Part shown: piece by piece, positions 1 through 41,598 of the stretch
Numbering within the stretch: position 1 is the stretch's first letter
How the letters are laid out: every line of letters starts with the position of its first letter
NCBI GenBank assembly: GCA_022750205.1
Contig: JAKIWD010000003.1
Location: forward strand, 1-41,598
Length of the DNA stretch: 41,598 nucleotides
Source: Thermoplasmata archaeon
Lineage (GTDB): Archaea > Thermoplasmatota > Thermoplasmata > Lutacidiplasmatales > UBA184
Reading direction: 5' to 3'
Program-made: the position numbers and the translations under genes
Notes under the pieces: model-generated
What the model saw: only the letters and a program-made list of their open reading frames with translations
Database searches by the model: none
Told to the model about the DNA's origin: nothing

Positions 1-1
1 C

Positions 2-928
2 GCCTACGGGATCCAGTTGCACTGCGCCCCGGCGAGCGTGGCGGTCTGCTTCGACCACCCGGCGACCATCAACGTCCCGGGCCTCGGCGTGGTCCCGCTG
101 CCCGGCCACGACCACCTAATCTCGACCACGGCGGACGACCACGACATCTGGTGGAACGTCGCGGTGGACCTGGTCTTCAACCAGTCGGTGTTCCCCGACT
201 ACAACGGCACCACGGGTATCAACTCGCTGAACGCACTGCTCCACTACCAGTCGACGGGCGCCGTATCGCCGGACCTGAACACCAATCTGTTCCTCAACTT
301 CCGGGTCCTGCCCCAGGTCGCGGGCCACCACGTGACCCCTGGCCCGGTCGCCTCGACCGGCGCGCTGAACATGAGCGTGCAGATGCCGGTGTTCTACAAC
401 GGCAAGGTCTACCCCAGCTTCTACGGGAACGGCTACTTCACTGGCGGGAACGTCACGTACAACAGCTCGTACGGCTCCCAGCCGCTGCAGGCCGCGCCAG
501 AACTCGGGGTCGGCCCGTCGACGTGGCCGGCGAACCCGGCGACGATCGCGCCGTTCTACGTGCTGGTACCCTGGTGGGGCCCGTCCTCGGCCCCCTACGA
601 CCCGGCATACAGTCCGGCGTCGTACGGGATACAGATGCACTGCGCTCCGGCGTCGATCGCCGTCTGCTGGGACCACCCGGCAACGATCAACGTGCCCGGA
701 CTCGGCGTCGTGCCCCTCCCCGGTCACGACCACCTGATCGGAACGTTGGCCGGCGGCAGGGACATCTGGTGGAACGTCGTCGTCGTCCTGGTCCTGAACC
801 AGAGCGCGTGGCCGTCGCTGAACGCCACGTCCGGCATCGTCTCGACATCGGACCTTGCCGCCGCTCAGCTGGCGGGCACTGCGTCGGCGGACCAGCCGAC
901 GAACGTCTTCCTGAACTTCTGGGTCTGA
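2..928 (+). CDS. Secreted-type protein with tandem duplicated domain, 5' end cut by window
   Basis: The reading frame is open from the first bases of the window, so the N-terminus lies outside it. About 308 residues are visible. They contain two copies of a domain about 206 residues apart: each has the string HCAPAS, a Cys pair (C-x8-C), DHPATINVPGLGVVPLPGHDHLI as near-identical segments, then DIWWNV and NQS. Between them lies a stretch rich in Tyr, Pro, Gly and Asn-x-Ser/Thr sequons, which is typical of archaeal exported proteins. No membrane anchor is seen at the C-terminus, which ends soon after NVFLNFWV. I do not recognise the family. The clustered His and Asp in PGHDH and the Cys pair could bind a metal, but that is only a guess. 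It ends about 130 bp before a TrmB-family regulator. Confidence 0.75.
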   Translation, partial: AYGIQLHCAPASVAVCFDHPATINVPGLGVVPLPGHDHLISTTADDHDIWWNVAVDLVFNQSVFPDYNGTTGINSLNALLHYQSTGAVSPDLNTNLFLNFRVLPQVAGHHVTPGPVASTGALNMSVQMPVFYNGKVYPSFYGNGYFTGGNVTYNSSYGSQPLQAAPELGVGPSTWPANPATIAPFYVLVPWWGPSSAPYDPAYSPASYGIQMHCAPASIAVCWDHPATINVPGLGVVPLPGHDHLIGTLAGGRDIWWNVVVVLVLNQSAWPSLNATSGIVSTSDLAAAQLAGTASADQPTNVFLNFWV

Positions 929-969
929 GGAGGAGAGGGAGGCGCCGCGACCAACCCTTTCCTGCCCTC

Positions 970-982
970 GTTTTCCGAAAAC
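970..982. promoter_or_regulatory. Perfect 6-bp-arm palindrome upstream of the TrmB gene
   Basis: GTTTTCCGAAAAC is an exact inverted repeat with a single central base. It lies in the only intergenic space between the duplicated-domain gene and the TrmB-family gene, about 75 bp before the TrmB start, next to an AT-richer patch (ACATGATAG). TrmB proteins are known to bind short palindromes, so an autoregulatory operator is possible; the match to a specific TrmB site is not shown. Confidence 0.35.
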
Positions 983-1056
983 ATGATAGCGGGCGACTCG
1001 ACCATGACCGCCCGGGGCCCGGCTCGGTGAACCGGCCCACGGGCGTGGGAGCGAAC

Positions 1057-1896
1057 ATGGAGTGGGCCGAACTCATCGTCACCCTCGCCCGGTTCGGGCT
1101 CCCCGAGCGTGAGGCCAAGCTCTACCTCGCCGCGCTGCGTCGCGGACGGGCGACGGCGCGCGAGCTGACGCGAGATGCGGCGGTCGATCGCGTCCTCGGA
1201 TATCGGCTCCTGGACGCGATGCGCGTCCAGGGCCTGATGGAGGTCACCGCCGAGCGACCTCGCCGCTACGCTCCCGTACCGCCCGCCCAACTGCTCGAAC
1301 GCGACCTGCGCAATCGTCGGGCCGTCCTGCAGGAGGACGAGCGCGTGGCCGAAGAACTGCGGGGCCACCTCGCCCGCCTCGCCGCACCCTCCAGCGACAC
1401 GCCCCGCTACCAGCTCCTGGTCGGATCGCCGCGCGTCTACGATTACCTCCAGGAGATGATCGGACGCGCGACCGAAAGCATCGACGTGATGCTCACCTTC
1501 CGGTCCCTGCGCGAGTCGCTCGAGCACGGCCTCCAAACGAGGATCGCCCCCTTCGTCGCCGGCGGCGGCACGGTCCGGATGTTGGTCGAGGCGGACCCAC
1601 GGCTGCGTCCCACGCTCCTCCGGCTCCGCCGGGCAACGCGCCGCTACCGCAAGGCCCAGATCCGGGAGCGGATGCCCCAACCGACCCGCCTGACGATCGT
1701 CGACCGGAAAGAAGCGCTCGTGTTCCTGGTCTCGGAGGCGAAGGACCGCCACGTCGACGAGGTCGCGGTGTGGACCGACCACCCGAGCTTCGTCGCCGGC
1801 CAACAGCTGTTCTTCGACCAGATCTGGTCCGAGTCGCCCCGCTCGGAACCCCCGGCCGGTGTCCCGAAGCCGGCGAGGGACGCGGGGAGGGCGTGA
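1057..1896 (+). CDS. TrmB-family transcriptional regulator
   Basis: A 279-residue protein. Residues about 1-70 form the TrmB winged helix-turn-helix: LARFGLPEREAKLYLAALR, then a Thr-Ala-Arg-Glu-Leu turn, a recognition-helix region and a wing ending RRYAPVPP. A charged helical linker follows (about 75-105). The C-terminal half (from about residue 110) resembles the phospholipase-D-like effector region of TrmB proteins, with VYDYLQEMI and SIDVMLTFRSLR. TrmB regulators of archaea usually sense sugars or redox and repress or activate nearby transport genes; no sugar transporter is adjacent, so the target is unknown. ATG at 1057 was chosen because the HTH begins right after it; an in-frame GTG at 1045 is possible. 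The frame is open much further upstream, but that part overlaps the preceding gene. It ends 11 bp from a convergent oxidoreductase gene. Confidence 0.88.
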   Translation: MEWAELIVTLARFGLPEREAKLYLAALRRGRATARELTRDAAVDRVLGYRLLDAMRVQGLMEVTAERPRRYAPVPPAQLLERDLRNRRAVLQEDERVAEELRGHLARLAAPSSDTPRYQLLVGSPRVYDYLQEMIGRATESIDVMLTFRSLRESLEHGLQTRIAPFVAGGGTVRMLVEADPRLRPTLLRLRRATRRYRKAQIRERMPQPTRLTIVDRKEALVFLVSEAKDRHVDEVAVWTDHPSFVAGQQLFFDQIWSESPRSEPPAGVPKPARDAGRA

Positions 1897-1907
1897 GCTG
1901 ACCCGGC

Positions 1908-2999
1908 TCACCCCGAGGTCGCCGTCGCACGCTCGGGTACTTCGGGAGGCGAGGTGCCAGCCCTGCTCTGGCGATTTTCGTGGTCCGCGGATGTCAGACC
2001 TACCGATCCCTCGGCGAGCGCCGCCACGCCGGCCCATCCCTGCATCGACCGAACGGTCTCCTCGAAGGGCGCGCCGCCAAAATCGAAGATGCCGGCGATC
2101 TCGGTCACTCCGATCTCTTCGAGCCAATGCACTCGCTCGCGCAGCTCGGCGGGAGCGCCGATCAACGTGAGACCGCGATCGGCGAGCGTTCCCGCAACTC
2201 CCAGGTCCGGGTGCTGGGATCGGTGGGCCGCGAGGCGGGCGTCCTCCGGATCCAAGCGTGAGTCGAGGAACCGTTGGAGGCGTCGGACCGGTCGATCCCG
2301 ATCACCCACCGCCACATGGAACGCCGCGAGGACTCGCGGTTCGACGTCCCGTGGGAGCGAGCGGCGATACGATCGGACCGTCTCCGGGAGTTCATCGATA
2401 TCGCTGAGCGTGGCGTACGGGATCAACGCGATCCCGTGGCCGCGTCGACCGACGTCGCGGATCGACGCCGGTCGGCCCGCGGCTACCCACAGCGGGGGGT
2501 GGGGCCGCTGCACCGGGTCGACGTTGAGCGAAACGGGAGGGGCGGTGGGACGCGTTTGAACGGGCTCGCCCCGGAGCGCCGCAACCAGCCGAGGTAACCG
2601 CTCTGCGAAGTCGACGGATCGAGCAGCGGGATCCAAACCGAACCCACGGAATTCCCGGCCCATGTACCCGCTCCCGACCGCAAGCTCCAGGCGACCGTTC
2701 GAAAGCCGGTCCAGGGTCGCGTACGCTTCGGCGAGACGGATCGGGTCGTGGAACGGTAGGACCGCAACGAGCGGGCCGAGTCGGATCCGACGGGTCCGGG
2801 CCGCGGCCGCCGCAAGCACGACTGCGGGAGAGGCGATCGCTCCCGAACGGTGGAAGTGGTGTTCCCCGACCCAGAACTGGTCGAAACCCAGGCGCTCGGA
2901 GTGTACCGCGAGCTCGACCGCCTCCCGTACCGGGTCCCGGTCGAACGAACGGGGGTCCGTCGGGTAGGTGTCCGCGATGGTGAAGGCCCCGAACCTCAC
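1908..2999 (-). CDS. Luciferase-like (LLM class) flavin/F420-dependent oxidoreductase
   Basis: A 363-residue TIM-barrel oxidoreductase of the luciferase-like monooxygenase class. Family marks are the N-terminal MRFGAF strand, GFDQFWVGEHHF, the run SPAVVLAAAAARTRRIRLG, the flavin-phosphate region LSNGRLELAVGSGYMGREF, and PPLWVAAGRP. Such enzymes use reduced FMN or coenzyme F420; the sequence alone does not tell which, nor the substrate. The last 25 or so residues, after the region ending AALAEG, are polar and probably disordered. The start is GTG at 2999, and a TATA-like GGTTAGG on the other strand is centred about 27 bp upstream, consistent with a leaderless message. It converges on the TrmB gene with an 11 bp gap and is divergent from the DoxX-like gene. 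Confidence 0.9.
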   Translation of the reverse strand: MRFGAFTIADTYPTDPRSFDRDPVREAVELAVHSERLGFDQFWVGEHHFHRSGAIASPAVVLAAAAARTRRIRLGPLVAVLPFHDPIRLAEAYATLDRLSNGRLELAVGSGYMGREFRGFGLDPAARSVDFAERLPRLVAALRGEPVQTRPTAPPVSLNVDPVQRPHPPLWVAAGRPASIRDVGRRGHGIALIPYATLSDIDELPETVRSYRRSLPRDVEPRVLAAFHVAVGDRDRPVRRLQRFLDSRLDPEDARLAAHRSQHPDLGVAGTLADRGLTLIGAPAELRERVHWLEEIGVTEIAGIFDFGGAPFEETVRSMQGWAGVAALAEGSVGLTSADHENRQSRAGTSPPEVPERATATSG

Positions 3000-3021
3000 G
3001 GGGATTCGATTCGGGACGACG

Positions 3022-3029
3022 GGGTTAGG
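3022..3029 (-). promoter_or_regulatory. TATA-like element for the LLM oxidoreductase gene
   Basis: On the minus strand this reads CCTAACCC, centred about 27 bp before the GTG at 2999. The spacing fits an archaeal TATA box driving a leaderless transcript. Confidence 0.4.
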
Positions 3030-3115
3030 TTGTTTGTGATTGCGCGGAAGACAACACGGCTTGATTCCCCCACCCCGTGTCGGTCGGTCGTGGCGGCCCT
3101 CCCCTGCACGGAGTC

Positions 3116-3772
3116 ATGGTGACCGAGGGAGAACGCTCCGCACGCCGCATTCCCGCGGGCTCACCTCCCCGGGCGCTCGCGCTCGTTCGGGTCGGGCTCG
3201 GGGTCGTGTGGGCGCTGAATCTGATCTTCATCCTCGACCCGGCGAACCAATTCTTTTCCAGTTTCTCGGACACCGCCCAGTCCTACGCCCCCACTACGCT
3301 CGGCGGGCCGGCACTGGCGACGTTTGTCTCCTCGCAGGGCGATCTCTTCAGTGCCGCCATCGCCGCCACCACCGCCTACCTCGCGGTGGCGTTCCTGATC
3401 GGACTGACGACGCGACTCGCCGCACTGGTGGGCCTCGCCTTCAATGCGTCCCTACTCATCTCCCAATTCGGCAGCATCGTCGTGATCCCGGGGGGGACCG
3501 ACGTCGGCCCGATGCCGTTGTACCTCGTACTCTACCTCGCCCTATTGGCGGCCGGGGGGCCGACCCTCTTGTCGGTCGACGGGTGGTGGCTCCGACGTCC
3601 GGACGATACGGCGTCCGAGGGTCGGCCGGAGTCGCTCGATCGGCTCCGCCGATCATGGAGGTGGGCTTGGTCCGTTGCCCGGCGCCCGGCTCGGGTAACG
3701 AGCGCCGACGTCGGTCTTTCCGGTCTGCCCCGCGGTCGACCGAGGAGCGCGGCGGAAAAGACCAACCTCTAG
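3116..3772 (+). CDS. DoxX-like integral membrane protein
   Basis: A 218-residue protein with about four hydrophobic segments: LVRVGLGVVWALNLIFIL near the N-terminus, AAIAATTAYLAVAFLIGL, the segment after TRLAALVGLAF, and PLYLVLYLALLAAGG. The pattern of a long first helix, an extracytoplasmic loop and three further helices, with TTRLAALVG between helices two and three, matches the DoxX/DoxD (thiosulfate:quinone oxidoreductase subunit-like) superfamily. The family covers quinone-linked enzymes and many proteins of unknown role; no DoxA partner or oxidase gene is adjacent, so the reaction is not assigned. The C-terminal 60 residues are basic and polar. ATG 3116 is taken as the start; an in-frame GTG at 3077 would add 13 residues. 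No clear TATA element was found for either. Confidence 0.7.
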   Translation: MVTEGERSARRIPAGSPPRALALVRVGLGVVWALNLIFILDPANQFFSSFSDTAQSYAPTTLGGPALATFVSSQGDLFSAAIAATTAYLAVAFLIGLTTRLAALVGLAFNASLLISQFGSIVVIPGGTDVGPMPLYLVLYLALLAAGGPTLLSVDGWWLRRPDDTASEGRPESLDRLRRSWRWAWSVARRPARVTSADVGLSGLPRGRPRSAAEKTNL

Positions 3773-3968
3773 CTGCTGCCCGTTCGGTCAACCTCCGTGA
3801 GGCCTTCGTGGGGGGAGCCTCGGGTCGCGACGTCGCCCACTTCAACTCGACTCGCTCGATCCCCCACTCAGTCACGGTTCGGACCGGGGTCGCCGGCCAA
3901 ATGACCACCGTGTCGACCCCTCGCGCGAAGGGTCGGTCGGGGTGGCTGGTTCCCCTCCGTCCGAACGC

Positions 3969-3977
3969 CTAAATATG
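3969..3977 (+). promoter_or_regulatory. TATA-like element upstream of amt
   Basis: CTAAATATG is the only AT-rich patch in the 287 bp between the DoxX-like gene and the ammonium transporter. It would place transcription start near 4000, giving a leader of about 60 nt. The rest of the 3773-4059 gap shows no gene that I can support. Confidence 0.4.
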
Positions 3978-4059
3978 GCGCGCTCGCCGTTGCCATCTCG
4001 GAGCAGTCGGTGGGAGTGGCCAGGACAACCTCCCCGATCGACCGCCCGGGCCCAGCCCC

Positions 4060-5331
4060 TTGATCTCGGAAGCGCTCGTCAACAACCTCTGGGTCCTGCT
4101 CGCGGGCCTCCTGGTCTTCACCATGACCATCGCGGTCGGCCTCCTCGAGGTCGGCGAGCTCGGCGAAGGATTCGACTTCAGTCTGCTCAAGACCCTGCTC
4201 ATGACGGTCGCCGCGATCGTCGTGATGGGGGTCGTCGGGTTCAATACCGCGTTCGCCCCGACCTGGAACGGCATCATCGGCAACCCGTTCTACGGCCCGG
4301 GCTTTTTCCTGGGGGCCTTCAGCTCCACCCCGGTCGACCCGGTCCGGGACGTCTGGTGGTCGGTCAGTAGCCAAGGACTCACGCTCGGCACGTACTTCCT
4401 GTTCGAGACGGCGTTCGCCGCGGTCACCCTGGCGCTGGTCGGGGTTGTCTTCCTGCGGAAGGTCAAGTTCTCGGCGATCGCCGGGTTCAGCCTGGTCTAC
4501 TTCGTCCTCATCTGGAACCTTCCGGCCGCATGGATCTGGAACCCCTCCGGCTGGCTCGCGAAGATGGGGATGTTCGATTTCGCCGGTGGCCTGGTGGTCC
4601 ACGGGGCAGCCGGAGCGGCCGGTCTCGGCGTGCTCTACCAGATATGGCGCGAGGAGCGCGCGCGCGGTGCCACGGAGAGCCCCCAGGTGGCGATCAAGGT
4701 CAGTCCGGGGTGGCTGACGCTCGCGATCCTGCTCCTGTGGGTCGGCTGGTTCGGATTCAATCCCGGCAGCGTGCTGCAGTTCAATGACGAGGCCATCGTC
4801 GTCGTTCTCACGACCTTCCTAGCCGCCTCCGCGAGCGCGCTCTCTCTGCTCGCCCTCGGGGCGATCTACGACCGCCAGAATCCTCCCTTGCTGGAGGGTG
4901 TCAACGGGGTCCTCATGGGGCTGATCGTGATCACCCCATTGGCCGGCTTCGTCAGTCCGGGTAGCGCGCTGATACTCGGGTTCCTCGCGGGACCCGTATT
5001 CCTGATCGGGGAGCGGATCTTCGGCCGCTTCCACTGGTACACCGACCCCGTTGGCCTGATGCCGGGCCACCTGCTCGGCGGGCTGTTCGGGATCAGCATG
5101 ATCGCATTCTTCTCCCAGACGGCGTTCGCGTCGCCCGCGGGCGCGCCCGGGCTGCCCAACGGGCTGCTGTTCGGCGGCGGCATGTCCGCCGCCCATCAGC
5201 TCGGCATCGAGCTGTTCGGGGTCGTGGTCGTCATCGTCGTCGTGTTCATCCTGTCCTTCGCGACGATGGCGATCCTTGCCCGGGTCCTGGGTGGGATCGT
5301 GCCCGCCCCGGATCGACCCGCGGTCCCTTAG
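4060..5331 (+). CDS. amt: Amt-family ammonium transporter
   Basis: A 423-residue polytopic protein with about 11 membrane segments that conducts ammonium/ammonia across the cytoplasmic membrane. The family signature DFAGGLVVHGAAGAAGL is at about residues 173-189, and LLWVGWFGFNPGS at about 225-237. The two pore histidines of the family are present: H181 in the first motif and H337 in GHLLGG. The LFETAFA segment corresponds to the aromatic gate region, and GLIVITPLAGFVSP is also typical. The start is TTG at 4060: an in-frame stop at 3970 limits the frame and no ATG or GTG lies between. The length is normal for Amt. A PII gene (glnK) usually sits next to archaeal amt, but here the neighbours are a DoxX-like protein and an efflux operon on the other strand. 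Confidence 0.95.
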   Translation: MISEALVNNLWVLLAGLLVFTMTIAVGLLEVGELGEGFDFSLLKTLLMTVAAIVVMGVVGFNTAFAPTWNGIIGNPFYGPGFFLGAFSSTPVDPVRDVWWSVSSQGLTLGTYFLFETAFAAVTLALVGVVFLRKVKFSAIAGFSLVYFVLIWNLPAAWIWNPSGWLAKMGMFDFAGGLVVHGAAGAAGLGVLYQIWREERARGATESPQVAIKVSPGWLTLAILLLWVGWFGFNPGSVLQFNDEAIVVVLTTFLAASASALSLLALGAIYDRQNPPLLEGVNGVLMGLIVITPLAGFVSPGSALILGFLAGPVFLIGERIFGRFHWYTDPVGLMPGHLLGGLFGISMIAFFSQTAFASPAGAPGLPNGLLFGGGMSAAHQLGIELFGVVVVIVVVFILSFATMAILARVLGGIVPAPDRPAVP

Positions 5332-5404
5332 CGAGCGCATCGAGGCCGAGTCGCGCCCCCCGCCTGCGGGTGACGGCGTGCGCTCGCCCCCGACGAGGGC
5401 GGGC

Positions 5405-7024
5405 TCACGGGCGGGGGGCGGTCGTGGCGACGGGGTGCGGCGCCGAGATAGCATGGGACGTCTCCGCCGGTCCCGAGGCGGTCGTCCGACTTCCGTCCTG
5501 TAGATACCGGAAGTTGCGCATCGCCAGGGTGAAGATGACGCCGACCACGGCCAGCGCTGCCGTCAGCGCGTAGACGACCTCGAAGCCGGTCAGGTCGTAC
5601 CCTCGGAACGGAACGGAGATCGGGCCGCTCGGGCCGGCGACCGTCAGGTAGTACGTGCCGAGGTAGCTCGCGAGGATGGACGTCACGAGCACCGGGGCGA
5701 CCGCGCTGCCCAGGTTACGGAACGTCTGATTCATCCCGGTCTGGATGCCCAGCTCCCGCCGGTCGGCGGAGAGGACGATGGTGTTGCTCATCGAGATCAG
5801 CACGCCAACGTTGCCCACCATCAGGAAGATCGGGAGCACCGCCATATCCAGCAGGCTGCGGTTGAAGGCGATCAGCGACGTCGCGCCGACGGCGCACAGG
5901 GCAAAGCCCAACGTCATGATCGGCTTGGGGCCGAATCGCGCGACGGCACGGCCCAGGAACGGCCCGAAGGCGAGCATCGAGAGCGACCACGGGAGCGCGA
6001 TCAGGCCGGCTTGAAGCTCCCCCTGGTTGAACCCAGGCCCGAACGGCAGCTCGATGAGGACGATCTCCGTCGTGAAGACGAGGAACATCAGCAGACCGGC
6101 GACGACCCCCGTCACGTTGGAGACCCAGATGTTCCGCGCGCGGAGCGCCGCGAAGCTGATCACCGGGCTCTTGGCGCGTTGCTCCCAGAACGCGAAGAAC
6201 GCAAAGCCGACGACCGCCAGCAGGATGAACTGAGGGACGCCCCAGGGTACCCCGTCCCAGGTGACCGCGGAGAACGACGTCCAACCCCAGGCGCTGCCTT
6301 CGCTGATGGCGAACATCAGCGTGGCGAGGCCGAAGCCGAGGCTGGCGACACCGGGGAAGTCGAGCGAGGGGTTGGCCGTGCGCGTCGACTCCTTGAGCAG
6401 CAGCCACGCGGCGATCAGCAGGGCGATGGCGATCGGGATCACGGTGTGGTACGTGGCGGGCCAGCCGTACGTCTGGGCGAGGTAGCCGCCCCCCACGAGG
6501 CCCATCGACGCCCCAGCGGCGAACATGCCGCTGAGGATCCCTTGTGCCTGACCCACGCGGCGGCCGGGGAACACTTCGGGGATCATCGCGAAGCCGAGCG
6601 GGAACATCGCCATCCCCGTCCCCTGGAGGGCCCGGACGGCGATCAAGAGGTACAGCTGGTTGGGGCGGCTCACGCCGAAGAACGACCCGATGTTCGGCGT
6701 GAATCCGGCGAGCGAGACCGCGATGCCATAGACCGTCATCGCGACGAGGAGCATGCGCTTCTTCCCGTAGAGGTCGCCGAGCTTGCCGAAGATCGGCGTG
6801 ACGACCACCCCTACGAGCAGGTAGGCCGAGAGGATCCAGGCTATGTTCGAGAACGATCCGCCGGTCTGGTCGAAGAAGGTGTAGAACTGGCTGAAGGCGG
6901 GCAGGACCATCGTCTCGACGTAGGTGACCATCAGCGCCATGCCGGCCAGGATGCCGAGCACGATCCGCGCCTGACGGACGTCGTAGGGCCGCCCGTCCAT
7001 CAGCGTCTCGGGCGCGCCGCTCAT
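5405..7024 (-). CDS. MFS multidrug-efflux-type transporter (EmrB/QacA, DHA2 type)
   Basis: A 539-residue major facilitator protein with about 14 predicted membrane helices, the arrangement of the DHA2 drug:proton antiporters. The motif A loop GKLGDLYGKKRMLL lies between helices 2 and 3, and the motif-C-like segment GMFAAGASMGLVGGGYL is in the fifth helix. Proteins of this group export hydrophobic drugs or metabolites using the proton gradient; the substrate here is not evident. The C-terminal 35 residues are polar and probably cytoplasmic. The ATG overlaps the stop of the upstream MarR-type regulator by 4 bp (ATGA), so the two are surely one operon and translationally coupled. The regulator is therefore the likely repressor of this pump. 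Confidence 0.93.
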   Translation of the reverse strand: MSGAPETLMDGRPYDVRQARIVLGILAGMALMVTYVETMVLPAFSQFYTFFDQTGGSFSNIAWILSAYLLVGVVVTPIFGKLGDLYGKKRMLLVAMTVYGIAVSLAGFTPNIGSFFGVSRPNQLYLLIAVRALQGTGMAMFPLGFAMIPEVFPGRRVGQAQGILSGMFAAGASMGLVGGGYLAQTYGWPATYHTVIPIAIALLIAAWLLLKESTRTANPSLDFPGVASLGFGLATLMFAISEGSAWGWTSFSAVTWDGVPWGVPQFILLAVVGFAFFAFWEQRAKSPVISFAALRARNIWVSNVTGVVAGLLMFLVFTTEIVLIELPFGPGFNQGELQAGLIALPWSLSMLAFGPFLGRAVARFGPKPIMTLGFALCAVGATSLIAFNRSLLDMAVLPIFLMVGNVGVLISMSNTIVLSADRRELGIQTGMNQTFRNLGSAVAPVLVTSILASYLGTYYLTVAGPSGPISVPFRGYDLTGFEVVYALTAALAVVGVIFTLAMRNFRYLQDGSRTTASGPAETSHAISAPHPVATTAPRP

Positions 7025-7518
7025 GCGGCGCCCCCGGGCGCCGCCAGGACAACGGGACCGAGGGTCCTGGGTCCGATGGCGCGAAGGACTCGCGCAGCGG
7101 CCTCGAGGTCGCTCGCCGGCAGGCGAGAGGTGCGCTCGGCCATCCGGCTCCCGAGCTCCCGCCAGATCTCGGTGAGGGTCTTGCGACCCTGAGGCGTGGC
7201 CGAGACGAGCACTACGCGGCGATCCTCGCTCGAACGGTTCCGCACGACCAGGCCCGCGTCAACGAGATCGTCGACCGCGACCGTGATGCTCGGGGGGGTG
7301 ACGGCGAGCTCGTCCGCGATGTGGACGCCGTTGACCGGTCCACGCTCGACGATGTAATTCAGTGCCCAAAATTGGCAGACCGCGAGCCCCATCGGTCGGA
7401 CGGTCTCTGCCAGGACGGCACGGATCCCGACCGTCGCGCCGTGAAAGGCGTCCAGCAGATCCTGTTGGGTTCCCGGGCGGGCGGCATCCGAGGACGACGA
7501 GCGGGGATTGGGGACCAT
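7021..7518 (-). CDS. MarR-family transcriptional repressor
   Basis: A 165-residue protein with the MarR winged helix-turn-helix: helix region VCQFWALNYIVERGPVNG, then HIADELAVTPPSITVAVDDLVDAGLV (helix-turn-recognition helix) and the wing NRSSEDRRVVLVSATPQG with its conserved Asp-Arg-Arg. Flanking helices would form the dimer interface. The family responds to small aromatic or lipophilic ligands and typically represses its own operon with an adjacent pump. The gene lies directly upstream of an MFS exporter with a 4 bp overlap. Its ATG (7518) is about 28 bp from a strong TATA element, so the message is probably leaderless, and a palindrome adjoins that element. The N-terminal 14 residues are polar and not part of the fold. 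Confidence 0.93.
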   Translation of the reverse strand: MVPNPRSSSSDAARPGTQQDLLDAFHGATVGIRAVLAETVRPMGLAVCQFWALNYIVERGPVNGVHIADELAVTPPSITVAVDDLVDAGLVVRNRSSEDRRVVLVSATPQGRKTLTEIWRELGSRMAERTSRLPASDLEAAARVLRAIGPRTLGPVVLAAPGGAA

Positions 7519-7541
7519 GGGGGCGACCCATTTCGTGTGGT

Positions 7542-7550
7542 GTATAAATA
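7542..7550 (-). promoter_or_regulatory. TATA box of the MarR-MFS operon
   Basis: On the minus strand this reads TATTTATAC, a near-consensus archaeal TATA box, centred about 28 bp before the ATG at 7518. It sits within the most AT-rich 30 bp of the window. Confidence 0.65.
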
Positions 7551-7565
7551 ATTAGCTTATCTAAT
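7551..7565. promoter_or_regulatory. Palindromic operator candidate for the MarR-type repressor
   Basis: ATTAG-CTTAT-CTAAT is an exact inverted repeat with 5 bp arms and a 5 bp spacer. Its spacing and TAG/CTA half sites resemble many MarR-family operators. It abuts the upstream side of the TATA box, where the TFB recognition element should lie, so bound repressor would block assembly of the pre-initiation complex. Binding is inferred. Confidence 0.55.
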
Positions 7566-7658
7566 CATTTAGGAGAGAGTCCGGTCTCGGCGGGCTCCTC
7601 CCCTCGGCGGTGGCGGCGTTGTGCCAAGGTTGAAGAGGGGGGGGCCGGTCCCCGGTTA

Positions 7659-8102
7659 ATGGTCCAATACGCCGAGCAAGACATCGTACCGCTCGACCGC
7701 GCCCGGCTCTGGAAGTTCCTGGACCTCCACCTCGACAACTCGGTCATCGTCCAGATCCATCCCGACATCGTCGGGCAGACCCTGCTCAGCTCCCGGGGCA
7801 ACGAGACGACCGTCGAACGGCAGATCCGATTCCTGGGATCCACGAGGCGGTCAGTTTGGAAGCTTACGTACGACCGCCCGGACCGCGCACGGTGGGAGAT
7901 CATCGAGAGCAAGGGCCCGATGGCTCAAGGGAGCTACCTGGAGAACACCTATTCCGATGACCCGGGAGGGACCCTGATCCAATCCGAAGGGGACATACGG
8001 GTCACCACGCTCCCGGGATTCATGCAACGCGGCGTCGTCAATGGGGCGATGAACTCCATCGGCAAGCAGGACCTTGCGTACCTCAAAGCCCACCCGATCT
8101 GA
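7659..8102 (+). CDS. SRPBCC-fold (START/polyketide-cyclase-like) protein
   Basis: A 147-residue protein with the outline of the SRPBCC helix-grip fold: an N-terminal strand QYAEQDIVPLDRARLWKFL, a central beta sheet (ETTVERQIRFLGSTRRS, RARWEIIESKGPM, GSYLENTYS) and a long C-terminal helix after GDIRVTTLPGF. Proteins of this fold bind hydrophobic ligands or act as cyclases or aromatases. No catalytic residue can be picked out and the ligand is unknown. It stands on the opposite strand from the MarR-MFS operon, with about 140 bp of shared upstream region, and is followed 42 bp later by the AlkD-like gene on the same strand, so the pair may be cotranscribed. Confidence 0.75.
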   Translation: MVQYAEQDIVPLDRARLWKFLDLHLDNSVIVQIHPDIVGQTLLSSRGNETTVERQIRFLGSTRRSVWKLTYDRPDRARWEIIESKGPMAQGSYLENTYSDDPGGTLIQSEGDIRVTTLPGFMQRGVVNGAMNSIGKQDLAYLKAHPI

Positions 8103-8144
8103 GCCCGACGGCCGCCGATCGACCGGCGTCGCGCTTCCGTTTGC

Positions 8145-8999
8145 ATGACCTCCGGTTCCTTTCCGCTCTCCTCGGCGTCGGCTTCCCCCGCCCCGATCCC
8201 CGTGAGCGAGCTGCACGCCGGTATTCAGCGCGCCCTGCGGGGAGCCCTCAAGGGGGACCCCCCCCACGGAGGGGCGGAAGCGTACCTCGGGTCGCCCGTT
8301 CCGGTTCTGGGCCTGCGGGTCCCCGAACTCAATATCCTCGTCCGAACGTTTCGCCAAGCAAACCCCAAGCTCTCTCCGGCCGCCTACCGGCAACTGGCCC
8401 GCCAGCTGTGGAACGGGCCGACGTTCGAGGAAAGGGCCGTGGGCATCATGCTCCTCGCCCACCGGCCCCTGGTCACCGACCCTGTGACCTGGCGGCTCGT
8501 CCGAGGGTGGCCGGATGCGGCGACCGGGTGGGGGCTGAGCGACACGGTCTCCCTGCAGCTCATCTCCCCCGCGGTCGCGGCCTCTTCCGAGCGGTTTCGG
8601 GAAGTGCAGGGATGGACCACCGCGCCCAGTCTGTGGCGGAGGAGAGCCTCCCTGTATGCGATGGCCGGTCTCGTACGCTCCGGGGAGGTAGGCAGGCCGC
8701 TCGCCCAGATCCACCGACTGCGCCGCGATCCAGAGCGGTGGGTCCAACGCGCCGTAGGAACCTGGTTGCGCGAGTGTTGGAAGCAAGATGCTGATCGGAC
8801 CGAGCGCTACATGCTCGCGAACGCGAAGAACCTCACCCCGACAGCGATCACCGTCGGCACAGAGCGCGCGAGCCGAACCTACCGAGAGCGGCTTCGGGCG
8901 GTGGCGAGCTTGGCCCGTGAGACCGGCTCCTTGCGGAGCCGCCAGATACACTCCATCGGCCACCGTCGCGCCCAACGCTCCTCTTCCCGGCTCAAGTAG
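8145..8999 (+). CDS. AlkD-family DNA alkylation repair protein (HEAT-like glycosylase)
   Basis: A 284-residue protein resembling the AlkC/AlkD DNA glycosylases, which remove alkylated bases with a solenoid of HEAT-like helical repeats. Visible marks are YLGSPVPVLGLRVPELNILVR near residues 45-65, RQLWNGPTFEERAVGIMLL, and the later helix pairs ending with VQRAVGTWLRECWKQD, where the basic concave surface would contact DNA. The length without its tail (about 240) is normal for the family. The last 40 residues are rich in Arg and Ser and are encoded where the gene overlaps the 3' end of the convergent methyltransferase gene by 121 bp, so this tail may be a late extension. The catalytic Asp/Trp set was not assigned with certainty. 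Confidence 0.82.
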   Translation: MTSGSFPLSSASASPAPIPVSELHAGIQRALRGALKGDPPHGGAEAYLGSPVPVLGLRVPELNILVRTFRQANPKLSPAAYRQLARQLWNGPTFEERAVGIMLLAHRPLVTDPVTWRLVRGWPDAATGWGLSDTVSLQLISPAVAASSERFREVQGWTTAPSLWRRRASLYAMAGLVRSGEVGRPLAQIHRLRRDPERWVQRAVGTWLRECWKQDADRTERYMLANAKNLTPTAITVGTERASRTYRERLRAVASLARETGSLRSRQIHSIGHRRAQRSSSRLK

Positions 9000-9694
9000 G
9001 TGGAGCGACCGCCGACGCGGGGTTGGGTCTCCTCGAGTCGCTCGATCACGAGCCCCTGGCTCCGGAAAAGGCCGACCCATTCGCCGTACGGGAGCTGGAA
9101 GTCGACCTCGTTCCCGTAGTCGACCGCGCGCATCCCGAAGTACGGGGTCGTCAGTCTCGCTCGCATCCGATCCGCGCGCCGGTCCCGAAAGAGAACGGAG
9201 ATCGGGCTGGCCGTGCTGAACACGAGGTGTCCACCCTCTCGAAGCACCCGGGCGCACTCGGGTATGGAGCGGTACGGATCGGCGAAGGTCAGTGCGCCCC
9301 AATCACAGAACACCAGGTCAAACCGCGCGTCCGGGAACGGCAGAACTTCCGCCGATCCCTGCACGAGTCGCACGCGCGATCGCGCCTCCCGGAGCTCGCG
9401 ACGGGCATGCGCGAGCTGGGTCCGAGAGAAATCGAGACCCAGGGCGTGCGCACCCCGCCGTGCCAAGGCGATCGACCAGCGCGCCGCACCGCACCCCACC
9501 TCGAGCGTGTCCCGGCCGCGCACGGGAGGGAGGAGCCGCAGCGACGATTCGGGGACTCGCCACAACCCCCAGGACATTGCTAAGCGGCCCCGGAGGGCTG
9601 CCCGGTGTTTCCGATCGTACGAATCGCTCGTGGCCTCCCAGCAACGGCGATTCGTTCGGATGTGGCGGTCCGCGCGCCTTGGGGACCTCGTCAC
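8879..9694 (-). CDS. Class I SAM-dependent methyltransferase
   Basis: A 271-residue protein with the Rossmann methyltransferase core. Motif I is LEVGCGAARWSIALARRG (about residues 64-81), the acidic residue after strand 2 is in ALGLDFS, QGSAEVLPFPDARFDLVF follows as motifs II-III, and LREGGHLVFSTAS is the post-motif strand. The N-terminus CWEATSDSYDRKH and the C-terminal WARRWPMECIWRLRK are shared by a group of archaeal and bacterial small-molecule methyltransferases of undefined substrate. Start is GTG 9694; the true start could be slightly later. The final 40 codons overlap the end of the AlkD-like gene on the opposite strand. It lies 87 bp downstream of the large surface-protein gene on the same strand. 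Confidence 0.85.
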   Translation of the reverse strand: MTRSPRRADRHIRTNRRCWEATSDSYDRKHRAALRGRLAMSWGLWRVPESSLRLLPPVRGRDTLEVGCGAARWSIALARRGAHALGLDFSRTQLAHARRELREARSRVRLVQGSAEVLPFPDARFDLVFCDWGALTFADPYRSIPECARVLREGGHLVFSTASPISVLFRDRRADRMRARLTTPYFGMRAVDYGNEVDFQLPYGEWVGLFRSQGLVIERLEETQPRVGGRSTYLSREEERWARRWPMECIWRLRKEPVSRAKLATARSRSR

Positions 9695-9781
9695 TCGCCG
9701 TCCCGTTTCCTCCGCGCGGCGAAGACCACGAGCCGGCTCACGTTCGTGCCCGCGGGGCCCTGCGACCGGTGTCGAGCTGCC

Positions 9782-12700
9782 TCAGGCCGGAGGGGCCGGG
9801 GGTTCACCCGGCTCGGGCCCCACGGCGAACGACCCATCGGAAGGGGTCTCGATCGGGGTTTCCAGCTCACGAGGACCGGTGTCGGCCGGCTCGAGCGGGC
9901 CGGGGCCTCCGTCCTTGGGCGGGTGGCGCCGCATGACCAACAGCGCCGCCAAGGCGAGAACCACGATCAAGGCTGCGACGACTCCCGCGTAGAGCTCCCA
10001 GGGCACCGCCGTCGACGACGGCGTCGTGGGGGTGGGGGTCGGTGGGGGCGTTGTGCTGTTGTTGCCGGGGGGCTTGCCGCCTCCGCCGCCACCACCGCCT
10101 CCGCCACCGCCGCCTCCCCCGCCGCCGCCCCCTCCACCACCGCCGCCCCCGCCTCCGGTCGAGGAGTTATGGGCGACAAAGGTCGACGAGGTCCCCAGCC
10201 ATTGGCCACCGGCGGGGTCGTAGACCGCCAACGTCAGGGTGTACGTGCCGTTGGTCGGAGCCTCTACGACAAGCGAACCTCCGCCGAGCTGCAGGTCACC
10301 GAGAACATTGCTCGAGGTGGTGGCGGGCGCGGGAGTGGTGAAGTTCAGCCACGCCGCATTGATCGACGCCGGTCCGCTCAAAGAGAACGTGACGGTGATC
10401 GGTCCGACGGGCAACGTCATGCCGCCGGCCGGGCCGGTGATCGCCAGCGCCACGACCGAGAACGGCAAGATGGTCGTGTTCAGCGTGTAGATAGGGAACC
10501 CTCCGCTGCCCAGGAACTGCGTGCTGAACAGCGTGACTTCGAGCTCGTAGGCTCCGCCTGCGAGATCGTTGCCCGACACGAAGTCGCTCGCCACGATCCC
10601 GACAGAACCGCTCGAGGTCCCGGGGAGCCAGAGACGGGCGTCCCCCGGCAGGTTCGTGGCGGAAGGCGTGTCGGTCAGGACCGCTTCGGTCGTCGGGTCG
10701 ACGACGCTGAGGGTCTCGCTGTAGGCTGAGGCGTTTGCGGCGATCGTCGTCGTGAAGGCGGCCGCCACGGTCGTCGCCGGCGCGCCCATGAGGTCCTCCC
10801 CCGGCGTCGGGCTGGTGATCGTCGCGGTCGGATTCGCCTCGACGGAGAACGTGAGGTTGGTCTGGTTCGCCACGTTGATCAGCCCGTCGGACGCCGAGAA
10901 GTCGAGCTGGTAGGTCCCGGCGCTCGGCACGGTGCAGGTCGCCGAGGCATCCACCGCGCCCGACAGGACCGAGCTAGGGCAGCTCAGCGTCGGGGACGAA
11001 GCGTCGGCGTGTAGCGTCCAGTTGATCGGGGTCGCCGGGTCCGCGGCATGCAGCGCAATGGGGAAGGGGACGGTGGGTTGGACCAAGCCGGCGATCGAGG
11101 CCGCCACGACGAACGTGCCCGGTCCCTTCAGGAGGTAGAACGAGCCCGAGCCGCCGACGGTCAGCGCCGTGACGGTGGCCGACGAAGCGCTCGCCGTGAG
11201 GTTGGAGGTGACGACGACCGTCGGACTCCCGTACCCGGCACCGACCAGCGAGACATTGTACGCGCCGGCGGGGAGGTTAGCGCTCGCCCCGGCAGCGACC
11301 GTCCAGGTTCCCGAGGTGCCTTGGACGTCCAACGCCACGGGGGCGTAGGGGTCGACCAAGAAGGAAACGGGGTAGGTCTGCGCGCCGAACGACGCCGTCA
11401 CGCTTCCGCCTCCCGCGACCTGGAGTGCGTACGAGGCCAGCCAGTCGCCGGCGGCGTTCTGGTTGTACTGCGTGAGCACCGTGACCGATCCGCTCGTGCT
11501 CCACCCGGTGAACATCATCCCGATGGCGGGTTCCGGCGCGAGCGCGTACACTCCGGCCGCGACGGAGCCGTTGGAGGCAGTACCCGAGTAGGAGGTCGCT
11601 TCGTTGAATACGATGGAACCTCCCGATGCGGTGAAGTTCACCGTCGAAACGCCCGCGGCGACATGGAAGCTCGCGTTGAGCTGGATCGCGGATCGCAAGG
11701 TGAGGGTCGTCAGCGAGGAGGTCAGGTTCCCGATGATCGCCCCGACGGCCGGGCTGATCGACCAGCCGAGGAAGTAGTCCCCCGGCGCAGGGACCGCGGC
11801 GATCGAATGCGTGGCGCGGGCGATCTGCGATTCCGTGATCGAGCCGGTGACGACCGCCCCGTCGAGGGCGATATGGCCGCCGACCCCACCGCGGATGGTG
11901 AGGTTGATGGTCGGGCTCGCATTGAATTCGGCCGTGAGCATCGACGTCCCATTCTGGAGCTCGAGGTTCGTCACGCGGCTGTAGTTCGAGAGCGTGCCCT
12001 CGCCCGTCGCATGCCACGCCGCGAAGGTGAACGAGGCGTTCGGGCTCGCGGAGATCGAGTACGTCCCGGAAACGAGGACGAGAACGGTGCCCGGATTGTG
12101 GGCAATGCCGTTGACGACGATCTTACCGCCGTCGATCGGGGTCGCCTCCAGCACGAGCGTGTCGTTCAAGGTCGTCGGCAGGTAGTGCGCGTCCAGCGAC
12201 GTCCCCGTGCCGCCCGTGAAGTTGATCCAGGTGTAGTTGGCGATCGGCGTGAACACGTAGACGCTACCGGTCGATGTCCAACCGTTGAACTTGAAGCCGG
12301 GCTGGGGCAGGGCTTGGACCGAGTAGATGCCCGGCGTCAGCGAAAAGCTCCGGTTGCCCACGACGGTCACGGCGCTGGTCAGCAACTGCCCATCGAACGG
12401 AATGCCCGGGTTGATCCCCGTCGGGAGCGGAGAAGGGGCCCACGAGAATCCCGGGACCAAACTGAGGTTCCCCTCGTGGTTCTCCTCGGTGATCAGCAGG
12501 TGGGTGACAGGTGCGAGGCCGGGGGCGAACGTGACCGTGATCGTCGCGGACGACGTGAGAGTGAAGCTGCTCCACCCCGTCGTCGCGGAGTCCAGCGTGG
12601 CCCCGGTCGTGGAACTGTAGCTCGTGAAGGACGAACCGGTAGCGGGGATCGCGTTGAGCGAGTAGGACCCGGGATCCAAGTGCTGGATCGTGGTCGTCCC

Positions 12701-14263
12701 GTGGAGCGTGTAGTTGAGGAAGTGGACCACGCCCGAGCCCGCTCCCGCCCACTGGAGTGTGAGGGAGCCCCCACCCGAGGTGGGGACGCTGAAGTTCTGG
12801 ACCGCGTAGAACGGGAGCCCGGCGGAATCGAACGCATACGACGTCAGATACTGGTTGTACTGCCCAAAGTCCCGGGTAACGCCCTGGAAGTCCGTGGCTC
12901 CGAATTCGTAGGCGTTCTGGTTGGCCGCGAAACTGTACCAGGGGTAGCTGCAGAAGTCGCTCCCGTCCCGGCCGAGGCAGGCGCCGCCGCTCAGGGAGTC
13001 GATCCACGAGATCCCGCCGAAGTCCTGGATGAAGCCGACCTGGCTCGCGGTCTGCCGGGATTTGGCGTTGAAGAAGACCGTCGGGTAGATGTGCCACGGG
13101 ACGAGCGTGTTGTTGATCCACCGCGACGGGATGTACGAGCCGCACGGGGCGGCGGGATTGTACTGGGTTGGAGGTGGAGCGCCGGCGTTGCAGCCCCCGA
13201 AGGAGTCGTTGCCCGGGTCGACCGTCGTATGTCCGGCTTCGAACGAGAACGATACCGGTAGGTCGCCGCCGGGGCTCCAGGGGAGCGCGTCGTCCACGTT
13301 GTTGGCGAGGTAGGCCGGGTTCAGGGGGTAGCGGCCCGAGTTGTTGTAGAGCGTGAGGTCCGAGGTGATCCCCGTCGACTGGTCGGCGACGACGATCGCC
13401 TCACCGGTCCGAGACCCTTCCCAGCCGGTCATGGTGATGAGGACACGATCGCCCTGGTTCATCTGGAACGGCGCGTTCGTGCCCGTGTCATTGAGGGCCG
13501 ACTGGTAGCACGGGTCTTCCTGCCCGTCCGACAGTTCGATCTGCCACGCTACCGCGTAGGCGCCCCACACGCCGGGCTGGGAGAATCCGGCCCCGTTCGT
13601 GTCCGGGTAGAATTGGAGTTCGAGGAAGCACTGGCCCATGTAGCCGAACGGGTCGTACAGGTTCATGCCGAACCAGACCGCGATGTACAGCGCCGATTGA
13701 TTCTGCGCCGCGCTCGTCTCGATCGGGAGCGAGACGTTCCACGTGACGTTCCCACCGCTCCCCGGAAGGTTGGAGAACGGCTCGAGTCCCGGCTCGTCGT
13801 GCCCGTAGCAGTTGTCCGCGTACGCCCACTGCCCGGCGTCGGGCCAGCGCCCGAAACACTCGTTGGTGAGCGACGGGAACGTCGGCGTCAACCCGGTGGG
13901 GGCCCTCGACGGGGACGCCGTGACCGGCGCTCCGGGCGGGACGGCGTCCGGGCCCCAGGCGCCGGGGTGGTAGCCGGGGTTGATGCTGTGGAATGCGAGA
14001 CCGGGCGCTCGCGCCGACGGCACGTGTCCGACAGCGGGCGTCGGAATGGAGGTCGAGCTAATGGCCCGGGGAGGGCTGGCGGTGGAGGGGGCGACCCCGA
14101 TCCCAACGTGCGGGACGTTTGCGGGGGCCGCGGCGGACGCCGGGGACGGCATCGAGCCGAGGATCGCGACGAGGGTGATCAGGACCATGAGCGATCCCGT
14201 GCGTAGTCGTCGACCCCGAGTCCCGATTTGCCTCACGTTCCGTTTCCTCCGCGCGAGGGCCAC
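9782..14263 (-). CDS. Giant membrane-anchored surface protein with InlB-B-like repeats and poly-Gly hinge
   Basis: A 1,493-residue protein. The N-terminus has a basic region (RRKR, RGRRLR) and a hydrophobic stretch ending ASA near residue 44: a signal peptide. Residues about 130-480 form a globular region with eight cysteines (for example NECFGRW, DNCYGHD, GGCNAG) and many aromatics. From about 500 to 960 come at least five divergent repeats of the type G-x-Y-S-x-x-A-x-P-x-x-G-x-x-F-x-G-W, like the InlB B-repeat/Flg_new stalk domains. Ig-like beta sandwiches follow to about 1365. Then 27 consecutive glycines (1370-1396), a Thr/Pro linker, one transmembrane helix (about 1424-1444), MRR as the stop-transfer signal, and an acidic Pro-rich cytoplasmic tail. 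N-glycosylation sequons are frequent. The function is unknown; a surface-layer, adhesin or substrate-binding role fits. Start is GTG 14263, divergent from the thermopsin pair. Confidence 0.85.
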   Translation of the reverse strand: MALARRKRNVRQIGTRGRRLRTGSLMVLITLVAILGSMPSPASAAAPANVPHVGIGVAPSTASPPRAISSTSIPTPAVGHVPSARAPGLAFHSINPGYHPGAWGPDAVPPGAPVTASPSRAPTGLTPTFPSLTNECFGRWPDAGQWAYADNCYGHDEPGLEPFSNLPGSGGNVTWNVSLPIETSAAQNQSALYIAVWFGMNLYDPFGYMGQCFLELQFYPDTNGAGFSQPGVWGAYAVAWQIELSDGQEDPCYQSALNDTGTNAPFQMNQGDRVLITMTGWEGSRTGEAIVVADQSTGITSDLTLYNNSGRYPLNPAYLANNVDDALPWSPGGDLPVSFSFEAGHTTVDPGNDSFGGCNAGAPPPTQYNPAAPCGSYIPSRWINNTLVPWHIYPTVFFNAKSRQTASQVGFIQDFGGISWIDSLSGGACLGRDGSDFCSYPWYSFAANQNAYEFGATDFQGVTRDFGQYNQYLTSYAFDSAGLPFYAVQNFSVPTSGGGSLTLQWAGAGSGVVHFLNYTLHGTTTIQHLDPGSYSLNAIPATGSSFTSYSSTTGATLDSATTGWSSFTLTSSATITVTFAPGLAPVTHLLITEENHEGNLSLVPGFSWAPSPLPTGINPGIPFDGQLLTSAVTVVGNRSFSLTPGIYSVQALPQPGFKFNGWTSTGSVYVFTPIANYTWINFTGGTGTSLDAHYLPTTLNDTLVLEATPIDGGKIVVNGIAHNPGTVLVLVSGTYSISASPNASFTFAAWHATGEGTLSNYSRVTNLELQNGTSMLTAEFNASPTINLTIRGGVGGHIALDGAVVTGSITESQIARATHSIAAVPAPGDYFLGWSISPAVGAIIGNLTSSLTTLTLRSAIQLNASFHVAAGVSTVNFTASGGSIVFNEATSYSGTASNGSVAAGVYALAPEPAIGMMFTGWSTSGSVTVLTQYNQNAAGDWLASYALQVAGGGSVTASFGAQTYPVSFLVDPYAPVALDVQGTSGTWTVAAGASANLPAGAYNVSLVGAGYGSPTVVVTSNLTASASSATVTALTVGGSGSFYLLKGPGTFVVAASIAGLVQPTVPFPIALHAADPATPINWTLHADASSPTLSCPSSVLSGAVDASATCTVPSAGTYQLDFSASDGLINVANQTNLTFSVEANPTATITSPTPGEDLMGAPATTVAAAFTTTIAANASAYSETLSVVDPTTEAVLTDTPSATNLPGDARLWLPGTSSGSVGIVASDFVSGNDLAGGAYELEVTLFSTQFLGSGGFPIYTLNTTILPFSVVALAITGPAGGMTLPVGPITVTFSLSGPASINAAWLNFTTPAPATTSSNVLGDLQLGGGSLVVEAPTNGTYTLTLAVYDPAGGQWLGTSSTFVAHNSSTGGGGGGGGGGGGGGGGGGGGGGGGGGGKPPGNNSTTPPPTPTPTTPSSTAVPWELYAGVVAALIVVLALAALLVMRRHPPKDGGPGPLEPADTGPRELETPIETPSDGSFAVGPEPGEPPAPPA
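10076..10156 (-). repeat. Poly-glycine codon tract (27 GGN codons)
   Basis: Twenty-seven consecutive glycine codons lie between an STG and a KPPG segment of the large surface protein. The codons are mixed (GGC, GGA, GGT, GGG), so the tract is not one simple microsatellite unit, although it would still be prone to length change. It forms a flexible hinge just outside the membrane. Confidence 0.9.
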
Positions 14264-14439
14264 GGTTCGCCGCAGTGGTCCCTCTTCCGCGTCTGCACGA
14301 TCGCAGCCGCGGCGAGAGCCTCAGCGGCCCACCCCGGATGGCCCAGATTCCGTTCGAATAAGAGGGGGTATAAGAAACCGTGCCAAATCAGACGCCGCAG
14401 CCCCGAAATGGGGACTCTCACGCCGGCCCGGCAGGTTGC

Positions 14440-14446
14440 GATATCG
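14440..14446 (+). promoter_or_regulatory. TATA-like element for the first thermopsin gene
   Basis: GATATCG is centred about 25 bp before the ATG at 14467 and would give a leaderless message. A second candidate, GGTATAAG at 14369-14376, reads as a TATA-like element on both strands and may serve the divergent surface-protein gene. Confidence 0.4.
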
Positions 14447-14466
14447 TCCCTCGAGAGTCAGGGCAC

Positions 14467-16866
14467 ATGACGTATAACTCGAGGGAATCCGCCGCCCGAA
14501 TATGGGCGGCGACCGGGGTGGCACTCCTCCTAGCGATGTGCCTCCCGCTGAACTCGGAGAATCAATCGGCGGGCCAGCTCCGAATCGCGGTGTCGTCGGA
14601 CAGCGCGGCCCGTCCCGCGGGGTCGTCGCTCCTCTCCCAGCCCGCGCCGGACCCGCCGGGGAGCAGCCTGCGAGAGGAGGGAGGGAATCCGCGTCCGGCG
14701 GCCACGGGGGTCGACCCCTACCTGACGTTCACCCAGCAACCGGCGCCGGTGGGAGAGGCGGATTTTGGCCTCGGCCCGGGGGGTGCACCTCTCGGCTATG
14801 CCACCTCGATCTTCCTCGGTCAGATCGACCTGACGAACCTCTCGGTGCTGAACTCGAGCTTGCCGAGCCCCGGCGCGCTGACCTTTCAGCTGAACGTCAA
14901 CCTCGAGTTCTCCGAGGGCCCGAAAACGTACGTCTACTGGGCCCAGGACCTGTTCCAGTTCAATACCCAGGGTGGGGAGGCCCAGTTCGCCGACGCTGTC
15001 TGGAACGCTTCGGGCGTCGGCGACCAGCTGACCCCCTCCTCGCTCGTCGGGAACGGCAATCTGACCTCGTCTCCGGCCGGGAAGTTCTATTCCTACGCCG
15101 CCGGCCCGAACGCGACGGGAAATGGGATATTCTTCCCGCTGCCCGCCGAGGTTCAACTGCAGGTCACCTCCCTCGACGTCCAGGGCGTCCCCGGTCTCGA
15201 TTTCCAATTTGAGGACGGCTTCGGCTGGAACACCTACGACGTGGTACGATTCCCGTTTGCAGCAGGGGCCTTGGTCTCGGGTTTTGTCGTGAACGGGTCG
15301 GCCTATCGCCCGGACGGAAAGTACCTCGACGCCGAGCTAGTGTTGGGGGGCCCCAGCCCCGGCGCCAGCACCGTTGCGCGGACACTCGGCGCCCGCCTCG
15401 CCCTCCTCTACTGGAACGGGCACAACCTCCAGTCGATCCTCGACTCCTACAACTTCGGGGGAGACTCGACGGCCTCGATCGGCCATGTCGAGAGTTCCCC
15501 GGCCTTCGACCCCACCGACGGATCGGTGACCGCGGGCTTGAACGCAAGCGCCTCCGGCCCCCTCGGCCCGCTGTTCAATCGCTCGGACCTGGGTGTCGTC
15601 AACATCTCGACCTCCGTCGCCGCTGGCTCCGTCGCCATCAACGCTGCCGTCAACGAGACCTTTCAGGGCGGCGGCGCGAACTTCACCGTTCCGCCCGGCA
15701 ACTACACCTTCGCGATCTACGCCGACGGTCTGCGTCAGGGAGCGGCCCGAGCTGCCGTCAACGCGGGGTCGTACCTCGGGCTCGCCATCGCGTGGCACGT
15801 TGTCTACTCCCTCACGTTCCTCAGCGCTGGCCTCCCCACCGGTGTCACCTGGTCTGTCACCGTGAACGGTTCGACGGAGTCGTCGGACACCAGCACGATC
15901 TCCTTCGTGGCGTCGACCGGGAACTATTCGTTCCAGGTAGGACCGCAATCCGGCTTCGTGGCTTCTCCCGCTTCGGGATCGATCCCCGTCACGACGGAAG
16001 CCGTGATCGAGGACCTCGATTGGACGCTGCAGCTCGTGGCGCTGTCGTTTGTCGAGGTAGGGCTCCCGATTGCGACGCCCTGGTCCGTGACGGTCCAAGG
16101 CGTGGTGTACTCGGGAACGAGTTCGGCCATTTCCGTCACCGTACCTCCCGGAACGGTCGCCTACTCGGTAGGGGACGTCCCGGGGTACCGCTCCACCCCA
16201 CGCGTTGGGCTGCTTCAGGTGAATGCGGACAACCTCACGGTGAACTTGACATGGGTGCCGTTCACGTATCTGGTGAACTTCGTCGCCAACGGGCTCCCCG
16301 CGTCCGCGATCTGGTCGGTTAACCTGAGCACGGGCGGGGACGGGACGACGCTGACCGGCGACACGCCGGTCCAGTCGACGGAACTCCCGAATGGGAGCTT
16401 CGCGTTCCGCGTCGTCGGTCCGGCGGGATATACCCCGACCCTCCCGGGTTCTTCACTCGTCGTCGCCGGGCGCGACATCGAGGTCGCGATCCCGTTCGAG
16501 TTGGTCGTCGGGTTCATCCTGGGAAATCTCCTCCCCACGGATGTTTCCGTTTGGGTCGACAACCTGAGCCTCAACGTTTCCAATGGCAGTTTCAATTTCT
16601 CGGTCGTCCCGGGGATCCACGACGTCCGAGCGTCGGCGCCCGGGTACGCCTCGATCGAGCGCCTGGTCATCGTGGAGGCCAACCGCACCACGATCGTCGA
16701 CTGGCAGCTCTCGAGCGACGAGGCCGGCTCGACGTTCCTCTCCCCGACCGTCGGGGCGATCCTTGGGCTCGTTGGGGCGGCCGCGATGGTGGGATGGTTT
16801 GCGTTCCGTCGACGGAGATCGAAACGATCGCATGCACGAATTCGAGGCACAAATGACGACGTTTAG
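14467..16866 (+). CDS. Thermopsin-family (A5) protease with repeat stalk and membrane anchor
   Basis: A 799-residue protein. A signal peptide (IWAATGVALLLAMCLPL) precedes a short spacer. The thermopsin domain runs from about 81 to 440, with QQPAPVGEADFG, TFQLNVNLEF, TYVYWAQDLF, VVNGSAYRPDGKYLDAEL, and YWNGHNLQSI. Thermopsin is a secreted acid protease inhibited by pepstatin, and its catalytic residues are not firmly established. Three repeats of about 75 residues with the signature G-L-P-x(4-5)-W-S-V start near 447, 527 and 601. A PEGA-like domain (about 681-745: GFILGNLL, SVWVDNLSL, HDVRASAPGY), a transmembrane helix (about 758-780) and a basic tail RRRRSKR complete it. The protease would stand outside the cell on a stalk. 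GTG 14380 is an alternative start, but the signal peptide and the TATA spacing favour 14467. It overlaps the next thermopsin gene. Confidence 0.9.
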   Translation: MTYNSRESAARIWAATGVALLLAMCLPLNSENQSAGQLRIAVSSDSAARPAGSSLLSQPAPDPPGSSLREEGGNPRPAATGVDPYLTFTQQPAPVGEADFGLGPGGAPLGYATSIFLGQIDLTNLSVLNSSLPSPGALTFQLNVNLEFSEGPKTYVYWAQDLFQFNTQGGEAQFADAVWNASGVGDQLTPSSLVGNGNLTSSPAGKFYSYAAGPNATGNGIFFPLPAEVQLQVTSLDVQGVPGLDFQFEDGFGWNTYDVVRFPFAAGALVSGFVVNGSAYRPDGKYLDAELVLGGPSPGASTVARTLGARLALLYWNGHNLQSILDSYNFGGDSTASIGHVESSPAFDPTDGSVTAGLNASASGPLGPLFNRSDLGVVNISTSVAAGSVAINAAVNETFQGGGANFTVPPGNYTFAIYADGLRQGAARAAVNAGSYLGLAIAWHVVYSLTFLSAGLPTGVTWSVTVNGSTESSDTSTISFVASTGNYSFQVGPQSGFVASPASGSIPVTTEAVIEDLDWTLQLVALSFVEVGLPIATPWSVTVQGVVYSGTSSAISVTVPPGTVAYSVGDVPGYRSTPRVGLLQVNADNLTVNLTWVPFTYLVNFVANGLPASAIWSVNLSTGGDGTTLTGDTPVQSTELPNGSFAFRVVGPAGYTPTLPGSSLVVAGRDIEVAIPFELVVGFILGNLLPTDVSVWVDNLSLNVSNGSFNFSVVPGIHDVRASAPGYASIERLVIVEANRTTIVDWQLSSDEAGSTFLSPTVGAILGLVGAAAMVGWFAFRRRRSKRSHARIRGTNDDV

Positions 16867-19288
16867 GGAGCCCGATCGAGCCGTCTCGGCGAGCGAAGGT
16901 TCGAAGGCCTGCCAGTCCCGCTCGGCCGTCGCGAGCGCGCTCGCAATCCTGTTGATCGTCGGGATCCCCTCGGGCTTCGGCCCCACCTTCTTCCCGCATG
17001 GGCCCACGGTCGTCCCCTCGACTCCTCCAATGGTCCCCATTGCGACCCCCGCACATCGAGCCGAGGGCACCCCCGAACTGGATCGAGTCGCCTCGGCACA
17101 CGCTCCCCCGACCCCCACCGTGGGCGGGGGCGTCAACCCGTACCGCTTCTACAACCGGGAACCGGCTCCCGTCGGGGAAGCCGACTACGGGATCGACGCC
17201 GCCGACACACCCTCCAGCTACTCGACTCCGATCTTCTATGCCCGGTTGTTCCTCGACAACATCGCCACGCAGAACGCGAGCCTATCGGAGCCTCGGATCG
17301 CAACGTTCCAGCTGAACGTGAATCTGTACTTCACCCAGAACTCGACGGTCTACGTCTATTGGATCCAGGACGTCCTCGAGTACAACACCTCGAGCGGGAT
17401 CACTCACTTCTTGGACAACGTCTGGAACGCGTCCGGGCTCGGTACCCAGATGCTGAACTCCTCGATCACCGGCCTCGGCACCGTGACCGGATCGCCGGCG
17501 GGTGCCTACTACTTCGCCAACGCCGGTGCGCAGGCCGGCAATGTCGTGACCTTACAACTCCCGACCGAGGTCGATCTCCAGGTGGTCTCGGAGACCGTCG
17601 GGGGGGCCCCCGGCATTGCGTTCGAATTCCAGGACGGGTTCGGTTGGCAAGGGTTCGACACGGTCTCCTTCCCCTTCGCCGTCGGCGCGGTCGACTCCGG
17701 ATTCGTCGTCGATGGATTCCAATACCGGCCGGACGGCGCCTATCTCGATGCCGAGGTGACGATCGGAGGCCCGGGAGGGGGAAGCCAGACCAAGGTCGAT
17801 GCGTCGAGCGTGAACGTCGAGCTTCTTTACTGGAACGGCCACAACCTGCAGGCGATCGTCAACGCCTACAATTTCGGGAGCGATACGGCGGAGGGGGTCA
17901 CGAACCTTGCCTCGACCGTGCAGTACTCCGGTGAGAACGGCACGCCCGCGGCGGCGCTTCGCATCAACGCGTCGGCCAAGCTGGGGCCGCTCTTCGACCG
18001 CGCCGACGTCGGAATCGTGAACATCAGTACGTCGGTGCCGGCCGGCGCCCTCTTCGTCAACGGCACGTTCTATGGAGCGTACCAGGGCGGGCAAGCGAAC
18101 CTAACGGTCGGCCCGGGGAACTACACGTTCTCGATCTACGACGCCGGGTTCCTCGAGGGGTCGGTGGCCGCTCGGGTGACCGCAGGGGCCTACGTGCCGT
18201 TGCAGGTCGCATGGCACGACGTCTACTTCGCGAGCTTCATCACCGCGGGTCTTCCCTCGGGGATCATCTGGTCCGTCACGCTCAATGGTACGCCCCAGGA
18301 GTCCGATGTCGGGGTCATCTCCTACCTGGTCCCGCCCGGCAGTTATGGGTACATCATCAACCCGCTCTCCGGATTTGTACCTTCCCCGGCGTCGGGTACC
18401 GTAAACATCACGAACGCGGGTCGGAACGTCACCATTAGCTGGTCGGTGCGGGAGTTCCAGGTGTCGTTCATCGCGCTCGGACTCCCGAGCGCTCTTGAGT
18501 GGTCCGTCGTGGTCGCCGGGACGCTGTACGCGAGCCCCACCGCCGTGATCGTGGTCGCCGAGGCGCCTGGAACCTACGCGTACTCGTTCGGCGAGGTGGC
18601 CGGATTCCACACCAACCCGACCGAGGGTTCCGTGGACGTGATCGCCACGAACTTGACCCTCAATGTAACCTGGACCCGATTCACCTATGTGGTCGACTTC
18701 GTGGCGCAAGGGTTGTCGAGCGGGCTCGCGTGGGGCCTGGCCGTCGAGTCCAACGGGGTCTGGGTCAACAGCTCGGGGGTCGCCGCGATCGTCGGGGTGC
18801 CGCTCCCGAACGGCAGCTTCGAGTACGCCGTCACCGCGCCGGCTGCCGCGGTCGTGTACCCTCCGCAAGGCGCAGGGACGGTCGTCGGGAAGGCGCTGGA
18901 CGTGGTACTCGTCTTCTCGGCGGCGAACGGGTACCTCGCCGGGACGATCACGCCGGTGACGGCATCCCTTTGGGTCGACAACGTCAGCGTCCCCCTGGTG
19001 AACGGCTCGTTCAACACCTCGGTCTCCCCCGGTGAACACGAGGTACGGGCCTCCGCCGCGGGCTACGAGTCCGCGGATCAGCTTCTCCTGGTGGCGGCGG
19101 GTACGGTGACCCCCGTGCATTGGGACCTTGCCAGCCAAGTCGCGGCCCCCACCTCGCTCTTCAGCAACCCGGCCGTGCTCGGGGCGGTCGTCGGGCTCGG
19201 GGCTATCGCGGTCGCAGGGCTCTGGTTCTGGAGACGACGGCGGACCCGGGTCGCTTCGGAACGACCGGTCGTTCTCGACGAGCCGTGA
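16853..19288 (+). CDS. Second thermopsin-family (A5) protease, tandem paralogue
   Basis: An 811-residue paralogue of the preceding protein with the same order of parts: signal peptide (SAVASALAILLIVGIPSGFG), spacer, thermopsin domain from about 95 to 455 (NREPAPVGEADYG, TVYVYWIQDV, FLDNVWNAS, FVVDGFQYRPDGAYLDAEV, GGPGGGS, YWNGHNLQAI), three GLPSG-type beta repeats starting near 459, 537 and 614, a PEGA-like domain (about 693-760), a transmembrane helix (about 776-797) and a basic RRRRTR tail. ATG 16853 lies 14 bp inside the end of the upstream gene, so the two are translationally coupled; ATG 16832 in the same frame is an alternative. A second copy may differ in substrate or pH range; this is inference. 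It converges on the zinc-finger gene 60 bp downstream. Confidence 0.9.
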   Translation: MTTFREPDRAVSASEGSKACQSRSAVASALAILLIVGIPSGFGPTFFPHGPTVVPSTPPMVPIATPAHRAEGTPELDRVASAHAPPTPTVGGGVNPYRFYNREPAPVGEADYGIDAADTPSSYSTPIFYARLFLDNIATQNASLSEPRIATFQLNVNLYFTQNSTVYVYWIQDVLEYNTSSGITHFLDNVWNASGLGTQMLNSSITGLGTVTGSPAGAYYFANAGAQAGNVVTLQLPTEVDLQVVSETVGGAPGIAFEFQDGFGWQGFDTVSFPFAVGAVDSGFVVDGFQYRPDGAYLDAEVTIGGPGGGSQTKVDASSVNVELLYWNGHNLQAIVNAYNFGSDTAEGVTNLASTVQYSGENGTPAAALRINASAKLGPLFDRADVGIVNISTSVPAGALFVNGTFYGAYQGGQANLTVGPGNYTFSIYDAGFLEGSVAARVTAGAYVPLQVAWHDVYFASFITAGLPSGIIWSVTLNGTPQESDVGVISYLVPPGSYGYIINPLSGFVPSPASGTVNITNAGRNVTISWSVREFQVSFIALGLPSALEWSVVVAGTLYASPTAVIVVAEAPGTYAYSFGEVAGFHTNPTEGSVDVIATNLTLNVTWTRFTYVVDFVAQGLSSGLAWGLAVESNGVWVNSSGVAAIVGVPLPNGSFEYAVTAPAAAVVYPPQGAGTVVGKALDVVLVFSAANGYLAGTITPVTASLWVDNVSVPLVNGSFNTSVSPGEHEVRASAAGYESADQLLLVAAGTVTPVHWDLASQVAAPTSLFSNPAVLGAVVGLGAIAVAGLWFWRRRRTRVASERPVVLDEP

Positions 19289-19348
19289 CATTTCTCCCGC
19301 GGGCCTCGCGGCGCTCGGGAGGAAGATCCAACCTGAGGCCGAAGAGGC

Positions 19349-19576
19349 CTAGCGACTATGTTCCGCCCGATTATGATCCGAGAGCGCGGGGATCGAGTGG
19401 AATTTCTGACGGCAGACGGCGCAGCGGAACTTGGCGTTCCCCGGACGGGGCGATACCGCCCGGGCCGTCGAGGTGTGGACTTCGCCCCGGTGAGACTGCA
19501 GTAACTCTTGCGACGGGAAGTTCCGCCCGCAGTCCGCGCAGACCACGCCCAGCTCGTCGTATTCGACAAACGGCAC
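19349..19576 (-). CDS. Small protein with two C2H2 zinc fingers
   Basis: A 75-residue protein made almost entirely of two classical zinc fingers: C13-x2-C16-x12-H29-x4-H34 and C52-x2-C55-x12-H68-x4-H73. Each has the hydrophobic core positions of C2H2 fingers (F20 and L26; F59 and L65). A linker of 17 residues rich in Ser, Arg and Pro joins them, longer than the TGEKP linker of eukaryotic fingers, so they may act independently. C2H2 proteins of this size occur in archaea and are thought to bind nucleic acid or partner proteins; the target here is unknown. Start is GTG 19576, and a TATA-like CCAATAGG is centred 25 bp upstream. This promoter and the exact motif spacing make me confident it is a real gene. 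Confidence 0.82.
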   Translation of the reverse strand: MPFVEYDELGVVCADCGRNFPSQELLQSHRGEVHTSTARAVSPRPGNAKFRCAVCRQKFHSIPALSDHNRAEHSR

Positions 19577-19597
19577 AGGCGCGCCAATGCAGCGGTC

Positions 19598-19604
19598 CTA
19601 TTGG
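19598..19604 (-). promoter_or_regulatory. TATA-like element for the zinc-finger gene
   Basis: On the minus strand this reads CAATAGG, centred about 25 bp before the GTG at 19576, which fits a leaderless archaeal promoter. Confidence 0.35.
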
Positions 19605-19655
19605 GGGTTGTCGCACCGCCGCGAGATCGCCCGGCGCGTTGAGTGGGGGACGGAT

Positions 19656-20339
19656 CTACCGCTCGAGCTCGGAATACCGCCACGCCCCGATGGCGAGCGC
19701 GGCGGCCCCGGCGACCGCGAGCCCGGCCGGGAACCTGAACGAAATCTGGTGCTGGAAAACGAGAAGACCGACGACGCCGGCGACCACTACTCCGGCGAGG
19801 ACACCGGCGACCAGCGCTTGGGCGGCCGAACGGGTGACCGCGGCGGCCGCTGCGGCCGCTCCCCCCAAGAAAAGGAGGAGGGCCAGGATCGCGAGAGCGA
19901 GCGCCGCCGGTGCGAACAGCGGTGCCGGGGGGATCCCCGAGGGAGTCACGAGCCCGGGCGTGACCCGCAGCACCAAGAGGGCGCCCAGCGCGTACATCGC
20001 CACCGGCCCGCCGACGCTCAGCGCCAGCCGGCCGACGACCGCGGCGCTACGCGACTGCGGCAGCGCGAACGAGGTGAGGTGTGCGCGGAGGCCGATCTCC
20101 TCCCCTACGGCGAGCGCGGTCAGGTCGAGCACGATCATGCCGCCGAGCCCGCCCGTGATCAACAGACCGAGGATCTCGGCGGTCGCCACCGACGGGATCT
20201 TGAGGTAAAGGTCCGCGATTGCGCTCCCCACGGGTCCGGCGATCGGTGGGATCAGGAGCAGCCAGCCCCGTTGGGAGCGACGCCAGCGGCGAAACTCCCA
20301 GCGAGCGTTCGCGCGGAAGGTGGCGACGGCGCCGCTCAT
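19656..20339 (-). CDS. ABC-2-type transporter permease
   Basis: A 227-residue membrane protein with about six hydrophobic segments: GWLLLIPPIAGPVGSAIA, AEILGLLITGGLGGMIVLDL, LALSVGGPVAMYALGALLVL, ALALAILALLLFLGGAAAAAA, ALVAGVLAGVVVAGVVGLLVF and the last helix before RYSELER. The amphipathic start SGAVATFRANARWEFRRWRR is usual for ABC-2 exporter subunits. ATG 20339 overlaps the stop of the ATPase gene by 4 bp (ATGA), so the two form one exporter; a longer frame exists upstream but lies inside the ATPase gene. The substrate is unknown. Pairs like this export drugs, lipids or copper-related cargo in other organisms, and nothing here selects among them. Confidence 0.85.
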   Translation of the reverse strand: MSGAVATFRANARWEFRRWRRSQRGWLLLIPPIAGPVGSAIADLYLKIPSVATAEILGLLITGGLGGMIVLDLTALAVGEEIGLRAHLTSFALPQSRSAAVVGRLALSVGGPVAMYALGALLVLRVTPGLVTPSGIPPAPLFAPAALALAILALLLFLGGAAAAAAAVTRSAAQALVAGVLAGVVVAGVVGLLVFQHQISFRFPAGLAVAGAAALAIGAWRYSELER

Positions 20340-21280
20340 CCCTCCTCCCGGCCGACGAGCTCGAGGTAGCGGCGGGCCAGGTCGGACTCCGGCACGCTCG
20401 CTCGAGAAAGTGGGAGCCGGGCGGCGACGATCTGGCCGATCAGTTCGGATTGTCGTCGCTCGTCCCCGACGAACTCCAGCCGCCAATCGCGGTCACCCTC
20501 CGCGGTCAGCGCTGCCCCTGACCCTACCGCGGCCCGAAGGCGGTCCGCCTCGATCTCCCCGGCGAACCGCAGGAGGAGGCACCGTTCGCCGTGCTCGGCC
20601 TCGACCTTGACATCGCGACGCACCGGCTCGTCGCCGACGAGTCGACCATCGCGCAGGAACAACACCCTCTCGCAGACCGCTTCGACATCGTCCAAGAGAT
20701 GGGTAGACATCAGCAGGGTCCGGCCCTCGCGACGCAGTCCCCGGAGGAGCTCGCGCAGGTCCCGCCGGCCGGCCGGATCGAGGCCCAGTGTCGGCTCGTC
20801 GAGCAGGATCACCGACGGTTCCCCCACGAGGGCCGCGGCCAAGAGGAGCCGCCGGCCGAGTCCGGTCGAGAGCGTGCCCATCGGGCGCCCGAGATGCCCG
20901 TCGACGCCGGTCGCCGTAGCGGCCGCGACCGCGGCGCGATGCCATTCGCGCGACGGCAATCCGCGGATCTCGGCGACGTGCTCTAGGAGATCCTCCCCGT
21001 GCATGTAGGGGAGCGAGCCGGGGCTCTCGACCAGCGCACCCACGCGGGCGAGCGCGGCGATCCGGTGGTGGACCGGGTCGAGACCGTCCACCTCCAACCT
21101 CCCGGAGTCGGGGCGGAGGAGCCCGATGAGCAGCTTCATCGTCGTGGACTTCCCGGCGCCATTGGGCCCGAGGTACCCCACCGACTCTCCGGACCGCACC
21201 GTGAAGTCGACCGAGTCGAGGGCGGTGCGGTCACCGAACTTCTTGGTGACTTCAGAAAGCGCGATCGCGGGCGCGGCCAA
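20336..21280 (-). CDS. ABC-2-type transporter ATP-binding subunit
   Basis: A 314-residue ATPase that powers the adjacent permease. Motifs in order: EVTKKFGDRTALDSVDF at the start, Walker A GPNGAGKST, signature region LSTGLGRRL in place of LSGGQ, Walker B VILLDEPTLGLDP, and the switch histidine in STHLLDD. The C-terminal 90 residues form the accessory domain common in ABC-2 ATPases. The start is set at TTG 21280. The frame stays open 300 bp further upstream, but that part has no ABC-like sequence and would cross the divergent promoter. A GGAGGT sequence lies 3 nt before the TTG, and a TTAA element lies about 25 bp upstream. The Gln-to-Gly change in the signature is seen in other ABC-2 exporters, so activity is still expected. 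Confidence 0.9.
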   Translation of the reverse strand: MAAPAIALSEVTKKFGDRTALDSVDFTVRSGESVGYLGPNGAGKSTTMKLLIGLLRPDSGRLEVDGLDPVHHRIAALARVGALVESPGSLPYMHGEDLLEHVAEIRGLPSREWHRAAVAAATATGVDGHLGRPMGTLSTGLGRRLLLAAALVGEPSVILLDEPTLGLDPAGRRDLRELLRGLRREGRTLLMSTHLLDDVEAVCERVLFLRDGRLVGDEPVRRDVKVEAEHGERCLLLRFAGEIEADRLRAAVGSGAALTAEGDRDWRLEFVGDERRQSELIGQIVAARLPLSRASVPESDLARRYLELVGREEG

Positions 21281-21302
21281 CGTACCTCCGACCTCGCTCG
21301 GG

Positions 21303-21308
21303 GTTAAG
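21303..21308 (-). promoter_or_regulatory. TATA-like element for the ABC exporter operon
   Basis: CTTAAC on the minus strand, centred about 25 bp before the TTG at 21280. It supports the short start for the ATPase. Confidence 0.35.
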
Positions 21309-21381
21309 ATGCTCGCGGCGGACGGGTGCGCCGCGAGCCCGCTCCCGCGCGAGGTCGAACGGATCCCGTGCCCAAGGGTGG

Positions 21382-21390
21382 AGAATATAG
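21382..21390 (+). promoter_or_regulatory. TATA box of the GltD-like gene
   Basis: AGAATATAG lies about 50 bp before the ATG at 21436. It predicts transcription start near 21412 and a leader of about 24 nt. Confidence 0.45.
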
Positions 21391-21435
21391 GCCCCACCGG
21401 TGTGGGCGCGCGAGACACAATCCGCGGACAGTTCC

Positions 21436-22869
21436 ATGTGCGCATTTCGATACGAGCGACGTCCGATCCCCGAGGAGAACCGGGAGGAGCGCGTCGAGGG
21501 GTTCGGCGAGATCCTCCACAGCTACACGCCCGAGGAAGCGGTGCTCGAGGCCCAGCGGTGCCTGCAATGCGCCATGCCATTCTGCGTGCAAGCCTGTCCG
21601 ATCACGCAGGATTGTCGGGGGTACCTCTTGGCGGTCGCCCAAGGGGATTTTGACGGGGCCGCCCGGATCACGTTGATGGACAACCCGCTCGCGACGGTCC
21701 TGTGCAAGACCTGCTATCACTACTGCGAGGAGGACTGCGTGATGGGCGGGAAGGGAGTGCCCATCGCAATCCGACATATCAAGCGGGCCGCGCTCGAGTT
21801 CGGGAAATCGGATACGCTCTACGTTCCAAGCACGCCCCGCCACGAACGGATCGCCATCATCGGCGGCGGTCCCACCGGCATCCAGGCGATGTGGGAACTG
21901 TGCCTCCGGGGGTACGCCGTCACCCTGTTCGAGGCCGAACCCTTCCTGGGGGGGCAGGTCGAGACGATCCCCAAGTACCACCTCGCCGGCAACGAGCTCG
22001 ACCTTGACCTCGCCCGGTTCAAGGACCTGGACTGCACCGTCGTGACGGGAAAGAAGGCGGGCGTCGACTTCACCCCCGAGACACTGATCGCCGAGGGGTA
22101 CCTGGCGGTCCTCGTCGCCATCGGCGCCTCGGACCCGCGCGCTCTCGGCATTCCCGGAGAGCACTTGCCCGGCGTCTTCACCGCCCTTCAATTCCTCCTG
22201 GCGATGAACAAGGGCCCCGACGTGCTCCTCGGACGCCAGGGGCGGCGCGTGGTGGTCGTGGGGGGTGGGGATGTCGCGCTCGACGCGGCCCGCTCCTGCG
22301 TACGCTTGCCGGAGGTGGCCGGGGTGACCGTCGTGTACCGCAGGGGCCGCACCGACATGCCGGCCGGGGACGAGGAGGTCGAAGGGGGCGAGATCGAGGG
22401 GGCGACGTTCCTCTTCCAACGAAACCCCGTCCGGATCCTCGGGACCGCTCGGGTCGAGGGGATGGTCGTCCAGACGATGCAACCCGGTCCTCCGGACGCG
22501 ACCGGGCGACCGACGCAGGTCCCCGTGCCGGGATCGGAGACCACGCTCGACTGCGACACGATCGTGATCGCCGCCGGGGAGACCGCGGAGATCGCCGCGC
22601 TCCCCAAGGAACTCGACTTCAACCTCTCCTCCCACCCGTGGCCTCAGGGGAAGAAGGAGGATTGGATGACCGACGTCGAAGGGGTGTTCGCCGGCGGCGG
22701 AAAGTCCGTGGTCTACGCCATGGGCGCCGGAACGCGGGTAGCGATCGCCATCGATGCGTTCATCGCCCGAAAGAAGGGACGTAGCCCCACCCCGCGACCG
22801 AATCCGCTCGGGGGGCCGGACGCGCCGAAGCTCCCCGCCGGGTACGGCGGACCGACCTGGCACCTCTGA
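21436..22869 (+). CDS. GltD/SudA-family NAD(P)-dependent iron-sulfur flavoprotein
   Basis: A 477-residue protein of the glutamate-synthase small-subunit family. The N-terminal domain carries two [4Fe-4S] cysteine sets: C42-x2-C45-x4-C50-x3-C54, and C90-x2-C93-x3-C97-x3-C101. An FAD-binding Rossmann motif GGGPTG is at 143-148, an NAD(P)-binding motif GGGDVALDAARS lies near 275, and the closing FAD segment is VFAGGGKSV. Such proteins move electrons from NAD(P)H to a partner: the GltB large subunit in glutamate synthesis, a ferredoxin:NADP oxidoreductase partner, or another reductase. No large-subunit gene is adjacent, so the reaction is left open. The protein could also act alone, as some archaeal homologues do. 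ATG 21436 was chosen since it follows the promoter and begins at the family's usual N-terminus. Confidence 0.88.
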   Translation: MCAFRYERRPIPEENREERVEGFGEILHSYTPEEAVLEAQRCLQCAMPFCVQACPITQDCRGYLLAVAQGDFDGAARITLMDNPLATVLCKTCYHYCEEDCVMGGKGVPIAIRHIKRAALEFGKSDTLYVPSTPRHERIAIIGGGPTGIQAMWELCLRGYAVTLFEAEPFLGGQVETIPKYHLAGNELDLDLARFKDLDCTVVTGKKAGVDFTPETLIAEGYLAVLVAIGASDPRALGIPGEHLPGVFTALQFLLAMNKGPDVLLGRQGRRVVVVGGGDVALDAARSCVRLPEVAGVTVVYRRGRTDMPAGDEEVEGGEIEGATFLFQRNPVRILGTARVEGMVVQTMQPGPPDATGRPTQVPVPGSETTLDCDTIVIAAGETAEIAALPKELDFNLSSHPWPQGKKEDWMTDVEGVFAGGGKSVVYAMGAGTRVAIAIDAFIARKKGRSPTPRPNPLGGPDAPKLPAGYGGPTWHL

Positions 22870-22918
22870 TCCCGCGGGGACCGGAGAGCGCCGCCGCGAG
22901 CTCGGTGCTCCGGGCCGT

Positions 22919-23311
22919 TCACTTCGAGAAGTGGCGAACGAGGGCCTTCCAGTAGTACTCCTTCCAACCCTCGCTGATGCTCGCGAACGACGAGGCCGGA
23001 ATTCCGTACTGGGCGAATTCGATCCGCGTCCCCTTCCCGGCCTTGGTCAACTTGAAACGCGCGATCGAGTAGTGCCGCTCGGGCCAGGAATCCGCCCGCC
23101 ACGCCCAGACGATCTCCTTGGGCTTGTGATGCGCGAGGATGAACCCCTCCAGACTCCCGTCGTACATCGAGAAGGGCGCCCCTGGTTTCTTGCCGATCTT
23201 CGCCGAGCCGCCGCTGAACGCCGCGTGCTCGCCGGCGTTGACGAGCGCGTGGTAGACCGCGCTGGGGGCCGCCGGGATCGTTGCGTGCTGGCTGAGGTTC
23301 TTGACCTTCAT
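22919..23311 (-). CDS. AHSA1-like SRPBCC protein
   Basis: A 130-residue protein of the activator-of-Hsp90-ATPase-homologue (AHSA1) branch of the SRPBCC fold. It shows the N-terminal strand followed by PAAPSAVYHALVNAGEHAAFSGG, the central GAPFSMYDGSLEGFILA, the strand KEIVWAWRADSWP, and GTRIEFAQYGIP before a long C-terminal helix ending WKEYYWKALVRHF. The family binds hydrophobic ligands; the role here is unknown. ATG 23311 is used because the homologous part starts there; the open frame extends 32 codons upstream. A TATA-like CTATGTAG lies about 42 bp before it. It converges on the GltD-like gene with a 49 bp gap. Confidence 0.85.
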   Translation of the reverse strand: MKVKNLSQHATIPAAPSAVYHALVNAGEHAAFSGGSAKIGKKPGAPFSMYDGSLEGFILAHHKPKEIVWAWRADSWPERHYSIARFKLTKAGKGTRIEFAQYGIPASSFASISEGWKEYYWKALVRHFSK

Positions 23312-23610
23312 CGTCAGGATGGCTCCTCGCCCGAGGGGAGGCCGCAACGCTACATAGGGGGTTCTGACGCGGCTCGGAGCGGGGGACGCCCGCGGACAGG
23401 GCGGCATTCGGATGGCGCAGTGTGGTTCTCCGGTCGGTGGCGGGCCACGCGCTTCGAAGAAATAGGTCGTAGACCTCGTGGCTCGGTCGACGGAACTCGG
23501 TCTGGGCTGAACTCGGAACGACGGGCCAAGTGACGTGGTGGGGGTCCGCCCACCCTCGCTATGGCGACGGAGTTCGATACGGGGAGTGCTGGCGCTGGCC
23601 GCCGAAACAC
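23312..23610. other. Intergenic region without a supported gene
   Basis: About 300 bp between the AHSA1-like gene and the end of the esterase gene. It contains the probable promoter of the former (23351-23358). Short open frames run through it, but none has a recognisable product, and no hairpin or repeat stands out. Confidence 0.5.
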
Positions 23611-25101
23611 CTAGCGTGCGAAGAGGGAGCGGAACCAGCTCCCGATCTCATCGAGCGCTTCCCAGCCCTCGTCGACGAGGCCCCGATAATCGATGAAGCC
23701 ATGCGGCATGCCCGGGTATCGGGTGGCGCGGACCGGAACCAAGGCATCGTGCAGCCGTCGCGCGTACGCCTCCCCCTCGTCGCGCAATAGGTCGTACTGG
23801 GCGGTGATGACCAGCGCCGGGGGAAGTCCGGAGAGTTCCGTGGCGTTGAGCGGGGCGACACGGGGGTCCTTCCCCTCCTCGGCGTTCGTGAGGTATTGCT
23901 CCCACATCCACGGCATGAACGCCGTCTCGAAGCCGTACCCTTTCGCATTCTCGGTGTACGATTCCGTGAGGGGCATGTAAGCCGTGATCGGGCAGATCAA
24001 TACCTGGCCGGCGATCTTCGGTCCGTTGCGTTCGCGGGCCAGCAGGCAGACCACCGCGGCCATGTTCCCCCCGGCGCTATCTCCGGCGACCGCGACCCGG
24101 GCCGGATCGGTCCCGAGGCGAGCGGACACCGCCTCCTCAGAGAGCCAACGGACGGCCGCGAAACAGTCCTCGACCGCCGTCGGGAACTTGTGCTCGGGCG
24201 CCCGGCGGTATCCGACGGATGCGACCACGCATTGGGAGCGGTTGGCGATCTCCCGGCAGACGGTATCGTGCGTGTCGAGGTCGCCGAACACCCACCCGCC
24301 CCCGTGGAAGTAGGCGATGACCGGGAACGGCGACTCCCCGTCCTTGGGGGTGTAGACGCGGACCGGGACTCGGTGGCCCGACGGCCCGAAGCTCGTGGTC
24401 TTGAGCTGAGAGACCGCGGGGGCCGTACCAATGTACCCATCGGTTTCCCGCGACATCTGGCGCGCGATCTTTCGACCCTCTTCCGGTGACAGCGAAGTGA
24501 GGTCGGGGTAGGTCCCGGCCTCGTGCTCGAGCTGGGCCCGGATCTCGGGGTGGAACTCGGCCGATCGCGGCGGGGTCGGCGGCAACGGAGCGGCCTCCGG
24601 AGGCGGCAACTCCGCGGGCGGCTGGGCGCTCTCGTCCGTGGGAATGAGGTCGGCGAACGCGGGAGCCGGTGGGTCTTCGTGATCGGCGGCGGTCTCGATC
24701 GCCTCCGAGGGCGCTACTGCCTCGATCGGTTCGGGTGGGGGGGTGGAGAGGACCTCGACCGGCGGTTCAGGGGTCGCGAGGGCGGGCATGTCCGGCGGCG
24801 GGGCAACGGAGACCGGAAGCGCCTCGAAACGGCGTAGACGACCTTCGGGGGTGAAGGCGACCGCGAAACGGAACGATGCCCCCGCGTGCTGCGCCTCTCC
24901 GGTGCGGCCCCACCGATTGCCGTCGACACGTACCGCGTCGAGGTTCGGCCACGCGGTCCGTCGGCCGATCTCCTCGAGGAGCAGGACCCACTCCTGGGCG
25001 CAGAGCTTGCAGCAGAAGTAGGTCGACCGGCCCTGGACCTCCTGCCACCAGTCACCCCAGGTCGACCCGCAGAGCGGGCAGCCCTCAGGCGGGGGGTCCA
25101 T
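23611..25101 (-). CDS. Fusion of a Ta0938-type zinc domain with an HSL-family esterase
   Basis: A 496-residue two-part protein. Residues 1-100 resemble the Ta0938 domain of Thermoplasma: CPLCGSTWGDWW with C8 and C11, then YFCCKLCAQEW with C30, C31 and C34, which should form a zinc site, and a small beta sheet ending RRFEALPV. A Pro/Glu/Ala-rich linker of about 80 residues follows. The rest (about 185-496) is a complete alpha/beta hydrolase of the hormone-sensitive-lipase type: oxyanion motif HGGGW at 266-270, nucleophile S342 in GDSAGG, acid D437 and catalytic H467 in PHGFIDY. Such enzymes hydrolyse short or medium acyl esters in the cytoplasm. I infer that the zinc domain targets or regulates the esterase. 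ATG 25101 has GGAG a few bases upstream and lies 17 bp inside the end of the preceding gene, so it is the last gene of a three-gene operon. Confidence 0.88.
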   Translation of the reverse strand: MDPPPEGCPLCGSTWGDWWQEVQGRSTYFCCKLCAQEWVLLLEEIGRRTAWPNLDAVRVDGNRWGRTGEAQHAGASFRFAVAFTPEGRLRRFEALPVSVAPPPDMPALATPEPPVEVLSTPPPEPIEAVAPSEAIETAADHEDPPAPAFADLIPTDESAQPPAELPPPEAAPLPPTPPRSAEFHPEIRAQLEHEAGTYPDLTSLSPEEGRKIARQMSRETDGYIGTAPAVSQLKTTSFGPSGHRVPVRVYTPKDGESPFPVIAYFHGGGWVFGDLDTHDTVCREIANRSQCVVASVGYRRAPEHKFPTAVEDCFAAVRWLSEEAVSARLGTDPARVAVAGDSAGGNMAAVVCLLARERNGPKIAGQVLICPITAYMPLTESYTENAKGYGFETAFMPWMWEQYLTNAEEGKDPRVAPLNATELSGLPPALVITAQYDLLRDEGEAYARRLHDALVPVRATRYPGMPHGFIDYRGLVDEGWEALDEIGSWFRSLFAR

Positions 25102-25987
25102 ACATCTCCGCACGCTCCAGGCGTGCCCCGAGGTAATCGTCGAACAGGTCGATCGATCGGAGGAACACGCTCTGGACGTCCTCTACGAGGTTGAGCGCCT
25201 GCGCGTGGCGCTCGACAAGGGCCAATGCAGCGTCGGCATGACCCAGGTCGACCTCGTAGCCTTCCCGCAGGAACGCCTTGGTTTCGGGCGAGATCGCCAT
25301 CCCATCGAGGATGGCCGGATCAAAGTAGTGCACCGTCGCTCCGGCCGGAAGGAGGTTGCGGTGGGCGATCAGCTCCAGCGAGTGCATCGCGGCCATCGCC
25401 GAGACCCAGTGCTCCTGCTCGCAGATCCGGTGCCACTCCTTGAGCACGCGCTCGGTGGTCGGCAGGCCCGGAGTCGCCAGGATGATCGCGCGGGAAAGTC
25501 CGACGCTCTCCCCCATCCGCAGCAGGAGCTCGTAGTGCGACGGCAGTCCGGGTCCCCTTCCGCCGAACTCGGTGTCGATGTTGTCGATCTCGTAGAGCAC
25601 GACGTCGGGCTGGCCCGACCGCGCGAGAATGAAGGCGCAGCAACGGACCCACTGGCGCAGAAAGTGCTGGTGCTCGACCGCGTACCCCAACAACACAGAC
25701 CGCTCGGGATGTTGTAACGCGACCACGAACGGGTGGGGTCGCTCGCCGAAAAAACGCCGAATGAACCTCCGCTTGATCCAGTGGGCGAGCCCCTCCGGTG
25801 GGAGCAGAAAGATATCGCGCAGCTGCTCCGTCAGCGTATCACGCTCGACACGTCGAAGGGAAATCGATTGGTTCAGCCAGCGGACGTGGCTCGGTTCGCT
25901 CTGCGATGCCTGGTCGAGCAGATGCGTCGCGAGCGCGGGGAAGTCTCCGACGGGGAACCCCTGGAGACACACCGGGCACTTCGTCAC
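25085..25987 (-). CDS. Heme-oxygenase-fold (TenA/PqqC/CADD-like) protein with N-terminal zinc finger
   Basis: A 300-residue protein. The N-terminus has a short zinc-finger-like unit (C4-x2-C7 and H22 in FPALATHL). The rest is helical and resembles the heme-oxygenase-like diiron protein superfamily: EHQHFLRQWVRCC, E140 in DTEFGG with H151 in SHYELLLRMGESVGL, E205 in HSLELI, and D247/H250 in YEVDLGH. In diiron members the last motif is H-x3-D-x2-H; here the first His is Gly243, so one metal ligand seems to be missing or supplied elsewhere. Members oxidise fatty acids, amino acids or cofactors, or have lost metal binding altogether. The substrate is unknown. It lies 12 bp after a 71-residue gene and overlaps the esterase fusion by 17 bp. 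Confidence 0.75.
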   Translation of the reverse strand: MTKCPVCLQGFPVGDFPALATHLLDQASQSEPSHVRWLNQSISLRRVERDTLTEQLRDIFLLPPEGLAHWIKRRFIRRFFGERPHPFVVALQHPERSVLLGYAVEHQHFLRQWVRCCAFILARSGQPDVVLYEIDNIDTEFGGRGPGLPSHYELLLRMGESVGLSRAIILATPGLPTTERVLKEWHRICEQEHWVSAMAAMHSLELIAHRNLLPAGATVHYFDPAILDGMAISPETKAFLREGYEVDLGHADAALALVERHAQALNLVEDVQSVFLRSIDLFDDYLGARLERAEMYGPPA

Positions 25988-25999
25988 TCGACCCTCATC

Positions 26000-26215
26000 C
26001 TAGAACGGAAACTCCGCCGGGAGCCGCTCTCGAAGTTGTCGGTACTCCGGATCGTCGCCGTGCCGGGTCCTCAGGTCGAGTAGGAACTCGCGGACCTGGG
26101 CCGCAGTCAGCTTCCGGTAGCCTCCGACCATCTCGATCGTGCCCTCGAAGTCCGAGTGGCATGCCTCGAAGCAATTGCCCATTCCGGTCAGCAGCTCGCG
26201 CTCTCGGGGGGTCAC
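26000..26215 (-). CDS. Unknown 71-residue protein, first gene of the esterase operon
   Basis: A small acidic/basic helical protein. It has the segment NCFEACHSDFEGTIEMVGGY in its N-terminal half, with two Cys and one His close together, then a helix-turn-helix-like stretch LTAAQVREFLLDLRTRHG and a C-terminus DPEYRQLRERLPAEFPF. I do not recognise the family. GTG 26215 is preferred over the longer open frame because a clear TATA element (GATATAGG) is centred 26 bp upstream, making the GTG the first codon of a leaderless message. It is 12 bp from the heme-oxygenase-fold gene, so it should act with it: a partner, regulator or peptide substrate are all possible. Confidence 0.68.
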   Translation of the reverse strand: MTPRERELLTGMGNCFEACHSDFEGTIEMVGGYRKLTAAQVREFLLDLRTRHGDDPEYRQLRERLPAEFPF

Positions 26216-26236
26216 GTCTGGACTTAGGCGGGTGGG

Positions 26237-26244
26237 CCTATATC
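26237..26244 (-). promoter_or_regulatory. TATA box of the three-gene esterase operon
   Basis: GATATAGG on the minus strand, centred 26 bp before the GTG at 26215. This fixes the probable first codon of the operon. Confidence 0.5.
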
Positions 26245-26301
26245 GGCGTATTCCCGATGCGGGGGCGGTCGCCCGCCCCGGCCGAACCGGGGACCAGGCC
26301 C

Positions 26302-26835
26302 TCACGAAAGCGGCGCCCCACCGGGGGGAGGGTAGACGGCGACGAGAGAGGTCGTGAACTCAACCATCGTCGACCCCTGTGGGTTGGCTGACGTGAAGGC
26401 GACGTACCAGGTCCCCGCCGGGACCGTGAGCTCGATCCCCCCGCTGTCCACGGGCCCGACGGACCAGAGGGAGCCGGGGGCCGATTGATCGGTCTCCAGG
26501 GACTCGAAGGCCGCCGGGGTCAGCAGGTAGGCGGTCACCGGGGCATTCGACATGAACGTCCCGCTCACCGAGGCGCCCATGGCCAGTCCGAACACCACGT
26601 CGTTGAAGGCCCCGGAATCGATGTTGAGGTTGGTCCCGCTCGGCACGAGGACCTGGGCGCGGGAAGTCGTGAGATTGGAGGGTAGGGATGGTTGGCTGAC
26701 GAGCGGCGTCCCGAACGCTTGGGGATGGGAGGTCGGAAACGCGTAGTCCACGACCACCAGCACCAGGAGCAGCCCTGCGGCGATGCTCACGACCAGGAGC
26801 GGAAGGTTGCCGCGACCCGAGGGTCGGCGATGCAC
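26302..26835 (-). CDS. Small membrane-anchored extracellular protein (paralogue A)
   Basis: A 177-residue protein. A short basic start is followed by one transmembrane helix (about 11-30, LPLLVVSIAAGLLLVLVVVDYAF). The rest is a beta-rich outer domain: VLVPSGTNLNIDSGAF, a central VSGTFMSNAPVTAYLLTPAAFESL and the closing LTVPAGTWYVAFTSANPQG. The last two segments correspond closely to parts of the protein at 32091-32615, so the two are paralogues. The domain probably faces outward. The function is unknown. Start is GTG 26835, and the element GAAATAG is centred about 24 bp upstream. Confidence 0.75.
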   Translation of the reverse strand: MHRRPSGRGNLPLLVVSIAAGLLLVLVVVDYAFPTSHPQAFGTPLVSQPSLPSNLTTSRAQVLVPSGTNLNIDSGAFNDVVFGLAMGASVSGTFMSNAPVTAYLLTPAAFESLETDQSAPGSLWSVGPVDSGGIELTVPAGTWYVAFTSANPQGSTMVEFTTSLVAVYPPPGGAPLS

Positions 26836-26855
26836 GTCAAGGGCAACGCGCGCAG

Positions 26856-26862
26856 CTATTTC
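26856..26862 (-). promoter_or_regulatory. TATA-like element for small anchored protein A
   Basis: GAAATAG on the minus strand, centred about 24 bp before the GTG at 26835; leaderless arrangement. Confidence 0.35.
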
Positions 26863-26973
26863 TGCCGTCCGCAGGTCCCGTGACCGGGAGAAATTGCGGG
26901 AAGAATCGAGTGGTGGCGCATCGGCATCCTCCGGGTGACATGGGCAAAGAGTGGCCCTCGGTGCTGGTCCGGC

Positions 26974-27420
26974 CTACGGAGCACCGGGGGGCAACGGGCC
27001 GCCCTCCCACGTGGGGCCCAACGGTGCGCCGCATGCCCGGCAGAACCTAAACCTCGGCCCGTTGCGCGCGTTGCAGCGCGGGCAGAATTTCGGCCCAAAC
27101 CCGAGTCCATCCGGGTAGCCTCCTCCCGGACCGCCGAATCCCTGCGGCCCCCCGGCTTGGAAGCCGTAGCCAGCGCGGTACCCGCCGTACAGCCTCATCC
27201 GAGAACCCCGGACGATCATCAGTGCACCGAACAGGATCAGTACCACCCCGAAGACACTCCAGATGGCAACGCGCAATTCGAACCAACCGGGGTAGGCCCC
27301 CGAACACCCCCGGCTGCCGACGCAGTCAGTGCTGATCGCCGAGTAGGCGAAGAGGGCGAACACGAGCCCGAGGAGGCCGAACAGTACCAGGACGAACCCG
27401 AACACCGCGAACGGGCGCAC
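26974..27420 (-). CDS. Two-helix membrane protein with C-terminal zinc ribbon
   Basis: A 148-residue protein with two transmembrane helices (about 4-27 and 50-70) joined by a short loop carrying C33 and C39. A Gly/Tyr-rich linker (75-110) follows, then a zinc ribbon: C113-x2-C116-x10-C127-x2-C130 within FCPRCNARN and FCRACG. The ribbon and linker should be cytoplasmic. Such tail-ribbon membrane proteins are common in archaea and lack a defined role. Start is GTG 27420, with a TATA-like TGATAGG about 27 bp upstream. It is divergent from the third thermopsin gene, sharing a 143 bp region. Confidence 0.75.
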   Translation of the reverse strand: MRPFAVFGFVLVLFGLLGLVFALFAYSAISTDCVGSRGCSGAYPGWFELRVAIWSVFGVVLILFGALMIVRGSRMRLYGGYRAGYGFQAGGPQGFGGPGGGYPDGLGFGPKFCPRCNARNGPRFRFCRACGAPLGPTWEGGPLPPGAP

Positions 27421-27443
27421 CTGGTTGCCGAGGTCGCCGCTCC

Positions 27444-27450
27444 CCTATCA
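27444..27450 (-). promoter_or_regulatory. TATA-like element for the zinc-ribbon membrane protein
   Basis: TGATAGG on the minus strand, centred about 27 bp before the GTG at 27420. Confidence 0.35.
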
Positions 27451-27563
27451 ACCTCGCGTCGGGGTGGGGTCGCGGGAGGTCCACAGTTCGGGGTGGGAGA
27501 GGGCGTCCGTCCCGATAACCGCCGATAGCCTCATCAACCCACCCATGTATTGATACGCATACT

Positions 27564-30185
27564 GTGCGGCCTTCGTCACTGCTTCTCCGGGTGGGTATCC
27601 CCGTACTGATCTGGGGACTCCTGGTGATCCCCGGCCTACCCGGCCTCCCCGTCTCGCCGTCTGCGGGGGTCCCCAGCGGGGGGGCCCCGTACGAGGAGAC
27701 CGCCCCCGCGCTGGCCGGGCCCCACGGCCACCCCGTCCCCACCGAGTTCCCCCCGACGCGGAGCCTCGGGGTACCCTCCACCAGATTCGCCGTCGACCCG
27801 ACCGCGTACTACACCTCCGAACCGGCACCGATGGGCATCGCCGATTTCGGCGTCAACCCCGCGAGCGGCGCCGGGTACCGCTACGCGACGACCGAGTTCT
27901 GGGGGGTGACGGATATCTCGTCCCTCTCGACGAAGAACAGCTCGTTGTCAGACTCCCACGACCTGTCCATCCAGCTCAACATCAACTTTCAGGTCACGAG
28001 CGGCTCGAACTCGTACACGTACTGGGTACAGGACGTGGCGTTCCTGAACTCTTCCGACCGGCTCATCGAGTTCATCGACAACGTCTGGAACATGTCGAGC
28101 TCCGGCGCCAGCATGTACAATTCCACCATCGTCGGGAACGGGTCGATCGGTCTGGCCGGGTCGCTGTACTATTACTACGCCATCGCGAACGGAGCGCTCG
28201 CCGGAAACGATGTCTTCCTGACCTATCCAAGCCAGATCGAGCTCGCGATGGTCTCAACCCCGCACGGCGGACGGCCCGGCGTGGCGTTCGAGTACAACGA
28301 CGGGAGCGGGTGGGTCACCTACGACAACATCGGCTTGCGGTTCGCGAGCGGCTACACGGTCACGGGATTCGTCGTCGACGGGACGAGCTACAACTCGGCG
28401 GGCCTGTTCGACGACGCCGAGATGACCCTTGGAGGGCCCGGCGGGGGCACGTCGATCAAGGACGTCCAGTCGAACCTGACGATGACCCTCTCCTACTGGA
28501 ACGGCCACAACTTCCAGCAGGTGACCAATGCCTACGGCTTCGGGAGCGATACGGCGGAGTCGATCAGCAACGTCGTCGCGACGGGGGAGTACTGGCGGTC
28601 GAACGGCACGCTGTTCGCCTCCGAGGCCAACGGCTCAGGGTCGCTCGGCGAGCTGTACGATCGTTCGTTCGTCGGCATCCTGAACGTCACGTCGCTGCTC
28701 CCGGCGGGCTCCCTCTCCCTCAACGGAACCTCCTACGGAACGTTTGCGGGACGTGACATGAACATCACCGTCGCCCCCGGCACGTACGCCCTGCAACTAT
28801 TCGCCGCGAACGGATCTCTCGACGCCTCCCAGATGGTCACGATCGCCGATGGCGCGTATGTCGCGCTGCGGTTCGGCGCGGCGCCCTCGTACCGCGTCAA
28901 CTTCCTGGAGTCCGGACTTCCACCCCTCGCGAGCTGGTCCGTCACGTTCAACGGGCAGACGCTCTCCACCACAAACAGCTCTCTCTCCTTCCTGGCGACC
29001 AACGGTACCTATGGGTTCCGCACGGGCCTCGTGCCCGGCTTCGCGTCAACGCCGACGACGGGAGTGCTCACCGTCAACGGAACCGCGTTCAGCCAGCCGC
29101 TGGTGTGGGCGCCGGTCACCTACGCGCTGACGTTCACGGAAACCGGGCTGCCGGCGGGCGCCGTCTGGGGCGTCCAGCTCAACGCCGTTGCCCATTTCAC
29201 GTCCAACGCTTCGCTCTTCCTTCGAGAGGTCAACGGCTCGTACTCGTACTCCTACCTGGTCGTGCCCGGCTACCTCCCGACCCCCGCTGTGGGCCAGGTC
29301 AACCTCACGGGCGCCGGGGCCACGATCCCCGTCCAGTGGGGATTGGCGTCGTACGGGATCACCGTCCAAGAGTCGGGCCTCCCGCTCGGCACGATCTGGT
29401 CGGCGACGCTCGATGGGATCACGCATTCCTCGAGCGCCGCCGTATTGGCCTTCGGCCTGGCGAACGGCAGCTACGCCTACTCGATCACATCGATCGCCGG
29501 CTACTCGGTCCAACCCCGGGTCGGGACGCTCAACATCTCCGGCCAGCCGCAGGCCCTTTCGGTGACCTTCAGCCCGGTGGTGTACACGCTCACCTTCACC
29601 GAGAGCGGGTTGCCGGCGGGCGCGGAATGGTCCGTCACGATCGGGGCGCTCGCGGCGGTGTCCACGGGCACCATCATCTCATTCTCGCTACCCAACGGGA
29701 CCTACTCCTTCGAGATCGCCACCGGTGCCTCGGACGTCGCGTCGATCCCCGGTAGCACGATCACGATCGACGGGCAAGGGGGCGATCTAGCGGTCCCGTT
29801 CCTAGCGGTCAACGGATTCCTTCAGGGCACGATCCTCCCGGCGAACGCTTCGGTCTATCTCAACGGCAGCCTGGTTCGGTCCGCGGGAGGATGGGTCAAC
29901 CTCACCCTGCTCCCCGGGTCCTACGTCGTCACGGTTTCCTTGGCCGGATTCCAACAGTACACTACCACGCTCGAGGTGCGCGCCGGTACCGTGACGCCGC
30001 TCAATGTCACGCTCACCGCCATCCCCGCCACCCCGCCGCCCAGTCCACGGGGCGCCGTCGGTCCCGGGGGCCTGACGACCCTCGAGCTCGGGGGGCTCCT
30101 GGCCGCGATCGCCGTGGCACTCGCCCTCGTTGCGGGCGCGTGGTGGGTCGGGCGCCAACGGCGTCGCCCACGTCGGTGGCGGTAG
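27564..30185 (+). CDS. Third thermopsin-family (A5) protease with four-repeat stalk
   Basis: An 873-residue protein. The signal peptide (LLLRVGIPVLIWGLLVIPG) follows a GTG start; GTG 27591 is a possible alternative. The thermopsin domain spans about 77-440: SEPAPMGIADFG, IQLNINF, YTYWVQDVAFLNSSD, EFIDNVWNMSS, VEYNDGSGWVTYDN-like core, FVVDGTSYNSAGLFDDAE, GGPGGG and YWNGHNFQQV. Four beta repeats with the ESGLP-x5-W-S-V signature start near 446, 522, 598 and 675. They are better conserved than those of the other two copies. A PEGA domain (about 751-820), one transmembrane helix (about 842-864) and a very basic tail RRRPRRWR follow. It shares a 21 bp identical stretch with the second thermopsin gene (FGSDTAE region), which shows common descent. 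It stands about 8 kb from the tandem pair. The likely role is extracellular protein digestion at the cell surface. Confidence 0.92.
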   Translation: MRPSSLLLRVGIPVLIWGLLVIPGLPGLPVSPSAGVPSGGAPYEETAPALAGPHGHPVPTEFPPTRSLGVPSTRFAVDPTAYYTSEPAPMGIADFGVNPASGAGYRYATTEFWGVTDISSLSTKNSSLSDSHDLSIQLNINFQVTSGSNSYTYWVQDVAFLNSSDRLIEFIDNVWNMSSSGASMYNSTIVGNGSIGLAGSLYYYYAIANGALAGNDVFLTYPSQIELAMVSTPHGGRPGVAFEYNDGSGWVTYDNIGLRFASGYTVTGFVVDGTSYNSAGLFDDAEMTLGGPGGGTSIKDVQSNLTMTLSYWNGHNFQQVTNAYGFGSDTAESISNVVATGEYWRSNGTLFASEANGSGSLGELYDRSFVGILNVTSLLPAGSLSLNGTSYGTFAGRDMNITVAPGTYALQLFAANGSLDASQMVTIADGAYVALRFGAAPSYRVNFLESGLPPLASWSVTFNGQTLSTTNSSLSFLATNGTYGFRTGLVPGFASTPTTGVLTVNGTAFSQPLVWAPVTYALTFTETGLPAGAVWGVQLNAVAHFTSNASLFLREVNGSYSYSYLVVPGYLPTPAVGQVNLTGAGATIPVQWGLASYGITVQESGLPLGTIWSATLDGITHSSSAAVLAFGLANGSYAYSITSIAGYSVQPRVGTLNISGQPQALSVTFSPVVYTLTFTESGLPAGAEWSVTIGALAAVSTGTIISFSLPNGTYSFEIATGASDVASIPGSTITIDGQGGDLAVPFLAVNGFLQGTILPANASVYLNGSLVRSAGGWVNLTLLPGSYVVTVSLAGFQQYTTTLEVRAGTVTPLNVTLTAIPATPPPSPRGAVGPGGLTTLELGGLLAAIAVALALVAGAWWVGRQRRRPRRWR

Positions 30186-30253
30186 CCGTCCGAAGCGGCC
30201 GTCGCAGACCCGGCCGGCGGCGACGGTCGCTCCCGCGGCGGGGCGTCTAACGA

Positions 30254-30261
30254 TTTTTCTT
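30254..30261 (+). terminator. T-rich terminator candidate after the third thermopsin
   Basis: TTTTTCTT about 70 bp after the stop codon, in otherwise GC-rich DNA. Archaeal RNA polymerase commonly ends transcripts at oligo-T runs, with no need for a hairpin. Confidence 0.4.
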
Positions 30262-30349
30262 GCTCCAACTTCCACGGTCGGGAGGGATTCCGACCGCAGG
30301 TGCTTCGGTGCCCGTCGGACCGCGAGGGCACCCACGGGCTTGGCGGCCG

Positions 30350-31192
30350 TCAACCCTCCGAGTCGGGGATGTCGAGGTAGCCCCGGAGCACGATGCGGGA
30401 AGCGCCGCTCAGCCCGACGCGCCCGTCGGAGCCGACCTCCACCTCCAGTTCTCCTCCCCGCGCGGAGGCTTGGAACGCCCGGAGCCGGTCCTTGCCGAGC
30501 TTCGCGGCCCAGTAGGGGCCGAGGGTCGTGTGGGCCACCCCCGTCACCGGGTCCTCATCGATGCCGCTGACGGGCGCAAAGCACCGGGAAACGAAGTCGT
30601 ACGGAGGGTCTCCGGGGGCCGTGGCCACGACCAACGGTGCCTGCGGAAGCTCCCGCCGCATCCGTGCGAAGTCCGGCCGAAGGGCGCGGATCCCCGCAAG
30701 CCCGCCGAATCGCGCGACGATCAGGCCGGACGTCGGTGAAACAAGGGTCTCCTCAATGGGGCCACCCCCCAGGATGCCGGCGAGGCCCGCGATCGGAGGC
30801 GTCAGAACCGGCGGGTGCGCCGGGAAGTCGAGCCGGATGCGGTGCCCCCGGGCCTCGGCCCGTAGCGTTCCGCTCAGGGTTTGGAACGTCAACGCTCCGG
30901 AGCCGAGCCCGAGCTCGTCGAAGAGCACCTTGGCCGTCGCCAGCGTCGCGTGGCCGCACAACGGGACCTCGATGGTCGGCGTGAACCAACGCAGCCGAAA
31001 GTCCGAGGAGTCGAACAGGTCCCCGTTGACCGGCCGCAGGAACGCGGTCTCCGCGAGGTTCATTTCGGCCGCGATCGCTTGGAGCGTCCCGTCCGGACAG
31101 TCGTGGCGTAGGAGGCAGACGGCCGCGGGATTCCCGCGGAACGGCTGGTCGGTGAACGCGTCGACGATGTAGAGGGGGTGTCGTCGGGTCAC
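30350..31192 (-). CDS. PhzF-family isomerase/epimerase
   Basis: A 280-residue protein of the PhzF fold (two related halves of diaminopimelate-epimerase type). Family marks are VDAFTDQPFRGNPAAV at the start, NLAETAFL with E48 aligned to the catalytic Glu of PhzF, RWFTPTIEVPLCGHATLA, and GIDEDPVTGVAHTTLGPYW in the second half. PhzF itself isomerises a phenazine precursor, but most members, including archaeal ones, have unknown substrates, and no phenazine genes are present. The start is GTG 31192; a TATA-like CATAGG is centred 27 bp upstream and overlaps the stop region of the preceding gene. The length is normal. Confidence 0.9.
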   Translation of the reverse strand: MTRRHPLYIVDAFTDQPFRGNPAAVCLLRHDCPDGTLQAIAAEMNLAETAFLRPVNGDLFDSSDFRLRWFTPTIEVPLCGHATLATAKVLFDELGLGSGALTFQTLSGTLRAEARGHRIRLDFPAHPPVLTPPIAGLAGILGGGPIEETLVSPTSGLIVARFGGLAGIRALRPDFARMRRELPQAPLVVATAPGDPPYDFVSRCFAPVSGIDEDPVTGVAHTTLGPYWAAKLGKDRLRAFQASARGGELEVEVGSDGRVGLSGASRIVLRGYLDIPDSEG

Positions 31193-31216
31193 GCGCAGGC
31201 CAAGCGGCGCGGCGAC

Positions 31217-31222
31217 CTATGG
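31217..31222 (-). promoter_or_regulatory. TATA-like element for the PhzF-family gene
   Basis: CCATAG on the minus strand, centred about 27 bp before the GTG at 31192. It coincides with the stop codon of the upstream membrane-protein gene. Confidence 0.35.
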
Positions 31223-31957
31223 CTTTGCCTCCAATCCGGGGGCGCGCTCCACCGGCAGGCTCGTCACCCGCCGAGCGTCCAGTAGCACTGTCTCCCGGAA
31301 CCACCCGCTCGCCTCAGAGACGTCCTTCGGTGACGGGAGGCAGAACCCGAACTGAGAGTCGGAACGGAACAGCCGATCGCAGGGCGAGCAGGCCGCGCGG
31401 CCCGCGTCGGTCAGCAACTCTCCCACCACATGAAGGTCACCCCCCGCGGCGTCGACGAAGCACGCGAGCTGGGCGACGCTCGACCCAGGGAGCGAACTCC
31501 GCACGCCGGTCAACAGGGACCGGAACGGCGCACCCTTGAGCGGCCAGAGTTCGAGATACGGGCCTTCGGGCCCGGATCCCACACGCGTCACCAGATATTG
31601 CCACGGTACGCAGTTGGGGACCCGTAGCTTCGCGAGTGGGAGCCGCAACACCCGGCTCCGGAGCCCGACACCGAGGGCGATCGGCCGGTAGTCGGAGAAC
31701 CGAAAGAACGGTGCGGCGAAACCCACGTCCGTCAGCTCGGCGGGCCCTTGCCGCTGAAGGGTAAAGTTCAGGCCGGAAACGTCCGCCGTGATGAGGAACA
31801 CGAGCCCCGCACCCGCCCATAGCCCCACGGCTGACCACCCATCCCCGGTGGGGAAGATCACGTCGAAGCCGGCCACGGCAAATAGTACCACGGCGAAGCC
31901 GGCGAGTAGGTAGGCGACTCGCCGCCCGCCGGTGTACCCCGTCGCCAGGATGGTCAC
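31217..31957 (-). CDS. Two-helix membrane protein of unknown function
   Basis: A 246-residue protein with two adjacent transmembrane helices near its N-terminus (VAYLLAGFAVVLFAVAGFDV and AVGLWAGAGLVFLITADV), followed by a soluble domain of about 170 residues. The domain has strands such as ELTDVGFAAPFFRFS and LRVPNCVPWQYLVTRV, and a CSPC motif late in the sequence (AACSPCDRLF) that might bind metal or form a disulfide. I do not recognise the family. The start is uncertain: the frame is open to a TTG at 32110 inside the neighbouring gene's end, but the added residues are Pro-rich and unlike a protein start. I chose GTG 31957, shortly before the first helix; TTG 32002 is another option. Confidence 0.6.
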   Translation of the reverse strand: MTILATGYTGGRRVAYLLAGFAVVLFAVAGFDVIFPTGDGWSAVGLWAGAGLVFLITADVSGLNFTLQRQGPAELTDVGFAAPFFRFSDYRPIALGVGLRSRVLRLPLAKLRVPNCVPWQYLVTRVGSGPEGPYLELWPLKGAPFRSLLTGVRSSLPGSSVAQLACFVDAAGGDLHVVGELLTDAGRAACSPCDRLFRSDSQFGFCLPSPKDVSEASGWFRETVLLDARRVTSLPVERAPGLEAKP

Positions 31958-32090
31958 CCGGATCGGGCCGGGTGAGGGGACCGGTGGCGGGTCCCTGGAC
32001 AACGACAGTCTTTGCGCCCCTGCGGCAGAGACCGGCGACCCCTCATGTACATTGTTGGCGGCCGCACCGTACCCAGTCGGGGGTGGTCGG

Positions 32091-32615
32091 CTAGCCCGAC
32101 GCCGTGGCAAGGATGGTGCTGGTCACCGTCACTTCGGTGGTCGTCGTGGCGTTCTGGTTGGAGATCACCAGGTACCAGCTCCCCGCCGATAGGGTCAGGT
32201 CGAGCTTGACCGTCTGTAGGCTTCCCGACGAGTACACGTGCGAGGTGGAATTCCCCGTCGTGTTGAACGTTTGGAACTCGCTTTGATTGAGGATGAGCAC
32301 GACCGCGGCCTGACTGGCGAACAGGCCCCCGGTCACGGTGGCGGCGATCCGGAGGTCGAAGCTGATCTCCTCATAGTAGCCGGCAGGGAGCGACCACTTC
32401 GTTCCGGCGGCAGCGAGCACCGTCGGGGCGGCGGAGGCACCGCCGGAAGAAGTGGTGGCCTGCTCTTGGCGGACCACGACGACGGCCGCCCCCACGATCA
32501 CGGCGATGACGACCGCCGCGAGGGCGATGCGTCGATCGCGCCGGGACAACCGATTCTTCCGGGGGGGCGGGGGCCCGGGCTTCTCGACCTTGTCCGGCAA
32601 GGTCCCGGCGGCCAT
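32091..32615 (-). CDS. Small membrane-anchored extracellular protein (paralogue B)
   Basis: A 174-residue protein. A basic, Pro-rich cytoplasmic start (KPGPPPPRKNRLSRRDRR) leads into one transmembrane helix (about 31-48). The outer beta domain matches that of the protein at 26302-26835: KWSLPAGYYEEISFDL, then VTGGLFASQAAVVLILNQSEF and LTLSAGSWYLVISNQNA, aligned with VSGTFMSNAPVTAYLLTPAAF and LTVPAGTWYVAFTSANP. It has several N-glycosylation sequons. The fold is probably a jelly-roll or Ig-like sandwich; the function is unknown. ATG 32615 has a TTAA element about 24 bp upstream, so the message is probably leaderless. Confidence 0.75.
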   Translation of the reverse strand: MAAGTLPDKVEKPGPPPPRKNRLSRRDRRIALAAVVIAVIVGAAVVVVRQEQATTSSGGASAAPTVLAAAGTKWSLPAGYYEEISFDLRIAATVTGGLFASQAAVVLILNQSEFQTFNTTGNSTSHVYSSGSLQTVKLDLTLSAGSWYLVISNQNATTTTEVTVTSTILATASG

Positions 32616-32635
32616 GCCCCGCGAACGTCTGCCGG

Positions 32636-32641
32636 GTTAAG
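32636..32641 (-). promoter_or_regulatory. TATA-like element for small anchored protein B
   Basis: CTTAAC on the minus strand, centred about 24 bp before the ATG at 32615. Confidence 0.35.
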
Positions 32642-32673
32642 GCGCGCGCGGCACGGGGCGGCGACCTTGCGAT

Positions 32674-33291
32674 CTAGTAGATTCCGGGGATGAGCCGCCA
32701 GGTCTTTCCGGAGTACTCTCGGTAGGACTCCCCGAAGCGTGCCACTAGCGCGGCCTCCTCGATCCGGATCCGGTAAACGTAGGCCGTAGCGCAGGCCAAC
32801 ACGGTGATTACCAACCCCATGGGCGTACCGAGCACGAGGGGCATTCCGACCGCGGTGAGGAATCCACCGGAGTAGGAAGGGTGGCGCAACCATCGGTACG
32901 GACCATCCCGGACGATCCGGTGATCGGCCGAGAGCGTGATCGGCATGGTGAAGAATCGGCCCAAGGTCGTCAACGCCCAGAGACGGGTCGCCAGGCCGAT
33001 GACCATGAGGGCCACTCCGACGGCCGTCGTCCAGAGGGGAAAATACCCGCCGATCCCGAGGAAGAACGAGAACATGGTCGACACCATGCCGATCGCGAGC
33101 GCCACCGCGATGAACGGATAGGTCCCGCGATCGATCGTGGACGGCGGCCGACGGGGAGCTCCCTGACGCCACGTCGAGCTACGGCCCACGTACTCGGCGA
33201 CGATCCAGGCCAGGCCGAGGGCGATCGCGAGCACGACGGGGAGCGGGTGGGCGCCCAGGGTGTTCAGTGCGTTCTCGACCACGGAGCTCAC
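32674..33291 (-). CDS. ICMT/PEMT-like membrane methyltransferase
   Basis: A 205-residue membrane protein with about five hydrophobic segments. The C-terminal half has the isoprenylcysteine carboxyl methyltransferase signature: GPYRWLRHPSYSGGFL, then the hairpin helices, then RIRIEEAALVARFGESYREY and TWRLIPGIY. The His-Pro and Glu-Glu motifs bind SAM in the family. The bacterial and archaeal members methylate lipids, isoprenoid-linked or other small acceptors rather than CaaX proteins; the acceptor here is unknown. Start is GTG 33291, with a TATA-like CTAAAT about 22 bp upstream. Flanked on the same strand by an unknown 75-residue gene and small anchored protein B. Confidence 0.88.
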   Translation of the reverse strand: MSSVVENALNTLGAHPLPVVLAIALGLAWIVAEYVGRSSTWRQGAPRRPPSTIDRGTYPFIAVALAIGMVSTMFSFFLGIGGYFPLWTTAVGVALMVIGLATRLWALTTLGRFFTMPITLSADHRIVRDGPYRWLRHPSYSGGFLTAVGMPLVLGTPMGLVITVLACATAYVYRIRIEEAALVARFGESYREYSGKTWRLIPGIY

Positions 33292-33310
33292 CCCGCCGAC
33301 TCCCTCAGGG

Positions 33311-33316
33311 ATTTAG
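33311..33316 (-). promoter_or_regulatory. TATA-like element for the ICMT-like gene
   Basis: CTAAAT on the minus strand, about 22 bp before the GTG at 33291. Confidence 0.35.
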
Positions 33317-33388
33317 CCACGAGGGTGGAGACCGGCCGAGCGTCGGGCCCGGCCGGCAGGGCGGGTGCGGGTCGCTAGAAGCGCGAGC

Positions 33389-33616
33389 CTACTTTCCGCT
33401 GTAGCGGGCGACGTAGCCCTCGATGCGCTGGAGGAGCTCGCTGAGCGGCATGTTCGTGTCCTCGCGCGTCCACTCGAGCGTGATCGTGGGGCGAGCGGAG
33501 CCCTCGCTGATGGGGAGAGTGAGTCCGACGGTCACGCGGTGCGGCTGCATCTCGACGATGTCGGCGATCGCCTGGTCGGCGGGGGTGGTCGTTTCCTTCG
33601 CAGTGCCCTGGGCCAT
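33389..33616 (-). CDS. Unknown 75-residue protein
   Basis: A small soluble protein: a polar start (MAQGTAKETTTPAD), a helix or strand AIADIVEMQPHRVTVGLTLPI, a strand PTITLEWTRED and a C-terminal helix LSELLQRIEGYVARYSGK. I do not recognise it. ATG 33616 was chosen over the first ATG of the frame (33640) because an AT-rich patch near 33640 fits a promoter for a leaderless message. It is 93 bp after the DEAD-box helicase gene on the same strand, so the two might be cotranscribed, but the patch suggests its own promoter. Confidence 0.55.
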   Translation of the reverse strand: MAQGTAKETTTPADQAIADIVEMQPHRVTVGLTLPISEGSARPTITLEWTREDTNMPLSELLQRIEGYVARYSGK

Positions 33617-33709
33617 GGGTCGGGCGAACAGTGGAACCATTACTTCATGGATTCGACGCGCCGGCGCCTGTCCACGCCAACCGGCCCTGAGGGCGCGCGT
33701 CGCCGCGGA

Positions 33710-35002
33710 TCAGTTGCGGCGCCGGCGGGAGGACCCCCCGTATCGGGGACCCCCCCCGCGGCCCGCCGGACGCGACGGGGGACGACGGGAGTAGCCGTGT
33801 CCGTAACCTCCCGAGGCGCGGCCGGAGGGTGCGGGCGGCGAAGGGGCATCGTAGTCGAAGCCGGGAATGCGCGCGCGATCGATGGTGAATCCGAGGAGCC
33901 GTTCGATCTGGCTCCAGTCGTCCTCCTCCTCGTGACCGAGGAGCGTGAGGGCGTCCCCCTGGCGCTGGGCCCGGGCCGTGCGGCCGACGCGGTGAATGTA
34001 CACCTCGGCTTCGTGGGGCACATCGAGGTTGATGACGTGACTGACGCCTTCGACGTCGATGCCCCGGGCCGCGATGTCGGTGGCCACGAGGACCCGGTGA
34101 TGCCCCTCCCGGAACCCCTCGAGGGCCCGGACGCGCTGGGCTTGGCTGCGGTCCCCATGGATCGCCGTCGCGGAGAGCCCGGCGTGGCTGAGCTCTCGGG
34201 CCACGCGGTCCGCCCGCCGCTTGGTCCGTGCGAAGACCAGGACGCTCGTCATGGTTTCGTCGCGCAGCAGCTCGATCAGCAACGCCACCTTGCGGTGCGA
34301 CGCGACAGGGAGCGCCAGATGATGGACCCCGATCGCGGCGGCCGTGGTGGAGCCGACCTGAACGGTCTTGGGGTCATGCAGGAAATCGCGGGAGAGGCGA
34401 ACGACCTCGACCGGCATCGTGGCGGAGAAGAGCATCGTCTGGCGCTGACGAGGCAGTGCGCTCAGGATGCGACGGACGTCGGGGAGAAAGCCCATGTCGA
34501 GCATCCGATCGGCCTCGTCCAGCACCAGGATCCGCAGGTGCGAGAAGTCGACGTACCCGCGGCTCATGTGGTCGAGGAGGCGCCCGGGTGTGGCGATGAT
34601 GATCTCGACGCCGTGCCGCAGCGCCTTCTCCTGATCCCCCATGCCGACGCCGCCGTAGACGGCCGCCGCCCGCAATCGGGTGTGCCGGCCGAGCTGGCGG
34701 ACGAAACCCTCGGCCTGGAGCGCGAGCTCGCGGGTCGGGGTGAGCACCAGCGCCAGGAGCCGCCCGCCGGGCACGGCCATGAGCCGCTCCAGGATCGGCA
34801 GCAGGAACGCCGCCGTCTTCCCCGTACCGGTCTGCGCCGTACCCACCATGTCCCGGCCGCCGACGGCGTCGGGGATCGCCGCGACTTGGATCGGCGTGGG
34901 AGAGATGTATCCGAGGTCGCGGATACCGCGGCGCAGCTCTGAGCTGAGTGGGAGTTCGTCGAAAGTTCGGTCTCGCGCTTTGGCTTTCTCGGGCTCGGTC
35001 AC
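33710..35002 (-). CDS. DEAD-box ATP-dependent RNA helicase
   Basis: A 430-residue helicase that unwinds or remodels RNA with ATP. All core motifs are seen: Q motif region SPTPIQ (34-39), Walker A AQTGTGKT (56-63), PTREL (89-93), TPGR, DEAD (162-165), SAT (193-195), then in the second RecA domain VFARTKRRAD, the ATDIAARGIDV segment and HRVGRTAR (338-345). The tail from about 385 is rich in Gly, Arg and Ser with Tyr (RGGG, RYGG repeats), an RNA-binding extension like those of RhlE and Ded1-type helicases. Start is GTG 35002. A TTAA-type element about 40 bp upstream may be its promoter. Stand-alone gene, divergent from a small DNA-binding-like protein. Confidence 0.95.
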   Translation of the reverse strand: MTEPEKAKARDRTFDELPLSSELRRGIRDLGYISPTPIQVAAIPDAVGGRDMVGTAQTGTGKTAAFLLPILERLMAVPGGRLLALVLTPTRELALQAEGFVRQLGRHTRLRAAAVYGGVGMGDQEKALRHGVEIIIATPGRLLDHMSRGYVDFSHLRILVLDEADRMLDMGFLPDVRRILSALPRQRQTMLFSATMPVEVVRLSRDFLHDPKTVQVGSTTAAAIGVHHLALPVASHRKVALLIELLRDETMTSVLVFARTKRRADRVARELSHAGLSATAIHGDRSQAQRVRALEGFREGHHRVLVATDIAARGIDVEGVSHVINLDVPHEAEVYIHRVGRTARAQRQGDALTLLGHEEEDDWSQIERLLGFTIDRARIPGFDYDAPSPPAPSGRASGGYGHGYSRRPPSRPAGRGGGPRYGGSSRRRRN

Positions 35003-35180
35003 AGGGAAATCGGTCTAACGCCGGCTTCCCCGGGGGACCTTAACTTCTGCGGCCGCCGGGTGACACGGGGACACGGGGCGCCAGTCGGACCCGAGGGGCG
35101 ATGAGCGACCGGGTGCGCGGATCTCCTCGGTCTCGGGCGGGCACAACGCTCATGCACCACATTTCGGTGCCTCGGATCGA

Positions 35181-35489
35181 ATGCCGATCGACCGGCCCGA
35201 GTTCGACGCGGGCGAAAAGCGTCACCCGGTCCAGCGGCAGATCGAGGAATTCCTGGCGGACCACCCGACGATGGCGTTCTCCGCGGAGGAGATCGCCGTC
35301 GCCATCGGGCATCCGGCTGGATCACCGATCGGCGGCGCGAACGAGGTGGTGTCGGCCAGTCACCTTGTCCTTCGACTTGCGTTCATTTCGGAATTGGACT
35401 GGATGGCCCTCGAGGGCAAGATCGAGCGCCGCGTGGTCCGCACCCCCTCGGGGCACCTGACGTTCTACGCACCGAGGTCGGTTTCGTAG
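35181..35489 (+). CDS. Small winged-helix-like protein
   Basis: A 102-residue protein. Residues about 15-60 look like a winged helix: RQIEEFLADHPTMAFSAEEIAVAIG, a helix pair, then HLVLRLAFISELDWMAL and the wing-like IERRVVRTPSGHLTFYAP. The order of helix, helix, helix and beta hairpin suggests DNA binding, but the match is only by eye. The ATG at 35181 is the only sensible start. It is divergent from the helicase gene, and followed 66 bp later by a VOC protein. Target unknown. Confidence 0.65.
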   Translation: MPIDRPEFDAGEKRHPVQRQIEEFLADHPTMAFSAEEIAVAIGHPAGSPIGGANEVVSASHLVLRLAFISELDWMALEGKIERRVVRTPSGHLTFYAPRSVS

Positions 35490-35527
35490 GTGACCGCCCG
35501 TCCGTCGGGACAGTAGCGCCGTCAGCG

Positions 35528-35533
35528 CTTTAG
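35528..35533 (+). promoter_or_regulatory. TATA-like element for the VOC gene
   Basis: CTTTAG centred about 25 bp before the ATG at 35556; leaderless arrangement. Confidence 0.4.
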
Positions 35534-35555
35534 CGGCCGGGGACTCGCAGGACGT

Positions 35556-35894
35556 ATGCTGCATTTCGGGGACGTAGCCATCGTGGTCGCGGACGCGAAG
35601 AAGGCGCACCGCTGGTACACCCAGAAGCTCGGGTTCACCTCCGGTGACCGAGAGGGACACTGGGTCACCGTCATGCCCCCGCGGTCAAAAGTCGTGTTGC
35701 ACCTGTGCGAGATGGACAAGCTCGAGCCCGGCAACACCGGTATCGGGTTCACCGTGCGTGACGTGCCGGCGACGGAAAAGGAACTCCGCCGAAAGGGCGT
35801 CAAGTTCACGCGCAAGAGCACGAAGACCGAGTGGGGCACTTACGCGATGTTCCGGGACCCCGACGGCAATGAGTTCTGGCTGACCGAGGGGTAA
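35556..35894 (+). CDS. VOC-superfamily (glyoxalase/bleomycin-resistance-like) protein
   Basis: A 112-residue single-domain vicinal-oxygen-chelate protein. It shows the two beta-alpha-beta-beta-beta halves: FGDVAIVVADAKKAHRWYTQKLGF, then VVLHLCEMD, and NTGIGFTVRDVPATEKELRRKG, ending GTYAMFRDPDGNEFWLTE, the family's hallmark closing strand with its metal-ligand Glu. Proteins of the family act as isomerases, dioxygenases or drug-binding proteins after dimerisation. The substrate is not predictable. The gene has its own promoter-like element. The 176 bp that follow, up to the thioredoxin-fold gene, show nothing that I can name. Confidence 0.9.
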   Translation: MLHFGDVAIVVADAKKAHRWYTQKLGFTSGDREGHWVTVMPPRSKVVLHLCEMDKLEPGNTGIGFTVRDVPATEKELRRKGVKFTRKSTKTEWGTYAMFRDPDGNEFWLTEG

Positions 35895-36070
35895 GGGCTA
35901 GATCGACCCTCGAACTCGGGGTCAAACCAACGGGGCGGGCGGCGGAACCGGAATTGCCTTGGGCCGCGGGCGCCCGAGGCGGACGAGCCGTGCCGGATCG
36001 GTCCGAAGGACTCCGCCCGATCCCGCTCAGCACGAAGATCGGCGGAACTCTCGCGGGCCGATCAGCCGGC

Positions 36071-36856
36071 CTAGCGTCCCGGTGGTCGTGAGACGATCGA
36101 ACCGGCTCGGTGAACGCTAGGGGGGACGGGGATATCCGCGGTCAGCCGCTCCCGTCGACGTGGGGCCGGCGGCCCGCTCGAGCTTGGACGGGGAGGAGAG
36201 CCAGGGTGAAGCATCCCCGAGGCCCGAATGACCTGATCGACAAAGGCGGGCTCGGCGAGGGCGCCTTCGAACTGGACCGAGCCGTCGTTGACCACGACCG
36301 TGGGGAGCGACTCGACCTTGAAGCGGTCCGCGAGCTCCGGGAATTCGACGACCGACACCATCTCGGCCTCCACGAGCGGCGAGGCGAACGCCAGCTGGTG
36401 CGCGAGCCGGACCGTCCTCGGCGAGTACGGGCAATCGGCGCTGGCGAAGACCTGGATGTTCAGGGGGCCCCGCAGCGCCCCGAGCTGGTGGAGCGTGGAC
36501 GGGAGGAGCTGACTGGTCCGCGACGCGGATTCGGCGAGGTCCTCGAGGAGGACGTCGAACTGGTGACCCAGCGGGACCCCGCGGAACCGGACGCGTCCCG
36601 TGCCGTCCCCGCTGGGGACGACGGAAGGGATCGCCGTGACCCCGAAGCGTCGCGCGGTGGCCCGTTCCGATTGGAAATCGTGTACGGTCAGCGCGGTCCG
36701 CCCCTCCAGCGAGACCAGCTCCTCGCAAAGTTCTCGGGCGAGGCGGCACGTATCCCATTCGAGCGGCTGAATGAACAGGTGCAGTTCCGGGCCCCGAGGC
36801 TGGCGTCCCAATGTCGCGCGAACCGTCGTTCGCTCCGCTTGGGTCAGGACACGCAT
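36071..36856 (-). CDS. PDO-like protein with two thioredoxin folds and incomplete CxxC sites
   Basis: A 261-residue protein laid out like archaeal protein disulfide oxidoreductase (two fused thioredoxin/glutaredoxin folds). The start VLTQAERTTVRATLG is like the family's N-terminus. In the first fold the active-site position reads W34-D-T-C37, so only the second Cys remains. In the second it reads C142-P-Y-S145, so only the first Cys remains. The cis-proline loops TAIPS and ESLPT, which lie by the active site, are kept. The protein may therefore be a monothiol redox protein or a binding protein rather than a dithiol oxidase. A Pro-rich tail of about 45 residues follows. ATG 36856 was chosen over the GTG at 36946 because a TATA-like sequence (CTATTC, about 36905) lies between them. 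Confidence 0.8.
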   Translation of the reverse strand: MRVLTQAERTTVRATLGRQPRGPELHLFIQPLEWDTCRLARELCEELVSLEGRTALTVHDFQSERATARRFGVTAIPSVVPSGDGTGRVRFRGVPLGHQFDVLLEDLAESASRTSQLLPSTLHQLGALRGPLNIQVFASADCPYSPRTVRLAHQLAFASPLVEAEMVSVVEFPELADRFKVESLPTVVVNDGSVQFEGALAEPAFVDQVIRASGMLHPGSPPRPSSSGPPAPRRRERLTADIPVPPSVHRAGSIVSRPPGR

Positions 36857-37045
36857 CGCGTTCGCCGGCCCATCAGGCACGTCCGTCGGGCCGGTGGGCC
36901 AGAATAGGGAGCACTGGAGGTAAACCTTCCTTGCCTCGGCGGCCACTTCGTCCTTCTTTGGTCTCGCGCCACCACAGGCCAGCGGAGACCGGACCGTGGC
37001 GCGCGGTGAAAGGGCACGTCGGAGCCCCCCGACGGGGGCCGCGTC

Positions 37046-37498
37046 TCACTTCTTGACGGTGAACTGGACCTCGGTATGGGCCCAGGCTTTCGGATCCTTC
37101 CACGGGTTCCCCGGGTAGACCTCTCGACTCGCCCCGACGATCCGGATATCGCCGTCCTTGCGGCGCCAGCGCAGCCAATCGTTGAGCCCGTGGTACACCA
37201 CACGGGGAGAGACCACTTCGGGGTCGAACGTCACGGACGCGACCCTGCCGGCGGGAAGTGTCCGAACGCGCACACGCCGATCGCCGCGCACCTTGCCGGC
37301 CACTTCGACGGCCACGGTCCACTTCTTGTCACCGGGCTCCATGAATATCCAGTGGGAGGAGCGCAACTGGTGCGACGTCGCCCACGCCGCGAGGTTCTCG
37401 AACTCCTTGCGGATCCGGCTGTCGTTCCACGGTCCCTTCCACGAGTACGAGATCACGCGATACGACGGTACCTTTCGGAAGACAAAATCTACGGTCAT
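37046..37498 (-). CDS. GyrI-like small-molecule-binding domain protein
   Basis: A 150-residue protein resembling the GyrI-like (AraC/SoxS effector-binding, SHS2) domain: it opens VDFVFRKVPSYRVISYSWKG, has the helix RIRKEFENLAAWATSHQL with the following WIFMEPGDKKW strand, and the second module TVAVEVAGKV with RTLPAGRVASVTFDPEVVSP and a helix GLNDWLRWRRKDG. Such proteins bind hydrophobic small molecules, or inhibit gyrase in E. coli; here there is no DNA-binding domain, so it would be a stand-alone sensor or hydrolase. ATG 37498 was preferred over the GTG/ATG nine codons upstream because the conserved fold starts there. Confidence 0.78.
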   Translation of the reverse strand: MTVDFVFRKVPSYRVISYSWKGPWNDSRIRKEFENLAAWATSHQLRSSHWIFMEPGDKKWTVAVEVAGKVRGDRRVRVRTLPAGRVASVTFDPEVVSPRVVYHGLNDWLRWRRKDGDIRIVGASREVYPGNPWKDPKAWAHTEVQFTVKK

Positions 37499-37581
37499 GG
37501 TTCTCTGGCAGGTCAAGCAACCCAAGCGACGAGACTACATCACTGCGCTTCCGAGAGTCGACCGCGCCGCGGCGCCGCTCC

Positions 37582-37588
37582 GCTTATG
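37582..37588 (+). promoter_or_regulatory. TATA-like element for the Tam-like methyltransferase
   Basis: GCTTATG centred about 26 bp before the ATG at 37612, consistent with a leaderless message. Confidence 0.35.
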
Positions 37589-37611
37589 CCGATGCGCCGC
37601 TCGGTGCGGCC

Positions 37612-38385
37612 ATGTCGGTGCGCCGGCCTAGACCACGCTGGCACGACTGGGTGGAACGCTGGGACCGCCAGCAGACCGCGTACATCCCCCACCGGGAACA
37701 GCGATTCGAGACGATGTGCGATATCGTCGCGGCGCTCGGCCCGAAGGACCCGAAGGTACTCGACCTGGCCTGCGGACCCGGTTCGATCAGCCGACGCGTG
37801 CTGGATCGCTTCCCCCGCGGTCGCTCGGTCGCCGTCGATTTCGACCCGGTGCTGCTCGAGCTCGGGCGACGAACGCTTAAGCGATTCGGCGAGCGGATCC
37901 GATGGGTCGAGGCCGACCTGCGGGACGCCACGTGGACCAACCGACTTACCTCGCGCCGGTTTGACGCGGTACTCAGCACGACGGCCCTCCACTGGCTCAC
38001 TCCGGCGGAACTGACCCGGACCTACCGCCAACTCCGCACGCTTCTCCGGCGGGGCGGCGTCGTCATGAACGGCGACAGCATGGCGTTCGAGCGGCGGATG
38101 TTGGCGTTCCGGCAGCTCGCCCGTGACGTCAATCACACCCGAACCCGGGCGGCCCGCATCGAGACCAACGCCGAGGACTGGGACACGTGGTGGCGCCGGC
38201 TGCGCGCGGAACCGACCCTCGCCCCGCTCTTCGCGCTCCGGGATGAGCGCTTTCCGAAGGAGCACCACACCGAGCACGATCTCTTGGAAGGCTTCCACGA
38301 GACCGCGCTCAAGGAAGCGGGCTTCCGTGAGGTCGGCGTGATCTGGCAGGACATCGACAATCGGATCCTGCTCGGCATCGCCTGA
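37612..38385 (+). CDS. Class I SAM-dependent methyltransferase (Tam-like)
   Basis: A 257-residue methyltransferase. Motif I is VLDLACGPGSISRRVLDRF, the acidic end of strand 2 is in AVDFDPVLLELG, WVEADLRD is motif II, FDAVLSTTALHWL is motif III, and LLRRGGVVMNGD follows. The STTALHWL stretch and the later C-terminal helices resemble trans-aconitate-type and related carboxyl methyltransferases, but the substrate cannot be fixed. The C-terminal half (DWDTWWRRLRAEP, EHDLLEGFHETALKEAGF) is complete, ending with ILLGIA. It is 57 bp before the 3-hydroxyisobutyrate-dehydrogenase-like gene on the same strand. Confidence 0.87.
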   Translation: MSVRRPRPRWHDWVERWDRQQTAYIPHREQRFETMCDIVAALGPKDPKVLDLACGPGSISRRVLDRFPRGRSVAVDFDPVLLELGRRTLKRFGERIRWVEADLRDATWTNRLTSRRFDAVLSTTALHWLTPAELTRTYRQLRTLLRRGGVVMNGDSMAFERRMLAFRQLARDVNHTRTRAARIETNAEDWDTWWRRLRAEPTLAPLFALRDERFPKEHHTEHDLLEGFHETALKEAGFREVGVIWQDIDNRILLGIA

Positions 38386-38442
38386 GGCGGTCCGGTGGCG
38401 GCCCCGCAACCCTCAATCCCCAAATCTCGTTGGGGGTGAATC

Positions 38443-39426
38443 ATGGACGTGGGAGCATCCCCCGGGGGCGGATCGGCCGGTTCGCGCGGCGTCGTCGGGT
38501 TCGTTGGGCTCGGGATGATGGGCAGCCGGGTCGCGGGCACGTTGCTCGCCAAGGGTGTTCCGCTGATCGTGCACAATCGGGACAGGACCAAGGCCGAACC
38601 CCTCCTCGCGAGAGGAGCGATCTGGGCAAACCGGCCCGGGCAGGTTGGTCGCGGCGCGTCGGCCGGGGTGGTCTTCCTCATGCTCACGGACGGTCGCGCG
38701 GTGGCGCGCGTGCTCTTCGGGCGAGGGGGCCTGGCCGCCGGACTGGCCGAGGGGTCCTCGATCGTCGACCTCTCCACGATCGCGCCCGAGGAGAGTCGGA
38801 AATTCGCTACCCGCCTCGGGAAGCGCGGCGTCGCCTACCTGGATGCGCCCGTGGGCGGGAGCATCGGACCCGCCGAGCGGGGGGAGCTGGTGATCTTCGC
38901 CGGCGGCGACACCGTCCCCCTCGACCGGGTGCAGCCCCTCCTGGAAAAGATCTCGCGACGGGTCGAACGGATGGGGCCGGTCGGAAGCGGGACGAGCATG
39001 AAGCTCGTCAACAATCTGCTGACCGTCGGTACCATCGGCCTGGTGAGCGAGGCCGTATCGCTCGGCGAGGCGTTCGGTCTCGATCGTTCGCGTCTGATCT
39101 CGCTCCTCCGCGTAGGCGGCGGGGCGAGCGCTATGCTGGAGGCAAAGCACGCGAACCTCGAGACGAGGACGTACCCACCTGCCTTCCTGTTGCCCCACGC
39201 GCGCAAGGATCTCAAGCTCGTCGAGCGAGCGGCCCGGCGCGCTGGACGACCCGCGGGGCTGGCCCGGGAGGCCCGTCGGATGTACGATGAGGCCTTGGCG
39301 CTGGGGCACGAGCGGGAGGACTTCTCGAGCGTGTTCGAAGCCGCGCGGCTGAGATCGGCCCCTGCGCGCCGACCCCGCTCCTCCCCCGTCTCTCCAGACG
39401 GGAGCGGCACCCCGGCACCCGGCTGA
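38443..39426 (+). CDS. 3-hydroxyisobutyrate-dehydrogenase-family NAD(P) oxidoreductase
   Basis: A 327-residue beta-hydroxyacid dehydrogenase. The Rossmann motif VVGFVGLGMMGSRVA is near residue 17, IVDLSTIAPEES follows, then the substrate-loop signature LDAPVGGSIGPAERG, and the catalytic Lys in GSGTSMKLVNNLLTV. The C-terminal domain of all-helical dimerisation type follows, with HARKDLKLVERAAR. Members reduce or oxidise 3-hydroxyisobutyrate, tartronate semialdehyde, succinic semialdehyde or imines; which is not clear. The gene has a GGGGTGA Shine-Dalgarno-like sequence just before the ATG, unusual for this window, where most starts look leaderless. The last 25 residues are Pro/Ser-rich. A methyltransferase gene follows 37 bp later. 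Confidence 0.9.
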   Translation: MDVGASPGGGSAGSRGVVGFVGLGMMGSRVAGTLLAKGVPLIVHNRDRTKAEPLLARGAIWANRPGQVGRGASAGVVFLMLTDGRAVARVLFGRGGLAAGLAEGSSIVDLSTIAPEESRKFATRLGKRGVAYLDAPVGGSIGPAERGELVIFAGGDTVPLDRVQPLLEKISRRVERMGPVGSGTSMKLVNNLLTVGTIGLVSEAVSLGEAFGLDRSRLISLLRVGGGASAMLEAKHANLETRTYPPAFLLPHARKDLKLVERAARRAGRPAGLAREARRMYDEALALGHEREDFSSVFEAARLRSAPARRPRSSPVSPDGSGTPAPG

Positions 39427-39463
39427 TCTTCGCGCGGTCCTGCTCGGCTGTCTCGGGGCGGGG

Positions 39464-40051
39464 ATGGGAGAGCCGTTGCCCGTGCTGTCGGACCGTTCCT
39501 GCTCGCCGCGGGCGCTGAACAACCCGTTGCGACGCTGGCTGGCCCCCCCTTCCCGGGAGATCGAACTTATCGCACTGTCGGAGGGCGATCGAGTCGCCGA
39601 CCTGGGCGCGGGCGTCGGGTACTACGTGGCGGAGATACTTCGGCGCATCGGGCCCGCGGGCCGGCTCATCCTGGTCGAACCGGACGGGGAGAACTTGGCG
39701 ATCGCGACGCGCGGAGTCCGCGCGGCCGACCCACTCCTTCCCATCCTGGCCTCCGCTACCGACGTCTCCGCGGTCGGAGATGCGAGCGTGGACCGGGTCC
39801 TCCTCTCCCTCGTCCTGTGCTGCCTCGTGGACAAGGAGGGCGCCATGGACGAGGCTTGGAGGATCCTCACCCCAGGCGGCCTCGCCTTGATCACCTACCC
39901 CCGGCTCGGGCCGATCCTTCGGCGACGGCGCGCTTCGCTGCGCGTGACGCCGGATCGCTGGGCACGGCTTCTCGACCGGCGACCCTGGAAGGTCCAGGCC
40001 ACGCGTCGGGGTCGCGTGGTCCGACGCCACCTGCTGCAGAAGCCTCTCTGA
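39464..40051 (+). CDS. Small class I SAM-dependent methyltransferase
   Basis: A 195-residue protein with the methyltransferase core only: VADLGAGVGYYVAEILRRI as motif I with the preceding LIALSEGDR helix, ILVEPDGENLAIA at strand 2, ATDVSAVGDASVDRVLLSLVL as motifs II-III, and ILTPGGLALITYPRLG. Such short UbiE-type enzymes methylate small molecules; the substrate is unknown. It lies 37 bp after the dehydrogenase gene and may belong to one transcript with it and the earlier methyltransferase. It converges on the gene for the polytopic membrane protein, with a 30 bp gap. Confidence 0.85.
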   Translation: MGEPLPVLSDRSCSPRALNNPLRRWLAPPSREIELIALSEGDRVADLGAGVGYYVAEILRRIGPAGRLILVEPDGENLAIATRGVRAADPLLPILASATDVSAVGDASVDRVLLSLVLCCLVDKEGAMDEAWRILTPGGLALITYPRLGPILRRRRASLRVTPDRWARLLDRRPWKVQATRRGRVVRRHLLQKPL

Positions 40052-40081
40052 CGACCTCCGCAAGGCTGCCTGATCGGCCCG

Positions 40082-41188
40082 CTATCCTGCAGTGGCTCCC
40101 CACGGAATGACGGGAGCTCTGAGCGGCGCGGACGGGTAGGCTCGCCAGAGCTTTCGGAGCAGGAGGAACGCGAGCAAGTCGGCCACGAGGACCAACGGAA
40201 CCGGGAGGCCGCCGAGGACGCCGATCGCCATGATCGGAGCGAGGAGGCCCGCCGTGAGCATTACGAACGACCGTTCCGAACCCTGAGACCCGATGTGGGA
40301 GAGCATCATCCAGACCCACGCGACGTAGTATCCCCCGAGGACCACGAAGGTCCCGGCGGCCGGAAATCTCCAGTACCCGAGGAACCCTTCGACCAAGATC
40401 GTCCCCGGGAAGAGGGCCAGACCGAGGAGAAGGAATCGCGTCGGCGTCCAGCTGGGGCGCGTCCCCGGACGGGGCCACGACGGCATCCCCACCCGGACCC
40501 CTGCGTAGACCAGGAGAGCGATTGTGGCGATCGCGCCCACGAACACCGCATCGCCCATCCAGAAGTGAGCTCCCCGAAGGATGGCGAACGCCAGTACGGT
40601 AACGTCGAGCAGTAAGAGGGACGCGGTGATCACGATCTGCCGCTCGGTGAGCAGCGGCTTTCCGCGCGTCGCGGGGATGGCGAGGCCGAGGAGGAGGATC
40701 GGTAGGGAGATGCTGAAGACGACGTGCACCATGAGTACGCCCAGCGCCCAGACCCAGCTTACGCCGAGGAAATGTCCGTAGAACCCGAGCGAACCCACCA
40801 CGCTCGCGTGGGGATTGAACAGCGTGCTGAGGGCGATCCCCTCCTCCAGGATACCATACGCCGCCCCGAGGAGGAGGAGCGTCGGCCAGCCTTTACCGCG
40901 ACGGACCATCACCTCCCGGATGAGGAGGGCCCCCGGGCCGTACAGGCCGAGGTTGGCCGCCAGGAAGAGCAAGAACACGATCGGGGACGCCACGATCAGG
41001 TCGATCGAGCTCGAACCGGAAAGGTACTCGGGGATTCCGGGGGTCAGCAGGAGGAGGCAGACGACCGGATGGCGCCGGAGGAACGCCGTCAGCCGGGCGA
41101 TCGCACTCGCTGGGTTCTCCGGCCGAGTGATCGGTGCCGCCGTAGGGGGCGAAGGGGATCGGACGAGCGCGGGTCCCAGGCTTCCCAC
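40082..41188 (-). CDS. Polytopic membrane protein of unknown function
   Basis: A 368-residue protein with about nine to ten hydrophobic segments. It has a conserved-looking stretch LLGAAYGILEEGIALSTLFNP in the third or fourth helix. The Glu-Glu-Gly there recalls the EE of CPBP intramembrane proteases, but the following Arg and the later His motifs of that family are not in the expected places, so I do not assign it. Other marks are HPVVCLLLLTPGIPEYLSGSS near the first helix and GYYVAWVWMMLSHIGS. The first 25 residues are Pro-rich and may be disordered. GTG 41188 is the first start of the frame; a TATA-like GATGTAG is centred about 27 bp upstream. It is divergent from the pirin gene. Confidence 0.72.
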   Translation of the reverse strand: MGSLGPALVRSPSPPTAAPITRPENPASAIARLTAFLRRHPVVCLLLLTPGIPEYLSGSSSIDLIVASPIVFLLFLAANLGLYGPGALLIREVMVRRGKGWPTLLLLGAAYGILEEGIALSTLFNPHASVVGSLGFYGHFLGVSWVWALGVLMVHVVFSISLPILLLGLAIPATRGKPLLTERQIVITASLLLLDVTVLAFAILRGAHFWMGDAVFVGAIATIALLVYAGVRVGMPSWPRPGTRPSWTPTRFLLLGLALFPGTILVEGFLGYWRFPAAGTFVVLGGYYVAWVWMMLSHIGSQGSERSFVMLTAGLLAPIMAIGVLGGLPVPLVLVADLLAFLLLRKLWRAYPSAPLRAPVIPWGATAG

Positions 41189-41314
41189 GGGCCCAGAATA
41201 GGTCCGGTCGGACTACATCAAGCCGCCAGAACCATTCGGCCGGCCGAGATGGTTGCCCCGGGGTGCGGGGGAGGTTAAACACCCCCCCGTCGTCTTCGGG
41301 GCGGTATCCACCCC

Positions 41315-41598
41315 ATGAGCGAGTCCACCCGAACGGTCGTGCGCGCGTTCCAAGGACGCGAGACGATGGAAGGCGCCGGGGTCAAGCTCCACCGACTTTT
41401 CGGCAATTCCCACGTACCCCTCTTCGACCCGTTCCTTCTGCTGGACAATTTCAGTTCGACCGACCCGGCGGATTACCTTCCCGGGTTCCCGTGGCATCCT
41501 CACCGGGGGATCGAAACGGTCACGTACATGCTCCAGGGCCGCGTCGCCCACGGCGACTCTCTCGGGAACGAAGGCGTCATCGACGCCGGCGACGTGCA
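41315..41598 (+). CDS. Pirin-family protein, 3' end cut by window
   Basis: The first 94 codons of a pirin (cupin-fold) protein. The N-terminal domain shows the family sequence: MEGAGVKLHRLFG, DPFLLLDNF, PGFPWHPHRGIETVTYML and GNEGVIDAGDV. The two His of HPH are iron ligands in human pirin. Pirins of bacteria and archaea are quercetinase-like dioxygenases, metal-binding regulators or of unknown activity. ATG 41315 is clear. A TTAAAC element near 41273-41280 could be its promoter, giving a leader of about 12 nt. The rest of the gene lies beyond the window. Confidence 0.92.
   Translation, partial: MSESTRTVVRAFQGRETMEGAGVKLHRLFGNSHVPLFDPFLLLDNFSSTDPADYLPGFPWHPHRGIETVTYMLQGRVAHGDSLGNEGVIDAGDV

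Follow-up and report, generated by a model that had tools for sequence, protein, structure and literature searches.

An archaeal gene pair encoding an HDO-like zinc-finger protein and a five-cysteine Ta0938 partner, fused once to an esterase

Ta0939 and Ta0938 of Thermoplasma acidophilum carry adjacent locus tags, and in 2007 the pair was listed, without a function, as common mainly to Thermoplasmata and Sulfolobus (PMC1852104). Both families are represented by solved structures: SSO2700 of Sulfolobus solfataricus (PDB 4lqx) for the first, and Ta0938 itself (PDB 2fqh), a single-domain protein, for the second. In the literature on Ta0938, Ta0939, SSO2700, 4LQX and 2FQH we found this gene list and a remark on the fold, and no functional study. 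The fold of the first family is also that of PqqC and TenA and of the heme-oxygenase-like dimetal oxidases (HDOs), such as CADD, UndA, HrmI and BesC. A 2026 review of the HDOs refers to bacterial species and does not mention archaea (PMC13108848).

The window, a stretch of 41,598 nucleotides, makes up contig C7 in the 2.24-Mb assembly of an archaeal genome. It harbors the same two families side by side, within three consecutive minus-strand open reading frames encoding proteins of 71, 300 and 496 residues. Gene 1 (26215-26000, GTG start) is separated by 12 bp from gene 2 (25987-25085, GTG start), which overlaps gene 3 (25101-23611, ATG start) by 17 bp; genes 2 and 3 constitute the Ta0939-Ta0938 pair. 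A TATA box (ATATA, 26239..26243, minus strand) is located at positions -28 to -24 relative to the GTG of gene 1. This box is conserved: at columns -28 to -25 of 15 orthologous promoters the AT content is 0.87-1.00 against a background of 0.30, and a related locus, L058, has it at the identical position. Since it sits about 28 nt from the start codon, a leaderless transcript is implied. Inspection of the open reading frames and of the 15 promoters confirms the coordinates, the 12-bp gap, the 17-bp overlap and the TATA box given in a sequence-only reading of this DNA; the joint action of the genes which that reading expected is supported by the recurring gene order. The three genes form a real operon. 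Their arrangement is not due to chance, because dozens of genomes show the same gene order and the fusion carried by gene 3 is found in a second genome.

On the strand of the operon, about 90 bp upstream of gene 1, lies a 177-aa open reading frame (26305-26835) with an N-terminal hydrophobic segment and without a Pfam family. An 873-aa thermopsin (PF05317; 27564-30185) with a C-terminal PEGA domain is divergent from the operon. Downstream are an AHSA1/SRPBCC protein (22919-23407) and a glutamate-synthase-small-subunit-like flavin oxidoreductase with Fer4_20 and Pyr_redox_2 domains (21400-22869).

Across 80 loci of named archaeal genomes, the Ta0938 gene directly follows the gene-2 homologue in 77, usually with an overlap. 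Two of the remaining three loci stop at a contig edge, and only one, L130, is truly devoid of Ta0938. Homologues scattered without a conserved neighbourhood, the outcome which the sequence-only reading had set against its own proposal, were looked for and not found. Furthermore, Ta0938 exceeds the cut-off in 21 of 293 genomes from the phylum, and every one of these also encodes a gene-2 oxidase-type protein. The unit of biological relevance is this pair of orphan proteins, conserved among archaea, which extends beyond the fusion and predates it. Gene 1 is found upstream of the pair in 35 of the 80 loci, and was not found in the Sulfolobales loci among them. In the gene-2 tree the sequences accompanied by gene 1 form one clade (support 95/89) comprising Heimdallarchaeota, Nitrososphaerota, Bathyarchaeota and the genus of the window; in 78 genomes of this genus, gene 1 is present in exactly the 14 which have Ta0938. 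The trio initially described as a unit keeps its gene order, but the core is the oxidase-Ta0938 pair and the 71-aa gene is limited to one clade.

Clustering of the flanking open reading frames across loci revealed, beyond the trio, no gene common to the whole family, and the recurrent neighbours name no pathway. In ten Thermoplasmata loci (e.g. L109:7191-8907), open reading frames resembling T-protein, PdxT and GlyA, named by eye, lie immediately beyond the Ta0938 gene on the other strand. A pathway built on these neighbours was considered and rejected as too local, being confined to one group of genomes. In genome G050 (C3; L016/L056) internal deletions through gene 2 and the Ta0938 gene leave one in-frame open reading frame; gene 1 persists upstream of this deleted operon, but its first invariant cysteine, Cys15, is lost. 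A heme-copper oxidase gene is present in 18 of the 21 Ta0938 genomes versus 116 of the 272 others, the three exceptions belonging to one genus; this enrichment fits the use of O2 and is inflated or confounded by phylogenetic relatedness.

Gene 2 combines a zinc finger with an HDO-like domain. The zinc finger (zf-C2H2_9, PF16293, E=2.5e-12; 25808..25984, minus strand) is built on C4, C7, H22 and H34, all invariant in 45/45 sequences. The second domain (25121..25768, minus strand), supported by profile alignment to CADD (1rcw/8va9) and by conservation, matches TENA_THI-4 (PF03070, E=2.5e-24) and, with a lower score, PF14518. Compared with 4lqx, gene 2 gives a phmmer E of 6e-84. In Foldseek, its predicted model (pLDDT 96.1) retrieves 4lqx (E=2.8e-24, 45% identity) and then PqqC, CADD, TenA, HrmI and BesC; the matches to CADD, HrmI and BesC are at E <= 1e-3. 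The domain matches and the predicted model thus support a heme-oxygenase fold, and the zinc-finger protein of this fold which had been recognised from the letters alone is borne out by PF16293, PF03070 and Foldseek.

When the profile is aligned to CADD, E140, H151, E205, D247 and H250 fall on five of the six positions which we take, with their numbering, to be the CADD metal ligands. The sixth, a histidine of the H-x3-D-x2-H motif aligned to CADD His174, corresponds to G243, and glycine occupies this position in 44 of 45 sequences. The HDO site comprises three histidines and three carboxylates (3H/3C), and natural ligand losses from this helix have been noted (PMC13108848). Because a ligand histidine is replaced by glycine and the 3H/3C set is incomplete, the gene-2 family is best described as HDO-like and not as canonical HDO. 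E105, H106 and H202 are further invariant residues.

The five putative ligands track Ta0938. All five are kept in the 44/44 rows of alignment A3 which are paired with Ta0938, and the sole exception in this alignment is L130, the copy without Ta0938. The prediction arising from L130 was tested on four more homologues that have no Ta0938 gene beside them (L141:2677-3585, L142:2864-3766, L143:2828-3727 and L144:2977-3879). These degenerate paralogues have lost ligands in 4/4 cases and kept the zinc-finger residues in 4/4, which brings to five the ligand-less copies that retain the zinc finger without a nearby Ta0938 gene. The Fisher p of 5e-7 for ligand loss versus Ta0938 absence overstates the case, because the five copies are not five independent events and probably reflect two losses (four of them form one group). 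The converse is observed in a divergent pair from one archaeal family (L040:638-1788, L041:759-1800), where the five ligands and Ta0938 are kept and a complete zinc finger is missing. Loss of ligands without Ta0938 while the zinc finger is kept, together with this converse, points to Ta0938 as a partner which would serve the metal site and not the zinc finger. A different small open reading frame follows the paralogue in L142 (L142:2599-2880, 17-bp overlap) and in L144 (L144:2670-2927, 49 bp on); neither has a Pfam family, and both perhaps encode a replacement partner.

Gene 3 is composed of three segments, all on the minus strand. The Ta0938 domain (residues 6-93, 24823..25086) matches PF11494 with E=1.4e-23 (83.5 bits, gathering score 27) and 2fqh with a phmmer E of 5e-17. 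A linker with 30% Pro (residues 97-185, 24547..24813) connects it to the HSL-family esterase domain (23614..24546; PF07859, E=8e-78), which reaches 358.9 bits with the LipP1 model NF058653 (cut-off 350) and displays HGGGW at 266, GDSAG and the catalytic S342, D437 and H467. The architecture first read from the translation, a Ta0938 zinc domain followed by a Pro-rich linker and a complete HSL esterase, is confirmed by the two Pfam matches and the motif positions. Within the Ta0938 domain, C8, C11, C30, C31 and C34 form a TRASH-like pattern invariant in 91 sequences. Two of five Ta0938 proteins match TRASH/YHS (PF24273) at E values of 2.5e-4 and 4e-4, below the cut-off, and a 79-aa protein (L042:1387-1626, genome G330) matches TRASH (PF24273) above the cut-off and Ta0938 just below it. 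This dual match suggests that Ta0938 may descend from TRASH-type domains. Open reading frames of permease, ThiF/MoeB and CutA type, assigned by eye, are located near the 79-aa gene.

Another genome of the same genus, G387 (L044), carries the same fusion in a 523-aa open reading frame; identity between the two proteins is 65% for the Ta0938 domain, falls to 36% along the linker and is 57% for the esterase. An assembly artefact was considered and rejected, since a second genome has the fusion too, there with a linker that has diverged. The fused open reading frame of L058 has the same length as that of G387 and probably belongs to the same genome. The window and L058 are sisters in the gene-2 tree (100/98), so that one fusion event suffices. 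Only 2 of 92 distinct Ta0938 domains continue into a long C-terminal segment, of 401 and 429 residues, and none of the others extends by more than 16 residues, which agrees with the rarity claimed by the sequence-only reading; an ordinary, widespread esterase architecture was not found. The fusion of the esterase to Ta0938 is real and represents one rare event.

The 71-aa protein is invariant at C15-x3-C19, M12, F23, R34, P66 and F69 in a 35-row alignment. Two cysteines and a histidine had been highlighted in it; both cysteines (15 and 19) are invariant in this alignment, whereas the neighbouring histidine is not. The predicted model is all-helical, with a four-helix fold (pLDDT 93.7). Its comparison with the PDB yields nothing at E <= 0.001 (best E 0.66), the weak matches being HTH-like folds with E above 0.6; a Pfam search over the 35 members returns scattered weak matches only and no known family. 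As a peptide substrate the protein is disfavoured by its conservation over the full length and its high-confidence predicted fold. The earlier suggestion that it carries or presents a substrate is likewise unlikely as an essential role, because the protein is confined to a single clade and its predicted structure is folded and helical. The protein is an accessory within that clade, whose members come from several archaeal phyla.

Our preferred reading, to which we give slightly better than even chances, is that the core of the locus is a two-protein, O2- and metal-dependent oxidase system with a TRASH-like partner supplying metal or electrons, to which an esterase was fused once. Gene order, fusion, conserved residues, fold and the association of Ta0938 with the ligand set are observed; that the system binds metal and uses O2, which way transfer runs, what the substrate is and how the esterase contributes are inferred, as follows. 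The Ta0939/SSO2700-type protein would act as an O2-dependent oxidase or oxygenase with a heme-oxygenase fold, and E140, H151, E205, D247 and H250 would hold one or two non-heme metal ions. Ta0938, the five-cysteine partner, may load or keep the metal, or pass electrons; translational coupling would yield both proteins together. The zinc finger would have a separate role, for example in contacting a substrate or a partner. The small helical CxxxC protein would join as an accessory in one clade, and in the lineage of the window the single fusion of Ta0938 to an HSL esterase would probably set a hydrolysis step beside the oxidase. The two-protein system is widespread in oxygen-using archaea.

Several observations weigh against an oxidase. 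With glycine at the sixth ligand position in 44 of 45 sequences the standard 3H/3C diiron site is incomplete and the metal is putative, PF03070 ranks above PF14518, the enrichment in aerobes is confounded by phylogeny, and Ta0938 could be a purely structural zinc protein. Gene 2 could instead be a metal-independent enzyme of TenA or PqqC type, involved in thiamin salvage or cofactor oxidation, with Ta0938 as its structural zinc subunit; PF03070 is the top Pfam match and PqqC the best fold match after 4lqx. We consider this unlikely, as no thiaminase II or PqqC model of NCBIfam matches gene 2 at E <= 1, where TIGR04305 is the only match, and as the CADD-type ligands are kept and are lost only in copies without Ta0938. 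The retention of the zinc finger even in ligand-less copies would also suit a regulatory complex with the HDO-like fold as its sensor domain, where metal sensing or nucleic-acid binding would fall to the zinc finger together with the TRASH-like Ta0938. Archaeal metal sensors include proteins with TRASH domains, and HTH-like folds are among the weak matches of the 71-aa model. However, the E values of these matches exceed 0.6, the divergent L040/L041 pair does without a complete zinc finger and the active-site-type residues are strongly conserved, which makes regulation distinctly improbable. By profile, the closest characterised dimetal oxidases are the CADD/4-aminobenzoate synthases, yet a self-sacrificing p-aminobenzoate synthase of CADD type deserves hardly any credence. 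It was rejected because the sacrificial residues are missing: 45/45 sequences have V, I or M at position 88, which aligns with CADD Tyr27, and no lysine is conserved near 209-217 (CADD Lys152). In addition, TIGR04305 scores 15.7 bits against a cut-off of 200, and the genus includes members with distinct CADD-like genes in which the H-x3-D-x2-H motif is complete (L017-L019).

The esterase may also be independent of the pathway and its fusion fortuitous, which is compatible with any of these functions for the pair. We rate this just short of an even chance, and as almost as likely as a fusion signalling an ester substrate or product. It agrees with the single event behind the two fused domains, and also with two further genomes of the genus in which esterase relatives stand alone, encoded on contigs separate from the operon. 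Against it, the catalytic residues are intact although the Ta0938 and esterase domains have diverged to 65% and 57% identity, and the four genomes of the genus which have this esterase all carry the operon (two trivially, one in decayed form). The fusion is a hint, short of proof, that an ester substrate or product may be involved. As the esterase is an add-on of one lineage, the idea that it releases or trims the product, put forward in the sequence-only reading, remains speculation. Going further than the oxidase system, a new archaeal class of heme-oxygenase-fold metalloenzymes can be envisaged, with an altered 2H/3C site, dependence on a dedicated TRASH-like partner for metal or electrons, a CxxxC accessory in one clade and a tethered esterase that processes the product; we regard this full picture as tentative and rather doubtful.

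Relative to T. acidophilum, where Ta0938 stands alone, the window presents it fused to an esterase and the pair preceded by the 71-aa gene. The esterase domain resembles the LipP1 hormone-sensitive lipases (NF058653) and differs from them in being placed behind a Ta0938 domain. PqqC and TenA share the fold and PF03070 with gene 2, which differs by its kept metal-ligand set. With CADD, UndA, HrmI and BesC, gene 2 shares the fold and five of the six ligand positions; it is unlike them in the glycine at the sixth ligand histidine, the extra zinc finger and the TRASH-like partner gene. Two solved but functionless archaeal families, 4lqx/SSO2700 and 2fqh/Ta0938, appear here as one conserved, translationally coupled unit, and since the Ta0938 gene travels with the putative ligand set, two orphan structures become one testable enzyme system. 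If the oxidase reading is true, an archaeal branch with altered ligands and a dedicated partner would extend the HDO superfamily, so far described from bacteria.
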